From assembly GCF_001517975.1 (NCBI RefSeq), contig NZ_KQ950184.1, forward strand, positions 74,703-138,702: DNA of 64,000 bases, written 5' to 3'. Below, one piece after another: positions 1 to 64,000 of the stretch (positions are counted from its first letter, which is position 1; every line of letters starts with the position of its first letter). The notes below the pieces were generated by a model. It saw only the letters and a program-made list of their open reading frames with translations. It did not search any database and was not told the DNA's origin. The position numbers and the translations under genes are program-made. This DNA comes from Thermobifida cellulosilytica TB100 (GTDB taxonomy: Bacteria; Actinomycetota; Actinomycetes; Streptosporangiales; Streptosporangiaceae).

Positions 1-1552
1 GCTGCGGCGGCTCGTCCACCGCGGCGACCACCTCGCCTGGACGGCCGAACTGGACCTGGGCCGCCGCTTCCACCCCCTCGGCGTCGTCGACGACGTGTGG
101 GACCTGCGCCTGGTCCTGGACGTCGCCGGGACCCGGGTGCCCACCCGCCTCACCGTGGACCGCCCCTGCCTCGACACCGCCCCGCTGCCGGTACGGCCGC
201 TGCTGCCGGGCGGCGCGGACCGGGCAGCAGCGGAGGTCTCCGCCAGGGGGCACCTCGCCCTGCACGTCACGGCGTCCACCGCCGCCCGGCGCCGCCTGCG
301 CGCGGCCCTGGCCGCGGCCGCGTCCAGCCGGATCGGCCGCCGCGGCCGCGCCCTGCTCTCCGCCGCCCGCCGGGCGCCCCGCACCCTCGCCTCGGAGCGG
401 AACAAGCGGCGGCTCTACCACACCGTGCTGTGCCGGCTGCCGAAACGCCGGGGACTCGTCGTGTTCGAGAGCCACCTGGGGCGCAGCTACGCCGACAGCC
501 CGCGCGCGGTCTACGAGGAGCTGCGCCGCCGCGGCGCCCCCGTCCGGGCCGTGTGGTCCTACGACCGCAGCCCCGACGGCTTCCCCCGCGACGCGGTGCT
601 GGTGCGCCGCTGGAGCCTGCGCTACCTGCTGGCGCTGGCCCGCGCCGAGTACTGGATCGACAACCAGGGCTTCCCCTCCGGACTGCGCAAACCGGCGCAC
701 ACCACCTACATCCAGACCTGGCACGGCAGCGCGCTCAAACGGATGGGGTTCGACGAGGTCGCGGTGAAGCTGCGCAGCCGGGAGGCCCGGGCCCGGCTCC
801 AGGCGGACCTCGACCGGTTCGACGCGTTCTGCGTGCGCTCCCGGCACGACATGGACACCCTCGTCCGGGCGTTCCGCCTCGACCCGTCGGTGGCGCTGCC
901 CGTGGGGTATCCGCGCAACGACGCCCTGGTGCAGCAGCGGAGGCGGGAGGAGCGGACCGGCCGCCGCGAGCACCCGGTGATCGCCACGGCACCGCACCTG
1001 CCCGACGGCAGGGGCGTGCTGCTGTACGCTCCGACCTTCCGCGGCCGCCCCCGGCGGCGCCGGACGCCGGTCCGGCCGCTGTTCGACCTGGCGGCCTTCG
1101 CCCGCGAGTTCGGCGACCGCTACGTGCTGCTGGTGCGCGCGCACTACCTGGAGCGCATGGTGCTGCCGCCGTCGGCGGCCGGCACGGTGATCGACGTCTC
1201 CGCCGAGCACGACGCCACCCCGCTGCTCGCGGCGGCCGACGGACTCGTCACCGACTACTCCTCGGTGATGTTCGACTACGCGCTGCTGGACCGCCCGATG
1301 GTCTTCTACGTGCCCGACCTCGACGACTACGCCCGCACCCGGGGCACCTACCTCGACCTGGCGGAGACGGCCCCCGGCCCGCTGGCCCGCACCGAGGAGG
1401 AGCTGTTCGCCGCGCTCCGGGAGCTGAAGGCCGTCGAGGCCGACTACGCCGAGGCCCGCCGCGCCTTCGCCGCGCGCTTCGCCGCCCACGACACCGGGAC
1501 GGCCGCGCGCGCCGTCGCCGACCGCATCCTGGCACCGGGGAGCCGCGGATGA
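1..1552 (+). CDS. CDP-glycerol glycerophosphotransferase family protein (5' truncated)
   Basis: The reading frame is open from base 2 with no credible start, so the N-terminus lies outside the window; the first GTG inside it (95) is internal. The C-terminal ~400 residues carry the Glyphos_transf (TagF/TagB-like) signatures: a TWHGS segment near bases 715-732 and TDYSSVMFDYALLDRP near 1250-1300. These enzymes transfer glycerol-phosphate or related polyol-phosphate units from a CDP-activated donor onto a cell-wall polymer at the cytoplasmic membrane face. The stop overlaps the next start (ATGA at 1549-1552), so translation with the GT4 gene is probably coupled. The exact acceptor and donor cannot be read from sequence. 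Family assignment is firm; the teichoic-acid role is inference. Confidence 0.85.
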   Translation, partial: LRRLVHRGDHLAWTAELDLGRRFHPLGVVDDVWDLRLVLDVAGTRVPTRLTVDRPCLDTAPLPVRPLLPGGADRAAAEVSARGHLALHVTASTAARRRLRAALAAAASSRIGRRGRALLSAARRAPRTLASERNKRRLYHTVLCRLPKRRGLVVFESHLGRSYADSPRAVYEELRRRGAPVRAVWSYDRSPDGFPRDAVLVRRWSLRYLLALARAEYWIDNQGFPSGLRKPAHTTYIQTWHGSALKRMGFDEVAVKLRSREARARLQADLDRFDAFCVRSRHDMDTLVRAFRLDPSVALPVGYPRNDALVQQRRREERTGRREHPVIATAPHLPDGRGVLLYAPTFRGRPRRRRTPVRPLFDLAAFAREFGDRYVLLVRAHYLERMVLPPSAAGTVIDVSAEHDATPLLAAADGLVTDYSSVMFDYALLDRPMVFYVPDLDDYARTRGTYLDLAETAPGPLARTEEELFAALRELKAVEADYAEARRAFAARFAAHDTGTAARAVADRILAPGSRG

Positions 1553-2694
1553 GCGGCGGACGCGACCTCGTCCTCGTCGCCAACAGCGTCGACGAACTGG
1601 GCGGGGTGACGAGCTGGACGCACCGGATGGCGCGCCTGTTCACCGAACGCGGCCACCGGGTCCGCGTGGTGGGCATCGCCCCCGCCCGGACGGCCCAGGA
1701 GATCGGGGCGACGCCCTACCCGGTCACCACGCTCTACGCCAGGCGGCCGCCCCCCGCCTGGCGTCCCCGCCGCCTGCGGGACCGGTTCGACGTGGCCGCG
1801 CGGCTGCGGCAGGCCCGGTGGGAGGCGGAGCGGCGCGAGCGCGCGCACGCGCTGTCGGGGCTGCTGCGCAGCGCCGCGCCCGGCGGGGTCGTCATCGTCA
1901 CCCAGGTGTGGGCGATGGAGTGGGTGGCCCTGGCCGACACCGCCGGGCTGCACGTCGTCGGAATGACCCACGAGTCGTTCGAGGAGTCCCGCCGCACCTC
2001 CAGGTTCGCCCGGGTCCGGCGGTACTTCCGCGACGTCGACCGGCTGCTCGCCCTCACCCGCGAGGACGCCGACCGGTGGATCAACCAAGGGCTCAACAAC
2101 CTCGACGTCATGCCCAACCCGCTGCCGTGGCTGCCCGCGCAGACCTCGCCGCGCACCGCGAGGACGGTGGTCAGCATCGGCAGGCTCGACGAGCAGAAGC
2201 GCGTCGACCTGCTGCTGGAGGCGTGGGCCGCGGTGGCGCCCCGCTTCCCCGACTGGACGCTGCGCGTCTACGGCACCGGCGCCGAGGAGCAGGAGCTGCG
2301 CGCCTACTGCCGCGGAGCAGGGCTGGACTCCTCGGTGGAGTGGCGGGGGACCACCTCCGACGTGCCCGGCGCGCTGCGGGACGCCTCAGTCCTCGTCCAG
2401 TCCTCGCGGGGGGAGGGCTTCCCGCTGGTGCTGCTGGAGGCGATGGCCTGCGCGGTGCCGTGCGTGGCCTTCGACTGCGCGCCGGGGGTGCGCGAGATCG
2501 TCACCGACGGCGAGGACGGGCTGCTGGCCCCGCCCGGCGACACCTGGGCGCTGGCGGAGCGGCTCGCCCGGGTCATGGCCGACCGGGAACTCCGCGACAG
2601 GCTGGGGGAGCAGGCCCGGCGCTCCGTGCTCCGCTACTCCCCCGAGCGGATCGTGCGCCGCTGGGAGGAGCTGTTCGCGTTCCTGGACCGCTAG
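1549..2694 (+). CDS. Glycosyltransferase family 4 (GT-B fold)
   Basis: A 381-residue protein starting MSGGRDLVLVANSV and overlapping the upstream gene by four bases. The N-terminal Rossmann half contains the glycine-rich ELGGVTSW acceptor loop. The C-terminal half has VSIGRLDEQKRVDLLLEAW and the retaining GT4 signature EGFPLVLLE, the E-x7-E pair at residues 289 and 297 that contacts the nucleotide-sugar donor. It probably adds a sugar to a cell-surface polymer, together with the glycerophosphotransferase it is coupled to. Donor and acceptor are unknown. No signal peptide or membrane segment is visible, so it should act in the cytoplasm or on the inner membrane face. Confidence 0.87.
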   Translation: MSGGRDLVLVANSVDELGGVTSWTHRMARLFTERGHRVRVVGIAPARTAQEIGATPYPVTTLYARRPPPAWRPRRLRDRFDVAARLRQARWEAERRERAHALSGLLRSAAPGGVVIVTQVWAMEWVALADTAGLHVVGMTHESFEESRRTSRFARVRRYFRDVDRLLALTREDADRWINQGLNNLDVMPNPLPWLPAQTSPRTARTVVSIGRLDEQKRVDLLLEAWAAVAPRFPDWTLRVYGTGAEEQELRAYCRGAGLDSSVEWRGTTSDVPGALRDASVLVQSSRGEGFPLVLLEAMACAVPCVAFDCAPGVREIVTDGEDGLLAPPGDTWALAERLARVMADRELRDRLGEQARRSVLRYSPERIVRRWEELFAFLDR

Positions 2695-2708
2695 CGCCGG
2701 ACACGGCG

Positions 2709-2741
2709 CCGCGGCCGCCCGCGCACGGCGGACGGCCGCGG
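2709..2741. terminator. Hairpin between convergent genes
   Basis: CCGCGGCCG at 2709-2717 pairs with CGGCCGCGG at 2733-2741 (9-bp stem, 15-nt loop) in the gap between the convergent GT4 and cellulase genes. There is no T tract on either strand, so it is a hairpin-type terminator candidate only. Confidence 0.4.
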
Positions 2742-2752
2742 CCGTCGGGAGG

Positions 2753-5770
<3,018 letters not shown>

Positions 5771-5983
5771 TCAACACAAAGTAGCCGAACCCGCTCTGAA
5801 GTGGTCGGACCAGCGGCCCGCCGCCCCGCGGACCGTGCCCGGGGAGGCCGCTGGGAAACCGGCGCGCGGTGTCCGCCGACGGCGGACCGCGCACTACTGT
5901 GGAGGCAAGAGCGCGTGGGGCTCCGGAGGCCCGGGAGACTCCGGGGACCCGCCACCGCCCAGCCGGTTCCGAGGAGAGGGACA

Positions 5984-6187
5984 GTGGACGCCACCGACAG
6001 CACGCGGCGGACGGGCAACCGCAGCGGCTCCCGGCGCGGCAACCGTGCCCGGAACGCCGATACCGTTGTTGTGCACGGGGCGGCGGTACGCGACGCGCAC
6101 GACCGCCGCCCGGGGCGGCCGGACTTCTCCGGACCGGAGTGGACCGCCTCCACCCACGCCGTCCGGTGCGGCGTGATCGACCGATGA
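5984..6187 (+). CDS. Small DUF397-like protein
   Basis: A 67-residue frame starting at GTG 5984 with a strong Shine-Dalgarno GAGGAGAGGG four bases upstream and GC-rich third positions typical of real genes here. The central part, [21 protein letters not shown], resembles the actinobacterial DUF397 pattern VAVRDSKDPDGP...F...EW. The usual N-terminal W-KSSYS...C part is degenerate. Its TGA overlaps an ATG at 6184 (ATGA), which may couple it to proA. DUF397 proteins usually sit beside XRE-type regulators; none is present. Function unknown, and it could be a decaying copy. Confidence 0.45.
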
Positions 6188-6207
6188 CTGCAGAAAGCGA
6201 AGACACC

Positions 6208-7464
6208 ATGACTGACATCGAGCGGGACGTCCGCGAGGTTGCTGAGCGCGCTCGGGATGCCGCCGCAGACCTCGCCCCGCTCAGCCGGGACGCCAAGGAC
6301 GAAGCGCTCAACGCCATCGCCGACGCCCTCGTCGCGCGGGCCGAGGAGATCGTCGCGGCCAACGCCGAGGACGTCGCCCGCGCCCGGGAGAACGGCATCA
6401 GCGAGGCCATGATTGACCGCCTCACCCTCACCCCCGACCGCATCACCGCGATCGCGGGCGCGGTCCGCGAGGTCGTCGAACTCCCCGACCCGGTGGGCGA
6501 GGTCGTCCGCGGCAAGACCCTGCCCAACGGCCTGGAACTGCGCCAGATCCGGGTCCCGCTCGGTGTCGTCGGCATCATCTACGAGGGCCGCCCCAACGTC
6601 ACCGTCGACGCCGCCGTGCTCTGCCTCAAGAGCGGCAACGCCGCCCTGCTGCGCGGCTCCTCCTCGGCGTACTCCTCCAATACGGTGCTCATCGACGTGA
6701 TCCGGGGGGCGCTGGCCGGGACCCGGGTGCCGGTGGACGCCGTGCAGATGGTGCCCGGGATGAGCCGCGAGTCGGTCAAGCACCTGATGCGGGCGCGCGG
6801 CCTGGTGGACGTGCTGATCCCGCGCGGCGGCGCCTCGCTCATCCAGACCGTGGTGAACGAGTCCACCGTCCCCGTCATCGAGACCGGCACCGGCAACTGC
6901 CACGTGTACGTGGACGAGGCGGCCGACCTCGACCGGGCCCTGGACATCGTGCTCAACAGCAAGATCCAGCGGTGCTCGGTGTGCAACGCGGCCGAGACCC
7001 TGCTGGTCCACGCGGGGATCGCGGACGCCTTCCTGCCGAAGGCGCTGGCGGCGCTGCACGAGGCAGGGGTCACCGTGCACGGCGACGAGCGGGTCCGCGC
7101 CTACAGCGACGACGTCGTCCCCGCCACCGAGGAGGACTGGACCACCGAGTACCTCTCCCTCGACCTGGCCGCCCGCGTCGTCGACTCCCTCGACGAGGCC
7201 GTGGCGCACATCCGCGCCTACTCCTCGGCGCACACCGAGGCCATCGTCACCGACTCCCAGTCGGCGGCCCGCCGCTTCGTCTCCCTGGTGGACTCCGCGG
7301 CCGTCATGGTCAACGCCTCCACCCGGTTCACCGACGGCGGCGAGTTCGGCTTCGGCGCCGAGATCGGCATCTCCACCCAGAAGCTGCACGCCCGCGGTCC
7401 CATGGGCCTGCCGGAGATGACGTCCACCAAGTACGTCGTCACCGGCGAGGGGCACGTCCGCTGA
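6208..7464 (+). CDS. proA: Gamma-glutamyl phosphate reductase
   Basis: The second step of proline synthesis: NADPH reduction of gamma-glutamyl phosphate to glutamate semialdehyde in the cytosol. A 418-residue protein of usual family length and aldehyde-dehydrogenase fold. It has [26 protein letters not shown], the nucleophile region [14 protein letters not shown] (probable catalytic C259), and [18 protein letters not shown] near the C-terminus. I chose the ATG at 6208 (MTDIERDV). The in-frame ATG at 6184 overlaps the upstream small gene's stop and would add eight residues. In many actinomycetes obgE-proB-proA-nadD are adjacent; here proB is absent and nadD lies 5 kb away. Confidence 0.96.
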
Positions 7465-8324
7465 CCCGGACGGGAGCGCGGCGGCCCGGCCCCGCAGGGC
7501 GGGTACCCGCCGCGCTCCGCGCCGCGCTGGCAGGAAGCGCGCTCCTGGCCGCCGCGTGCACGCCCGCCGCGGGAGGCGGTGCGGCCCCCGCCGCGGCTCC
7601 CCCGCCGGTCGGCGCGCGGTTCGACTACCAACTGGGCGGCGCCTACGACCCCGGCGAGGGGGTCGCCGTGGTCGTCCGCGACAGCACCGCGCAACCCGCC
7701 CGGGGGCGCTACTCGGTCTGCTACGTCAACGGCTTCCAGACCCAGCCGCAGGAACGCGACCGCTGGCTCCGCGACCACCCCGACCTGCTGCTGCGGGACG
7801 GCAGCGGAGAGGTGCTGGTCGACCCGGCCTGGCCCGACGAGATGCTGCTGGACACCTCCACCCCGCAGCGGCGCACCCGCGTCGTCGAGGCCGTCGCCGG
7901 GACCGTCGAGGAGTGCGCGGCCAAGGGGTTCGACGCGGTCGAGTTCGACAACCTCGACTCCTACACCCGCTCCGGGGGCGCGCTCACCGCGGAGGACAAC
8001 GCCGAGACCGCTCGGCGGTACGTGGACCTCGCCCACGGGCTCGGGCTGGCCGCCGCCCAGAAGAACACCGCGGAGCTGGCGGAGGTCGGCCGCACCGAGA
8101 TCGGTTTCGACTTCGCGATCGTGGAGGAGTGCGCCCGCTACGCCGAGTGCGCGCAGTACACGCGCGTCTACGGCGACCGCGTCCTGGACGTCGAGTACGC
8201 CGACGGGCCCGCCCCCTCCTTCGAGGAGGTCTGCGCCGATGCGGACACCCCGGCCTCGACCGTCCTGCGCGACCGGGAACTGCTGCCCGCCGACGCCGCG
8301 GGACACGTCCGCGACCACTGCTGA
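7461..8324 (+). CDS. GH114-type lipoprotein (endo-alpha-1,4-polygalactosaminidase family)
   Basis: The mature part matches the GH114 TIM barrel: [38 protein letters not shown] (acidic catalytic region) and AAQKNTAEL. The N-terminus is a lipoprotein signal ending LLAAAC, so it is likely exported and lipid-anchored. The frame has no ATG, GTG or TTG that keeps the signal. The only fitting start is CTG 7461, inside a CTGA overlap with the proA stop and preceded by GAGGGG at 8-nt spacing; this gives 287 residues with an Arg-rich n-region. Known members cut alpha-1,4-galactosaminoglycans such as microbial exopolysaccharides. The substrate here is inferred only from family. Confidence 0.8.
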
Positions 8325-8439
8325 ACCGCGCCGGACCGCGGAGGCGGGGCGTCCACCGCCCACCACGGAGGGTCTTGCGCCCCTCACGGAAACCGGGACA
8401 GGATCAGGGGGACCAAACGCAGACCCCGAGGAGCCCCCC

Positions 8440-9039
8440 ATGGCCGAACCGATCTCCCTCCCCGCCGTTCCCGCGCCGCTGACCTGGTGGAACACGCCGG
8501 TGAGCCACGCGGTGGAACCCCCCGACCGGCTCACCATCGGCGCCGGTCCGGCCACCGACGTGTTCGGCGACCCGGGAGGGACGGCCCGGACCGCCAACGC
8601 GCCCGCCCTGCTGGCCGAACTCGCCGGGGACTTCACCCTCGCCGCGCGGGTCGAGCTCGACTTCCGCACCACCTACGACGCCGGGGTGCTGTTCCTCCAC
8701 GTCGACGGGGACAACCACGCCAAGCTGTGCCTGGAGCTGTCGCCGCAGGGACGGCCGACGATCGTGTCGGTGGTGACCCGCGGCGGGGTCTCCGACGACT
8801 GCAACTCCTTCACCGTCGACAGCGGCGCCCGGCTGCGGATCACCCGCATCGGCGGAGCCTACGCCTTCCACGCCGACACCGGGGACGGCTTCTGGCACCT
8901 GGTCCGCTACTTCGCGCTGCCCAGCCCCGCACGGGTCGGCTTCCTCGCCCAGTCGCCCCTGGGCGAGGGGCAGACCGTGCGGTTCACGGAGATCGCCCAC
9001 ACCACCGCCCCGCCCGAGGACCTGCGCGGCGGGCAGTGA
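8440..9039 (+). CDS. DUF1349-like beta-sandwich protein
   Basis: A 199-residue cytoplasmic protein with no signal peptide, started by ATG 8440 with GAGGAG 6 nt upstream. Features of the DUF1349 / concanavalin-like family include TWWNTPVSHAV near the start, DFTLAARVELDF, YDAGVLFLHVDGDNHAKLCLE, VVTRGGVSDDCNS and a C-terminal VGFLAQSPLGEG segment. Members are usually linked to carbohydrate binding or processing, but no reaction is established. It lies 115 bp after the GH114 gene on the same strand and may share its transcript. Confidence 0.75.
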   Translation: MAEPISLPAVPAPLTWWNTPVSHAVEPPDRLTIGAGPATDVFGDPGGTARTANAPALLAELAGDFTLAARVELDFRTTYDAGVLFLHVDGDNHAKLCLELSPQGRPTIVSVVTRGGVSDDCNSFTVDSGARLRITRIGGAYAFHADTGDGFWHLVRYFALPSPARVGFLAQSPLGEGQTVRFTEIAHTTAPPEDLRGGQ

Positions 9040-9072
9040 ACCCGAACGGGGCGGAGAGGCGCCGGGACGGGG

Positions 9073-11076
9073 CTAGCGGCGGAGCCCCACCGCGCGCGCC
9101 ACGCGGCCCGCGCGACGGCGCAGGGCGCGGTAGACGCGGCCCGCCCGACGGCGCAGGGCGCGGTAGACGCGGCGCGCGAAGGTGCGCAGCCGGGGCGGCC
9201 GCTGCACCGTCACGGACCAGCGGACCAGGCCCCGGGAGAGGTGGATGGGCAGCGGGACGGGGTGGTCCGCGGAGCCCACGGCGACCTGCCAGCGGCCCCG
9301 CCTGGGGACCGAGGGGATCTCGGCGGTCAGCACCGCGCGGGGCCGGGCGGCGTCGGTCGGCTGCACGCTCCCGGTGCTCTCCACGCTCGTCCCCTCGCTG
9401 ACCAGCCGCAGCGACAGGCTGTTCTCCTCGCCGCCGGTGTACAGGGAGAGCGGGACGCGCAGCCGCAGGCTGTCGCTCTCCCGCACCAGGGCGGGCCGCT
9501 CGTTCCGGGGGACGAGCGAGGCCAGTTCCTTCCAGGAGGGGTCGACCGTGAGGACCAGGTGCTCCTTGCGGTTGTAGGTGGTGGTCGCCAGGACCGACGT
9601 CTCCTCGTCCAGGTGCACGAGCGCGGGAACGCAGCCCGCCTCCGCCTCGGGGGAGCGGTTCGGGCCGGGAATCTGGTCGCAACTGATACCGCAGTACTCC
9701 ACCCGGGAGACGAACCACCAACTGCCCAGCAGCGGCGAGCCCAGGTTGGCGCGGGTCAGGTCGAGCTTGACGGTCCCGGTCAGCCGTATGGTGAACCGGT
9801 CCTGCCCCGTCGGCTCCTCGGTGGAGGTGAACGAGGTCGGCACCGTCACGTCCGCGCCGATCTCCTTGCAGCGCGCGAACGTCTGTAGCTTGATCTTCCG
9901 GAGCGGGGCGCTGATCTCCGCAGCGGCCCGCACCCGGGAGTCGGCGAGCGCCTCGGAGGGCAGGTCCCAGTAGACCGAGTCACCCGACCGCACGAACTCC
10001 AGCGGCTGCTTGGTGCTCTTGCGCACCAGGGCGCTCTCGATGTCCACGTACAGCGTCGTGCCGTCCCACCGGTAGCCGTTCACCGTGACCCGGTGGGTCA
10101 GGTCGAGTTCGAACTCGGTGATCTGGCGGATGAGCGCGAAGTTCCCGCTCCGCAGCGCTGCGGCGCGCAGCCGGGCGAAGGGGTTGAGCTTGGCGTCCAG
10201 CCGCTCGGGGACGCGGCGCTCCGCCAGCGAGTAGGCCTCGCTGTGCAGGGTGTCGACGGCCTCCGGCGGGAGATTCAGGTACTTGGCGCCCTGGAACTGG
10301 CCCAGCACCTTCCCCCGGTACCACTGCGCGATCAGGGCGTCCTGGAACTCGCCGGGCTCGGTCTCGGCCTCGATGATGTCGAAGATCCGCTCGACGCTGC
10401 CGAGGTAGTCCTTGAAGTCGGGGGTGGCGAAGGAGATGTTGCCGAAGTTCTTGTGCCGCACCCAGTAGTAGCAGGTGTAGTCGTGCACCACCGAGATCGA
10501 GCGGGCGCGCAGGTAGGCGGGGAGCATGAACATGTGGTCCTCGAGACGGACCTTCCCCTCGGGGAAGCGCAGCCCGTTGGCCCGCACGAACTCGGTGCGG
10601 AAGAGCTTGTGCACCGTGAGCGTGCTGAGGAGCACGCGGTGGGTGCGGAGGGTGGCGCCGGAGAGGGGCTTCTGGAAGAGCTCCCGGGGCGCCTTGCGGC
10701 CGATGCCCGCCATCCGGCCGATGACGATGTCGGCGGAGTCCTCGCGGGCCTTGGCGACCAGGCGCTCCAGGGCTTCGGCGCCGAGGTGGTCGTCGTCGTC
10801 CACGAAGAAGAGGAACTCGCCGCGGGCGCGGTCCATGCCGATGTTGCGGGGGCGGCCCGGCCAGCCGGAGTTCTCGATGTGCACCACCGAGAAGTTCTCC
10901 TCGTCGGCCAGCTCGGCGTCGAGCAGCGCGCCGGTCTCGTCGGTGGAGCCGTCATCGACGTAGATGACCTCGAAACGGGAGCGCGGCAGGGTCTGGGCGC
11001 GCAGCGACTCCAGGCCCTCCAGCACTCCGCGTCCGGTGTTGTGGACCGGAATGATGACGGTCACGTCCATGGGCAT
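9073..11076 (-). CDS. Glycosyltransferase family 2 protein with large C-terminal extension
   Basis: A 667-residue protein. Residues 1-110 are a GT-A (GT2) domain: VTVIIPVHNTGRG, EVIYVDDGSTD, NSGWPGRPRNIGMDRARGE and FLFFVDDDDHLG, the last being the metal-binding DxD. The following ~550 residues contain beta-rich segments resembling the C-terminal regions of actinobacterial cell-wall glycosyltransferases. The tail is strongly basic (Arg-rich) and carries an 11-residue tandem repeat, suggesting membrane or polyanion contact. Two starts four codons or fewer apart are possible (11076 and 11070); GAGGG is 4 nt from the first and 10 nt from the second. It runs convergently towards the DUF1349 gene. 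Probable role: surface polymer synthesis; substrate unknown. Confidence 0.82.
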   Translation of the reverse strand: MPMDVTVIIPVHNTGRGVLEGLESLRAQTLPRSRFEVIYVDDGSTDETGALLDAELADEENFSVVHIENSGWPGRPRNIGMDRARGEFLFFVDDDDHLGAEALERLVAKAREDSADIVIGRMAGIGRKAPRELFQKPLSGATLRTHRVLLSTLTVHKLFRTEFVRANGLRFPEGKVRLEDHMFMLPAYLRARSISVVHDYTCYYWVRHKNFGNISFATPDFKDYLGSVERIFDIIEAETEPGEFQDALIAQWYRGKVLGQFQGAKYLNLPPEAVDTLHSEAYSLAERRVPERLDAKLNPFARLRAAALRSGNFALIRQITEFELDLTHRVTVNGYRWDGTTLYVDIESALVRKSTKQPLEFVRSGDSVYWDLPSEALADSRVRAAAEISAPLRKIKLQTFARCKEIGADVTVPTSFTSTEEPTGQDRFTIRLTGTVKLDLTRANLGSPLLGSWWFVSRVEYCGISCDQIPGPNRSPEAEAGCVPALVHLDEETSVLATTTYNRKEHLVLTVDPSWKELASLVPRNERPALVRESDSLRLRVPLSLYTGGEENSLSLRLVSEGTSVESTGSVQPTDAARPRAVLTAEIPSVPRRGRWQVAVGSADHPVPLPIHLSRGLVRWSVTVQRPPRLRTFARRVYRALRRRAGRVYRALRRRAGRVARAVGLRR
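9114..9172 (-). repeat. 33-bp tandem repeat in the GT2 C-terminus
   Basis: A 33-bp unit starting at 9114 is repeated from 9147 with identical sequence for ~26 bp. It encodes RVYRALRRRAG twice in frame, followed by a third diverged unit (RVARAVGLRR). The product is a basic amphipathic tail. Confidence 0.85.
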
Positions 11077-11531
11077 TGATCCCTCGATGGGTGTGGTCCG
11101 GCGGAATCCGTCGCTGCGAACACGGTGTCGCCGACGGAGATCGGACGGACCGGTCCCCGCGCCGCGTTCGGGCCGCCGCGATCGTCGCCGGGTTCGTGGT
11201 TGATCCGGACTACGGCGAGACCGGTCGCGCGGACGCGCGCGGACCGGCTCGTGTGGGCTGCACTGGGGACTGCTGGGAGGCCGGAGAGGGGATGCCCCGA
11301 GCGTCTGTCCCCGAAACGGATGGCGGGGTGGTTCAGAACTCTAATGGGAGTACCGAGTAGTTTGTGCCTTAAATACCCATCAATGTGGAGATTCTCACAC
11401 AGAAAGGAGGGGTGATATTATTTGAATTTTATTTAACTGATTCTTAGAGTTCTATTTTTTGGGCAAAATGGGCAGCCGGACGGCGGAGGACCGCTGCCCG
11501 CCCGTCGGACAGCCCTGGACGGGGCGGCGCC
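11077..11531. other. Low-GC intergenic island
   Basis: This 455-bp gap separates the GT2 and M48 genes. Bases ~11335-11468 are strikingly AT-rich compared with everything around them. The plus strand has AGAAAGGAGG at 11401-11410, complementary to the 16S 3' end, directly before a 12-codon frame (GTG 11412 to TAG 11447). The minus strand would hold the GT2 promoter. I see no convincing gene. Island-specific composition suggests an acquired or regulatory insert. Confidence 0.5.
11470..11499 (-). terminator. Intrinsic terminator of the M48 gene
   Basis: Read on the minus strand, GGGCAGC pairs with GCTGCCC around a 16-nt loop with an inner GCGG/CCGT-type stem, followed by ATTTT. It lies 33 bp past the M48 stop. 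Confidence 0.55.
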
Positions 11532-12572
11532 TCAGCCCGAGCGGCGGGCCGACGAGCCGTTCCGCCACCGCTCGGCCACCGTGTCGAAGATCTTGCCGCC
11601 GGTGCTCGCCGCGGTTCCCACGACGTCGCGCAGCGTGCCCACCAGGGGGTCGGAGGTGCGCTCCCACGCCTCGCGGTAGGACTGGGCGGCCCTGCGGGCC
11701 TCCTCGCCGATCCGGGCGTCGGTGTCGGTGTCGCGGCGCGGGTAGTCCCCGTCGAGGATGCGCCGGTAGTCGCCGTCGCTGATCCAGCGGTCCAGCTCGG
11801 CGAGCCGGATCACCGCGAACGGATGGGTGTGCCCCTGGGTGATGAGGAGCTTGAGGAAGCCGTCGCGCACGTCCTCGGCCGCGTCGTACTCCCGGGCCTG
11901 CTCCAGGAACGCGTCGACGTTCATCTCGGCCAGGCGCGAGCCCCCGGCCATCTTCATCAGCGCCCGCTTGGCGGCCTCCGGGTTCTGCGAGGCCAGCAGC
12001 CCGGCGCGGTCGCAGGAGAGCTCGGACTTGCGGTACCACTCCTCCAGCGCGGCGACGATCGCGCGCAGGCCGACGTAGCCCAGCGGGATCCACGCGACCC
12101 GCGCGGCCAGCCGGATCAGCGCCAGCAGCATCGTGCGGTACACGGCGTGCCCGGACAGGATGTGGCCCACCTCGTGGCCCACGACGAACCGCTGCTCCTC
12201 GGCGTCGAGCAGGTCGAACAGCCCGGTGGTCATGACGATGAAGGGGCGGCTGCTGCCGATCGCCATGGCGTTGGGCTGCGGGTTCATCTGGATGTACAGC
12301 TCGGGCACCCGGTCGAGGTCCAGGACGTAGGCGGCGTCGCGCACGTAGTCGTGGACGTCGGGGAACTGGCGCTCGTTCACCCGCACGGCGCCGGCGAGGA
12401 ACATCAGCCGCAGCGCCCGCTCGTTGAACAGGCCGGACAGGCGCTTGAAGACCTCGTCGAAGCCCCGCAGCGACCGCAACGCGACCAGTGCACCGCGATC
12501 CGCCGGGTGCTCGTAGGCTCGGGAGGAGATGCTGCGGAGTCGGATGCGGGCACGGTCCGGAGTAGTCGACAT
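11532..12572 (-). CDS. M48-family zinc metallopeptidase
   Basis: A 346-residue protein with the gluzincin signature [13 protein letters not shown]: zinc ligands H133 and H137, catalytic E134. The third ligand is probably E184 in [12 protein letters not shown] hydrophobic segment, ~146-175, sits between the metal site and E184, so it is probably membrane-associated like HtpX/Ste24 homologs. Members degrade misfolded membrane proteins or process small substrates. Its substrate is unknown. The start ATG 12572 ([10 protein letters not shown]) is the first in frame. It is divergent from nadD with a ~170-bp shared upstream region. Confidence 0.87.
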
Positions 12573-12740
12573 GTCTGCATGCTATGTGCGGCCATCCCGC
12601 AAATCCACGCCTTGTGCGTGAGCCGGTGCGACGCGCCCTTCGGAAGGGCCGCACGCGGCGGCCGGATCCGCGCCGACTACTCTCGAAACCGGAAGGACCC
12701 GCCCCGACCGCGGGGCCGAGCCGAGACGAGAGCCTGGACC

Positions 12741-13400
12741 GTGCCCGAGGAGAAGAGCACCACGTGGGGAAGGGTGCTGCGGCGCCCCTCCTCGCCGCGC
12801 CGTATCGGCATCATGGGCGGCACCTTCGATCCCATCCACCACGGACACCTGGTGGCCGGCAGCGAGGTCGCCCACCTGTTCAACCTCGACGAAGTCATCT
12901 TCGTCCCCGCCGGGCACCCCTGGCAGAAGCAGCGGAAGGGGGCCCGGGTCACCCCGGCCGAGCACCGCTACCTGATGACCGTGATCGCCACCGCGGAGAA
13001 CCCCCAGTTCCGGGTGAGCCGGATCGAGATCGACCGGGAAGGCCCCACCTACACCATCGACACCCTGCGTCAGATGCGCCGGCAGTACGGCCCTGACGTG
13101 GAGTTGTTCTTCATCACCGGAGCGGACGCGCTGGGCGCTATTCTGAGCTGGCACAACGCGGATGAACTCTTCGAACTTGCGCATTTCGTAGGCTGTAACC
13201 GACCGGGGCACCAGCTCGCCGACCCCGGTCTGCCCGAGGGCAAGGTCTCCCTGGTGGAGATCCCGGCCCTGGCCATCTCCTCGACCGAGTGTCGGGAGCG
13301 TGTCCGCAAGGGCGAGCCCATCTGGTACCTGGTGCCCGATGGCATTGTCCGCTACATCAACAAGACCGGGCTCTACCTCGATGATCAGGAGGCGGGGTAG
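12741..13400 (+). CDS. nadD: Nicotinate-nucleotide adenylyltransferase
   Basis: Makes nicotinic acid adenine dinucleotide from nicotinate mononucleotide and ATP, the penultimate step of NAD synthesis. Diagnostic nucleotidyltransferase motifs are [12 protein letters not shown] and the C-terminal [13 protein letters not shown] 12741 is chosen as the start (219 residues). A GTG in GRVLRR about 11 codons later is possible, because the conserved core begins only at [12 protein letters not shown]. It is followed by rsfS at 26 bp, the usual actinobacterial order. Confidence 0.95.
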
Positions 13401-13426
13401 CGGCCCACGAGAGGCAGCTAGCACCT

Positions 13427-13822
13427 GTGACCGCTACGGACCGGACTGTTGAACTCGTCAACATCGCTGCCGCTGCCGCGGCCGACAAACTGGCCCGGGA
13501 CATCGTCGCCTACGATGTCAGCGACCAGCTCGTGATCACCGACGCCTTCCTGCTGTGCTCCGCGCCCAACGACCGCCAGGTCAGGGCGATCGTCGACGAG
13601 GTCGAGGAGCGGCTGCTGCGCCAGGCCGGCGCCAAGCCGGTGCGCCGCGAGGGCGAACGCGACGGTCGCTGGGTCCTGCTGGACTACGTCGACCTCGTCG
13701 TGCACATCCAGCACGAGGAGGAGCGCAGCTACTACGGTTTGGAACGGCTGTGGAAGGACTGCCCGGAGATCGCGCTTCCGGAGGGCGCCCGGGGAGTCGA
13801 GCACGTGGCAGACGGCACCTGA
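13427..13822 (+). CDS. rsfS: Ribosomal silencing factor RsfS
   Basis: A 131-residue protein of the RsfS/Iojap family, GTG start at 13427. It binds ribosomal protein uL14 on the 50S subunit and blocks subunit joining when nutrients are low. Family hallmarks seen are DIVAYDVSDQLVITDAFLLCSAPNDRQVRAIVDEVEE, GRWVLLDYVDLVVHIQ and the final YYGLERLWKDCP. It sits between nadD and a phosphatase and is probably co-transcribed with both. Confidence 0.95.
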   Translation: MTATDRTVELVNIAAAAAADKLARDIVAYDVSDQLVITDAFLLCSAPNDRQVRAIVDEVEERLLRQAGAKPVRREGERDGRWVLLDYVDLVVHIQHEEERSYYGLERLWKDCPEIALPEGARGVEHVADGT

Positions 13823-13865
13823 CCGTCCCCGGTTTGCCGCCCTTTCCCCGGACAGGAGTGACCCT

Positions 13866-14492
13866 GTGACCGAGACCCGCCGTGTGATCTGCTGGCGTCA
13901 CGGACAGACCGACTGGAACGTCGAGAACCGCTTCCAGGGGCAGCTCGACATCCCCCTGAACACGACGGGCGTCGCCCAGGCCGAACGGGCAGCCCGACTG
14001 CTGGCCCAACTGCGACCCGATGCGATCATCGCCTCCGACCTGCAACGGGCCTCCGACACCGCGCACGCCCTGGCCCGGCTCACCGGGCTGACGGTGACCC
14101 ACGACCCGGCCCTGCGCGAACGCTTCGGCGGCCCGTGGGAGGGCCTGTCCCACGCCGAGATCGCGGCGGGCTGGCCCGAACAGTTGAAGACTATGGACAT
14201 CCCCGGCGGCGAGGACATGCCCACCGTCGGGGCGCGGGTGGCCGAGGCCATCGCCCGCGGTCTGGAGAAGGTGCCCGAAGGAGGCACGCTCGTCGTCGCC
14301 AGCCACGGGGCGGCCCTGCGTGCGGGCATCCACACCATGCTCGGCCTGCCCCCGGAGCACCTGGAGGCCCTGGGCTCGCTGAGCAACTGCTGCTGGTCGG
14401 TGCTCGGCCCCCGACGCCTCGGCGGCTGGCGGCTGCTGGAACACAACGCCGGCAGCCTCCCCGAGGACCGGGTGCTGGGCGACGACCGCTGA
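13866..14492 (+). CDS. Histidine phosphatase family protein
   Basis: A 208-residue cytosolic phosphatase of the phosphoglycerate-mutase-like superfamily. RHGQTDWN near residue 11 contains the phosphorylated histidine. The second histidine lies in VVASHGAALRAGI. FQGQLDIPLNTTG is typical of the broad-specificity GpmB/CobC group. The start GTG 13866 follows CAGGAG with 7-nt spacing. It ends the nadD-rsfS unit. The true substrate is not predictable; annotation as a glycolytic mutase would be unsafe. Confidence 0.88.
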   Translation: MTETRRVICWRHGQTDWNVENRFQGQLDIPLNTTGVAQAERAARLLAQLRPDAIIASDLQRASDTAHALARLTGLTVTHDPALRERFGGPWEGLSHAEIAAGWPEQLKTMDIPGGEDMPTVGARVAEAIARGLEKVPEGGTLVVASHGAALRAGIHTMLGLPPEHLEALGSLSNCCWSVLGPRRLGGWRLLEHNAGSLPEDRVLGDDR

Positions 14493-14564
14493 ACCGTTTC
14501 GACTAACGCGTCGTTTTCCGCTATCGTTCTGGGAGTCGGCGGGCAGCGCCCGCAGGCTCCACAC

Positions 14565-14637
14565 GGGGCTATGGCGCAGTTGGTAGCGCGCTTCCATGGC
14601 ATGGAAGAGGTCTGGGGTTCGAATCCCCATAGCTCCA
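14565..14637 (+). tRNA. tRNA-Ala (GGC)
   Basis: A 73-nt cloverleaf. The acceptor stem GGGGCTA/TAGCTCC includes the G3-U70 wobble that identifies alanine tRNAs. The D arm is GCGC/GCGC, the anticodon stem CTTCC/GGAAG has loop ATGGCAT (anticodon GGC, reading GCC codons), and the T arm is TGGGG-TTCGAAT-CCCCA. CCA is not encoded. Identical to the copy at 15006. Confidence 0.98.
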
Positions 14638-14646
14638 CCGGAAAGA

Positions 14647-14674
14647 AACCGCCCCGCCAGCAGGCGGGGCGGTT
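14647..14674 (+). terminator. Terminator after the first tRNA-Ala
   Basis: AACCGCCCCGCC and GGCGGGGCGGTT form a perfect 12-bp stem around AGCA, followed by CTGTGTT, starting 10 nt past the tRNA. Confidence 0.8.
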
Positions 14675-15005
14675 CTGTGTTCACGGCCTGTTGCTGCCCG
14701 CGGGGACCGGAAGGCGCCGGGAGGCCCGCAGACCGGTGCCGATCCGGGACGGCCGCACGGCGCCGCCTCTGGTCGGGAACCGGCGCACACCCCGGACGGC
14801 ACGGCGGTCGGCCCTCCCCCTCCGACGACCGGTGCGCTGCGGTGGGAACCGCGGCGGCCCCGCCGGGGGAGCCGACGGCGTCAGAAAGCGTTTTCATGGG
14901 TTTGCGGTGGAGATCGGTGCACCGGACGGCGGCCCCCTGACGCCCCGGCCGGGGCGGGATGTACGGAGCACCCCCCAAGATCCGGTAGAGTTGTTCCTGC
15001 CGCAA
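14675..15005. other. Spacer between the tRNA-Ala genes
   Basis: 331 bp with no credible gene. A GGTAGAGTT element at ~14983-14991 could be the -10 region of the second tRNA gene. Nothing else was recognised. Confidence 0.4.
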
Positions 15006-15078
15006 GGGGCTATGGCGCAGTTGGTAGCGCGCTTCCATGGCATGGAAGAGGTCTGGGGTTCGAATCCCCATAGCTCCA
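15006..15078 (+). tRNA. tRNA-Ala (GGC), second copy
   Basis: Identical over all 73 nt to the gene at 14565-14637, including the G3-U70 pair and GGC anticodon. It starts 441 bp downstream of the first copy, but the flanks differ, and it has its own promoter-like and terminator sequences. Confidence 0.98.
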
Positions 15079-15083
15079 CGCCG

Positions 15084-15131
15084 GGGCCCGCAGGGCGAGG
15101 ACCTCTCCTCACCTGCGGGCCCGTTCCTTTT
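15084..15131 (+). terminator. Terminator after the second tRNA-Ala
   Basis: GGGCCCGCAGG (15084-15094) pairs with CCTGCGGGCCC (15112-15122), followed by GTTCCTTTT. Confidence 0.8.
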
Positions 15132-15638
15132 CCGGGGTGCGCCCGCCGTGCCGCCTGGAGCCGCGGAGCACTCCGGTCCCCGCGCCGCGGCGTCGGTCCG
15201 GAAGCGGACTGGGCTGCGGGCAGGACCCGCGGACGGTGCGCAGATCCTGCCCGACCCCTCCGCCCGTCCCCGGCTGCGGTGTCCGGATGCGACGGGGGCA
15301 CGAGGTGCGGCCGGGCGCCCCGCCCCGGATGCGCGTCCGGGGCGGACCCCTGGAGTGGAAATCGCTTTCCCAGGGGCCTCGGTGCTTGTCCTCTGCTTCC
15401 CCGGCCCGAACGGCACCCCGCGGGTCGCGGATCCCGGAACCTGTGCCCACTGGCCGCCGGACGACGGCGACACCGGAACGGCCCGCCGGAGCGGGAACGT
15501 GACCGGACCCCTGCCAGGGGCAGCCCTGGAGGGCCGACCGCCGGGGCCGCCTCCGCGTCCGGCAGGCCGACGGCCTCCCCGGCCCCCGCTGTGGACAACC
15601 GGCGGTGCCGAACGCGGGAGACCGGTACTGTCGGGTGC
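15132..15638. other. Intergenic region before dinG
   Basis: About 500 bp with no frame showing both a ribosome binding site and normal codon use. A TACTGT hexamer at ~15626-15631 lies 7 nt before the dinG GTG and could be the -10 element of a leaderless transcript. Confidence 0.4.
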
Positions 15639-17672
15639 GTGTCTGATCTTCCCGACGTCGAAACCCTTCTCGACGCCGCCGTGCGCGCGCTCAACGGCAC
15701 CCGGCGCGACGGCCAGGTGGCGATGGCCCGGGCGGTGGCCGAGGCGGTCGAGTCCGGCGAACACCTCGTCGTGCAGGCCGGCACCGGGACCGGAAAGTCC
15801 CTCGGCTACCTGGTCCCGGCGCTGCGCCACGCCGTCGCCGAGAACGCCACGGTCGTGGTCTCCACCGCCACGATCGCCCTGCAGAACCAGCTCATCGGAC
15901 GCGACCTGCCCCGCCTGACCGAGGCCCTGGAGCCGCTGCTGGGCCGCAGGCCCTCCTTCGCCATCCTCAAGGGGCGGCGCAACTACCTGTGCCGGCACCG
16001 GCTGGAGGGGGCCGCGGCAGACCCCGACGAGGCCGAGCTGTTCGACCCGCACGTGCTGTCCTCGCTCGGCCGCCAGGTGCGCCGCCTGCACGAGTGGGCC
16101 GAGGAGACCCTCACCGGCGACCGCGACGACCTGGTCCCGGGAGTCAGCGACCTGGCCTGGCGGCAGGTGTCCGTGGGCGCGAACGAGTGCATGGGGGCGC
16201 AGATGTGCCCCTTCGGCGACGACTGCTTCGCCGAACTCGCGCGCGCCGAGACCGTCGGGGCCGACGTGGTCGTCACCAACCACGCCCTGCTGGCCATCGA
16301 CGCGGTCCAGGGCTACCGTCTGCTGCCCGAGCACGACCTGCTGCTCGTCGACGAGGCCCACGAACTCGTCGACCGGGTCACCTCGGTGGCCACCGGGGTC
16401 CTCAGCGTCCGGGCCGTCAGCGTCGCGGCGCGGCGGGCCGCCCGGCTCTGCGACGTCGACCTCACCGAGCGGCTTGCCGAGACCGCCGACGGGCTGGCGC
16501 TGATGGTCGACGACACCCCGCCCGGCCGGCTCGACCACCTCCCCGACGCGCTGGCCACCGCCGTCGCCGCGGTCCGGGACGCCGCGCACGCCTGCCTCTC
16601 CGCCCTGGCCGAGCGCCCCAAGGACGACGACGCTGGTGCGCGCAGGCTCGCGCTGGCCGCGCTGGAGGAGGTGCACCGCACCGCCGAGCGGATCCTCGCC
16701 TGCGCACAGCAGCCCCTCCGCGAACGGCAGGACGTGGTCTGGCTCGCCCGGGGAGCCCGGCAGACCCCCGGGCTGCGCGTCGCCCCGCTCGCCGTCAACC
16801 GGGTGCTGCGCCAGGCGCTGTTCACCGACCGCACCACCATGCTCACCTCCGCCACCCTGGCGCTCGGCGGCTCCTTCGACCTCATGGCGCAGCAGTGGGG
16901 GCTCGACCTTCCCGCCGGGACGGACGCCGACGCGCCCCCGGAGGGGACCGGGGCGCCCGCCGAGCAGGCGGCGGAGGAGGGAGAACGGCCGCGCTGGCGC
17001 GCCCTCGACGTGGGGTCGCCGTTCGACCACGCGCGCAGCGGGATCCTGTACGTCGCCAAGCACCTGCCCCCGCCCGGACGCGACGGCCTGCACCCCGCCT
17101 ACCTCGACGAGCTCGCCGAACTCATCGACGCCGCCGGAGGGCGCACCCTCGGCCTGTTCTCCTCCACCCGCGCGGCCGTCCAGGCCGCCGAGGAGCTGCG
17201 AGAGCGGCTGGACCACCCGATCCTGTGCCAGGGAGACGACGCCACCGGACAACTGGTCAAGGAGTTCGCCGAGAACGAGGCCGCCTGCCTGTTCGGCACG
17301 CTCTCGCTGTGGCAGGGGGTCGACGTCCCGGGGCCGTCGCTGCAACTGGTCGTCGTCGACCGCATCCCCTTCCCGCGTCCCGACGACCCGCTGGCCTCGG
17401 CCCGCCAGCGCGCGATCGGCGCGGAGGGCGGGAACGGGTTCCTCGCGGTCGCGGCCACCCACGCGGCGCTGCTGCTGGCCCAGGGGGCCGGGCGGCTGCT
17501 GCGCTCCGTGCACGACAGGGGGGTGGTGGCGGTGCTCGACCCGCGGCTGGCCACCGCCCGCTACGGCGCGTTCCTGCGGGCCTCGCTGCCGCCGTACTGG
17601 GGGACCACCGATCCGGAGGTGGTCCGCGCGGCCCTGCGCCGACTGGACCGGGCGGCGTCGCAGGCGGCCTGA
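15639..17672 (+). CDS. dinG: DinG-type ATP-dependent DNA helicase
   Basis: A 677-residue superfamily 2 helicase of the XPD/Rad3/DinG group. Walker A GTGTGKS is at 48-54 and the DEAH box at 238-241. Four cysteines, C118, C184, C190 and C196 (ANECMGAQMCPFGDDCF), are placed as in the 4Fe-4S domain of this family. C-terminal motifs include FGTLSLWQGVDVPG and QGAGRLLRS. These are 5'-3' helicases that unwind D-loops and R-loops during repair. GTG 15639 has no Shine-Dalgarno but is just after a -10-like TACTGT. No LexA box is seen near it. Confidence 0.92.
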   Translation: MSDLPDVETLLDAAVRALNGTRRDGQVAMARAVAEAVESGEHLVVQAGTGTGKSLGYLVPALRHAVAENATVVVSTATIALQNQLIGRDLPRLTEALEPLLGRRPSFAILKGRRNYLCRHRLEGAAADPDEAELFDPHVLSSLGRQVRRLHEWAEETLTGDRDDLVPGVSDLAWRQVSVGANECMGAQMCPFGDDCFAELARAETVGADVVVTNHALLAIDAVQGYRLLPEHDLLLVDEAHELVDRVTSVATGVLSVRAVSVAARRAARLCDVDLTERLAETADGLALMVDDTPPGRLDHLPDALATAVAAVRDAAHACLSALAERPKDDDAGARRLALAALEEVHRTAERILACAQQPLRERQDVVWLARGARQTPGLRVAPLAVNRVLRQALFTDRTTMLTSATLALGGSFDLMAQQWGLDLPAGTDADAPPEGTGAPAEQAAEEGERPRWRALDVGSPFDHARSGILYVAKHLPPPGRDGLHPAYLDELAELIDAAGGRTLGLFSSTRAAVQAAEELRERLDHPILCQGDDATGQLVKEFAENEAACLFGTLSLWQGVDVPGPSLQLVVVDRIPFPRPDDPLASARQRAIGAEGGNGFLAVAATHAALLLAQGAGRLLRSVHDRGVVAVLDPRLATARYGAFLRASLPPYWGTTDPEVVRAALRRLDRAASQAA

Positions 17673-17685
17673 GGCCGCGCCGCGG

Positions 17686-18213
17686 TCAGCGCGACGAGCG
17701 GAAGCCGAACAGCCGGACCGCGTAGTCCGGGCCGTCGTCGGAGGAGTGGACGTACCAGCGGTCGCCGTGCTCGCCGGTGGTCAGCTCGTACCACGCCAGG
17801 TCGATGAGCTTGAGCCGGGCCACGACCGAGGAGTGGGGGTCCAGCACGACGGAGTACAGCCGGTCGCTCAGGCGCTGGGTGAGCATGCCGACGGGCTGGC
17901 CGTCCCAGATCGCGGGAACGGGGGCGTGGGCGACCTCCACACCGCACCGGCGCAACTGCTCGACCTCCTCGTCCAGCGCCTCGGCGGCCAGCGCGTCGTC
18001 CAGCCGCAGCGCGTCCTCCAGCTCGTCGCGGTCCTCGTCGTTGCGCATGTAGGCGTGGTAGGTCCGCCGACCGCAGGAGCGGCACAGCCGCCACACCACG
18101 CACCGGGCCGTGCCGTAGGCGGACTGGGCCTCACCGATGCCCCGGTGCGCGCTGACCCGGCGGATCGCTCCGCAGTCGCAGCACAGGGCGGTCAACTCCT
18201 GTTTCATCCTCAC
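17686..18213 (-). CDS. Conserved hypothetical protein with N-terminal zinc ribbon
   Basis: A ~175-residue protein. LCCDCGAIRRV and CRSCGRRTYH supply four cysteines (CxxC...CxxC) for a zinc ribbon in the first ~50 residues. Then come an acidic helical stretch, EDRDELEDALRLDDALAAE, and a C-terminal domain with aromatic strands (WYELTTGEHGDRWYVHSS). GGAGG stands 7 nt before GTG 18213; ATG 18207 is an alternative. Zinc-ribbon architecture suggests nucleic acid or protein binding. Function not recognised. Confidence 0.75.
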   Translation of the reverse strand: MRMKQELTALCCDCGAIRRVSAHRGIGEAQSAYGTARCVVWRLCRSCGRRTYHAYMRNDEDRDELEDALRLDDALAAEALDEEVEQLRRCGVEVAHAPVPAIWDGQPVGMLTQRLSDRLYSVVLDPHSSVVARLKLIDLAWYELTTGEHGDRWYVHSSDDGPDYAVRLFGFRSSR

Positions 18214-18405
18214 GATCCCCCCTCCCACGAGTGAGTATGCGTCGCGCCTTCACCACGGGGGAACCGATTTCACCGGGGGTTTTCTCCAAACTGTCCTCAC
18301 CGGTGCCCAAAGATTCCCTCTCGTCCCCAATGTCGGGTTGTTGGGCTTGCACCACGGTGCCGCGGAGAGTAGATTGCCGCCCCTCCGCGCGCCGCCCGGC
18401 AGCGG

Positions 18406-19632
18406 TCACTCCGGTTCGTCCCGGTCCGCGCCGGAGGCGGAGGAGCCGCCCTCCGGGCCCGGCGCCCCGGCGGCCGGGGCCGGAGCGGGCCGCACTTCCT
18501 CCGCGGGCTCCGTGCCGCCCAGCAGCGGGTGCTCGGCCACCTCGTAGCGCTTGATGTAGAGGCCGAGGAAGGTCTGTAGGCTCGCCCCGGCGGGCAGGGC
18601 CAGCAGCGCTCCGGGAGCGCCCAGGATCGCAGCACCCGCGAGCACCGACCCGAACGCCACGGCCGGATGCATGTCCAGGGTCCTGGCGGTGATCCGCGGT
18701 TGCAGGAGGTAGTTCTCGAACTGCTGGTAGACGGTGACGAACAGCAGCACCCACACCGCCGGCCACAGCCCGTCGAGCAGGGCCACCAGCACCGGGAGCG
18801 CCCCGCCGATGTAGGTGCCGACCGTCGGGATGAACTGCGACAGCACCCCGATCCACAGGGCCAGCGCGAACGCGAACGGGATGTCCAGCGCCACCAGCAG
18901 CACGTAGTGGGCGAAGGCGCAGATGAGCGCGAGCAGCGCCCGGGAGTAGATGTAGCCGCCGGTCTTCTCGATGGCGATCTCCCAGGCGCGCAGCACCTCC
19001 CGCTGCGTGTGCGGGGGCAGCACCGAGCAGATCGTGCGCCGGAACCGGGGGCCGTCGGCGCACAGGTAGAAGGTGAACAGTGTGACCGTCAGCCCGTCGA
19101 ACAGCAGCGCCAGCACCGTGGAGCCGGCCCCCACCACGTTGCCCGCGAGCTGCGAGAGGTAGTCCTCCGCCAGCCCGCTGACGCTCGTCAGCTCGCTCAG
19201 CAGCGTCGTGGGGGAGAAGTCGGTCCGGAAGGTGCTGTTGGCCCAGGCCAGCAGCGACCGGATCATCCGGGGCAGCTCCGTGACGAACGCGGCGACCTGG
19301 CCGACCAGCATCGACCCCAGCACCGTCAGGAACAGCCCCAGCAGCCCGGCGGCCACCAGCATCACCGTGCCGGTGGCCAGCCCGCGCGGCCAGCGGTGCC
19401 GGTGCAGCCAGTTCACCGCGGGCTCCAGCGCCAGCGCCAGGAACAGCGAGATCAGCAGCAGGAGCAGCAGCCCCTGCAACTGCACGAACAGCCACCACGC
19501 GAGGGCGGCGAGCGTCACCACCCACGCCGCCATCAGCAGCGCGCGCAGCAGCCACGACGGCATCGGTACCTCGGAACGAGGGGCCGTCCCGGGGGGACCG
19601 GGCCGTACGGGTCCGGGCTCGGAGGCACTCAT
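18406..19632 (-). CDS. AI-2E family transporter
   Basis: A 408-residue multi-pass membrane protein of the AI-2E/PerM (UPF0118) family. Hydrophobic helices begin at ~27 (WLLRALLMAAWVVTLAALAWWL), followed by LLLLLLISLFLALALEPAVNWL, and later ones include LLALICAFAHYVLLVALDIPF, IGVLSQFIPTVGTYIGGALP and LLFVTVYQQFENYLLQPRI, the last two being family signatures. The C-terminal ~50 residues are Pro/Ala/Glu-rich and cytoplasmic. Members move small molecules or ions; autoinducer-2 export is shown for few. Substrate unknown. Confidence 0.88.
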   Translation of the reverse strand: MSASEPGPVRPGPPGTAPRSEVPMPSWLLRALLMAAWVVTLAALAWWLFVQLQGLLLLLLISLFLALALEPAVNWLHRHRWPRGLATGTVMLVAAGLLGLFLTVLGSMLVGQVAAFVTELPRMIRSLLAWANSTFRTDFSPTTLLSELTSVSGLAEDYLSQLAGNVVGAGSTVLALLFDGLTVTLFTFYLCADGPRFRRTICSVLPPHTQREVLRAWEIAIEKTGGYIYSRALLALICAFAHYVLLVALDIPFAFALALWIGVLSQFIPTVGTYIGGALPVLVALLDGLWPAVWVLLFVTVYQQFENYLLQPRITARTLDMHPAVAFGSVLAGAAILGAPGALLALPAGASLQTFLGLYIKRYEVAEHPLLGGTEPAEEVRPAPAPAAGAPGPEGGSSASGADRDEPE

Positions 19633-19670
19633 CGGGTGACGCCATCCTCCGTTTCACAGAGTGGGGGAGG

Positions 19671-20021
19671 CTAGTCCTCGAGGGACAGCCGACGCTTGTT
19701 GCGGGCGGTCCACTCCCGCATGCGCTTGGGATAACCGACGATGTTCACGTCGTAGGCGGGAAGAGCGAGCCGGTGCGCGACTCTGCGGATCACCTCGGGC
19801 GAACCGACGCGGCGGCGGATCCACTCCCCGTCGTGGGCCACCGCCACGGCCGTGGTCCCGGTGGCGAAGGTCTCGGGCTCGACGTAGAACTCCACTCCCG
19901 TGCGGCTCTTCGCGAACTCGATCAGCGCCTTGACGTCGGAATCCTCAGCCAGGCGGTCGTACCGCGCCTTCCTGCCCCGGCGCTGCGCCTTGCGCAGTCC
20001 GAAGCGGTCCAGCCAACCCAT
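19671..20021 (-). CDS. Conserved hypothetical small protein
   Basis: A 116-residue basic, soluble protein starting MGWLDRFGLRKAQRRG. Visible features are KALIEFAKSRTGVEFYVEPETFATGTTAVAVAHDGEWIRRRVGSP and the close AYDVNIVGYPKRMREW. It has no cysteine cluster, signal or membrane helix. It resembles short conserved actinobacterial proteins with no assigned function. It shares a 160-bp divergent upstream region with the helical-repeat gene at 20182. Confidence 0.75.
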   Translation of the reverse strand: MGWLDRFGLRKAQRRGRKARYDRLAEDSDVKALIEFAKSRTGVEFYVEPETFATGTTAVAVAHDGEWIRRRVGSPEVIRRVAHRLALPAYDVNIVGYPKRMREWTARNKRRLSLED

Positions 20022-20181
20022 ACCGTACTTCTCCCGTCGGTGTCTGCGACAACTTTCCCCGAACTCCCCCCACGTTCCAGTGCTGTCGACTCTACAAGGA
20101 CACTGTCAAGCCCCTCCGTGTCCACCGGGATCCACGGTGGCCGCGCTGCTACTTTCGGTGACGACGGGGAGGGAGTACCGC

Positions 20182-21603
20182 ATGACACTGTGGGTATGGG
20201 CGGAGGAGACCGCTGACAAGGCGCGGGCGGACGGGCACGGCAGGCTGGCCGCCGCTCTGGTACGGCTGCCGGAGCTGGCCGTACTGGGCGACGCCGACCG
20301 TATCGCCGCCGAACTGCCCGAGGCGCTGCGCGCCGCCGCAGAACCCGGACCGCCTCCCTGGGTCGCGCCCTACCTGCGGCACTGGCACCTCACCGCCCGG
20401 GTCGTCCACCGGCAGGAGGGGACGAGCGCGCTGCCCGAGGCCGTCGAGCTGGCCCGCGCCGCGCACGCCTCCCCTGGCCACTGCCCGCCGGGCGCCTGCC
20501 CCTCGGTGACCGCGGCCGCCTGCTACGCCAACGTCGACGGCCCCGGCCACACCGTGGAACGCGAGCTGCTGCTCACCGTGGCGTCGGAGCACGTCCGCCC
20601 CGGCACCCCCGCGCACCCGCCGCTGGTCGCGGCCTTCGCCGACCTGCTCGTGGACCTGGGCCGCCCCCGCGAGGCCCTCGACCACCTGGACGCCCAGGAC
20701 CAGCGGGTGCGCTCCGCACCGGAGTGCCTCCTGGCGCGGGTGCGCGTGCTGCGCCGCCTGGACCGCGACGAGGAGGCGCTGGCCGTACTGGACCGGCTGG
20801 ACGCCGAGGCCACCGTCCTGTGCGGCCCCGAGACGGCCCGGGAGGAGATGCGCACCCGGGTCCGCTTCGAGCAGGCCAGGCTGCTCGCCTGGCTGGCCCG
20901 TGCCGGGCGCCGCCCCGTGGACGCCGCCGCGGCGGCCCTGCCGCCGCCCGAGCAGGCCCAGGCCCGCCCGTCCCTGCGGCCGCTGTGGGCGGAGGCGGTC
21001 GAGGACCTCGACGCGGTGGGGGCGGCGGGCAACGACTGGCGGCTCGGCGTCCGGCTCACCGGCTGGGTCCGCCACCTGGAGCGGACCGGAGCGCACCGCC
21101 CCCGGGCGGAACTGGCGCTGCGCGCGGCCCGGCTGGCACTGCGCCGCGGCGCCCGCTGGATCGCGCTCGGCATGGTGGCGCAGGCCCAGGCGGCAGCGGC
21201 GCACCTGCGCGACGACGACGAACTGGCGGCCGACCTGGCCGAGGTCCGCGGCGGCGTCCGCGCCCTCGGCGTCCCGGTCCCCCCGGTCCCCGCGCCGCGG
21301 CTGGGCTCCTGGCTGTGGACCGAGCAGGGAAGGGAGCTCGACCCGGAGCGGCGGGCGGACCTGGTCCTGGCCGCGCTGGAGGAGTCCCCGCACGACACGG
21401 TGCTCCTCGACGACCTGGGCCGACTGGGGCGGCAGCTCGACTTCGCCCGCAGCGCGGCCCGGGAGCAGTGGGCCAGGGTGCGCGTCCGGCCCGCCGACCG
21501 CGACGCGGCCCTGGGACTGCTGGAGTCGCTGCTGCACTCCGGGGACGCCGAGGGCGTGCGGGAGCTGGTCCGCCTCCTGGCCGACACGGCGGCGGACGCC
21601 TGA
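20182..21603 (+). CDS. Alpha-helical (TPR-like) repeat protein
   Basis: A 473-residue Ala/Arg/Leu-rich soluble protein. ATG 20182 follows GGGGAGGGAG at good spacing. Repeated helix pairs such as LADLLVDLGRPREALDHLDAQ and RVRVLRRLDRDEEALAVLDRLDAE match the tetratricopeptide pattern, and the C-terminal LLESLLHSGDAEGVRELVRLLAD is similar. No enzymatic motif is present. It is probably a protein-interaction scaffold; the partner is not apparent from neighbours. Confidence 0.75.
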   Translation: MTLWVWAEETADKARADGHGRLAAALVRLPELAVLGDADRIAAELPEALRAAAEPGPPPWVAPYLRHWHLTARVVHRQEGTSALPEAVELARAAHASPGHCPPGACPSVTAAACYANVDGPGHTVERELLLTVASEHVRPGTPAHPPLVAAFADLLVDLGRPREALDHLDAQDQRVRSAPECLLARVRVLRRLDRDEEALAVLDRLDAEATVLCGPETAREEMRTRVRFEQARLLAWLARAGRRPVDAAAAALPPPEQAQARPSLRPLWAEAVEDLDAVGAAGNDWRLGVRLTGWVRHLERTGAHRPRAELALRAARLALRRGARWIALGMVAQAQAAAAHLRDDDELAADLAEVRGGVRALGVPVPPVPAPRLGSWLWTEQGRELDPERRADLVLAALEESPHDTVLLDDLGRLGRQLDFARSAAREQWARVRVRPADRDAALGLLESLLHSGDAEGVRELVRLLADTAADA

Positions 21604-21606
21604 GCG

Positions 21607-21882
21607 TCAGACGCCGTTGACCACCACGGTGCGCCCGTCCGGGTCGCGCACGGTCCGCGACTGCGCCCCCGCGACGGAGAGCCCCAGGCGGAGCCGACCG
21701 GTCGGCGGGCGGTCCCCGGCCGGGTAGAACTCGATGACGGCGCCGTCGGCGAGGACCGCCGCGTAGTGCTCGGGGCCGTCGCCGTGCTTCTCCGCGACCA
21801 GGTCCAGCCCCAGCTCCGAGTAGAAGTCGCGGCACTCCGCCAGGCGGTCGGTGTAGACCACCAGCAGGTTCAGCGCGGTCAT
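21607..21882 (-). CDS. Shortened VOC (glyoxalase-like) domain protein
   Basis: A 91-residue protein beginning MTALNLLVVYTDRLAECRDFYSELGL, the first beta-alpha unit of a vicinal oxygen chelate domain. It ends TVRDPDGRTVVVNGV, the usual last strand. The ~30 residues normally between the third strand (RLRLGLSV) and that ending are absent, so about a quarter of the domain appears deleted in frame. Its ATG overlaps the racemase stop (ATGA at 21879-21882), implying co-translation. Function uncertain; possibly non-catalytic. Confidence 0.7.
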   Translation of the reverse strand: MTALNLLVVYTDRLAECRDFYSELGLDLVAEKHGDGPEHYAAVLADGAVIEFYPAGDRPPTGRLRLGLSVAGAQSRTVRDPDGRTVVVNGV

Positions 21883-22649
21883 GCCGCCACACCCTCCGCC
21901 AGCAGCGCACCGGCCCGGTAGGACAGCGCCGCCTCCGGAAGCTGCGCGGGCCGGCCGCTGGCGTACACCCGCAGCACTCCGGTCCGGGGCGCGTCGGGAC
22001 GGGGAGCCTCCCCCAGCCGCCGCAGGGCCTGCGCGGCGACCGCGTCGGCGGCGGTGAACAGCGTCACCTGCTCGCCCAGCGCCGCCGTGACGGCCTCGCT
22101 CACCAGGTCGTAGTGGGTGCAGCCGAGCACGACCGCCGACACGTCGGAGGGGGTGCGCGCGGCGGCACGGCCCACGGCCTCCTCCACCGCGTCCCGGTCG
22201 GCGCGCTCCACCGCGTCGGCCAGCCCTGGGCAGGCCACCGGGGTCACCGCGACCCCGCGCGCGAACCGGTCGATGAGGTCGCGCTGGTAGGGACTGCCGG
22301 TGGTGGCCGGGGTCGCCCAGATCGCGAACGGCGCGCCCCGGTCCGCGGCGGGTTTGACCGCCGGGACGGTGCCGACCACGGGAATACGCGGCTCCAGTTC
22401 GTCGCGCAGCGGCTGGAGCGCGTGCACCGACGCGGTGTTGCACGCCACCACGACCGCGTCGGGGCCCTCGTCGAGCACCGCCCGCGCTCCCGCCAGCGCC
22501 CGCGCGACGATCTCCGGCACGCTGCGCGGCCCCCACGGCATGTGGTCGGGGTCCATGGAGAGGATCAGGTCCGCGTCCGGGCGGAGCCTCCGCAGCGCGG
22601 CTGCGGTGGAGAGCAGACCGATCCCCGAGTCGACTAATGCGATGCGCAC
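21879..22649 (-). CDS. murI: Glutamate racemase
   Basis: Interconverts L- and D-glutamate for peptidoglycan. 256 residues from GTG 22649. Family hallmarks are VDSGIGLLS (D7, S8), the catalytic cysteines C70 in VVVACNTAS and C177 in VVLGCTHYD, and WATPATTGSPYQRDLI. There is no Shine-Dalgarno. A TATCAT hexamer eight bases upstream suggests a leaderless mRNA. The GIG motif and C-terminal half are somewhat diverged from the main MurI group, so an aspartate/glutamate racemase variant is possible. Confidence 0.88.
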   Translation of the reverse strand: MRIALVDSGIGLLSTAAALRRLRPDADLILSMDPDHMPWGPRSVPEIVARALAGARAVLDEGPDAVVVACNTASVHALQPLRDELEPRIPVVGTVPAVKPAADRGAPFAIWATPATTGSPYQRDLIDRFARGVAVTPVACPGLADAVERADRDAVEEAVGRAAARTPSDVSAVVLGCTHYDLVSEAVTAALGEQVTLFTAADAVAAQALRRLGEAPRPDAPRTGVLRVYASGRPAQLPEAALSYRAGALLAEGVAA

Positions 22650-22820
22650 GCCAGCCGATGATATGCGCAAAATCGGGAAACGCCGTGCAATGTCCCTGAT
22701 GCCGCCGTGGCGCGGGGCTAGGGTTGCCCCCAGACCGGCGCCACGGACGCCGCGGGGCGGGCCGGAGCCCGGACCGCACGGTTTCCCGCGGGCAGGCGGG
22801 TGAGAAGTGGGTGAACAGCG

Positions 22821-24236
22821 ATGCGTCAGCCTTCCGTGTCCAACCTCGCCGACCACATGAAGGCGGTGCACGAACTGCGCCGCGCCTACACGGCCCTGCC
22901 GGAGGACGTGCCGGTACGCCTGGCCAAACCGACCTCCAACCTCTTCCGCTTCGGCCGCGGCGGCAACGCCCACCGGCTCGACGTCAGTGCCTTCACCTCG
23001 GTGATCAGCATCGACCCCGACGCCCGGACCGCCGAGGTCGGGGGCATGACCACCTACGAGGACCTGGTCGCCGTCACCCTGCGGCATGGGCTCATGCCGC
23101 TGGTGGTGCCGCAGTTGCGCACCATCACCCTGGGCGGGGCCGTCACCGGCCTGGGCATCGAGTCCTCGTCCTTCCGCAACGGGCTGCCGCACGAGTCGGT
23201 GGAGGAGATGGAGATCCTCACCGGCAACGGCGAGGTGGTGGTGGCCCGGCGCGACAACGAGCACCGCGACCTGTTCCGCGGCTTCCCCAACTCCTACGGC
23301 ACCCTCGGCTACGCCCTGCGGCTGCGCATCCGACTCGAACCGGTCCTCCCCTACGTCCACCTCCGCCACCTGCGCTTCGGCAGCGCCGAGGAGGCCATGG
23401 CGGCCCTGGAGCGGATCTGCGCGGAGCAGCGCTACGAGGACGAGGCGGTCGACTTCGTCGACGGGGTGGTCTTCGGGCGCGACGAGCTGTACCTGACGCT
23501 GGCGTCCTTCGCCGACCGCGCCCCCTGGACCAGCGACTACGGCGGGTCCGACATCTACTACCGGTCGATCCCCCGCTACGCGGGACCCGGCCCCGGCGAC
23601 TACCTGACCGTGCACGACTACCTGTGGCGGTGGGACACCGACTGGTTCTGGTGCTCGGCCGCCTTCGGGGTGCAGCACCCGGTGGTGCGCCGGCTGTGGC
23701 CGCGCTCCCTGAAGCGCTCCGACGTCTACCGCAGGCTCGTCGCCCTGGACCGGCGCACCGACTTCAGCCGCCTGCTCGCCTACTACCGGGGGCAGCTCCC
23801 CAGGGAGCCGGTGATCCAGGACATCGAGGTCGAGGTGGGCCGCGGCGCGGAGTTCCTCGACTTCTTCCACTCCGAGATCGGCATGTCCCCGGTGTGGCTG
23901 TGCCCGCTGCGGCTGCGTGAGGCCCCGGGCGGGGAGGGGGACGCGGAGCCGGTCTGGCCGCTCTACCCCCTCAGGGCCGGGCGCCTGTATGTCAACTTCG
24001 GCTTCTGGGGCATGGTTCCCGTCCGCCCCGGAAAGGGCAGGAACTACCACAACCGAGCGGTCGAGCAGGAGGTGACCCGCCTGGGCGGCCACAAGTCGCT
24101 CTACTCGGACGCCTTCTACAGCGAGGACGAGTTCTGGCGGCTCTACAACGGCGAGGCCTACCGCAAGCTCAAGGCCGCCTACGACCCGGACCACCGGCTG
24201 CTCGACCTGTACGCCAAGTGCGTCGGCAACAGGTGA
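22821..24236 (+). CDS. bfaA: FAD-binding oxidoreductase, 10-methyl fatty acid pathway type
   Basis: A 471-residue flavoenzyme of the PCMH/FAD_binding_4 (DHCR24-like) family: SNLFRFGRGGNAHRLD, TSVISIDPDARTAEVGGMTTYEDLV, LGGAVTGLGIESSSFRNGLPHE and NSYGTLGYALRLRI. It lies 15 bp before a CFA-type methyltransferase. Such a pair makes 10-methyl branched fatty acids (tuberculostearate type) in actinobacteria. The methyltransferase forms a 10-methylene chain from oleoyl lipid and this enzyme reduces the methylene (BfaA/BfaB, also called TmsA/TmsB). It acts on phospholipid acyl chains at the membrane. Assignment rests on the pairing plus both family signatures. Confidence 0.82.
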   Translation: MRQPSVSNLADHMKAVHELRRAYTALPEDVPVRLAKPTSNLFRFGRGGNAHRLDVSAFTSVISIDPDARTAEVGGMTTYEDLVAVTLRHGLMPLVVPQLRTITLGGAVTGLGIESSSFRNGLPHESVEEMEILTGNGEVVVARRDNEHRDLFRGFPNSYGTLGYALRLRIRLEPVLPYVHLRHLRFGSAEEAMAALERICAEQRYEDEAVDFVDGVVFGRDELYLTLASFADRAPWTSDYGGSDIYYRSIPRYAGPGPGDYLTVHDYLWRWDTDWFWCSAAFGVQHPVVRRLWPRSLKRSDVYRRLVALDRRTDFSRLLAYYRGQLPREPVIQDIEVEVGRGAEFLDFFHSEIGMSPVWLCPLRLREAPGGEGDAEPVWPLYPLRAGRLYVNFGFWGMVPVRPGKGRNYHNRAVEQEVTRLGGHKSLYSDAFYSEDEFWRLYNGEAYRKLKAAYDPDHRLLDLYAKCVGNR

Positions 24237-24251
24237 GATGAGGGGAGAGCC

Positions 24252-25523
24252 ATGCGACTGGCGGAGATGTTCGAGCGGCTCGCCGGAGCCGACGCGCCCG
24301 TCCGGTTCCGCGCCTACGACGGCAGCACCGCGGGGGACCCCGACAGCGAGGTCGCCGTGGTCGTCCGCCATCCCGCGGCGCTGAACCACATCGCCCAGGC
24401 GCCCGGGGCCCTCGGGCTGACCCGGGCGTACGTGGCCGGGTACATCGACGTGGAGGGCGACATGTACACCGCCCTGCGCGCCCTGGCCGACCTGGTGCTC
24501 AGCGACAGGCCCACGCTCTCCGCCGGGGAGATGCTGCGGATCGTCCGGGACATCGGCTGGGTCAAGTTCGTCAACCGGCTGCCGCCCCCGCCGCAGGAGG
24601 TGCGCCGTTCCCGGCTCGCCTCCCTGGGGCTGCGCCACTCCAGGAAGCGCGACGCCGAGGCCATCCACCACCACTACGACGTCTCCAACGCCTTCTACGA
24701 ACTGGTGCTGGGCGAGTCGATGACCTACACCTGTGCGGTCTACCCGACCCCGCAGGCCACCCTGGAGCAGGCCCAGTTCCACAAGCACGAGCTGGTCGCC
24801 CGCAAGCTCGGGCTCGCCCCGGGCAAGCGGCTGCTGGACGTGGGCTGCGGCTGGGGCGGCATGGTCATCCACGCGGCCCGGGAGCACGGCGTCAAGGCCC
24901 TGGGCGTGACCCTGTCCAAGGAGCAGGCCGAGTGGGCGCAGAAGCGGATCGCCCAGGAGGGGCTGGGCGACCTGGCCGAGGTGCGCCACATGGACTACCG
25001 CGACGTGCCCGACGGGGAGTACGACGCGATCAGCTCGATCGGGCTGACCGAGCACGTCGGCAAGAAGAACGTCCCCGCCTACTTCGCGGCGCTGTACGAC
25101 AAGCTCGTCCCGGGCGGGCGGCTGCTCAACCACTGCATCACCCGGCCCCGCAACGACCTGCCGCCGTTCAAGCACAACGGGGTCATCAACCGCTACGTCT
25201 TCCCCGACGGGGAACTGGAGGGGCCCGGCTGGTTGCAGACGGCGATGAACGACGCCGGGTTCGAGATCCGCCACCAGGAGAACCTGCGGGAGCACTACGC
25301 GCGGACGCTGCGGGACTGGTCGGCCAACCTGGACCGCAACTGGGACGCCGCGGTGCGGGAGGTCGGCGAGGGCACCGCCCGGGTGTGGCGGCTCTACATG
25401 GCGGGATGCGTGCTGGGCTTCGAGCGGAACGTGGTGCAGTTGCACCAGATCCTGGGGGTGAAGCTCGACGGGACCGACGCGCACATGCCGCTGCGGCCCG
25501 ACTTCGAGCCTCCCGCCCTCTGA
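24252..25523 (+). CDS. bfaB: SAM-dependent fatty-acyl phospholipid methyltransferase (CFA synthase family)
   Basis: A 423-residue protein; GGGGAGAGCC precedes ATG 24252. The CFA-synthase core begins with HHYDVSNAFYELVLGESMTYTCAVY, then the SAM-binding loop LLDVGCGWGGMVIHAA and ISSIGLTEHVGKKNVPAYFAALYDKLVPGGRLLNHCI. It transfers methyl from SAM to the double bond of a phospholipid acyl chain. With the adjacent flavoenzyme the likely final product is a 10-methyl chain, not a cyclopropane. Nocardiopsaceae membranes are known for 10-methyl fatty acids, which fits. A bifunctional or CFA-only role cannot be excluded. Confidence 0.87.
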   Translation: MRLAEMFERLAGADAPVRFRAYDGSTAGDPDSEVAVVVRHPAALNHIAQAPGALGLTRAYVAGYIDVEGDMYTALRALADLVLSDRPTLSAGEMLRIVRDIGWVKFVNRLPPPPQEVRRSRLASLGLRHSRKRDAEAIHHHYDVSNAFYELVLGESMTYTCAVYPTPQATLEQAQFHKHELVARKLGLAPGKRLLDVGCGWGGMVIHAAREHGVKALGVTLSKEQAEWAQKRIAQEGLGDLAEVRHMDYRDVPDGEYDAISSIGLTEHVGKKNVPAYFAALYDKLVPGGRLLNHCITRPRNDLPPFKHNGVINRYVFPDGELEGPGWLQTAMNDAGFEIRHQENLREHYARTLRDWSANLDRNWDAAVREVGEGTARVWRLYMAGCVLGFERNVVQLHQILGVKLDGTDAHMPLRPDFEPPAL

Positions 25524-25576
25524 ACCGGACGGCGCGGCCGGGGTGTGGACTCCGACCGGTGGGCATGATGAGGGGC

Positions 25577-26029
25577 ATGGCTGCGACAGACGACACCCGG
25601 CACCACAAGGCCGTCGCCCTCGACCTCATCGACGCGTACGCGCACGCCGACCGCCGACTGGTCCGCGAGCGCTCCGCGGGGATCAGCACCGAGGCGGGGG
25701 AGCGGATCGCCTCCGAACTGAAGGTGTTCGCGGCCTTCCTCTCCCGCCGGGTGCAGGACACCGGGGTGCCGTGGCGTCCCGCCGACACGCGGGAGGCGGT
25801 CTCCCGGACCGTCGCGGACCTGCTGGACCCCGAGGTGGAGCTGGCGGTCGTCACGACCTGGGAGGCGTACGCGGTGGGGGAGCACGAGGCCGCCCGTGTC
25901 CGGGCCCAGGGCGACCCGCTGGTCTTCGTGCACATGCTGGCCGCGTTCTCCGCGGCCGTCGGGACGGCCGTCTACGGCAGGGAGGAGCTGCTGCCCACCC
26001 TGCGCGCGGCCGCGGAGCTCTCCGACTGA
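25577..26029 (+). CDS. Hypothetical helical protein downstream of the methyl fatty acid genes
   Basis: A ~150-residue, mostly helical soluble protein starting at one of three close in-frame ATGs (25565, 25568 or 25577; none has ideal ribosome binding). Stretches such as KAVALDLIDAYAHADRRLVRERSAGIS and LVFVHMLAAFSAAVGTAVYGREELLPTLR are conserved-looking but match no family I recognise. It follows the methyltransferase by 53 bp and could be in the same transcript. Confidence 0.65.
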   Translation: MAATDDTRHHKAVALDLIDAYAHADRRLVRERSAGISTEAGERIASELKVFAAFLSRRVQDTGVPWRPADTREAVSRTVADLLDPEVELAVVTTWEAYAVGEHEAARVRAQGDPLVFVHMLAAFSAAVGTAVYGREELLPTLRAAAELSD

Positions 26030-26112
26030 CACGCCCCGCGGCGCGGAAACCGCCCCGGCCGGGGCGGCCCCGGCCTAGAGTGGACGGAACCACCGGCCGC
26101 GGGGAGGCAGTG

Positions 26113-26340
26113 ATGGACCACCAGGCGGACGACCACCTCGTCGAACCGGACGACCCCTGGCCGCCCAGTCCGACCGGCGTGCCGATCCGCTGCAACGTGT
26201 GCCTGGACGTGCGGGTCTTCGAGGACCGGCACGCCCTGCACCTCGACGAGTTCGGGCCCGGGCCGTACTGCCGCACCTGCGGCAAGCCCATCGAGTTCCG
26301 CTGCACGGTCTGCGACGGGCAGTGGCAGCCGTCGCCCTGA
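26113..26340 (+). CDS. Small zinc-ribbon protein
   Basis: 75 residues, ATG 26113 after GGGGAGG. Three CxxC knuckles (CNVC, CRTC, CTVC) in a short acidic chain suggest a two-knuckle zinc ribbon with one extra pair. Tryptophans flank both ends. Function unknown. It ends just before a strong hairpin terminator shared with the acyl-CoA ligase gene. Confidence 0.7.
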   Translation: MDHQADDHLVEPDDPWPPSPTGVPIRCNVCLDVRVFEDRHALHLDEFGPGPYCRTCGKPIEFRCTVCDGQWQPSP

Positions 26341-26410
26341 GCCGACCGCCCCGGTCCACTGGGCGGACCGCCGTCGAGCGCCCCGCGCGTCCGCCGGGCG
26401 GGAGGGGCCT

Positions 26411-26446
26411 GCCCGTGCCGGGCCGCGGGCACCGCCCGGCACGGGC
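26411..26446. terminator. Bidirectional hairpin terminator
   Basis: GCCCGTGCCGGG (26411-26422) pairs perfectly with CCCGGCACGGGC (26435-26446), a 12-bp stem and 12-nt loop, between convergent genes. No T tract. Confidence 0.6.
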
Positions 26447-26461
26447 GCTCCGGACGGCGCG

Positions 26462-28009
26462 TCAGCGCAGTTCGCGCTTGAGGATCTTGCCGGTGGCGGT
26501 CATCGGCAGTTCGGAGCGGAACTCCACCAGCCGGGGGTACTTGTAGGCGGCCAGCCGCTCCTTGGACCAGTCGATCAGCTCCTGCTCGGTGATCGTGGCG
26601 TCCTCGGTGGGGATCACGAACGCCTTGATCTCCTCGCCGTGCGTGTCGTGTGGGACGCCCACGACGGCGGCCAGGCTCACCTGGGGGTGCGTCATCAGCA
26701 CCTCCTCGATCTCCCGCGGGTAGACGTTGTAGCCGCCGCGGATGATCATGTCCTTGGAGCGGTCGATGATGAAGTAGAAGCCCTCCTCGTCGCGGCGGGC
26801 GATGTCGCCGGTGCGGAACCAGCCGTCGCGCATGGCCTGTGCGTTGGCCTCGGGACGGTTGTGGTAGCCCTTCATCACGCAGTGGCCGCGCACCGCGATC
26901 TCCCCCGGCCCCTCGCCCTCGACGGTCTCGAAGTTCTCGTCGACGAGCTTCATCTCCACACCCCAGATCGGCAGGCCGATCGAGCCCGGCTTGGCCTTGC
27001 GCTTGGGGTTGTTGAAGGACACCACCGGGGAGGTCTCGGACAGGCCGTAGCCCTCCAGGATGCCGATGCCGAACTTCTCCCTGATCCGGCGGGAGACCTC
27101 GGCGGGCAGGGGCGCGCCGCCGGACACCGCGGTGTGCAGGGTGCGGGAGATCTTCTCGATGTCGTGCTCGCCCCTGGCGTTGAGCAGCCCCCAGTACATG
27201 GTCGGCACCCCGGCGAAGAGGGTGACGCCCTCCCGCTCCATCAGCGACAGCGCCTCGTCGCCGTCGAAGCGCGGCATCAGCACCATCGTGCCGTGCCGGT
27301 ACAGCGCGGCGTTCATCATCGTGGTCTGCCCGAAGATGTGGAACAGCGGCAGCACGGTGAGGAACACGTCGTGCCCGTCGGGGGCCTGGTCGAACATCGC
27401 GCTGGAGGAGACCGCGTTGAACAGCAGGTTGTTGTGGGTGAGCTGGGCACCCTTGGGCTGGCCGGTGGTGCCGCTGGTGTAGATGATCACCGCGGTGTCG
27501 TCCGCCTCGGTGCGCACCGACTCGAACTCGCCGGGCTGGCCGGCCAGTGCGGCCCAGAAGGTCTCGGCGCCCTCGATCGCGGACTCGGTGGCCCCGGCCG
27601 TGGCGGGCAGGTCGACGTACACCTCGCACTCGGCGACCTCGTGGAACGCCTTCCACGCGCGTTCGCCCAGCGGCAGTTCCGGGGTGCCGGTGAAGGCGAA
27701 CAGCGCCTTGGCCCCGGAGTCGCGCAGGTGGTACTCGATCTCCCGCGGGGTGAGCAGGACGTTCAGCGGGACCACGACCGCGCCCGCCTTGAGCGCACCG
27801 AAGTAGACGAAGGGAAAGTACGGGACGTTGGGACAGGCGATCGCGACTCTGTCCCCCGGCCGGACACCCCGGGACACCAGCAGGTTGGCCACCTGGTTGG
27901 CGATCATGTCGACCAGGGCGTAGTTCAGCCGCATGTCGCCGAAGACGATCGCGTCGCGCTCGGGCTGGTTGCGTGCGCCGTCCTCCAGCAGAACCGAGAG
28001 ATTGAGCAT
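26462..28009 (-). CDS. Long-chain fatty acid-CoA ligase (FadD type)
   Basis: A 515-residue ANL-superfamily enzyme that activates a fatty acid to acyl-AMP and then acyl-CoA. The start at 28009 (MLNLSVLLEDG) is decided by GGAGGAGG four nt upstream. The P-loop-like VIIYTSGTTGQPKGAQLTHNNL, GYGLSETSPV, GWFRTGDIARRDEEG and the C-terminal lysine region TATGKILKREL are all intact. No membrane segment. It is convergent with the zinc-ribbon gene and 2.5 kb from the branched fatty acid pair, so lipid remodelling is a plausible shared context. Confidence 0.9.
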   Translation of the reverse strand: MLNLSVLLEDGARNQPERDAIVFGDMRLNYALVDMIANQVANLLVSRGVRPGDRVAIACPNVPYFPFVYFGALKAGAVVVPLNVLLTPREIEYHLRDSGAKALFAFTGTPELPLGERAWKAFHEVAECEVYVDLPATAGATESAIEGAETFWAALAGQPGEFESVRTEADDTAVIIYTSGTTGQPKGAQLTHNNLLFNAVSSSAMFDQAPDGHDVFLTVLPLFHIFGQTTMMNAALYRHGTMVLMPRFDGDEALSLMEREGVTLFAGVPTMYWGLLNARGEHDIEKISRTLHTAVSGGAPLPAEVSRRIREKFGIGILEGYGLSETSPVVSFNNPKRKAKPGSIGLPIWGVEMKLVDENFETVEGEGPGEIAVRGHCVMKGYHNRPEANAQAMRDGWFRTGDIARRDEEGFYFIIDRSKDMIIRGGYNVYPREIEEVLMTHPQVSLAAVVGVPHDTHGEEIKAFVIPTEDATITEQELIDWSKERLAAYKYPRLVEFRSELPMTATGKILKRELR

Positions 28010-28106
28010 CCTGCCTCCTCCGGAAATGTCGCCCATAGTGTCCTACTGCACAGTAACTTATGGGAGGAGGCAGCGACCAGGAGCCCTCTGCCCAGGAAGC
28101 GGGCGG

Positions 28107-28526
28107 TTATTCCGCCCTGGTGAGCGTCACCGAGCCGGGCATCGACTCGCTGAAGCCCAGCTCCGAGACGTGCCAGGAGACTCCGCCCACCTCCAGCTCC
28201 TCGCCGAGCTCCAGGGACTGCTCCTCGCCCCGGCCCCCGTCCGGGGTCACGCTGATGACCACGCTCGGCTTCGCGTCGTCGTACCCGGTGATCTCCAGGA
28301 CGAAGGAGTCGCCCTCCTCGGTCGTGAGGGTGTAGGGGGTCCCTTCGACCAGTTGGATGCGGTTGTCGTAGTCGCCCAGCACCGGGGCCTGGCTCTGCTC
28401 GGCCACCGTCTCGGCGGGGACCTCCTCGCCCTGCGTCGAACAGGCGGCCAGCGCCGCGCCCGCGGCGACGGCCAGCACGGTGGACAGCAGCGTCCGGAAC
28501 ACAGTGCGCAAACGGGACAGGGTCAT
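28107..28526 (-). CDS. Small secreted lipoprotein (hypothetical)
   Basis: 139 residues from ATG 28526. MTLSRLRTVFRTLLSTVLAV and the lipobox LAAC at ~32 mark a lipoprotein. The mature part is an acidic beta-rich domain (SFVLEITGYDDAKPSVVISVTP, SLELGEELEVGGVSWHVSELGF). It resembles small extracytoplasmic domains of unknown function. GGAGAG lies ~10 nt upstream. Confidence 0.75.
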   Translation of the reverse strand: MTLSRLRTVFRTLLSTVLAVAAGAALAACSTQGEEVPAETVAEQSQAPVLGDYDNRIQLVEGTPYTLTTEEGDSFVLEITGYDDAKPSVVISVTPDGGRGEEQSLELGEELEVGGVSWHVSELGFSESMPGSVTLTRAE

Positions 28527-28995
28527 CTCGATCGGTCTCTCCACTGAACAGACAGCCGCGCGCCGGTGGCCTCGCACCGCACGCGCCTTCGGACGGCGGG
28601 CCCGGCCCTCGCGGAGGGCTGCTCCCTCCGGCGCCTCGGCGCCGGTGTGGGGCCGGGCGCCGGCGCACCGGCGGGGCGACGCCCGGGGGACCGGAGCCTT
28701 CCCGCGTGGCATCCACGGTAGTGGGTTACCGTACCGTCACGTGGGGTCCGAGGTTTTCCGCGCGGGCCGCACGGCCCGTCGCCCGCCCCCCGACCAGCCC
28801 GGGCGCCCCCCGTGGCGGTGCCCGCCGAACGGATGGCGCCGCGGGCGTGTCGCCGCGCGCTAACCTTGAGAGACAGGCACTCGGAGCGGCGGCCCCAGGG
28901 ACCGCCGACGAGCCGGGAGCGGCTGGTCCACCAGCAGCAGGGCGCCAGATCGGAACCTGTCCCCAGGGCAACACCGGTAGAGGAACCATCCAACG
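28527..28995. other. Divergent upstream region of the lipoprotein and leuS
   Basis: 470 bp with no credible gene. ACGGTA-GTGGGT-TACCGT at 28715-28732 is a perfect 6-bp inverted repeat that could be an operator. I looked for T-box features before leuS and found none. Confidence 0.4.
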
Positions 28996-31491
28996 ATGAC
29001 AGCGGTTAGCGGCGAGCAGACGACGAGCGACTCCTACGACGCCCGGGCACTGCAGGAGAAGTGGCAGGCCCGGTGGGCGAAGGAGAACCCCTTCACCGCC
29101 AGTGAGGACCCGGCCGACACCCGTCCCCGGCGCTATGTGCTCGACATGTTCCCCTACCCCTCGGGCGACCTCCACATGGGCCACGCCGAGGCGTTCGCGA
29201 TCGGCGACGTCATCGCGCGCTACCACTTCGCGCGCGGGGAGAACGTGCTGCACCCGATCGGCTGGGACTCCTTCGGACTGCCCGCGGAGAACGCCGCCAT
29301 CAAGCGCGACTCCCACCCCGCCGAGTGGACCTACGCCAACATCGAGACCCAGGCCGAGTCCTTCCGGCGCTACGGCATCTCCCTGGACTGGTCCCGTCGC
29401 CTGCACACCAGCGACCCCGAGTACTACCGCTGGAACCAGTGGTTCTTCCTCCGGTTCTACGAACGCGGCCTGGCCTACCGCAAGGACGGCCTGGTCAACT
29501 GGTGCCCGCAGGACCAGACCGTGCTCGCCAACGAGCAGGTCGTGCAGGGCAGGTGTGAGCGCTGCCACACCGAGGTCGAGCGGCGCGCGCTCAACCAGTG
29601 GTACTTCAAGATCACCGACTACGCCCAGCGGCTGCTGGACGACATGGAGCAGTTGGAGGGCGGCTGGCCGGAGCGCGTGCTCACCATGCAGCGCAACTGG
29701 ATCGGCCGCTCCGAGGGCGCCGACGTCGACTTCGTGATCGAGGGCCGCGACGAGCCGGTCACCGTCTTCACCACCCGTCCCGACACCCTGTACGGGGCCA
29801 CCTTCTTCGTGGTGGCCGCCGACGCCCCGCTGGCCGACGAGCTGTGCGCGCCCGAGCAGCGCGAGGCGTTCGAGGCCTACCGCGTCCAGGTCAGCAAGCT
29901 CAGCGACATCGAGCGCCAGTCCACCGAACGGGAGAAGACCGGCGTCTTCCTGGGGCGCTACGCGATCAACCCGGTCAACGGCGAGCGCATCCCGGTGTGG
30001 GCCGCCGACTACGTGCTGGCCGACTACGGTCACGGCGCGATCATGGCGGTGCCCGCCCACGACCAGCGTGACCTGGACTTCGCCCGCACCTTCGGCCTGC
30101 CGGTGCGGGTCGTGGTCGACACCGGCGAACCCGACCCGGCCGAGACCGGGATCGCCACCCCCGGCGAGGGCGTCCTGGTCAACTCCGGCCCGCTGAACGG
30201 GCTGAGCAAGAGCGAGGCCATCCCGCGCATCATCGAGATCCTCACCGAGCGCGGCACCGGCAAGGCCGCCGTCAACTACCGGCTGCGCGACTGGCTGCTG
30301 TCCCGCCAGCGCTACTGGGGCACCCCCATCCCGATCATCCACTGCCCCGACTGCGGCGAGGTCCCCGTCCCCGACTCCGACCTGCCGGTGCGGCTGCCCG
30401 AGAACCTGCGCGGCGCCGACCTGGCCCCCAAGGGGATCTCCCCGCTGGCCGCGGCCACCGACTGGGTCAACGTGTCCTGCCCCCGCTGCGGCGGGGCCGC
30501 CAAGCGGGACACCGACACCATGGACACCTTCGTCGACTCCTCCTGGTACTACCTGCGGTACTGCTCGCCGAACCTGGACACCGCGCCGTTCGACGTGGAG
30601 AAGGTCGAGAAGTGGGGGCCCATCGACCAGTACGTCGGCGGCGTCGAGCACGCGATCCTGCACCTGCTGTACAGCCGCTTCTTCACCAAGGTGCTCTACG
30701 ACATGGGCCTGGTGTCCTTCACCGAGCCCTTCGTCCGGCTGCTCAACCAGGGCCAGGTCATCAACCAGGGCAAGGCGATGTCCAAGTCGCTGGGCAACGG
30801 CGTGGACCTGGGCAAGGAGATCGACCGCTACGGCGTCGACGCGGTCCGGCTGACCGTGGTCTTCGCCGGCCCGCCGGAGGAGGACATCGACTGGGCCGAC
30901 GTCTCCCCGGGCGCCTCCCTGAAGTTCCTCAACCGCGCCTACCGGGTGATGGCCCAGGCCGGAGCCGCCTCCGCGCCGGGCGTCGACCCGGCGACCGGCG
31001 ACCAGGCCCTGCGCCGGGTCACCCACCAGACCCTGGCGAAGGTGACCGACGCCATCGAGGCGCAGCGGTTCAATGTGGCGATCGCGCGCATCATGGAGCT
31101 GGTCACCGCGACCCGCCGGGCGATCGACTCCGGCCCCGGCGCCGCCGACCCGGCCGTGCGCGAGGCCGCCGAGGTCATCGCGATCACGCTCGGGCTGTTC
31201 GCGCCCTACGTCGCGGAGGAGGGCTGGGAGCTGCTCGGCCACTCCGGCTCGGTGGCCGTGGGCACCTGGCGCGAGCCCGACCCCGCGCTGCTGGTGCAGG
31301 AGAGCGTGACCTGCGTGGTCCAGGTGGCCAGCAAGGTCCGCGACAAGCTGGAGGTGTCGCCGGACATCTCCGCGGAGGAGCTGGAGAGGCTGGCCCTGGC
31401 CTCGCAGAAGGTGCAGGGCTTCATCGCCGGGCGCGAGATCCGCAAGATCGTCGTGCGCGAACCCAAACTGGTCAACATCGTGGTCGCCTAG
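28996..31491 (+). CDS. leuS: Leucyl-tRNA synthetase
   Basis: 831-residue class Ia synthetase, usual bacterial length. The HIGH-type motif is in [15 protein letters not shown], the KMSKS motif in [13 protein letters not shown] (~590-600), and [10 protein letters not shown] and the zinc-like CPDCGE/CPRCGG cysteines in the insertion. The CP1 editing region includes [22 protein letters not shown] lies 10 nt before ATG 28996. The gene is followed by a long hairpin (31511-31547). Confidence 0.98.
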
Positions 31492-31510
31492 CGGTTCTGC
31501 CCGCCGACCC

Positions 31511-31547
31511 CCGCGGGGCCGCGGCTCGACCGGCCGCGGCCCCGCGG
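31511..31547 (+). terminator. 14-bp hairpin after leuS
   Basis: CCGCGGGGCCGCGG (31511-31524) pairs perfectly with CCGCGGCCCCGCGG (31534-31547) around a 9-nt loop, 20 nt past the leuS stop. No T tract follows. Confidence 0.55.
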
Positions 31548-31595
31548 TGTGCGGGGAACAGCCGGGCGTCGCGGCGGAGGAGAGAGGCTGCGGAC

Positions 31596-32168
31596 ATGGG
31601 CGAGGCGAGACGGCGGACGCTGCTGCGCTGGGTCGCCGCGGTGGGCGGGGTCGCCGTGGTGAGCACCGGGGCCGTCGTCGGCGGGCTGCTGTGGGACGCG
31701 CGCGGTCCCGCGGTCGAGGCCACGGAGGCGGACACCTACCCGCAGCCGCCCGACTGCGCGTCGGTGCCGACTACGGCGGTGGAGGCCGTGGTCCCCTCGG
31801 CGGTGCTGGAGAGCGACACGGCCGGGCCGCTGTCCCAGTCCGCCGAGCGGTCGTGCGTGTGGTCCTCCCTGGACGCGTCCGGTGCCGACGCCCGGGTCCT
31901 CGTCGTCTCCTTCCGCGCCCACTTCGGGGACGGCGACGGTTCGGTGAGCGGGGCGGACCGGGCCGCGGCGGAGCTGGAGGCGCTGAGCGGCGACGCCGCG
32001 GAGCCCGTCGAGGAAGCAGTGGTGCGCGCGGCGTCCGTCGGCGACGGCGCCGAGGCGGTCCTGCGGGCCGACAACCTCACGGTCCGGGTCTGGTACGGCG
32101 GAGTGCCCGCGCAGGAGGCCCGCAGCGCAGCGGCCACGGTGGCCGCGGAGGTGGCCGCGGCCCTGTGA
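31596..32168 (+). CDS. Membrane-anchored DUF3558-like protein 1
   Basis: 190 residues with an N-terminal basic stretch and a transmembrane helix ~11-33 (WVAAVGGVAVVSTGAVVGGLLW). An extracellular domain follows with a cysteine pair (PPDCASVP and ERSCVWSSL) and an Ala-rich closing helix (AAATVAAEVAAAL). The C...C-W arrangement and final helix resemble DUF3558-type actinobacterial exported proteins and recur in the next two genes. Function unknown. Confidence 0.72.
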   Translation: MGEARRRTLLRWVAAVGGVAVVSTGAVVGGLLWDARGPAVEATEADTYPQPPDCASVPTTAVEAVVPSAVLESDTAGPLSQSAERSCVWSSLDASGADARVLVVSFRAHFGDGDGSVSGADRAAAELEALSGDAAEPVEEAVVRAASVGDGAEAVLRADNLTVRVWYGGVPAQEARSAAATVAAEVAAAL

Positions 32169-32380
32169 CGGCATCCCGGCGCCGACGCCGGGGCGCGGGC
32201 CGGGCCGCCGGGAAAAAGGTCTTCGATCATCGCGAACTTTGTGGCGGGAAGCGGCTTCTCACTCGGTAGAACGGGACGACCGGACCACCTGACGCCGCCA
32301 CCGGCCGGGTGGCTCCCGACTAGTAGCGTTGGCACGTCGTACCACCCCCGCCCCGGTCCGGGACAGACGAAGGGAAGCCC

Positions 32381-33037
32381 ATGGTCCAGCCGCCCCCCTA
32401 CGGCGGATTCGCCCCCCAGCAGGAGACGCCGCCCAAGAGCGGCCGCGGTTGCGCGACGGTGCTCCTGGCCGGTGCGGTGCTGGGCCTGGCACTGCTGGTC
32501 CTCGGAGGGATCGGCTTCCTCGTCTGGCTGCGTGGGCCGGGTGGGGACTACGAGGCGGCCCCCGAGTGCGCCGTGGTGGAGGAGAGCGGGGTGCTCGACC
32601 GCTTCGTCAAGGGACACGTGGCCGACCTCGACAGCCCGATCGACACCGGGGACGCCGACTGGTGGGACGGCACCCAGTGCCGCTGGACGACCACGGAGGA
32701 CTCCTCCGGGCTGCCCGCCAGCGTGAGCGTGGCGTTCATCCGCAGCGGCAACCGCCTCGGCTACGGCGGAGAGGCGTCGGCCCGGGCCGACCTGAGGAGC
32801 GAACCCGGGGGGAACACCGCGGTCGCCGTGGACGACCTCGGCGACGAGGCGGTCCGGTGGTACGACGCCACCACGCTGCACGGGTGTGTGGCGGTACGGA
32901 AGTCCAACCTCATGATCTCCACCTGCTACGAGTCCAGCACCGATTTCGCGGCCAGTCGGGAGATCTCCGCGGCGGAAGCCATGGAGGGCGCCCTGACCGT
33001 GGCCAGGGAGATCGTCGCCGAACTCGAAGCGGAATAG
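32381..33037 (+). CDS. Membrane-anchored DUF3558-like protein 2
   Basis: 218 residues, ATG 32381 after AAGGGAAG. The N-terminus is Pro/Gln/Tyr-rich and cytoplasmic (PPPYGGFAPQQETPP). A transmembrane helix spans ~25-50 (CATVLLAGAVLGLALLVLGGIGFLVWL). The outer domain has PECAVV, DWWDGTQCRWTT, DEAVRWYDATTLHGCVAV and a late cysteine (ISTCYES), then the terminal helix AMEGALTVAREIVAELEAE. Cysteine spacing parallels the following gene, so they are probably paralogs. Confidence 0.74.
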   Translation: MVQPPPYGGFAPQQETPPKSGRGCATVLLAGAVLGLALLVLGGIGFLVWLRGPGGDYEAAPECAVVEESGVLDRFVKGHVADLDSPIDTGDADWWDGTQCRWTTTEDSSGLPASVSVAFIRSGNRLGYGGEASARADLRSEPGGNTAVAVDDLGDEAVRWYDATTLHGCVAVRKSNLMISTCYESSTDFAASREISAAEAMEGALTVAREIVAELEAE

Positions 33038-33130
33038 ACCCCCAGGGACCGGGCAGGCGCTCTGCGCCGACACCGGTCGTCCCCATCCCCGATCACGCGG
33101 ATCACCCGCCAGTACTCAGCGAGGAACCTG

Positions 33131-33928
33131 ATGACGCAGCCGCCTCCCAACGGACCGCAACCTCCCTACGGCCAGCCCTACGGGACTCCCCAGCCCTCCT
33201 ACGGCCAGCAGTTCACCCCCCAGTACGGGGCCGGATACCCGACGCCTCCGCAGCGGAAGAGCAACGGCTGTCTGATCGCCGGCGTGCTCGTGGGCGCGTT
33301 CGTGGTCCTGGCCGTGGCGGGGATCATCGTGTTCTTCGCCCTGAGCGGCGGCAACGAGGCGCCGTCGGCCGGTGGTTCGGGCAACGTGGCCGAGAGCCCC
33401 CAGTCCGGCGGGGAGGAGCCCCAGGGGCCCGACGAGACGCCTTCGCCGCAGGGGGAGTTCGTCGTACTGCCGGCCTGTGAGGAGATCGCTCCCGACGAAC
33501 TGGACACGCTCATGCCCGGGTACAGCCTGGAGGTCGAGGACGTCGACACCGGTGCCCAGGAGTGGTGGGAGGGCTACCACTGCTCCTGGAACAACGCCGT
33601 CACCTGGGAGGAGGGGAGCTACTACTTCCTCACGGTCGTGCTCAACGACCCCGAGGAGGCGTACGACACCGCCGACGACCTGGAGCTGTACGCCGAGGAC
33701 TACGACACGACCCCGGTGAGCGGGCTCGGCGAGGGCGCCCTGTCCTGGTACGACTCCACCAACGAGGTCGGCTGCGTGGCCACCTACGTGGAGAACCTGT
33801 CGTTCTCGGCCTGCTACGACGAGATGAGCGGCGGAGAGCCGCTGCCCGAGGACGAGGCGATCGCGCAGGCCGAGGAGCTGGCCCACTCCACCCTGGCGAA
33901 GATCGAGAGCGGCGACTACCGCGAATAG
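33131..33928 (+). CDS. Membrane-anchored DUF3558-like protein 3
   Basis: 265 residues, GAGGAACCTG before ATG 33131. The N-terminus is a Pro/Tyr/Gln low-complexity tract (QPPYGQPYGTPQPSYGQQ), then a transmembrane helix ~55-80 (CLIAGVLVGAFVVLAVAGIIVFFAL) and an acidic outer domain. LPACEEI, QEWWEGYHCSWNN, EGALSWYDSTNEVGCVATY and FSACYDEM line up with gene 2 in order and spacing. The linker is Gly/Pro/Glu-rich. Such P/Y/Q tails with one TM helix are common in actinobacterial envelope proteins. No function recognised. Confidence 0.75.
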   Translation: MTQPPPNGPQPPYGQPYGTPQPSYGQQFTPQYGAGYPTPPQRKSNGCLIAGVLVGAFVVLAVAGIIVFFALSGGNEAPSAGGSGNVAESPQSGGEEPQGPDETPSPQGEFVVLPACEEIAPDELDTLMPGYSLEVEDVDTGAQEWWEGYHCSWNNAVTWEEGSYYFLTVVLNDPEEAYDTADDLELYAEDYDTTPVSGLGEGALSWYDSTNEVGCVATYVENLSFSACYDEMSGGEPLPEDEAIAQAEELAHSTLAKIESGDYRE

Positions 33929-33933
33929 CGGAG

Positions 33934-33980
33934 CCCGGGCGGCGCTCCGCAGCGGGAGCGTCGCCCCCGTGCCGCCCGGG
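33934..33980 (+). terminator. Hairpin after the paralog cluster
   Basis: CCCGGGCGGC (33934-33943) pairs with GCCGCCCGGG (33971-33980), with an inner GCTCC/GGGAGC stem, followed by a short T-rich CGTGTCTTTCC. Confidence 0.5.
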
Positions 33981-34110
33981 GCGGTCGTGTCTTTCCGGCA
34001 CGGGAGACCGCGCGGACGGCGGCGGAGGCGTCCACGGCGGGGGCGGAGACGGGGTGCGGGGCCGTCAGGAGGCGCGGATTACGGCGCCGTACCGAAACGA
34101 CGCGGAGTTG

Positions 34111-34875
34111 TTACACCTTACGGAGAACGGTGACCACCTTGCCCAGAATGGTCGCGGAATCGCCGTTGATCGGCTCGTAGGCGCTGTTTCTGGGCAGTAG
34201 CCAAACGTGTTCTCCGTCACGTTTGAACACCTTCACCGTGGCCTCGTCACCCAGCAGCGCGGCCACGATGTCGCCGTTGTTGGCGTCGGGCTGCTGGCGG
34301 ACAACCACCAGGTCACCATCGGTGATGGCGGCGTCGACCATGGAGTCGCCCACGACGGTGAGCATGAACAGAGTGCCTTCGCCGACGAGCTGTCGGGGGA
34401 GGGTGAAGACGTCCTCGACGTACTCCTCGGCCAGGATCGGGCCGCCCGCCGCGATACGGCCCAGGAGGGGGATGCCGACCGTGGCGGGAGAGTCCGCTGC
34501 CCCCGTGTGACCAGGGGTTTTCTGCGGAAAGGTGGGCATTTCGCCGGGAATGCGAATTTCCACCGCTCTTGGGCGATTCTGGTCCCGGTGGAGGTAGCCC
34601 TTGCGTTGCAACACCTTCAACTGGTGCGCGACACTTGAGGGGCTGGACAGTCCTACCGCGTCACCGATCTCCCGGATCGACGGCGGGTACCCCCGCTCAC
34701 GGACGTAGCGGTGGATGACGTTCAGGACACTCCGCTGGCGGTCGGTGAGTGTCGGAGCGGCCTCCGCCCCCCCGGTGGGGGTCGCAGCGGAGTCATCCGT
34801 GCGGACCGGGCGGAGTGCGGAGACGGCACTCTCCTCCGCACGGGGCTGCCGCCCTCCGTTGTTCTCCTCCGGCAC
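34111..34875 (-). CDS. lexA: SOS repressor LexA
   Basis: 254 residues from GTG 34875, decided by GAGGAGG 6 nt upstream. The N-terminal winged HTH ([47 protein letters not shown]) is followed by the S24 peptidase domain. The scissile A143-G144 is in GRIAAGGP, the nucleophile is S178 in [11 protein letters not shown], and the general base is K215 in [11 protein letters not shown]. It represses DNA-damage genes until RecA filaments trigger self-cleavage. A LexA box lies in the 250-bp divergent region with the LysM gene, so it should autoregulate. A ~40-residue Ala/Glu-rich N-terminal extension is present. Confidence 0.97.
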
Positions 34876-35034
34876 GTCCGGCCTCCTCGGCGGTCGGTGT
34901 CCTGGGTCGTGGACTGTCGGCTGTGTGGCATCGGTGCTTGTTCCGGATGGCCGAGGGTGGCGGTGTGACACGACCGACGCCGACGCTCTACCGGAACGAA
35001 ACACATTCCACGTTAGTCCCTGCACAAGGCGAGA

Positions 35035-35050
35035 TCAAACAAACGTTCGA
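35035..35050. promoter_or_regulatory. LexA (SOS) box
   Basis: TCAAACAAACGTTCGA matches the Gram-positive SOS box TCGAAC-N4-GTTCGA at 11 of 12 conserved bases. It lies 160 bp before lexA and 77 bp before the LysM gene, so one site could control both. Confidence 0.8.
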
Positions 35051-35126
35051 GATGGTGCTGAAAAATTTCCCGGAATGCGGTAGTAGTCGAACGCCAGTTC
35101 TAGCCGGTGGAGGTAAGGAGACGACG

Positions 35127-35639
35127 ATGTCCCAGACCGCGCTGCCGCGCGCCGCGCAGGCCGCCGACCGTGTCCTCCGCCGTGCGGCCCGCGACGACCG
35201 CGCTCCCGGTCTCTACGACTGGTCCCGCGAGGTGCCGGAGTGGGCCGGCGCCGTGGAGCCGCACCGACATCTCCAGGCCGCCGGGAGCCGTCGCAGCACC
35301 CGTCCCGTCCCCGCCGGGCCGCCCCGGCTGACCAGGCGCGGCCGGATCGTCCTGTACAGCCTGCTCGGCACGGCTGCCGCGGCGGGCTGCGGACTCCTCT
35401 CCGTGGCCTTCGTGGCCCTGAGCGCCACCACCGCCGACGCCTCCACCGAGAGCCTCATGGACCTGCCCGAGCGGTCGCACACCCTCATCGTCAACGAGGG
35501 GGACACGCTCTGGGAGATCGCCGAGCGGATCCGCCCCGCGGAGGACCCGCGCAAGACGGTGGACGAGCTCGTCGAGATCAACAACCTGACCGGACCGGTC
35601 CTCACGCCGGGCCAGGAGCTCGTGCTGCCCTCCCACTGA
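35127..35639 (+). CDS. LysM membrane protein, candidate SOS cell-division suppressor
   Basis: 170 residues, AAGGAG six nt before ATG 35127. The N-terminal ~70 residues are basic and cytoplasmic. There is one transmembrane helix, ~75-100 (IVLYSLLGTAAAAGCGLLSVAFVAL), and an external LysM domain ~115-168 (SHTLIVNEGDTLWEIAERIRP...VLTPGQELVLPS). It is divergent from lexA behind the LexA box and upstream of nrdR. The same position holds Rv2719c/ChiZ in Mycobacterium and DivS in Corynebacterium, damage-induced proteins that delay septation; YneA of Bacillus is the functional analog. The role here is inferred from position and architecture, not from high sequence identity. Confidence 0.82.
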   Translation: MSQTALPRAAQAADRVLRRAARDDRAPGLYDWSREVPEWAGAVEPHRHLQAAGSRRSTRPVPAGPPRLTRRGRIVLYSLLGTAAAAGCGLLSVAFVALSATTADASTESLMDLPERSHTLIVNEGDTLWEIAERIRPAEDPRKTVDELVEINNLTGPVLTPGQELVLPSH

Positions 35640-35787
35640 CCCCGAACCCCGCTCCCGCCGCCTGCCCGCACCAGGCGGACGCCCGCGGCTGCGCCGTGCC
35701 CGCGGGACGGCTGGGGTGTGTGCCACGACACTTCCGGGAGACGGACCGGCGAGTTGCGCCCGGGGACGGTGAGGTCTAGGTTATCGA

Positions 35788-35803
35788 CCACTAAATCTTG
35801 TAC
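35788..35803. promoter_or_regulatory. Candidate NrdR box
   Basis: CCACTAAATCTTGTAC fits the NrdR-box pattern acaCwAtATaTwGtgt at the core (CTA...TTGT), 66 bp before nrdR. A weaker palindrome, CCACAAGTTGTGG (35822-35834), lies about three helical turns downstream, where a second box would be expected. Together they suggest autoregulation of nrdR-nrdJ. Confidence 0.55.
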
Positions 35804-35868
35804 CCGCGTGGGTGAAAGCATCCACAAGTTGTGGTCCTTCGGCGTTGACCTGGGAAGGAAGAGGACTG

Positions 35869-36330
35869 GTGCGCTGCCCCTTCTGCCAGAACCAGGACAC
35901 CCGGGTGATCGACAGCCGCGCCGCAGAGGAGGGGGCCGCGATCCGGCGCCGCCGCTCCTGCCCGGCCTGCGAGAGGAGATTCACCACCCAGGAGACCGTG
36001 CTGCTCATGGTCGCCAAGCGGTCGGGCGTCACCGAGCCCTTCTCCCGCAGCAAGATCATCGCTGGAGTCCGACGGGCCTGCCAGGGCCGCCCGGTCAGCG
36101 AGGACGCCCTCGCCCTCCTCGGCCAGCGGGTCGAGGAGACCATCCGCGCCCGCGGGGCCGCCGAGGTCCCCTCCCACGAGATCGGGCTCGCCATCCTCGG
36201 GCCGCTGCGCGACCTGGACGAGGTCGCCTACCTGCGCTTCGCGAGCGTCTACCGCAGCTTCGAGTCCCTGGAGGACTTCGAGAACGAGATCGCGGAGCTG
36301 AGAGCGGAGCGTGCCGCGCCGCAGGACTGA
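35869..36330 (+). CDS. nrdR: Ribonucleotide reductase repressor NrdR
   Basis: 153 residues from GTG 35869 (GAAGGAAGAGG upstream). The N-terminal zinc ribbon has CPFCQNQDT and [10 protein letters not shown]. The ATP-cone that senses ATP/dATP spans ~45-135 ([24 protein letters not shown]...[12 protein letters not shown]). It represses ribonucleotide reductase genes when dNTPs are sufficient. The next gene is nrdJ, and a candidate NrdR box lies upstream. Confidence 0.97.
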
Positions 36331-36454
36331 CCCACCCGACGCCCCACAGCGTCCAGCAGACCAGAGAACACGCACGGTGCCGCCGTGCCGCGACGGGACC
36401 GGGCGGCAGGCACCGACCGGGTACACCTCTTCACAGATGGGGGAGCAAAGCGAC

Positions 36455-39271
36455 ATGACCGAGACGGCGAGCGGCTCTGCTACACGCAAGGGCAGGAAAG
36501 CCCGGGGAGGACTGAAGATCCGGCGGGTCTTCACCACTCCCGGAGTCCACCCCTACGACACCGTGGAGTGGGAACGCCGCGACGTCGTCATGACCAACTG
36601 GCGGGACGGCTCGATCAACTTCCAGCAGAACGGGGTCGAGTTCCCCAAGAGCTGGTCGATGAACGCCACCCAGATCGTGGCCAGCAAGTACTTCCGCGGC
36701 GCGCTGGGCACCCCGCAGCGCGAGTGGAGCCTCAAGCAGCTCGTCGACCGGGTCGTCAACACCTACACCGCGACCGGCCGCGAGCACGGCTACTTCGCCT
36801 CCGACGAGGACGCCGAGATCTTCGACCACGAGCTCAAGTACGCCCTCGTCCACCAGATGTTCAGCTTCAACTCCCCGGTCTGGTTCAACGTCGGCACCTC
36901 GTCGAAGGCCCAGGTCTCCGCCTGCTTCATCCTGTCGGTCGAGGACACCATGGAGTCGATCCTCGACTGGTACAAGGAGGAGGGGGTCATCTTCAAGGGC
37001 GGCTCGGGCGCGGGCGTGAACCTCTCGCGCATCCGCTCCAGCAAGGAGCTGCTCTCCTCCGGCGGCACCGCCTCCGGCCCGGTCTCCTTCATGCGCGGCG
37101 CCGACGCCTCCGCCGGGACGATCAAGTCCGGCGGCGCGACCCGGCGGGCCGCCAAGATGGTCGTCCTCGACGTGGACCACCCCGACATCGAGGAGTTCAT
37201 CGAGTGCAAGGCCCGTGAGGAGCACAAGATCCGCGCGCTGCGCGACGCGGGCTTCGACGTCGACCTGGGCGGCGCCGACATCGTCAGCATCCAGTACCAG
37301 AACGCCAACAACTCGGTGCGCGTCTCCGACGAGTTCATGCGGGCCGTGGAGCAGGACGCCGAGTTCGGCCTAGTCGCCCGCACCACCGGCGAGGTCATCG
37401 AGAAGGTCAAGGCCAAGGAGCTGTTCCGCAAGATGGCCCGGGCCGCCTGGGAGTGCGCCGACCCGGGCATCCAGTACGACGACACCATCAACGACTGGCA
37501 CACCACGCCCGAGAGCGGCCGGATCACCGCCAGCAACCCCTGCTCGGAGTACGTCCACCTGGACAACTCCTCCTGCAACCTGGCCTCCATCAACCTGATG
37601 AAGTTCCTCGACGACGACGGCTCCTTCCGCGTCGAGGAGTTCGAGCGGCTCGTCGAGCTGGTCATCACGGCGATGGACATCTCCATCACCTTCGCCGACT
37701 TCCCCACCGAGAAGATCGCCGAGACCACGCGGGCCTTCCGCCAACTGGGCATCGGCTACACCAACCTCGGCGCGCTGCTGATGGCCACCGGCCACGCCTA
37801 CGACTCCGACGGCGGACGCGCCGTGGCCGCCGCCATCACCTCGCTCATGACCGGCGCCGCCTACCGGCGCAGCGCCGAGCTGGCCGGGGTGGTCGGCGCC
37901 TACGACGGCTACGCCAAGAACGCCGAGTCCCACAAGCGCGTCATGCGCAAGCACGCCGCCGCCAACGACGCCCTCAAGACCGTCGGCGAGCTGGAGAAGC
38001 CGATCCACGCCGCCGCCACCCGGGCGTGGCGGGAGTGCCTGGAGATCGGCGAGAAGAACGGCTGGCGCAACGCCCAGGCGAGCCTGCTCGCGCCGACCGG
38101 CACCATCTCCTTCATGCTGGACTGCGACACCACCGGCATCGAGCCCGACTTCTCCCTGGTCAAGTTCAAGAAGCTGGTGGGCGGCGGGTCCATGCAGATC
38201 GTCAACCAGGGCATCCCCCGGGCGCTGCGGACCCTCGGCTACCAGGAGGAGCAGATCGAGGCCATCGTCGCCTACGTCGCCGAGCACGGGCACGTGGTCG
38301 ACGCGCCCGGTCTCAAGCCCGAGCACTACGAGATCTTCGACTGCGCCACGGGGCGGCGCTACATCCGGCCCATGGGGCACGTGGACATGATGGCGGCGGT
38401 CCAGCCGTTCCTGTCCGGCGCGGTCTCCAAGACCGTCAACGTCCCGGAGGAGGCCACCGTCGAGGACTTCGAGCGCCTCTACTACGAGGGCTGGAAGAAG
38501 GGCCTCAAGGCGCTGGCGGTCTACCGGGACAACTGCAAGGTCGGCCAGCCGCTGTCCACCGCCAAGAAGGAGGAGAAGGAGAAGGCCGAGCAGGCCCCCC
38601 GCACCGTCGAGGTGCGGCGCCCGGTGCGGCGCAGGCTGCCCAAGCGGCGTCCCAGCCAGACCGTCTCCTTCACCGTCGGCGGAGCCGAGGGCTACATCAC
38701 CGCGGGCTCCTACCCCGACGACGGCCTGGGCGAGGTGTTCCTCAAGCTCGGCAAGCAGGGCTCCACCCTGGCCGGGATCATGGACGCCTTCTCCATCGCG
38801 ATCTCCATCGCCCTCCAGTACGGGGTGCCGCTGGAGACCTACGTGGAGAAGTTCACCAACATGCGCTTCGAGCCGGCCGGGATGACCGACGACCCCGACA
38901 TCCGGATGGCGCAGTCGGTGGTGGACTACATCTTCCGCCGTCTGGCCCTGGACTACCTGCCCTACGAGGAGCGCGCGGCGCTGGGCGTGCTCTCCGCCGA
39001 GGAGCGCGCCGCCCAGGCCGCCGGGGAGGACCCCGCGCAGGTCGCCGCCCAGGTGGTCACCTACGCCCAGTCGGCGCCGGTGGCCGAGGCGGGCGACCCG
39101 CTGCTCGAGGCTCCCCGGACCACCGGGGTCCGCGGGACGGTGGAGGCGGCCGAGGCCCGGCAGGGCTTCAGCGCCGACGCCCCGCTCTGCGTGAGCTGCG
39201 GCACCAAGATGCGGCCGTCCGGGAGCTGCTACGTCTGCGAGGGCTGCGGCTCCACCAGCGGTTGCAGTTGA
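36455..39271 (+). CDS. nrdJ: Adenosylcobalamin-dependent (class II) ribonucleotide reductase
   Basis: 938 residues; ATG 36455 (MTETASGS) follows GGGGGAG at ~10 nt. It converts ribonucleotides to deoxyribonucleotides using a B12-generated radical, so it needs no oxygen. Seen features are FSFNSPVWFNVGT, FKGGSGAGVNLS, the active-site region NPCSEYVHLDNSSCNLASINL and APTGTISFMLDCDTTGIEPDFS. An NrdJ-type C-terminal tail, CVSCGTKMRPSGSCYVCEGCGS, carries the CxxC pairs that shuttle electrons. A basic insert (VRRPVRRRLPKRRPSQT) precedes the last domain. It is in an operon with nrdR (125 bp apart). Confidence 0.97.
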   Translation: MTETASGSATRKGRKARGGLKIRRVFTTPGVHPYDTVEWERRDVVMTNWRDGSINFQQNGVEFPKSWSMNATQIVASKYFRGALGTPQREWSLKQLVDRVVNTYTATGREHGYFASDEDAEIFDHELKYALVHQMFSFNSPVWFNVGTSSKAQVSACFILSVEDTMESILDWYKEEGVIFKGGSGAGVNLSRIRSSKELLSSGGTASGPVSFMRGADASAGTIKSGGATRRAAKMVVLDVDHPDIEEFIECKAREEHKIRALRDAGFDVDLGGADIVSIQYQNANNSVRVSDEFMRAVEQDAEFGLVARTTGEVIEKVKAKELFRKMARAAWECADPGIQYDDTINDWHTTPESGRITASNPCSEYVHLDNSSCNLASINLMKFLDDDGSFRVEEFERLVELVITAMDISITFADFPTEKIAETTRAFRQLGIGYTNLGALLMATGHAYDSDGGRAVAAAITSLMTGAAYRRSAELAGVVGAYDGYAKNAESHKRVMRKHAAANDALKTVGELEKPIHAAATRAWRECLEIGEKNGWRNAQASLLAPTGTISFMLDCDTTGIEPDFSLVKFKKLVGGGSMQIVNQGIPRALRTLGYQEEQIEAIVAYVAEHGHVVDAPGLKPEHYEIFDCATGRRYIRPMGHVDMMAAVQPFLSGAVSKTVNVPEEATVEDFERLYYEGWKKGLKALAVYRDNCKVGQPLSTAKKEEKEKAEQAPRTVEVRRPVRRRLPKRRPSQTVSFTVGGAEGYITAGSYPDDGLGEVFLKLGKQGSTLAGIMDAFSIAISIALQYGVPLETYVEKFTNMRFEPAGMTDDPDIRMAQSVVDYIFRRLALDYLPYEERAALGVLSAEERAAQAAGEDPAQVAAQVVTYAQSAPVAEAGDPLLEAPRTTGVRGTVEAAEARQGFSADAPLCVSCGTKMRPSGSCYVCEGCGSTSGCS

Positions 39272-39297
39272 TCCCGGCGCGTTGGCGCACACGTCCC

Positions 39298-39325
39298 ACG
39301 GGGGCGGCCCACCGGCCGCCCCCGT
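39298..39325 (+). terminator. Terminator after nrdJ
   Basis: ACGGGGGCGGCC and GGCCGCCCCCGT form a perfect 12-bp stem with a 4-nt loop, followed by TCGCTGTCT. Confidence 0.7.
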
Positions 39326-39374
39326 TCGCTGTCTCGGGGCGGTGAGCGCGGCGGAGGAGCGGGTATGACGGTAA

Positions 39375-39389
39375 TACCATTGGTAGCAT
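39375..39389 (+). promoter_or_regulatory. Leaderless promoter and operator of the VapBC-like pair
   Basis: The 11-bp palindrome TACCATTGGTA (39375-39385) overlaps a -10-like TAGCAT (39384-39389), which is 7 nt before the antitoxin GTG at 39397. That spacing is typical of leaderless actinobacterial transcripts. The palindrome suits autorepression by the antitoxin. Confidence 0.5.
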
Positions 39390-39396
39390 CGCGGTT

Positions 39397-39819
39397 GTGA
39401 GAGTTGACTCGATGGACACTGAACACGGCACCCCCTCGGAGGTGTCCGCCGAACTCGTCAGAGCTCTGCGGTCGGGGCAGGTCGACCCTCTCACGGTGAT
39501 CACCGCGCTCCACGACAGCGGGAAGCTCCCCCACCGCGGGGAGACGGCACGGTGGCACGTCGGAGAGCGGGGGCGCTTCTCCTCCGGCTCCGCAAGCCGG
39601 ACCCGCAAGATCAGCATCTCCATGCCGGAGGACCTCAGCTCCGCCGTCCACGAACGCGTCGGACGCGGCGAGTTCAGCCGCTACGTGACCGAGGCGGTCA
39701 GCCGACAGTTGGAACTGGACCTGCTGGCCGAACTCGCCGACCTGCTGGAGAACGAGTACGGGCCGGTCTCCGAACAGAGCCTGGCGGAGGCGGAGGCGGC
39801 GTGGCCGGACGCCGACTGA
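39397..39819 (+). CDS. VapB-like ribbon-helix-helix antitoxin
   Basis: 140 residues. The RHH domain is ~68-105 (TRKISISMPEDLSSAVHERVGRGEFSRYVTEAVSRQLELDLLAEL), which binds operator DNA as a dimer. The acidic C-terminus (LENEYGPVSEQSLAEAEAAWPDAD) is the usual toxin-neutralising part. An N-terminal ~60-residue extension (VSAELVRALRSGQVDPLTVITALHD) is uncommon. The start is GTG 39397 (leaderless) or ATG 39412. The toxin gene overlaps its last 19 bases. Confidence 0.8.
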   Translation: MRVDSMDTEHGTPSEVSAELVRALRSGQVDPLTVITALHDSGKLPHRGETARWHVGERGRFSSGSASRTRKISISMPEDLSSAVHERVGRGEFSRYVTEAVSRQLELDLLAELADLLENEYGPVSEQSLAEAEAAWPDAD

Positions 39820-40235
39820 CCGGAGGAGGCACCCTCGTCCTCGACAGCGAGGGCCTGTCCAAGATCGCGGACGGCGACGAACGCGCACGGGCGCACCTGG
39901 AGGTCGCCCACCGCCGCCGGGCCCGTGTGGTGGTCAGCGCGGTCACCCTCGCGGAGGTGCTCCGCGGCGGCCCCCGGGACGCCGCGATCCACCGCGTGCT
40001 CTCCCGGATCTCGGTGCTCGCGGTCACCCCCGAGATCGCCCGCGGCGCCGGTGAGCTGCTGGGGAGGACCGGCCTGACCGGCCACCGCTGCGCGATCGAC
40101 TCGGTGGTGGCGGTGACCGCGCTCGGCCAGGAACGCCCGGTGGTGCTGCTGACCAGCGACCCCGACGACCTCAGCCGGCTCGTCGAGGAGCCGGACCGGC
40201 CCAAGCACCAGCGGGTCGCCGTGGTCCACGTATGA
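39801..40235 (+). CDS. PIN-domain toxin (VapC-like ribonuclease)
   Basis: 144 residues from GTG 39801, with GGAGGCGGC upstream. The PIN fold has VLDSEGLSKI (D near 16), SAVTLAEVLRGGPRD (E), IARGAGELLGRTGLTGHRCAIDSVVAVTAL (D) and LLTSDPDDLSRL (D), so the metal-binding acid set appears complete. VapC toxins cleave tRNA or rRNA and halt translation until the antitoxin is restored. It overlaps the antitoxin gene, as is typical of such pairs. Confidence 0.83.
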   Translation: MAGRRLTGGGTLVLDSEGLSKIADGDERARAHLEVAHRRRARVVVSAVTLAEVLRGGPRDAAIHRVLSRISVLAVTPEIARGAGELLGRTGLTGHRCAIDSVVAVTALGQERPVVLLTSDPDDLSRLVEEPDRPKHQRVAVVHV

Positions 40236-40386
40236 ACGTCCGCGGCCGGATCGGAGGGCGTCGGCGCCGCGTGCCCCGGCGCACGCCCCCGCAGCGGACC
40301 GCGATGCCGTTATCGGACCGTCGTTCCACCGCGCCCCGGTGGACCGCAACCCCGCGGCAGGATTGCGACCCCGCAGGCAGCACAGT

Positions 40387-40412
40387 GGAACCGTCGAAAG
40401 GTGTATTACGTC
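40387..40412 (+). promoter_or_regulatory. Candidate ECF-sigma promoter for the SPFH operon
   Basis: GGAAC (40387-40391), 17-nt spacer, CGTC (40409-40412) matches the extracytoplasmic-function sigma pattern. It is 42 bp before the first SPFH start and ahead of a good Shine-Dalgarno (AAAGGAG). Envelope-stress control is an inference. Confidence 0.45.
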
Positions 40413-40454
40413 CGAAAACACACCCCCCCAACTGAGCGAAAGGAGCCCTCGCCC

Positions 40455-42059
40455 ATGTCCTTCGCGCAAACAGTGCGCGGAGCCGCGAGCGCGATAGCCC
40501 AAGGGGCTGATCCGCGCACGGCGCTCGGCGACGCTGTCAACCGGGCAGCGGACCAGTTCGGACTCGATCCAGGCGACTTCCTGGCGGCACGCGACCACGG
40601 CGCCTCCGTGGGCACCCGGATCGAACAGCAGACCACCTCGCTGGCCAACGCGGGGGAGGCCCTCAACCGCAGCAGGTACGAGCCCGGCCCCGAAGGCCCG
40701 GTCCACGTCATCTGCCCGATGGTGATCCCGCGCGGTCGCACCGCGGGCGCGATGCTGCCCGTGATCCTGCTCGCCGTGCTCGGTCTCGTGGGCACCCTGC
40801 TCACCCTGGCCGTCCCGGGCGCCACCATGGTCTTCTTCGGCCCGCACTACTGGCTGCTGGTCGTCGCCATCGGCGCCTTCGGCTGGTGGCGCCAGGGCAT
40901 GGTCATGGTCCCCGACGGCTGTGTGGCGCTGATCAGCAAGTTCGGAAAGCTGGAGCAGGTCGTCGGCCCTGGCCGGGTCACCCTGTTCAACCCGTGGAAG
41001 CGCGTCTCCTACATCGTCAACACGACCCGGGAGTACCCCTTCAACGCCCCGATCCGCGAGGCCCCCACCAAGAGCGGCGTCAAGGCGTCGGTCGACCTGT
41101 TCCTCCAGTTCCGCATCGAGGACCCCGTCGAGTTCGTCTTCACCCTGGGCGCGGTCCAGGGCTTCCAGGACAAGCTCAACAACGCCATCAGCGAGACCAC
41201 CCGCAGCCTCATCTACGAGCAGCAGGCCGCGGAGATCTACGACCTGGTCGGCGAGAACACCGCCCGCCTGCTGGACCAGCTCAACCAGCAGTTCCTGCCC
41301 GCGGTGCGGCTGACCAACGCCAACATCACCCACGCCGAGCCGTCCAGCCAGGAGTACCGCATGGACCTGGCCGCCCCCGAGATGGTGCGGGTGGCCAAGG
41401 AGGCGTACACCTACGAGTACCAGCTCCAACTGCGCAAGGAGCAGAACGAGGGCGATCTCAACAAGGAGCTCGCCTCCCTCAACGAGACCCTCTCCGCGAT
41501 CCAGGCCGAGATCGCGCAGTACCAGGCACAGATGGACACCGCCCTGGAGCGGGAGACCAACCGGGCCCGCGCCCTGGCCCGCCAGCGGTTCGTCGAGGCC
41601 GAGAGCGCCGCCCAGGCCAACGCGGCACTGCTGGAGGCCCAGGCCCTGGACATCCGCGCGGTCAGCGCGGCCGAGGCGCCCGAGATCCTCAACTACCGCT
41701 TCCAGCAGGACCTGCTGGACAAGCTGGAGGCGGTCGCCGACAGCCTGCCGCAACTGGTGCAGATCGGGGACGGCGACGCCGCCATCGACTTCCTCCAGGT
41801 GGCCCAGCAGCTCATCGGCGGCGCCGACCAGGTGCTCTTCTCCGACGAGGACATCGCGGCCATCCGCGAGCGCCTCTCCGAGATCGAGGAGCGCATCGCC
41901 GCCCGCGAACCCGAGATCGCCGCGCTCCTGGGTGAGAGGGCCTCCGCCCCCGTCGCCGGGGAGGCCGTGGCGGAGGCCGGACAGGCCGCGGAGGGCGACC
42001 TGCCCGGTGCCGGGCCGAACACGGACCAGTCCGAGCTCTACCAGCGGGGAGGCCAGTGA
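40455..42059 (+). CDS. SPFH/band-7 membrane protein 1
   Basis: 534 residues. Two transmembrane segments lie at ~97-140 (MLPVILLAVLGLVGTLLTLAVPGAT and YWLLVVAIGAFGWW). The SPFH domain follows (GCVALISKFGKLEQVVGPGRVTLFNPWKRVSYIV, then TKSGVKASVDLFLQFRIEDPVEF...LNNAISETTRSLI). A long coiled coil spans ~310-400 (EYQLQLRKEQNEGDLNKELASLNETLSAIQAEIAQYQ). The C-terminal acidic region is Ala/Glu-rich. SPFH proteins form ring-like or cage-like scaffolds that organise membrane domains and protease quality control. The stop overlaps the next start region, so both are translated together. Confidence 0.88.
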   Translation: MSFAQTVRGAASAIAQGADPRTALGDAVNRAADQFGLDPGDFLAARDHGASVGTRIEQQTTSLANAGEALNRSRYEPGPEGPVHVICPMVIPRGRTAGAMLPVILLAVLGLVGTLLTLAVPGATMVFFGPHYWLLVVAIGAFGWWRQGMVMVPDGCVALISKFGKLEQVVGPGRVTLFNPWKRVSYIVNTTREYPFNAPIREAPTKSGVKASVDLFLQFRIEDPVEFVFTLGAVQGFQDKLNNAISETTRSLIYEQQAAEIYDLVGENTARLLDQLNQQFLPAVRLTNANITHAEPSSQEYRMDLAAPEMVRVAKEAYTYEYQLQLRKEQNEGDLNKELASLNETLSAIQAEIAQYQAQMDTALERETNRARALARQRFVEAESAAQANAALLEAQALDIRAVSAAEAPEILNYRFQQDLLDKLEAVADSLPQLVQIGDGDAAIDFLQVAQQLIGGADQVLFSDEDIAAIRERLSEIEERIAAREPEIAALLGERASAPVAGEAVAEAGQAAEGDLPGAGPNTDQSELYQRGGQ

Positions 42060-43429
42060 TGAGCCAACCGACCGGCCGCGGCAACTCCACCATCCGGGAG
42101 TCGCTCGCCTCCTGGGGCGACATCGCCCGCCTGCTGCGCGGCGGCGACCAGGGTGCCCTGGTCCCCGTCGTCATCCCCCGCGACAGCCGGGGACTGAAGT
42201 GGATGACCCTGGTGTGGGTCGGCCTCTACCTGATCCTGACGGCGCTCGTGTCGGCGGTGGCCGTCGGCGGAGTGGTCGGGACCGTCATCGCGGTTCCCGC
42301 CCTGTTCTTCGGGGTCGTCTCGGTGGTGCTCGCCCTGCTGTGGTGGTGGCGCTCCTCCATCGTGGAGATCGAGCAGGGCACCACCGGCGTGCTCACCAGG
42401 TTCGGGGCCATCGTCGCCGAACTGGGGCCGGGCCGCCACTACCTGTGGCACCCCTGGACCCGGGTCGACTTCGTCGTGGACACCTCCACCGAGATCCCCT
42501 ACAACGCGCCCGTGCTCGCCTGCCCCACCCAGGAGAACGTGCCGCTCAAGTCGATCGAGTTCTTCCTGAAGTTCCGCATCACCAACGCGGTCGCGTTCGT
42601 GCGCACCATCGGCGCCAGCAACTTCGACCTGGTGCTGTCCAACGCGGTGCAGGACGCCATCCGCCAGCGCAGCCGCCGGGTGCAGACCGAGAACGCCTAC
42701 GACCTGCGCGGCTCCGACGTGGCGGACATGCAGGAGCTGCTGAACCACCAGCTCAGCCGGTACGGCGTGCAGATCATGGGGTGCAACATCCCCGACGTGC
42801 AACTGCCCAACCAGTACCAGCAGCACCTGTCCACCCGGGAGCGGGTCGCCAAGGAGCTGATCGCCTACGAGCAGGAGTGGGAGCTGACCCGCAAGCGCCG
42901 TATCGACACGCTCCTGATGGACATCGAGCGTTCCAAGAAGGCCCGGGACGCCAAGATCGTCGAGGTCAAGGCGGCGCTGAACCGGGCGCGCAAGGACGTC
43001 GCGCAGATGCTGGAGGAACAGGAGACCGAGGCGCAGCGCGTGCGCTACGAGATCGAGACGCGCGGCCGCACCAACCTGGTGGCGGCCGTCAACGAGGCCA
43101 CCGCCCAGCGGCGGCTGGCCACCGCCTACCGGGACAACCGCGCGATGCTCCGCTACGAGCTGGCCCGCCGCCGCCTGGACGTGGGGGCCAAACTCGCCGA
43201 GCAGGCGCCCAAGCCGGTGGTGGTGCGCACCGACTCCGCGTCGGGGGACACCTCGGCGCTGTCCACGCTCCTGCTCGCCCAGCTCCTGCCGGGAATCGCC
43301 GACAACCGCCGACCGCGCGGCCTGGGCGGGTCCTCGCCGGTCGCGGCGGCCGGAGAGGCGGACCCGTTGCAGCAGGTGCAGGGCGCGGCCGCCGAAGCGG
43401 CCCGGCTGCGGGAGCAGTGGCAGGTCTGA
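42059..43429 (+). CDS. SPFH/band-7 membrane protein 2
   Basis: 456 residues, ATG 42059 with GGAGG six nt upstream, overlapping the previous stop. Two transmembrane helices lie at ~50-100 (MTLVWVGLYLILTALVSAVAVGGVVGTVIAVPALFFGVVSVVLALLWW). The SPFH domain is SIVEIEQGTTGVLTRFGAIVAELGPGRHYLWHPWTRVDFVVD, with VPLKSIEFFLKFRITNAVAF after it. A charged coiled coil is ~280-385 (KRRIDTLLMDIERSKKARDAKIVEVKAALNRARKDVAQMLEEQETEAQRVR). Its order of elements parallels protein 1, suggesting the two are paralogs that may co-assemble. No signal or enzyme domain. Confidence 0.88.
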   Translation: MSQPTGRGNSTIRESLASWGDIARLLRGGDQGALVPVVIPRDSRGLKWMTLVWVGLYLILTALVSAVAVGGVVGTVIAVPALFFGVVSVVLALLWWWRSSIVEIEQGTTGVLTRFGAIVAELGPGRHYLWHPWTRVDFVVDTSTEIPYNAPVLACPTQENVPLKSIEFFLKFRITNAVAFVRTIGASNFDLVLSNAVQDAIRQRSRRVQTENAYDLRGSDVADMQELLNHQLSRYGVQIMGCNIPDVQLPNQYQQHLSTRERVAKELIAYEQEWELTRKRRIDTLLMDIERSKKARDAKIVEVKAALNRARKDVAQMLEEQETEAQRVRYEIETRGRTNLVAAVNEATAQRRLATAYRDNRAMLRYELARRRLDVGAKLAEQAPKPVVVRTDSASGDTSALSTLLLAQLLPGIADNRRPRGLGGSSPVAAAGEADPLQQVQGAAAEAARLREQWQV

Positions 43430-43450
43430 CCGACTCCGGCAGACAACGGC

Positions 43451-43480
43451 AGGGGGGCCGTCCCGACGGACGGCCCCCCT
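43451..43480. terminator. Bidirectional terminator after the SPFH operon
   Basis: AGGGGGGCCGTCC (43451-43463) and GGACGGCCCCCCT (43468-43480) form a perfect 13-bp stem with a 4-nt loop, between convergent genes. Confidence 0.75.
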
Positions 43481-43508
43481 GGTCACGTCGCGGCCCGCTC
43501 GCGGCGGA

Positions 43509-44198
43509 TCAGTAGTCGGTCCAGGAGTACCAGTTGCCCTTGACGTGCTCGTAGACCACGTTGCCGTGGCCGGGGAGGAACACGTCGGTTTCCAGTGCCT
43601 TGGGGCTGTAGGCCAGCCCCGACTTCTTGAGGAGCCCGGCCCCCTCCACCGTGAACAGCGTCACGCCCTCACGCTCGCTGACCTCGCTGATGGGGTAGAA
43701 GCCCGTCCACCGCTCCTCGGGCAGGACCACCCCGGAGGAACCGGTGGTCTCCCGCAGGTGCAGCAGGTCGGCGGCCGACGCGTCGACCCGGGCCTGCAAC
43801 GGGACGTCGGCCAGGGACAGCGCGACGGCCGCGAGCGCGATCAGCGGCGGAGTGATCCAGCGCAGCCAGTAGTAGCGGATCATGGGCCGGGCCACGGTCA
43901 TCGCGATGCCCAGGCGCAGCGCTCCCATGGTGGCGAGGACCGCGCCCCCGCCCAGACCGAGGACGAAGCTGGTCAGGTGGCCGCCGGGAACGCTGTCCTC
44001 GTACAGCAGCACCAGCGCGACGATGACGCAACTGGGCAGGTAGAGCTTGCCCGGAGGGCGGGAGGCCCAGGAGATGAGCCGCTGCGCGAGAGTGGGTCTG
44101 GGTGCGATGGAGATCAGTTTGGCGACCGATTCCTCCCCGGTCCCTGGCTGTCCACCCTGCGGTGCGGGTCCGGTGGGCTCGGGAATGGCGGCGGACAT
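43509..44198 (-). CDS. Hypothetical membrane protein
   Basis: About 229 residues. Four hydrophobic segments are seen: YLPSCVIVALVLLY, LTSFVLGLGGGAVLATMGALRLGIAM, and a pair around WITPPLIALAAVALSLADVPL. An extracytoplasmic C-terminal domain follows with VDASAADLLHLRETTGSSGVVLP and ending NVVYEHVKGNWYSWTDY. The start at 44198 (MSAAIPEP) lacks a Shine-Dalgarno; GTG 44255 is an alternative giving a longer N-terminus. It faces the SPFH operon, so a partnership is possible but unproven. No family recognised. Confidence 0.65.
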   Translation of the reverse strand: MSAAIPEPTGPAPQGGQPGTGEESVAKLISIAPRPTLAQRLISWASRPPGKLYLPSCVIVALVLLYEDSVPGGHLTSFVLGLGGGAVLATMGALRLGIAMTVARPMIRYYWLRWITPPLIALAAVALSLADVPLQARVDASAADLLHLRETTGSSGVVLPEERWTGFYPISEVSEREGVTLFTVEGAGLLKKSGLAYSPKALETDVFLPGHGNVVYEHVKGNWYSWTDY

Positions 44199-44383
44199 GA
44201 GGAGGCAGCCCCCAACGAACGAAGAGAAGTGGCAAGGGACGTGCGGGCCCGACACACCCGCGGGTACGGCCGCCGGACGGCGGTCCGCGCGGCGCGGCCC
44301 GTAACATTCCCAGAATAGGGGAGCCGAGGACAGCAGAAGCGCGATACCGCACGGTAGCGCGGAATCCCGCTACCCTGGGGCGA

Positions 44384-45079
44384 ATGGCGAAGGCATCGGC
44401 ACCCGTTCCCCCGCCCACCTACGACCTGGAGCGCGAGCTCGCCGCGGAGGGCGCGGCGGTGGTCGCCGGGGTCGACGAGGTGGGACGGGGCGCCTGGGCC
44501 GGACCCGTGCTGGTGTGCGCGGCGGTCACCGACGGCTCGCCGCCCCCCGAGGGGCTCACCGACTCCAAACGGCTCTCCCCCCGGCGCCGCACCGCAATGG
44601 CCCAGCAGGTCCGCGACTGGGTCCGCGACCACGCGTTCGGCCAGGCGTCCCCGGCCGAGATCGACGAGCTCGGCATGACCGAGGCGCTGCGCCTGGCGGC
44701 CAACCGGGCGCTGGAGGCCCTGTCCGTCCGCCCCGACGCGGTCCTCCTCGACGGCAAGCACGACTACCTCGGCGCCCCCTGGACGGTCCGTACCCGTGTC
44801 AAGGCCGACCTGACCTGCGTCAGTGTCGCCGCGGCCTCGGTGCTGGCCAAGGTGCACCGGGACGCGCTGATGGCCGAACTGGACACCGAGTACCCCGGAT
44901 ACGGTTTCGCCACCGGCGCGGGCTACCCCTCACCGGCCCACCGGGCCGCGCTCGCCGAGCGCGGCCCCACCCCGCACCACCGGATGACCTGGTCCTACCT
45001 GGACCGCCTGCCCCGCTGGCGGCACCTGCGCCGGGTGCGGCCCGGCGCAGCGGACGGCCAGTTGAGCCTCCTGGACTGA
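44384..45079 (+). CDS. rnhB: Ribonuclease HII
   Basis: 231 residues. It removes RNA primers and misincorporated ribonucleotides from DNA. The type 2 signature is [23 protein letters not shown] (catalytic D and E), with [12 protein letters not shown] and [22 protein letters not shown]-terminal [25 protein letters not shown] is typical. There is no Shine-Dalgarno. TACCCT seven nt before ATG 44384 suggests a leaderless mRNA. Confidence 0.95.
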
Positions 45080-45218
45080 CCCCGCGCGCGGCGTCCGGAG
45101 CCGCGACACGCGCGGCGCTCCTTACGCAGCGCCCACGGGAAGCGGCAGTATGGAACGCGACCCGGTACGAGTGTCCGCGAAGCAGGGCGCACAGGGGCAT
45201 ATCGCGAAAGGGGCAGCG

Positions 45219-47618
45219 ATGGGGCGCCAGACCGAACCCCGAGCCGCGCAGCGACCCGGAACCGCCTCCGTGGAACGCCTCCGTTCCGTCTACCGCCGTG
45301 TTCCGGTGCGCACCCGGCTCCTCGTCGGGCTGGGCGCGGTCACCGTGGCCGCGGTCACGGCGTTCCTCGCGCAGGTCCCGGTGTGGGCGGCCGTCGTCGG
45401 CACGGTCCTGCTGCTCGGGCTGTTCGCCGCGCTGATGCACTCCGCCGCGGCGGTGGCCACCACCGCGGTCTGCGTGGGCTGGACCCTGCTCGCCCACACG
45501 CTGCTGTCCATCCCGCTGCACGGCGAACCCGTCCTGCTGCTGGTGCCGCTGCTGCCGCCGCTGACCGCCCTCGCCGCCGCCCGCATCACCGCGTTCCCGG
45601 TGTGGCACACCACGCTGCTGGCCCTGCTGGGCGGGCTGATCGCCGGCTTCGGCGTCGCACTGGCCCACATGATCGTCCCGGCGGTCCCGGTGTGGGCGGG
45701 GATCGCGGCGCTGGCCCTGGCGACCGGCGCGGCCCTGCTGTGGCGGGTCGCGGCCGCGCGTCGGCTCACCAGGGAGCTGAACCGCTACCGGCCGGAGCGG
45801 CCCGCACCCCCCGCGGCACCCGCACCCGGCAAGCGGTCGCGCGCCCGCGGCGGGCGCGGCTCCGCGGGGAGCGGGCAGGCCGCCGCGGAGGAGCCGATGC
45901 CGGTGAGCGAGGCGCTGGCCCGCCTGGAGGGCATGATCGGCCTGGAACCGGTCAAGCAGCAGGTCCGCGCGCTCGCCGCCGCCATCGAGGCGGCCCGGCT
46001 GCGCGCCGACGCCGGCTACAGCGTCGAGCGGCCGCTGCGCCACCTGGTGTTCTCCGGACCGCCCGGGACCGGCAAGACCACGGTCGCCCGCGCCCTGGCA
46101 GCGATCTTCCACTCCTTCGGCCTGCTGCCCACGGCGCGCGTGGTGGAGGCCCAGCGCGCCGACCTGGTGGGGGAGTACCTGGGCGCCACCGCCATCAAGA
46201 CCAACGAGCTGGTGGACCGGGCGCTGGGCGGGGTGCTCTTCATCGACGAGGCGTACTCGCTGGTCAACGAGGGGGACGGGCAGCCCGACCGGTTCGGCGC
46301 CGAGGCCGTGCAGACCCTGCTCAAGCGGGCCGAGGACGACCGCGACCAACTGGTGATCATCCTCGCCGGCTACGAGGCCGAGATGGACCGCTTCCTGGCC
46401 TCCAACCCGGGCCTGGCCTCCCGGTTCGCCACCCGCATCAGCTTCCCCAGCTACACCGCCGACGAACTGTGCCGCATCGCCGAGTCCCTGTTCGCCCGGC
46501 GCGGCGACGTCCTGGACGCCTCCGCCGCCGCGGAGCTGCGCAGCAGGATGGACCAGGTGGTCCGGCACGGGGTCGTCGACGAGCTCGGCAACGGCCGCTT
46601 CGCCCGCTCCCTGGTGGAGAAGGCCGCCGAGGCCCGCGACGTGCGGGTGGTCACCCGGGAGTCCTCCGGCAGGCGGCCCGAGCCCGAGGAACTGGTCACG
46701 GTGCGCGCCGCCGACATCGCCGCCGCCTGCACCGCGCTGACCGAGCGGCTGCCCGGCTTCGCCCCGCCCCCCGACCTCGCCGAGGCGCTGGCCGAACTGG
46801 ACGCGATGGTCGGCCTGGAGCCGGTCAAACGGCAGGTCCGCGCGATCGCCGCGCAGCTTCAGGTGGCCCGGCTGCGCGAGGGGCAGGGGCTGCGCACCCA
46901 GCCCCCGATGCGGCACTTCGTCTTCGTGGGGCCGCCCGGGACGGGCAAGACCACGGTCGCCCGCATCCTCGGCCGCGTCTTCGCCGCCCTGGGCCTGCTC
47001 AACCGGGCCGAGGTGGTCGAGGCCGGCCGCGTCGACCTGGTCGGCGAGCACCTGGGCGCCACCGCGGTCAAGACCAACAAGCTGGTGGACCGGGCGCTGG
47101 GCGGGGTGCTCTTCATCGACGAGGCGTACTCGCTGGTCAACCCGGGCTACAGCGGCGGCGACGCGTTCGGCGCCGAGGCCGTGCAGACCCTGCTCAAGCG
47201 GGCCGAGGACGACCGCGACCGGCTGGTCGTCGTGCTGGCGGGGTACCCGGCGGACATGGACCGCTTCCTCAGCAGCAACGCCGGCCTGTCCTCGCGGTTC
47301 AACGTGCGGGTGGCCTTCCCCAGCTACACCCCGGCCGAACTCTCCGAGATCGCGGAGCGCATGGCCGCGCGCACCGGCGACTCCTTCGACGACGAGGCCC
47401 GCGCCGACCTGGAGCGCATCTTCGGCTACGTGTGCGAGACGGGCTGGATCGACGAGCTCGGCAACGGCCGCTTCGCCCGGTCGCTGTTCGAGAAGGCGTG
47501 CTCCCAGCGCGACCTGAGGGTCGCGGAGAGCCTGGGGGAGAACGCCGACGCCGCCGCCCTGACCACGATCACCAGCGCCGACCTGCGCGCCGCCTACGCG
47601 GAGATCACCCAGCGCTGA
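45219..47618 (+). CDS. Membrane-anchored tandem CbxX/CfxQ-type AAA+ ATPase
   Basis: 799 residues. The N-terminal ~190 contain four to six hydrophobic segments (LVGLGAVTVAAVTAFLAQVPVWAAVVGTVLLLGLFAAL, then LLLVPLLPPLTALAAARI, LLALLGGLIAGFGVALAHMI, AGIAALALATGAALLW). Then come two AAA+ domains with GPPGTGKTT near 280 and 571. Each has the CbxX/CfxQ pattern ALGGVLFIDEAYSLVN and an RFGAEAVQTLLKRAEDDRD-like region. The two domains are clear duplicates. Related ATPases activate Rubisco or, as EccA, power type VII secretion; no esx gene is here, so the substrate is unknown. ATG 45219 has AAAGGGG upstream; ATG 45150 is possible. Confidence 0.85.
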   Translation: MGRQTEPRAAQRPGTASVERLRSVYRRVPVRTRLLVGLGAVTVAAVTAFLAQVPVWAAVVGTVLLLGLFAALMHSAAAVATTAVCVGWTLLAHTLLSIPLHGEPVLLLVPLLPPLTALAAARITAFPVWHTTLLALLGGLIAGFGVALAHMIVPAVPVWAGIAALALATGAALLWRVAAARRLTRELNRYRPERPAPPAAPAPGKRSRARGGRGSAGSGQAAAEEPMPVSEALARLEGMIGLEPVKQQVRALAAAIEAARLRADAGYSVERPLRHLVFSGPPGTGKTTVARALAAIFHSFGLLPTARVVEAQRADLVGEYLGATAIKTNELVDRALGGVLFIDEAYSLVNEGDGQPDRFGAEAVQTLLKRAEDDRDQLVIILAGYEAEMDRFLASNPGLASRFATRISFPSYTADELCRIAESLFARRGDVLDASAAAELRSRMDQVVRHGVVDELGNGRFARSLVEKAAEARDVRVVTRESSGRRPEPEELVTVRAADIAAACTALTERLPGFAPPPDLAEALAELDAMVGLEPVKRQVRAIAAQLQVARLREGQGLRTQPPMRHFVFVGPPGTGKTTVARILGRVFAALGLLNRAEVVEAGRVDLVGEHLGATAVKTNKLVDRALGGVLFIDEAYSLVNPGYSGGDAFGAEAVQTLLKRAEDDRDRLVVVLAGYPADMDRFLSSNAGLSSRFNVRVAFPSYTPAELSEIAERMAARTGDSFDDEARADLERIFGYVCETGWIDELGNGRFARSLFEKACSQRDLRVAESLGENADAAALTTITSADLRAAYAEITQR

Positions 47619-47697
47619 ACGGCGCCGCACGGAGTGCGGCGAGACGGGGCGGAATCCTCTCCCGGCGGGCGGCGGAGGCCCTGCTATGGTCCCGCTC

Positions 47698-48420
47698 ATG
47701 AGTCGTTCCAGCGAACCCATCCGACAGGCCGTCATCCTCGCCGGAGGGCAGGCCACCCGGTTGCGCCCCTACACCGACACCCGCCCCAAGGCCATGGTCG
47801 AGGTCGCCGACAGGCCGATCATCGACTACCAACTGGAATGGCTGGCCCGGCACGGGGTCGAGCACGTGGTGGTCTCCTGCGGCTACAAGGCCGAGGTGCT
47901 GCGCGACCACCTCTCCGGGCGGACCCGCCCCGCGATCAGCATCCTGGTGGAGGACGAGCCGCTGGGCCGCGGCGGCGCGCTGCGCTTCGCGGCCTCCGGT
48001 CTCAAGGACGCCGACGCCCCCTACTTCGCGCTCAACGGCGACGTGCTGACCTGGTTCCCCCTGGACGAGTTCACCGCCTACCACCGCGCCCGGGGCGGCC
48101 TCATCACCCTGGCGCTGGCCCAGTACCGCACCAGTTGGGGCATCGTCGACGTCACCGACGACGGCCTCATCGAGGGGTTCACGCAGAGCCCGCTGCTGCC
48201 GTTCTGGATCAACGCCGGCGTCTACGCCTTCGAGCCGGAGGCCACCGCCCTGCTGCCGGTCAAGGGCGACCACGAGTCCAGCACCTTCCCCGACCTGGCC
48301 CGGCAGGGACGGCTCTACGGCTACCGGATCAACGGCTTCTGGCGGGGGGTGGACACGGTCAAGGACGTCAAGGAGGCCAGCGAGCAGATCCCCGGCCTGC
48401 TCGGCGGCTCCGCGGACTGA
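47698..48420 (+). CDS. Sugar-1-phosphate nucleotidyltransferase
   Basis: 240 residues. QAVILAGGQATRLRPYTDTRPKAMVEVADRPIIDYQLEWL is the GxGxRL-type nucleotide-binding motif of GDP-mannose/dTDP-glucose pyrophosphorylases. LNGDVLTWF and WINAGVYAFEPE continue the fold. It forms an NDP-sugar used for glycan synthesis. The allosteric C-terminal domain of full-length RmlA or GlmU is absent. A TATGGT seven nt before ATG 47698 points to a leaderless mRNA. The sugar is not determinable. Confidence 0.9.
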   Translation: MSRSSEPIRQAVILAGGQATRLRPYTDTRPKAMVEVADRPIIDYQLEWLARHGVEHVVVSCGYKAEVLRDHLSGRTRPAISILVEDEPLGRGGALRFAASGLKDADAPYFALNGDVLTWFPLDEFTAYHRARGGLITLALAQYRTSWGIVDVTDDGLIEGFTQSPLLPFWINAGVYAFEPEATALLPVKGDHESSTFPDLARQGRLYGYRINGFWRGVDTVKDVKEASEQIPGLLGGSAD

Positions 48421-48455
48421 CGCGCGGCCGCGGGAGGGCGCGCCGGCGGGCCGCC

Positions 48456-50051
48456 CTAGAGCTCGTCCAGGATCTTGACGAGGGCGGACTCCTCCTCCGC
48501 CCCACTCAACGCGACCAGCAGCGTCTCCAGGACCGCGGAGCGGGGCAGGCCGCGGTCGAGCAGCCGCTGTGCTGCGGGCCACAGGTTGGGCGGGTCGCCC
48601 CGCCACAGCCGGTCGGCCAGCCGCTCGTGTGCGTCCAGCGCCTCCTCGTCCAACCGGTCGAGGGGGCGGTGCGGCTCCTCGGAGACGGCGCTGTGCCGCC
48701 CCCGTGGCGCCTTCGGCGGGTCGTAGGAGCCGAAGTGGTCCAGGCGCAGCAGTGCGCGCCGTCCGGCCCGGGTCGCCGGGTCGAACTCCTCCTCGTCCAG
48801 CTCGGTCACCAGCGGGAAGGCGAACATCCGGCGGGGCAGGGCGGACAGGTCGCCGTCGGGCAGCAGCCGGTTCACGGCCTCCCGCCGCAGCCCGAAGGTG
48901 GACGAGGGGTCCCAGTAGGACCGGGTGAACACCGCCGTGGCCTCCCACACCGCGTCGATGGTGGCGTGCAGCGCGATCTCGGGCAGCCCCTGGAAGGGGC
49001 CGGCCCAGCGGACCCACGCCGCCAGGACGTGCGGCATGGCCTCCTGCTCCTCGGGCAGCAGCAGCACCCGCCGCGGCAGCCACTCCAGCAGGAACGTCTC
49101 CACCTTGCGGGGGCTGACCCGCAGCGGGCGGCCGAAGTCGGCGTCGCAGCCGTAGTCGATGATGTGCTCGGCGCAGCGCCCGGCGGCGTAGCTGTCGGAC
49201 AGGTCGGCCGCCGCGTCGGAGGCGAGGAAGCGCGCGGCGAGGGTGGCGCGCCGGTCGCGCCGCCACGGGGTCGCCCGGACGGGCGGCTCCGGGGGCAGGA
49301 CGCGCGTGCGCGCCCGGACGAACCCCAGGAGTTCGGTGACGGAGCGGCTGGGTCGGAAGGCGGGCTGCTCCCCGGCGGCCATCAGGCGGAGGGTCCGCCC
49401 GAGCGCCGAGGACAGCATGCTGCGCGCACGTCCCGGGGAGACCGCGGTGAAGGAGGCCAGGGGGTCCCGTTCGGCCTGCTCGGCGCAGTGCCGCAGCAGC
49501 CGCTCGACCTTGGTGCTGACCCACGCGTCGCGCAGCACGCCGCCCGAGTTGTGGTCGATGACGGCGACCAGCGCGTGCTCGTCCCCCTCCGGCTGCCCGT
49601 CGACCTCGTGGCGGTAGACGCACACGAGTTCGTCCACGTCGCCGAAGAGCGACCGGGACACGTAGGTCCCGACGGGGCGGACGGTGACGGGCACGGAGGC
49701 CCAGTGGGGGCCGGGGACTCCCAGGGCGGCCAGTTCCCGGGCGCCCCGCCGGGCCAGCAGCCGGTGCCGGGCGGAGACGCCCACCGAGGAGACCCCGGTG
49801 AGCAGGGCCAGGGCGGCGGGCGTGGCGGCGCGGCGCGCGTAGTCGAGCAGGCCCTCCCCGACGAGGCGGTCCGGGTCGATCCCCCGTGACCGCATCTCCT
49901 GCCAGGAGCCGAGCAGTTCGCTCACGGTGAGCTCGGCGTCGAGGGGATGGCGCAACGACAGCAGCGCCCGGGCGCCGCGCAGCAGTTCCGCGAACACCTC
50001 GTCGGGCGGTGGGGGTGCGTCGGAGCGGGGTGAAGAGGGCGGGTTGGACAC
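48456..50051 (-). CDS. Conserved hypothetical protein, 531 residues
   Basis: A large cytoplasmic, Ala/Leu/Arg-rich protein with no signal or membrane helix. Segments such as LLRGARALLSLRHPLDAELTVSELLGSW, GVSARHRLLARRGARELAALGVPG, ALVAVIDHNSGGVLRDAWVSTKVERLL and a C-terminal LPRSAVLETLLVALSGAEEES look conserved, but I match no family. The last 90 residues are likely helical. GTG 50051 has a -10-like TACTCT six nt upstream and may be leaderless. Function unknown. Confidence 0.75.
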   Translation of the reverse strand: MSNPPSSPRSDAPPPPDEVFAELLRGARALLSLRHPLDAELTVSELLGSWQEMRSRGIDPDRLVGEGLLDYARRAATPAALALLTGVSSVGVSARHRLLARRGARELAALGVPGPHWASVPVTVRPVGTYVSRSLFGDVDELVCVYRHEVDGQPEGDEHALVAVIDHNSGGVLRDAWVSTKVERLLRHCAEQAERDPLASFTAVSPGRARSMLSSALGRTLRLMAAGEQPAFRPSRSVTELLGFVRARTRVLPPEPPVRATPWRRDRRATLAARFLASDAAADLSDSYAAGRCAEHIIDYGCDADFGRPLRVSPRKVETFLLEWLPRRVLLLPEEQEAMPHVLAAWVRWAGPFQGLPEIALHATIDAVWEATAVFTRSYWDPSSTFGLRREAVNRLLPDGDLSALPRRMFAFPLVTELDEEEFDPATRAGRRALLRLDHFGSYDPPKAPRGRHSAVSEEPHRPLDRLDEEALDAHERLADRLWRGDPPNLWPAAQRLLDRGLPRSAVLETLLVALSGAEEESALVKILDEL

Positions 50052-50158
50052 TCAACGAGAGTATGACAGGCGGGGGAGGTCCAGGGCGGTTCGACCCGGT
50101 TCTGCGGTGCGGCCGGCTGTCGGGCGCGCGGGGACGGCCCCGGCGCCCGCGACCGGGG

Positions 50159-50392
50159 TCAGTCCGGGCGGCCGCCTCCGGCCGGGTGGGGAGTGGAGTT
50201 GACCATGGCGCGCAGGTGCTCCCTGGCGACGCGTTCGACGAGACGGGGCGTGGCCCGGAAGCCGAGGTGCTCGGCGCGGCGCCAGACGTCGGCGACGCAG
50301 CGTTCCACCGACCGTTGTGGCAGAATCTGGAACTCACTGCGCAGCCGTGCGGTGACCTGCTGCACAGCAGACGGTTGACCGGTCCTGAGCAT
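50159..50392 (-). CDS. Small three-helix conserved protein
   Basis: 77 residues from ATG 50392, with GAGGGG six nt upstream. TARLRSEFQILPQRSVERCVADVWRRAEHLGF...LVERVAREHLRAM follows the pattern of short actinobacterial proteins found near signalling phosphatases. The large phosphatase gene begins 620 bp away, divergently. Function unknown. Confidence 0.65.
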   Translation of the reverse strand: MLRTGQPSAVQQVTARLRSEFQILPQRSVERCVADVWRRAEHLGFRATPRLVERVAREHLRAMVNSTPHPAGGGRPD

Positions 50393-51014
50393 CCGCGCCC
50401 CCTCATGGCGTCGGGCCTGACGGTGACCACTTCCATTCCACAACGCAGGAACGGTCTGTCAAGCCTCGACGTCCCGGGTATTGCCCATGCTTTGGAGCTT
50501 TCTGGGGATGTCTGTGGTGGTTCGTCCCTGTGGGGTAAGGGTGCCGGGAGAGGAGGGTGAGGCCTGACGGCCGGTTTTCGGACTGGTTCCCTCCGTTTAC
50601 CTGGTGGGGATGTGAAGCCGGTGACCACGGCCTTTGCGGATGGTTTCCGAAAAGGAGCGACCGAAACGGCGGTACTTACCGCACCTTATTCCGGTAATGT
50701 ATATTATTTACTCTCCGCGATTGCTGTCGGTCGGTCCTGCGGGTGGACCGACAGGTCCGGGCCGTGGTGTCCTATGCTGAGGCGGTGCGGTGACAGGCGA
50801 AATCGCGGTCGGGTACGGTTTCCGGAACCGGAGGGACCTTTTCTCCGGGAGGACCGCGCGGCGAGGGGGTGGGCGCTGTGGAAGCCGTTCACGGTCCTGC
50901 CCGTCCGGGCGCGCCCCGTATTCTCGGCAAGGGCGGCCGAACGACGCACCGGCCGCTCCCGAAAGTCACCAGTCCTATTCTGACCACGGGGGAAGGGTCC
51001 CGGAGGTGGCGCCG
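50393..51014. other. Divergent regulatory region before the PAS phosphatase
   Basis: About 620 bp with no gene that meets my standard. Bases ~50675-50715 are AT-rich and include TTACCG-N9-CCGGTAA, an imperfect inverted repeat (50677-50697), next to TATATTATTTA. These are promoter or operator candidates. A 123-codon frame from 50612 has foreign codon use and is not accepted as a gene. Confidence 0.45.
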
Positions 51015-53084
51015 ATGAGCACCGAGACGTCCGTCCCGTTTCTCCGCGTTTCCCCCATGAACCCGGTTGATGCCGCGCTGCTGGACACACTTCTCAAAGA
51101 AGCTCCCATCGGTTTTGCCTTCCTGACCCCCGACCTGTGCTTCCAGAGGGTCAACCGTACCCTGGCGGCCATTTACGGCCGCTCCGCCCAGGACTGCCAG
51201 GGCCGCACCCCCTCCGAGGTGCTCTGCCCCTCGGACGCGGAGGAGCACAAACGGGCGCTCACCGCGGTCCTGTCCGGCGAGTCCGTGGTCTACAGCGACC
51301 ACCACCTCATCGGCGGCACCCCGAGCCAGCCCGACGAGGAGCGCCACTGGGCGCTGTCCTGGTTCCCCGCCCGCGACAGCGAGGGCGAGATCAGCGGGGT
51401 CGCGCTGATCGCGGTGGACATCAGCGAGCGCCACAAGGCGGAGCTGGCCCTGCGGCGCAGCGAGGAGCGCTACCGCGCGCTGATGCAGGCGGGCAACCAG
51501 ATCGTCTGGGCCGCCGCACGCGACGGCCGGGTCGACGAGGACTGCCCCGAGTGGCGCAACCTGACCGGCCAGACCGAGGAGGAGTACCTGGCCGAGGGCT
51601 GGCTCGCGGCGGTGCACCCCGACGACCGGGAGCGCACCCGGCTGGCCTGGGAGGACGCCATCGAGGACGCCGCGATCTTCGAGGCCGACTTCCGGGTCCG
51701 CATGCGCAGCGGCGAGTACCGGCACTACCGCTCCCGTGCGGTCCCCCTGCGCCGCGACGGCCAGGTGGTCGAGTGGGTCGGCACGCACGTCGACGTCACC
51801 GCCACCGCTGAGGTGCGCCAGCGGCTCACCCAGCAGTTGGAGAAGGCCGCGATGCGCACGGCCCGGTTGCAGAAGGCCACCGCCGATCTCGCCGAGGCGC
51901 TCACCGTCGACCAGGTGGTGCACGTGATGGCCGAGATCGGCAACACCGCAGTGGGGGTGTACCGCACCGCCGTGGCCCAGCTCAACCGTGAGCGGCTCCG
52001 GCTGCAATTGCTCAACGCCGACGGCATCCCCGACGTCCCCGGCGCTCCGCCCCGCGAGATGGGGCTGGAGGACCTCAGCATGATGACCCTGGCGGTCCGC
52101 GAGAGCCGCACCGTCGTCGCCGAGTCGCCCGAGGCGCTGCGGGAGGTCATGAAGGACCACGCGGACACCGTCGCCTATCTGGAGCACACCGACGAGCGCG
52201 CGTGGATCGCGCTGCCCATGATGAGCGCGGGCCGCCCCATCGGGGCGCTGCGCTTCTCCTTCCGGGAGCCCCGCGAGATCGCCGAGGAGGAGCGGGCGTT
52301 CCTGGAGGCGCTGGCCGGGCAGTGCGCGCTCGCCCTGGAGCGGGCCACCCTCTACGAGCGGGAGCACAGCACCGCCGAGGCCCTCCAGAAGAGCCTGCTG
52401 CCCGAGGAGCTCCCCGAGGTGCGCGGCATCCGGCTGGGCAAGCTCTACAACCCCGGCACCAAGTACGTGCAGGTCGGCGGGGACTGGTACGACGCCTTCC
52501 GGCTCACCGACGGCCGGGTGGCCGGAGTGCTGGGCGACGTCATGGGCAAAGGGCTCAAAGCGGCCACCGGAATGAGCCGGGTGCGCAACGCGCTGCGCGC
52601 GCTCGCCTTCAGCATGCCCGAACCGGCCGACGTGCTCACAGGGCTGGACAACCTGTTCAGCGCCACCGAGAGCAACGACCAGATCACCACCCTGATCTAC
52701 TTCGTCCTGGACCCGGAGAGCGGACACGGCCACATCGCCAACGCGGGCCACCTGCCGCCGCTGCTCATCCCCCAGGACGGGCCGCCCCGGCTGCTGGAGA
52801 CCGAGCCGTCGACCCCGCTCGGCATCCCGGTGCCGAGAGAGCAGCACAAATTTTTTGTCCCACCCGGTAACACCATCGTCCTCTACTCCGATGGACTAGT
52901 AGAGAACCGCAGACGTGCCGCAGGAGCGGGTCTCGAAGAACTCGTCACCGTAGCTTCCCGAGCACCGGCGGAGGTGGTGGGCGATCCACAGAACATCCTG
53001 AAGTACCTTGTGGAAAGGATGCTTGCGGGGCATGAGCAGGATGATGACGTAACCTTGCTTGCCGTCCACGTTCCCGCAACGTGA
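51015..53084 (+). CDS. PAS-PAS-GAF PP2C (SpoIIE-type) phosphatase
   Basis: 689 residues, GGAGGTGG before ATG 51015. The PAS domains are ~22-145 (APIGFAFLTPDLCFQRVNRTLAAIYGRSAQD) and ~148-265 (MQAGNQIVWAAARDGRVDEDC). A GAF-like region is ~275-440. The C-terminal PP2C/SpoIIE domain starts near 455 (LQKSLLPEELPEVRGIRLG). The metal-binding VGGDWYDAF, GDVMGKGLKAA, NAGHLPPLL and VLYSDGLVE are intact, so it should be active. Such phosphatases dephosphorylate anti-sigma antagonists and control stress sigma factors. No partner kinase or antagonist is in the window. Confidence 0.9.
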   Translation: MSTETSVPFLRVSPMNPVDAALLDTLLKEAPIGFAFLTPDLCFQRVNRTLAAIYGRSAQDCQGRTPSEVLCPSDAEEHKRALTAVLSGESVVYSDHHLIGGTPSQPDEERHWALSWFPARDSEGEISGVALIAVDISERHKAELALRRSEERYRALMQAGNQIVWAAARDGRVDEDCPEWRNLTGQTEEEYLAEGWLAAVHPDDRERTRLAWEDAIEDAAIFEADFRVRMRSGEYRHYRSRAVPLRRDGQVVEWVGTHVDVTATAEVRQRLTQQLEKAAMRTARLQKATADLAEALTVDQVVHVMAEIGNTAVGVYRTAVAQLNRERLRLQLLNADGIPDVPGAPPREMGLEDLSMMTLAVRESRTVVAESPEALREVMKDHADTVAYLEHTDERAWIALPMMSAGRPIGALRFSFREPREIAEEERAFLEALAGQCALALERATLYEREHSTAEALQKSLLPEELPEVRGIRLGKLYNPGTKYVQVGGDWYDAFRLTDGRVAGVLGDVMGKGLKAATGMSRVRNALRALAFSMPEPADVLTGLDNLFSATESNDQITTLIYFVLDPESGHGHIANAGHLPPLLIPQDGPPRLLETEPSTPLGIPVPREQHKFFVPPGNTIVLYSDGLVENRRRAAGAGLEELVTVASRAPAEVVGDPQNILKYLVERMLAGHEQDDDVTLLAVHVPAT

Positions 53085-53156
53085 GACCGGGTCGCGCGAG
53101 CAGCCAGCGGCGAACCACCCGTCCGCCCACCTAAGGTGGGAGATGAAGATCCACAA

Positions 53157-53321
53157 GTGGCCCCGCGCCAGCGGGGATGATCCGAGCCCGACCACCGAAG
53201 CATCCGCCGCGCACCAGCCGGGTCCGCGGTGGAAAAGATCTTACTTGGCTGATGTGCCGGAACACCAGAGAAGGCACAGCGGTCCGGTGTGACGGTGGTC
53301 CCCGCGCCAGCGGGGGACAGG
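53157..53321 (+). CRISPR. Degenerate type I-E-like CRISPR remnant
   Basis: Two repeat-like units, 53157-53183 and 53295-53321, share the palindromic core CCCCGCGCCAGCGGGG of type I-E repeats; the first continues GATGATCC as in canonical copies. The start-to-start distance is 138 bp, roughly two I-E units, and a poorly preserved repeat may lie near 53218. The second unit has a decayed 3' end, as in a terminal repeat. No cas gene is nearby. It sits in the intergenic gap after the phosphatase. A CCCACC-TAA-GGTGGG hairpin (53126-53140) just before it may terminate that gene. Confidence 0.6.
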
Positions 53322-53409
53322 GGTCGAGCCGGGAAACGGACACAGTCCCCCCGACTCGCCGGATCGCCGAGTCCGACAATCTCGCCACACGTCCGTTCGA
53401 GAGGTGTTT

Positions 53410-55086
<1,677 letters not shown>

Positions 55087-55092
55087 GTCACC

Positions 55093-55121
55093 GGGCCGGT
55101 CTCCTCGGAGGGGACCGGCCC
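55093..55121 (+). terminator. Hairpin after the sigma factor gene
   Basis: GGGCCGGTC (55093-55101) pairs with GACCGGCCC (55113-55121), and the loop holds a further TCCTCGGAGG fold. No T tract. Confidence 0.5.
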
Positions 55122-55343
55122 ACTCGCGACACGTTCCGGCGGCCGTGTCCCGTCGGCGCGGTGTGGCGAGGTCCGCGGACGGCACCACCGGAGTCTTCCT
55201 GCCTGATGATCCCCTGCACCGGGCATCTCCGATGATGCCTCCGGCCGGATATGGGGAGGATAAAAACCGAGACAGCCCCGTGATCCGGAGGCCGCTCCGA
55301 CAGGGCGCGGACCGCGCCCCGTCGGCGTGTGCACGCTGCCGAC

Positions 55344-56138
55344 TCAGTCGGACACGATGACGTTCAGCACGTGCGGGCCGCCGCGGGCCGGAGCGGTGAG
55401 CTCGACGCGGTGGCCCAGGTCGGCCAGGACCTCCACCAGCTCCCCCGGGCTCTGCGGGGCCGCCCCCGAGGCCAGCAGGGAGTGCGCCACCGCGCCGCGG
55501 GCCGCCTTGGCCAGGTGGCTCACCACCGACCGGCGGACCACTCCGTCCACCACGGTCTGCCGCAGCACCCGCACGGTCACCGTGCGCTCCGCGACGTCGG
55601 GGCCGGGGCGGAACGCGGCGGCGTAGGCGGCCGACCGGCAGTCCACCACCAGGTGCCCCTCCGCCAGCTTGGTCAGCGCCTCGGTGAGCTGGGAGCGCCA
55701 GAACGCCCCGAGGGGACCCAGCGGCGGCAGCGAGACCCCCATGGACAGGCGGTAGGGGGGAACCGGGTCGGTGGGCCGCAGCACCCCCCACAGGCCGGAG
55801 AAGACCAGTACGGTCTCCTCCACCCGCCCCGCCGACGGCCCGGCCAGCAGTTCCGGGAGCCGCAGGACGTCGTAGAGGACGCCGGTGTACAGGTCGGCTG
55901 CGCGCAGCGTCGCGGCGGTGCGCAGCTCCCGGTTCCGCTGCACGGCGTCGGCCTGGCGCGGACCCAGGCCGAGGACGGTGCGCGCCTCGTCCACCGGACG
56001 CGCGCACACCTCCTCCAGCGCGGCCAGGACCGACTCTCGCGCGGGAGTGAGCTCGGGCAGGCTGAGCGACGCCGGGTCCAGGGCGGGACCGTCGCCCGAC
56101 GACGCTTTTCCTTCGGACGGAGGGAGCAGGATGAGCAT
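55344..56138 (-). CDS. yaaA: YaaA family peroxide-stress protein
   Basis: 264 residues, the usual UPF0246/DUF328 length. It starts MLILLPPSEGK, the family hallmark, and includes LRTAATLRAADLYTGVLYDVL, VLVFSGLWGVLRPTDPVPPYRLSMGVSLP and LVVDCRSAAYAAAF. YaaA limits intracellular free iron during hydrogen peroxide stress and binds DNA. It starts at 56138, facing the GNAT gene's start in an 8-bp overlap. Confidence 0.92.
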   Translation of the reverse strand: MLILLPPSEGKASSGDGPALDPASLSLPELTPARESVLAALEEVCARPVDEARTVLGLGPRQADAVQRNRELRTAATLRAADLYTGVLYDVLRLPELLAGPSAGRVEETVLVFSGLWGVLRPTDPVPPYRLSMGVSLPPLGPLGAFWRSQLTEALTKLAEGHLVVDCRSAAYAAAFRPGPDVAERTVTVRVLRQTVVDGVVRRSVVSHLAKAARGAVAHSLLASGAAPQSPGELVEVLADLGHRVELTAPARGGPHVLNVIVSD

Positions 56139-56919
56139 GGGGCCTTCGGAGATCTCGGAGCTGGGCGACCCGGCAGATCGTACCAAGCGGAGGCTGCGGG
56201 AGGGCCGGGGCGGCACCGACGGAGGGTGGTGGGCCCGCACGGTGGCGCGGGACTGGCCCGCGCTCGAGGTCGTGGAGCGCTCCGGCTGGCGGCTGGGCTA
56301 CAGCCACGGGGTCACCAAGCGCGCGAACTCGGCGGTCGCGGTGGACGCGGACGCCGACCCCGACGAGCCGGGGCGCTTCTACCGGGAGCGGGGACTGCGC
56401 CCCGTCGTCCAGGTGTGGCCCGGCCAGGAGGAGATCGACGCGCTGCTGGCCGAGCGGGGCTACCGCGTGATGGCGCCGTGCCTGGTCCTGGTCAGGGCGC
56501 TGGAGCAGCGGCCGAAGCCCTCGGCCGAGGTCGTGGTGGACCGGGTGCCGCCCGCGGGCTGGGCGGAGGCCGTTCGCGGCCCGGGAGGGCCGGGACCGCA
56601 CGAGGCCGCAGTCGAGGCGCAGATCATGGCCCGGCGCGGCATGGTCCACGCGGTGCACGCGCAGGGCCGGGCCCGCGGCTGTGCGGCGTTGACCGGGGAC
56701 CTGGTCGGCGTCTACGGGATGGCCACCCGGGCCGACTCCCGCAGGCGCGGATGCGCCACCCGGGTCCTCGACTCCCTGCTCGCCTGGGCCTACGACCGCG
56801 GCGCGCGCCGCGCCTACCTGCTCGTGGTGGCGGACAACACGGCTGCCCGCACCCTGTACGAGCGGGCGGGCTTCACCGAGGCCTCCCGGTACCACTACCG
56901 GGTCGCCGACACCGGCTGA
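56131..56919 (+). CDS. GNAT acetyltransferase
   Basis: 262 residues; GGAGGGAG stands 4 nt before ATG 56131. The C-terminal GNAT core is VYGMATRADSRRRGCATRVLDSLLAWAYDRGARRAYLLVVADNTAARTLYERAGFTEASRYHYRV, containing the acetyl-CoA P-loop RRRGCA. The N-terminal ~130 residues resemble a second, weaker GNAT-type half (WPALEVVERSGWRLGYSHGVTKRANSAV). Substrate unknown. The start codon lies inside the first codons of yaaA on the opposite strand. Confidence 0.86.
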   Translation: MSMGPSEISELGDPADRTKRRLREGRGGTDGGWWARTVARDWPALEVVERSGWRLGYSHGVTKRANSAVAVDADADPDEPGRFYRERGLRPVVQVWPGQEEIDALLAERGYRVMAPCLVLVRALEQRPKPSAEVVVDRVPPAGWAEAVRGPGGPGPHEAAVEAQIMARRGMVHAVHAQGRARGCAALTGDLVGVYGMATRADSRRRGCATRVLDSLLAWAYDRGARRAYLLVVADNTAARTLYERAGFTEASRYHYRVADTG

Positions 56920-56944
56920 CGGAGCAAAGAGCGGCGACAGACAC

Positions 56945-56975
56945 CGGCGGCGGCCCCCTCCGGGGACCGCCGCCG
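56945..56975. terminator. Bidirectional terminator
   Basis: CGGCGGCGG (56945-56953) and CCGCCGCCG (56967-56975) pair with inner CCCC/GGGG and one mismatch, followed by CACGTCTTTC, between convergent genes. Confidence 0.6.
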
Positions 56976-56994
56976 CACGTCTTTCGGGTGAGGG

Positions 56995-57219
56995 CTAACG
57001 CTCGGCGGCACCGGCCTTGGGGGAGAGGAGACGGTCGGTCTCGTCGTGGATCTCCACCGCGACCTTGCGGACGGATTCCCCGTGCTGCCGCATGTGGTGG
57101 GCGCAGAACAGCAGTTCACCACCGGAGTTGAGAACCACTCGGACATACGCCTGGGCGCCGCAGCGGTCGCAACGGTCTCCGGCTGTCAGCGGCCTGGTGG
57201 GGGCAAGAGTTCCAGTCAC
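56995..57219 (-). CDS. Small zinc-binding protein (DUF7455-like)
   Basis: 74 residues from GTG 57219 (GGAAGG upstream). CDRCGAQAYVRV and LLFCAHHMRQHGESV supply a CxxC and a C-x2-H zinc site. Such short proteins occur near the principal sigma gene in actinobacteria; function unknown. It is divergent from parE. Confidence 0.8.
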   Translation of the reverse strand: MTGTLAPTRPLTAGDRCDRCGAQAYVRVVLNSGGELLFCAHHMRQHGESVRKVAVEIHDETDRLLSPKAGAAER

Positions 57220-57571
57220 TTCGCCTTCCTCAGTTCTCGGCGTTAGTCACTCGGGACAACATCTAACCGGACGAAGAGCTTCCCGACCAGCCCTTCTGTA
57301 CGCCGACAGCGGAATTGACCCGCTTCGTGGCCTATCTCTCTACCTCGTTCCTCGCTGGTTGTCTGACCCAGGTTCTACCCTGCGACACGCCGTGTTATCC
57401 CAGTGGTCCAGAATGCGGACCACGGTGACTGCGGCTACCCTCAGACCGAACTACTGTGCTAACGCACCCCGCACCGGGCAGGTGGCCGCCCGCCCGATCA
57501 CGACCACGCTTGCCCGTGCCCAGGCCGGGTACGGTGGCGCTCGCAGACCCCAAGACCGCAGGAGAGTCCCC
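57220..57571. other. Divergent region between the zinc protein and parE
   Basis: 350 bp without a gene. TGGTCC-N7-GGACCA (57404-57422) is an inverted repeat, and TACCCT hexamers occur at ~57377 and ~57434; either could be promoter or operator parts. Nothing stronger is visible. Confidence 0.4.
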
Positions 57572-59677
57572 GTGACCGCCCTCACCACTGACTTCCACGA
57601 CCCCGAGGAATACTCCGCTCGGCACCTTTCGGTCCTGGAAGGTCTCGAGGCGGTCCGCAAGCGGCCGGGCATGTACATCGGCTCCACGGACAGCCGCGGC
57701 CTCACCCACTGCATGTGGGAGATCATCGACAACTCCGTCGACGAGGCCCTCGCGGGCCACTGCACCCGCATCGACGTGGTGCTGCACGCCGACGGCTCGG
57801 TCGAGGTGCGTGACAACGGGCGCGGCATCCCGGTCGACATCGAGCCCCGCACCGGGCTGAGCGGCGTGGAGCTGGTCATGACCAAGCTGCACGCCGGAGG
57901 CAAGTTCGGCTCCGGCTCCTACACCGCCTCCGGCGGCCTGCACGGCGTGGGCGCCTCCGTGGTGAACGCGCTGTCGGCGCGCCTGGACGTCGAGGTGGAC
58001 CGGCAGGGGCACACCCACGCGATGAGCTTCCGGCGCGGCATCCCCGGTGTCTTCGACGCCGACGGCCCCGACGCCGGCTTCACCCCCCGGTCCGGCCTGG
58101 AGCAGGTGCGCCGGATCGCCAAGAAGGTCACCGGCACCCGGGTGCGGTTCTGGGCCGACCGGCAGATCTTCCTCAAGGACGCCGACATCGCCCGCGAGGC
58201 CCTGCTGGACCGCGCCCGCCAGACCGCCTTCCTCGTCCCCGGACTGACCATCTCGGTCCGCGACGAGCGGACCGAGGGCGAGGAGCCCTACGAGGAGGAG
58301 TTCCGCTTCGACGGCGGGATCAGCGAGTTCTGCGCCTACCTGGCCCCCGACCCGGAGGTCTGCCCGGTGCTGCGGATCGAGGGCAGCGGCAACTTCACCG
58401 AGACCGTGCCGGTCCTCGACGAGCAGGGCCACATGGTCCCCACCGACGTGGAGCGGCGGCTCGACGTGGACGTCGCGCTGCGCTGGGGCACCGGCTACGA
58501 CACCACGGTCCGCTCCTTCGTGAACGTCATCGCCACCCCCAAGGGCGGCACCCACCTGGCGGGGTTCGAACGCGCCCTGGTGCGCGTGGTCAACGACCAA
58601 CTGCGCGCCACCAAGCTCCTCAGAGCCAGCGACGACCCCGTCACCAAGGAGGACGTCCTGGAAGGGCTCACCGCCGTGGTCACGGTGCGCCTGCCCGAAC
58701 CGCAGTTCGAGGGGCAGACCAAGGAGATCCTCGGCACCTCGGCGGCCAGCCGGATCGTCTCCCAGGTCGTGGGACGGGAGCTGCGCACCTTCCTGACCTC
58801 CACCAAGCGGACCGAGAAGCAGCAGGCCCGCGCGGTGCTGGAGAAGATCGTCAACGCGGCCAAGGCGCGCCTGGCCGCCCGCCAGCAGCGCGAGACCCAG
58901 CGGCGCAAGAACGCCCTGGAGAACTCGGCGCTGCCCGCCAAGCTGGTGGACTGCCGCAGCGAGGGCCTGGAGCGCAGCGAGCTGTTCATCGTCGAGGGCG
59001 ACTCCGCGCTGGGCACCGCCAAACTCGCCCGCGACTCCGAGTTCCAGGCACTGCTGCCGATCCGCGGCAAGATCCTCAACGTGCAGAAGGCCTCCGTGGC
59101 CGACATGCTCAAGAACGCCGAGTGCGCCGCGATCATCCAGGTCATCGGCGCCGGATCGGGCCGCAGCTTCGACCTGGACGCCGCCCGCTACGGCCGGGTC
59201 ATCCTGATGGCCGACGCCGACGTGGACGGCGCGCACATCCGCTGCCTGCTGCTGACGCTGTTCTACCGCTACATGCGTCCCATGCTGGAGGCGGGCCGGG
59301 TGTTCGCCGCCGTGCCGCCGCTGCACCGCATCGAGCTGACCAACGTGCGCAGGAAGCGCGGTGCCCGGCCCGAGGACCGCTACATCTACACCTACTCCGA
59401 CGCCGAGCTGCACCGGAAGCTGCTGGAACTGGAGAAGAAGGGCATCACCTGGAAGGAGCCCGTGCAGCGGTACAAGGGCCTCGGCGAGATGGACGCCGAC
59501 CAGTTGGCGGAGACCACGATGGACCCGCGCCACCGCACGCTGCGCCGCATCCGCGTGGACCAGGCGGAGGAGGCCGCCGCGGTGTTCGAACTCCTCATGG
59601 GCAACGAGGTCGCGCCGCGCCGCGCGTTCATCGCCCAGGGCGCCCGGGAGCTCGACCTCAGCCGCATCGACACCTGA
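57572..59677 (+). CDS. parE: Topoisomerase IV subunit B
   Basis: 701 residues from GTG 57572 (GGAGAG upstream). The GHKL ATPase is near the N-terminus (WEIIDNSVDEALAGHC, VRDNGRGIPVDI, GGKFGSGSYTASGGLHGVGASVVNAL). The TOPRIM domain has LFIVEGDSALGTAKLARDSEFQALLPIRGKI and DADVDGAHIRCLLL. The B-subunit ending KYKGLGEMDADQLAETTMDP is intact. It pairs with the parC at 60755, as in Streptomyces parE/parC. Distinction from GyrB rests on the ParC-like A subunit nearby. Confidence 0.93.
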   Translation: MTALTTDFHDPEEYSARHLSVLEGLEAVRKRPGMYIGSTDSRGLTHCMWEIIDNSVDEALAGHCTRIDVVLHADGSVEVRDNGRGIPVDIEPRTGLSGVELVMTKLHAGGKFGSGSYTASGGLHGVGASVVNALSARLDVEVDRQGHTHAMSFRRGIPGVFDADGPDAGFTPRSGLEQVRRIAKKVTGTRVRFWADRQIFLKDADIAREALLDRARQTAFLVPGLTISVRDERTEGEEPYEEEFRFDGGISEFCAYLAPDPEVCPVLRIEGSGNFTETVPVLDEQGHMVPTDVERRLDVDVALRWGTGYDTTVRSFVNVIATPKGGTHLAGFERALVRVVNDQLRATKLLRASDDPVTKEDVLEGLTAVVTVRLPEPQFEGQTKEILGTSAASRIVSQVVGRELRTFLTSTKRTEKQQARAVLEKIVNAAKARLAARQQRETQRRKNALENSALPAKLVDCRSEGLERSELFIVEGDSALGTAKLARDSEFQALLPIRGKILNVQKASVADMLKNAECAAIIQVIGAGSGRSFDLDAARYGRVILMADADVDGAHIRCLLLTLFYRYMRPMLEAGRVFAAVPPLHRIELTNVRRKRGARPEDRYIYTYSDAELHRKLLELEKKGITWKEPVQRYKGLGEMDADQLAETTMDPRHRTLRRIRVDQAEEAAAVFELLMGNEVAPRRAFIAQGARELDLSRIDT

Positions 59678-59692
59678 CCCCGGTGACGCGCC

Positions 59693-59719
59693 GGGGCCGC
59701 GCCCGGCGGGCGCGGCCCC
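59693..59719. terminator. Terminator between parE and the TPR gene
   Basis: GGGGCCGCGCCC (59693-59704) and GGGCGCGGCCCC (59708-59719) form a perfect 12-bp stem with a 3-nt loop between convergent genes. Confidence 0.65.
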
Positions 59720-59737
59720 GAAACCTCGACGAGGGGG

Positions 59738-60061
59738 TCAGTCGAGCGAACCGCCCGACATGATCGCGTGCATCCTGCGGTGGGGGGCTGCCTCGGAGCC
59801 CCGGTTCTGTCGTTCCAGCGAGCGGGCGAGCGCGATGTGCGCCCAGGCGTCGCACGGGTCGAGCTCGATGAGCCTACGGAAGGTCTGTTCAGCTTTGGCG
59901 AGCTGAGCCGAGTGGTAGTAGGAGCGTCCCAGTAACTCCAGAACGGTCCGGTTGTGGGGCTCCGCCTCCGCGAGCGGGGCCAGGACCCGGGCCGCGCCGA
60001 TCGGATCGCCGAGGTCGAAGTGCTGCCTGCCGCGTCGGTAGATGTCGTAACTGCTCTCCAC
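59738..60061 (-). CDS. Tetratricopeptide repeat protein
   Basis: 107 residues; AAAGGAG seven nt before GTG 60061. Two TPR units are recognisable, VLELLGRSYYHSAQLAKAEQTFRRLIELDPCDAWAHIALARSLE and an earlier one (YRRGRQHFDLGDPIGAARVLAPLAEAEP). Adaptor-like; partner unknown. The ending APHRRMHAIMSGGSLD is disordered. Confidence 0.82.
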   Translation of the reverse strand: MESSYDIYRRGRQHFDLGDPIGAARVLAPLAEAEPHNRTVLELLGRSYYHSAQLAKAEQTFRRLIELDPCDAWAHIALARSLERQNRGSEAAPHRRMHAIMSGGSLD

Positions 60062-60144
60062 CCTCGCACTCCTTTCCTCGGGAAGCACAACAGTGCCCCC
60101 CAGAGGGGAATTCCCGGCGCTCGCGGCCCTGACACCGCGGGCTC

Positions 60145-60648
60145 TCAGAGGTCCAGCGGGGTCACCCGTCCGGAGTCGACGTCGTAGAGGGCGCCCATGA
60201 CCGCCAGGTCGTTCGGGAGCAGCGGGTGGTGCCGGATGCGCTCCAGGTCGTGGAAGAGCGCCCCGATCTGGTCGCGGTCGGTGTGGAACTCCAGGCTGCG
60301 GGTGTCCACCCCGTACTTGGCGGCGATGAGGTCGTGCACCTCGTCGTCGCTCGCCACCGAGGCCATCTTGCACCGGGTGTGCGGCAGCACCATGACCCGG
60401 TTCACTCCCAGCAGGTACACCGCCAGGACCAGGGTGCGCAGGGTGTCGTCGGTGACCCGGGCACCGGCGTTGCGCAGGATCTTGGCGTCGCCGGGCTTGA
60501 GCCCGAGCATGTCCAAGGGCTCGATGCGCGAGTCCATACAGGTCACGAGGGCCAGGCCGCGGGCGGCCACCGGCTGTAGGCCGGCCAGGCCGAACGAGCG
60601 GACGTACTTCTCGTTGGCGGCGAGGACGTCGTCGAAGGCAGTGCTCAC
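60145..60648 (-). CDS. Beta-carbonic anhydrase
   Basis: 167 residues from GTG 60648, chosen because GGAGGC lies at good spacing; TTG 60660 would be an alternative. Zinc ligands are C37 (in LVTCMDSR), H90 and C93 (in LPHTRCKM); D39 and R41 form the dyad. It belongs to the short Rv1284-like subgroup. It catalyses CO2/bicarbonate interconversion. Confidence 0.92.
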   Translation of the reverse strand: MSTAFDDVLAANEKYVRSFGLAGLQPVAARGLALVTCMDSRIEPLDMLGLKPGDAKILRNAGARVTDDTLRTLVLAVYLLGVNRVMVLPHTRCKMASVASDDEVHDLIAAKYGVDTRSLEFHTDRDQIGALFHDLERIRHHPLLPNDLAVMGALYDVDSGRVTPLDL

Positions 60649-60688
60649 AGGCGCCTCCAAGGCGTGGTGGGGTCTTGTGCGGTTAAAA

Positions 60689-60720
60689 ACACGGGCAAGG
60701 CCGCGCGGCCTTGCCCGTGT
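60689..60720 (-). terminator. Intrinsic terminator of parC
   Basis: A perfect 32-bp palindrome (arms ACACGGGCAAGGCCGC and GCGGCCTTGCCCGTGT) is followed on the minus strand by TTTTTAA. It is the clearest Rho-independent terminator in the window. Confidence 0.9.
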
Positions 60721-60754
60721 CTGACAGGGCTGTTCCCCGAATGGCCGGGCCCAA

Positions 60755-63253
60755 TCATCCGCTGGTCAGAGCGGCCGCCACCGTCCCGGTGTCCACTTGT
60801 CCGGTGCCCACCGAGGCGATGGGCCGCGGCAGCGCCTCGCCCGAGGCGTCCCGCCGCTCCACCGGGTCGGGAAGCCGGACCGGGCCGCCGTCGGCGCGGA
60901 AGGCCCGCGCCGGGGAACGTCCCACCCAGGCGAACAGCAGTATGTCCTCCCCCTTGAGGAAGCGCTGGCAGCGCACCCCCCCTGTGGCGCGGCCCTTGGC
61001 GGGGAAGGCCGAGAAGGGGGTCTGCTTGGCCGTTCCGGTCTGCGTGTCGGGCAGTGCGTTGCTGCTGCCCGCGACCGTGACGACCACGGTGTCCTCGGGC
61101 GAGGTCACCGCGCCGAACCACAGCGCGTGCGCGCCCTCGCCCAGGCGGATGCCGGCCACCCCGCCCGCGTTGCGCCCCTGCGGGCGCACCGAGGAGGCCG
61201 GGAAGCGCAGCAACTGGGCGTCGGAGGTGACGAAGACGAGGTCCTCCTCGCCGGTGACGAGCTGGGTGGCGCCGACCAGCCGGTCGCCCGGCCGCAGGTT
61301 GATGATCTCGAAGTCGTCCTTGTTCTGCGGGTAGTCCCCGCCGACCCGTTTGACGACGCCCTGGCGGGTGCCCACGGCCAGCCCTGGGCCGTCCCCGCCG
61401 AGCGCGGCCAGGGCGATCACCCGCTCTCCCTCGTCGAGCTGCACGAACTCGGTGACCGGCAGGCCGGAGGCGATCGCCGGGGCGTCGGCGGCCTCCATGG
61501 GGAGCTCGGGAAGCTCCAGCACCGGCACCCGGATCATCCGCCCCAGGTCGGTGACGAGCCCGACCTCGCCGCGCACGGTGGCCCGCACGTTGGACGCCAT
61601 CGCGTCGTGCCGGGCCCGCGGCCCCTCGAACATCGGCGGCAGTTGCGCGCCCGGGGTGCGGCCCAGCAGGCCGCTGGTGCTCAGCAGCACGTGGCAGGGG
61701 TCGTCGCCGACCTCCAGCGGGATCGCGGAGGTGCGCTGCTCGCCGGAGCTCTCCCGCAGCACGGTGCGGCGCGGGGTGGCGAACTCCTTGGCCACCGCGG
61801 CCAGCTCCTTGGAGACCAGCCTGCGCAGCTTGCGGTCGGACTCCAGGATCGCGGTCAGCTCGCCGATCTCGGCGTTGAGGGTGTCGCGTTCGCGCTCCAG
61901 CTCCAGCGTGTCGTAGCGGGTGAGGCGGCGCAGCGGCGTGTCGAGGATGTAGCGGGCCTGCGTCTCGGACAGATCGAAGGCCTCCATCAGCCGCTGCCGG
62001 GCCTGGGCGGAGTCCTCGGAGTCGCGGATGAGCGCGATGACCCGGTCGATGTCGGCCAGCGCCACCAGCAGGCCCGCCACCAGGTGGAGGCGCTCCTGGC
62101 GCTTGGCGCGGCGGTGCTCGCAGCGGCGGCGCACCACCTCGATGCGGTGGTTGACGTAGACCAGCAGCAGGTCGCGCAGGCCGAGGGTCTGCGGCTGGCC
62201 GTCCACCAGCGCGACGTTGTTGATGCCGAAGGTCTCCTCCATCGGGGTGAGCCGGTAGAGCTCCTCCAGCACGGCCTCCGGGTTGAAGCCGTTCTTCAGC
62301 TCGATCACCAGCCGCAGGCCCTGGTTGCGGTCGGTGAGGTCCTTCAGGTCCGAGATGCCCTGCAACTTCTTGGCTTGGACCAGCTCCTTGATGCGGCTGA
62401 CGACCTTCTCGGGGCCGACGTTGTAGGGAAGCTCGGTGACGACCAGGCCGGTGCGGCGCGGGGTGATCTTCTCGATGGACACGGTGGCGCGGGTGCGGAA
62501 GGTGCCGCGGCCCTTGGCGTAGGCGTCCCGGATGCCGTCCAGCCCGATGATGGTCCCGCCGGTGGGCAGGTCGGGGCCGGGGATGAACTCCATGAGCTCC
62601 TCGAGGGTGGCGTCGGGGTGCGCGAGCAGGTGCCGCGCCGCCGCGACGACCTCGCCGAGGTTGTGCGGGGCCATGTTGGTGGCCATGCCCACCGCGATGC
62701 CCGAGGCGCCGTTGACCAGCAGGTTCGGGAAGGCCGCGGGCAGCACCTCCGGTTCGGTCTCCTGGCCGTCGTAGTTGGGCCGGAAGTCCACCACGTCCTC
62801 GTCGATGGACTCCACCATCAGCGTGGCCGCGCGGGCCAGGCGCGCCTCGGTGTAGCGCATGGCCGCGGGGGCGTCGTCACCGCCGAGGGAGCCGAAGTTG
62901 CCGTGCCCGTCCACCAGGGGGACCCGCATGGCGAAGGGCTGGCTCAGCCGCACCAGCGCGTCGTAGATCGCGCTGTCGCCGTGCGGGTGCAGCTTGCCCA
63001 TCACCTCGCCGACCACGCGGGCGCACTTGACGTGCGCCCGGTCGGGGCGCAGCCCCATCTCGTTCATCTGGTAGAGGATGCGCCGCTGGACCGGCTTGAG
63101 GCCGTCGCGGGCGTCGGGAAGCGCACGCTGGTAGATGACCGAGTAGGCGTACTCCAGGAAACTGCCGCGCATTTCCTCGGAGACGTCGATGTCGATGATC
63201 TTCTCGGTGAGTTCCTCGGGCGGCGGGGACGTTGTACGGGCCATGTCCGCCAT
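60755..63253 (-). CDS. parC: Topoisomerase IV subunit A
   Basis: 832 residues. The breakage-reunion domain has catalytic Y134 in [10 protein letters not shown] and the quinolone-resistance region [12 protein letters not shown] (D93, S94, Y98). The C-terminal beta-pinwheel (~510-832) lacks a GyrA box, which favours ParC over GyrA. It cuts and rejoins DNA with ParE to separate replicated chromosomes. ATG 63253 or 63244 may start it; neither has a strong Shine-Dalgarno. It is followed by the terminator at 60689. Confidence 0.94.
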
Positions 63254-63739
63254 TGTGACCTGTGTGTGAGACAGGCGCGAACCGGGAAGGTGTCCCCGAC
63301 ACCCCCCCGCACGTGCGCGTCGGCGGCGCCCCGACCGGTCGGAGGCCCGGACCGTCCGGCCTTCGCGGCGGGACCCGTCGCGCGGCCTCGCCCCCGGTGC
63401 CGGAAGAACGGGAGGAGGGGAGGTCAGGAGGAGAGCACGCCCGGGCCGCCGTCCACGAATCCGGTGAGAACCGCCACCCCGGTTTTTCCCCGCTGCGGGA
63501 CAACCGGAGCGGTCGGGCGCTGGTCACCCCCTCCCACCAGCGCGAACACGGAGAGCGAACCGGTGGTGCGGGGTGGATGCGGGCGGAGAATAGTACACCC
63601 GTTTCTCCCGGAGTCAAACCGGGGAGCGTGTAGTGCCGGTAACCTTTGGGTGACCCGTCCATCCAGCCACGCTTCATCCGCCCGTCCGCCGCCCGGTGGT
63701 GAGAAGGCGCGCCTCCGGTCTGACTGTTCATGGACGTTC
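63254..63739. other. Divergent region between parC and mrpA
   Basis: 486 bp, no credible gene. A TAGTAC at ~63591 and GGTAACC-TTTG-GGTGACC-like elements at ~63637-63655 are promoter or operator candidates. Nothing else recognised. Confidence 0.4.
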
Positions 63740-64000
63740 ATGCTGCTGCCCTTGGTCATCGCGCTCCACGCACTCACCGCCGTCGTTACGCCGCCGCTGA
63801 CCCGCATCCTCGGGCCCCGCGTCTTCCTGGTGGCCGCCCTGCCCCTGGGCCTGACCGCGGCCTGGGTCCTGGCGCGGACGCCCGGCATCCTCCGCGGCCA
63901 CCCGGTCGAGGCCTCCGTCCCCTGGGCGCCGGCCCTGGGCATCGTCCTCGACTTCCGTGTCGACGCGCTGTCGGTCGCGATGGTGCTGCTGGTGTCCGGG
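63740..64000 (+). CDS. Na+/H+ antiporter subunit A (MrpA/MnhA type), 3' truncated
   Basis: The first 87 codons from ATG 63740. MLLPLVIALHALTAVVTPPLTRILGPRVFLVAALPLGLTAAW gives two hydrophobic segments. The stretch VPWAPALGIVLDFRVDALSVAMVLLVSG matches the start of the NuoL/MrpA core, where WxPxLGxxFSFRxDGLSxLF is usual. The gene continues beyond the window. It is probably the first gene of an mrp operon exporting Na+ or H+ across the membrane. Confidence 0.75.
   Translation, partial: MLLPLVIALHALTAVVTPPLTRILGPRVFLVAALPLGLTAAWVLARTPGILRGHPVEASVPWAPALGIVLDFRVDALSVAMVLLVSG

Follow-up and report, generated by a model that had tools for sequence, protein, structure and literature searches.

Organization of the locus

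Two genes of the SPFH/Band_7 superfamily, designated A and B, lie in tandem on the forward strand of the window, i.e. the whole stretch of 64,000 nucleotides that was analysed. Their coordinates and those of the associated features are collected in Table 1. The two reading frames have one base in common within a TGATG junction. Both proteins exceed the curated Pfam cut-off of 23.6 bits for Band_7 (PF01145), with 56.1 bits for A and 82.6 bits for B, and are thereby placed in the superfamily. The original prediction, made from the sequence alone, of two SPFH/Band_7 reading frames overlapping by one base is thus confirmed by the coordinates, the junction and the domain scores.

Table 1. Features of the A/B locus, in positions of the window
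Feature	Position	Strand	Details
ECF-type promoter GGAACC-N16-CGTC (= GGAAC-N17-CGTC)	40387..40412	+	-35 40387-40392 (GGAAC 40387-40391), -10 40409-40412 (CGTC); 42 nt to the A start codon
A Shine-Dalgarno-like AAGGAG	40440..40445	+	From sequence; 9 nt before ATG 40455
Gene A, SPFH/Band_7 protein, 534 aa	40455..42059	+	ATG 40455, stop 42059
A transmembrane hairpin, residues 97-148	40743..40898	+	AlphaFold2 helices 97-119 and 130-148; both ends predicted cytoplasmic
A Band_7 domain, residues 151-315	40905..41399	+	PF01145 and fold matches
A coiled-coil stave to start of C-terminal strand, residues 296-432	41340..41750	+	137 residues
B Shine-Dalgarno-like GGGGAGG	42046..42052	+	From sequence; inside the 3' end of A
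Gene B, SPFH/Band_7 protein, 456 aa	42059..43429	+	ATG 42059, stop 43429
B transmembrane hairpin, residues 47-99	42197..42355	+	AlphaFold2 helices 47-68 and 72-99; both ends predicted cytoplasmic
B Band_7 domain, residues 103-267	42365..42859	+	PF01145 and fold matches
B coiled-coil stave to start of C-terminal strand, residues 250-384	42806..43210	+	135 residues
GC-rich hairpin between convergent B and P0003	43450..43481	.	Possible shared transcription stop
Facing gene P0003	43509..44198	-	Convergent with B

The gene facing the operon, P0003, encodes an uncharacterised membrane protein as had been announced, with two hydrophobic stretches above the hydropathy threshold; no Pfam or NCBIfam match was found for it up to E = 1. 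Members of its family are present in 57 of the 59 loci of one syntenic block (window included) and in 0 of 42 loci in other contexts. The region 43440-43500, which contains the hairpin located between B and P0003, has a folding energy of -39.7 kcal/mol (z = -4.0), and none of 200 shuffled sequences was as stable; the hairpin has no T tract and does not figure in the terminator-scan list. The suggestion that the facing membrane protein is part of the system is not supported, since this protein is bound to one lineage and a strong hairpin separates its gene from B. P0003, convergent and devoid of Pfam or NCBIfam matches, was rejected as an operon partner and looks like a mere syntenic neighbour.

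Upstream of the pair lies a PIN-domain gene. A conserved upstream partner was likewise rejected, since the genes preceding the pair differ between lineages; on reading their sequences, we take them to include ornithine-cyclodeaminase-like, MFS-like, DctA-like and CBS-domain genes. The known SPFH partners FtsH and NfeD had been described as absent. This is correct for the neighbourhood: neither the FtsH peptidase domain nor the NfeD sequence of the same genome gave a match in 140 loci, the 60-residue NfeD query being a weak probe. The genome as a whole encodes one FtsH-type peptidase and has one NfeD match (C5:4649-4828), beside another Band_7 gene.

Conservation and distribution of the pair

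A and B are 29% identical across 382 columns (BLASTP) and score 132 bits against each other, whereas neither exceeds 27 bits with any of the remaining Band_7 proteins; the genome has six Band_7 matches in all, A and B included. They are mutual closest relatives, and this difference in score makes their derivation from one old duplication most likely. Orthologs of A are approximately 60-90% identical.

B has matches in 97 of the 150 genomes of the order, 96 of them strong (E 2e-171 or better); genome G004 gave a single weak match. Each genome with a strong match to B contains at least one second match (96/96) and B was not seen without A, adjacency of the two genes at this level having been seen for those genomes that are among the matches listed or fetched. 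In the class set, 40 of 394 genomes match B at E 1e-50, and 24 of 396 genomes of the phylum set at 1e-40, 21 of these 24 belonging to one family (f60) of another class. Among the matches listed (80 of 334), the named carriers include Thermobifida, Nocardiopsis, Streptomonospora, Spongiactinospora, some Streptomyces, Janibacter, Ornithinimicrobium and Luteipulveratus.

A is located upstream of B and on the same strand in 139 of the 140 loci fetched; the exception, L128, is a contig that ends before A. With start codons chosen by script, the distance between the two genes is comprised between -30 and 0 nt in 126 of the 139 loci and between 1 and 30 nt in 8, and it exceeds 30 nt in 5. Two of these last five (L062 and L119) represent a single Nocardiopsis halophila contig present in duplicate, where A stops early. 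The loci are partly non-independent, some genomes being present in both collections, and the 139 loci contain 131 distinct B sequences. As the genes flanking the pair change between lineages, the conserved unit is the A/B pair itself. A and B distances are correlated (r = 0.91), a value equally expected from shared descent. Judging from these comparisons, the pairing is kept across distant actinobacteria and appears ancient.

Predicted structure and membrane topology

Single-chain AlphaFold2 models were obtained with middling confidence (pLDDT 72.3 for A and 69.7 for B). Together with hydropathy, they give the same organization for both proteins: an N-terminal membrane segment, an SPFH domain and a C-terminal coiled coil, the latter appearing as a very long helix (residues 299-407 of A, 251-381 of B). 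A has an extra N-terminal part ahead of its hairpin. The common domain order that had been proposed, with two transmembrane helices and a long coiled coil, is therefore recovered in both models as a transmembrane hairpin, an SPFH domain and a long helix.

The length of the staves, counted from where the SPFH domain ends up to the C-terminal strand, was computed for 131 distinct pairs and the pair of the window. The A stave could be measured in 130 sequences (two were unmeasurable); it is 137 residues long in 129 of them and 156 in the remaining one. The B stave has 135 residues in 132 of 132 sequences. SPFH domain lengths are also nearly constant. The hairpins vary, mostly between 50 and 59 residues in A and between 47 and 64 in B; many N-terminus and tail lengths were unmeasurable, A sequences starting at the BLAST match, and the contrast in length rests on the hairpins. 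Because a wall made of mixed staves requires equal and constant lengths, the fixed staves are in our view the strongest argument from sequence in favour of a single mixed dome, although a coiled coil of constant length would by itself fit two homomeric domes too.

The charges around the hairpins were averaged over 132 sequences. Mean numbers of K/R before the hairpin, in the loop and after the hairpin are 2.0, 0.1 and 1.3 for A, and 3.3, 0.1 and 1.2 for B; the corresponding D/E numbers are 0.0, 0.4 and 0.0 for A, and 0.8, 0.8 and 1.0 for B. After the second helix of B, acids nearly offset bases (0.99 vs 1.21). Since K/R residues are found on both flanks and hardly any in the loop, both ends of each hairpin are predicted to lie in the cytoplasm, and the SPFH ring and the coiled-coil wall on the cytoplasmic side.

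Comparison of the models with known structures using Foldseek ranked HflK/C, prohibitin, erlin, stomatin, QmcA and flotillin chains at the top for A and B, with for example E 1.4e-12 for A (9cz2_XA) and E 2.0e-10 for B (7vhq_E). VIA-align superposed B on prohibitin 8rrh_A (Z 12.7, rmsd 3.2, 214 aligned residues) and A on stomatin 4fvj_B (Z 12.6, rmsd 2.4, 113 aligned residues). Many longer VIA-align matches have a large rmsd, probably due to the helix bending differently. Rows beyond SPFH proteins (ribosomal proteins for A, vault chains) were set aside as weaker or distant resemblances.

Promoter and candidate sigma factor

The GGAAC-N17-CGTC element predicted just upstream of A is present (Table 1). 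Searching the 300 bp that precede A for GGAAC-N15..18-CGTY gave the motif in 60 of 99 regions, far above the 1.84 expected from shuffled sequences; these regions come from 98 loci plus the window, and some genomes are represented twice. Within the Nocardiopsis/Thermobifida block, 57 of 58 loci carry the motif, the exception being L100; the window, which has the motif, is outside this count. Outside the block, it occurs in 2 of 79 loci (L135 and L138) and is absent from 77. The spacer is 17 nt long in all 59 proximal cases. Among sites with 46 distinct spacers, pairwise identity averages 35% in the upstream part, 42% in the spacer and 49% in the downstream part. The strict ECF pattern was not found at Streptomyces, Streptosporangiaceae-type, Janibacter and second-class (f60) loci, and a promoter scan of 40236-43520 found no sigma-70 promoter. 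The fixed spacing and the conservation within the block, together with the rarity elsewhere, indicate a maintained promoter of one lineage and no general trait. An ECF-type promoter is thus strongly supported by sequence conservation in Nocardiopsis/Thermobifida; as a general property of the pair, the claim fails. The lack of the motif at 77 of the 79 non-block loci also implies that ECF control is not central to what the pair does.

Genome-wide, GGAACC-N16-CGTC is found at 28 sites in the genome of origin compared to 9 for the reversed control. Corresponding numbers are 41 vs 20 in genome G107 and 54 vs 15 in genome G024; the motif is hardly enriched in T. fusca (26 vs 23). Motif regulons were compared using reciprocal best matches, as single-linkage clustering of motif promoters had merged unrelated genes. 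The comparison covered most sites (51 sequence windows for G024, 36 for G107, 28 for T. fusca and 30 for the genome of origin), and some of the stretches contain two motifs. Four sites are common to the four genomes, as named from the copies in the genome of origin: the A/B pair, a Ser/Thr kinase, a gene that we take from its sequence to be mIHF, and an ECF sigma/anti-sigma site. Since the four genomes share one and the same spacer at the mIHF site, conservation there may have another cause.

The sigma gene at the fourth site scores 290.7 bits on the NCBIfam SigM equivalog (cut-off 190) in the genome of origin, where the motif lies within the 3' end of the SigM-type gene, 29 nt ahead of the anti-sigma start. 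The putative anti-sigma gene that follows reaches 51 bits on the anti-sigma model (cut-off 100). Thioredoxin, thioredoxin reductase, murJ, ParB and ParA-like genes are neighbours of this SigM gene. In the other three genomes, the corresponding site was matched through the resemblance of the sequence that comes after it (65-113 bits). Mycobacterium tuberculosis SigM has the consensus GGAAC-N16-18-CGTCR. The motif upstream of A resembles several ECF consensus sequences and does not single out SigM, and the genome of origin has 38 Sigma70_r4_2 matches. Promoters of S. coelicolor sigmaE, for instance that of sco2055, have the same architecture (PMC6767563, Table 1); the words SPFH and flotillin are absent from the main text of that paper. 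On these grounds the link between SigM and the A/B promoter appears good but not exclusive.

A probable mixed dome and a possible relation to Spo0M

We consider it probable that the pair forms a mixed A/B dome on the cytoplasmic side, with coupled translation and, in Thermobifida and Nocardiopsis, ECF stress control. A and B would be the two partners in a single hetero-oligomeric SPFH dome, tethered to the membrane by their transmembrane hairpins, with the SPFH ring and the coiled-coil wall facing the cytoplasm. Coupled translation would supply them in matched amounts, and their staves, equal in length, would converge at a common C-terminal cap. Transcription of the operon in these two genera would depend on an ECF sigma factor of envelope stress, with SigM, or a factor of the same specificity, as the most likely candidate. 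Membrane stress would thus lead to the building of a dome which may enclose or organise a membrane patch and its proteins, as a protective scaffold. The assembly into one hetero-oligomer, already suggested in the original prediction, receives indirect support from co-occurrence, conserved coupling, near-equal fixed staves and mutual closest paralogy.

A further candidate component is Spo0M, a protein of arrestin-like fold. In 27 loci of sister genera, B is followed at a distance of 32-310 bp by a Spo0M-like gene in the same orientation: 3 of 3 in Spongiactinospora, 4 of 4 in genera g4, g6 and g16, and 20 of 20 loci that had been selected because their B is about 70% identical. The genome of origin has two Spo0M genes, located away from the pair. 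The B. subtilis factor sigmaW controls the floT and floA operons as well as spo0M, with log2 effects in a sigW mutant of -4.92 for spo0M, -2.33 for yuaG/floT and -2.11 for yqfA (PMC3498285). From this parallel, we infer that a role in envelope stress is the leading reading. These observations could also suggest that the dome is a docking platform for a Spo0M adaptor, encoded after the pair or in trans. Such a role, compatible with the mixed dome described above, seems to us rather improbable: no Spo0M match was found in the other 113 of the 140 stretches, which include L070, from another family of the order, and L153, a MAG of the Streptosporangiales; the adjacency in related genera is explicable as one event retained by descent; and a literature search gave no paper that mentions SPFH together with Spo0M.

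It is unlikely that A and B form two separate homo-oligomeric domes with different clients, linked by co-expression only. Their low mutual identity and the extra N-terminal part of A would agree with such an arrangement, and homo-oligomeric SPFH entries exist (stomatin, Erlin2). However, co-occurrence, the coupled junction and the matched invariant staves exceed what co-expression needs, and none of the loci examined contained a B on its own.

Returning to the mixed dome, a broader reading can be put forward tentatively. The pair may represent a distinct and ancient actinobacterial two-subunit SPFH dome, facing the cytoplasm, with fixed staves and without NfeD, which was rewired by lineage either to a SigM-type ECF factor or to a joint locus with Spo0M. 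It could then correspond to the set of FloT, FloA and Spo0M that sigmaW controls in Bacillus, acting in membrane protection under envelope stress. This would extend to actinobacteria the association of SPFH domes with envelope stress seen in Bacillus. The connection suggested in some genera would moreover give the poorly understood Spo0M a membrane partner. The pair is a clean test case, with two genes, one promoter, a candidate sigma factor that can be named, and cultivable bacteria such as T. fusca.

Comparison with known SPFH systems

HflK/HflC (SPFH3) resemble A/B in being two partner SPFH subunits with a long coiled-coil wall. They have a single transmembrane helix, unlike the two-helix hairpin predicted for A and B. 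A functional replacement of HflK/C by the pair, facing the cytoplasm and modulating the FtsH encoded elsewhere in the genome, might be considered given that HflK/C are likewise an SPFH pair and that HflK chains are the sole PDB profile matches of A (best E 1.3e-4), but it is quite unlikely, since the scores on the NCBIfam hflK equivalog (20.6 and 21.9 bits) are far under the cut-off of 159.4, the FtsH peptidase domain has no match in the 140 loci, and the predicted cytoplasmic domain is opposite in orientation to the hydrophilic part of HflK/C, which faces the periplasm (PMC2636767).

The probable mixed dome has features in common with other SPFH families. FloT/YuaG (SPFH2) and FloA/YqfA (SPFH5) of B. 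subtilis combine SPFH proteins with control by an ECF sigma factor, sigmaW (PMC3498285), as is probable here. Their operons carry an NfeD-type partner (PMC2636767), whereas A/B are two SPFH genes for which no NfeD neighbour was found; the A/B locus accordingly differs from the SPFH1, SPFH2 and SPFH5 operons, in which NfeD is part of the operon. Stomatin/QmcA-type p-stomatins with NfeD (SPFH1) have, like A/B, an SPFH fold and, as predicted for A/B, a hydrophilic part facing the cytoplasm (PMC2636767). They differ in that the genome of origin has a Band_7/NfeD locus distinct from the pair, to whose Band_7 protein A and B show at most 27 bits of similarity. Prohibitin 1/2, Erlin 1/2 and Flotillin 1/2 are paralogous subunits assembled in one complex and give high structural scores to the A/B models; they are, however, eukaryotic, with other membranes and clients, and their identity is about 7-18%.

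Duplication of SPFH genes within operons has been described, and paired SPFH genes as such are known (PMC2636767). No published description of the A/B pair was found in the titles and abstract openings of the SPFH literature on actinobacteria, operons, Streptomyces, Thermobifida, ECF sigma factors and HflK/C cages; within that material, the mention of Thermobifida concerns another locus. The word Thermobifida is absent from the main text of Hinderhofer et al. 2009, the source of subfamilies SPFH6-12. A/B is thus a particular pair for which no description was found, made of a building block of known kind. A defence or phage origin was rejected, as PADLOC gave no match and no phage record contained B. 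The plasmid collection has one record with B, an 11.85 Mb Nonomuraea replicon.

Genes around the SPFH operon

The gene directly upstream of the SPFH operon encodes a PIN-domain protein and overlaps a small upstream ORF, with which it possibly forms a toxin-antitoxin pair. A ribonucleotide reductase encoded upstream of the SPFH pair belongs to a syntenic block in Nocardiopsis relatives. On the 3' side, a same-strand Spo0M-like gene follows the pair by 32-310 bp at 27 loci (actinobacterial stretches L067-L069, L074, L147, L151, L152 and L326-L345); none follows it in L070 and L153, which belong to the same taxonomic order. Gene A of Nocardiopsis halophila, represented by one contig present in two collections (L062, L119), has a premature stop 205 nt ahead of gene B, which may reflect a frameshift or a sequencing error.

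Features and their coordinates
Feature	Stretch	Position
Two tRNA-Ala genes, both anticodon GGC, about 370 bp apart	window	14565-15079
Class II (B12-dependent) ribonucleotide reductase	window	36311-39271
PIN-domain protein	window	39397-40235
sigM, promoter motif in 3' end	L377 (also L167)	4400-5026

Other sites of the promoter motif

The promoter motif of the SPFH pair also occurs near the 3' end of sigM, within the gene and 29 nt upstream of the anti-sigma gene, and three further genomes carry a matching site; negative feedback is a possible role. The ECF-like motif likewise precedes mIHF in four genomes (L175, L199, L200, L258), where the 16-base spacer is identical and suggests an additional constraint such as another regulator or an RNA feature.
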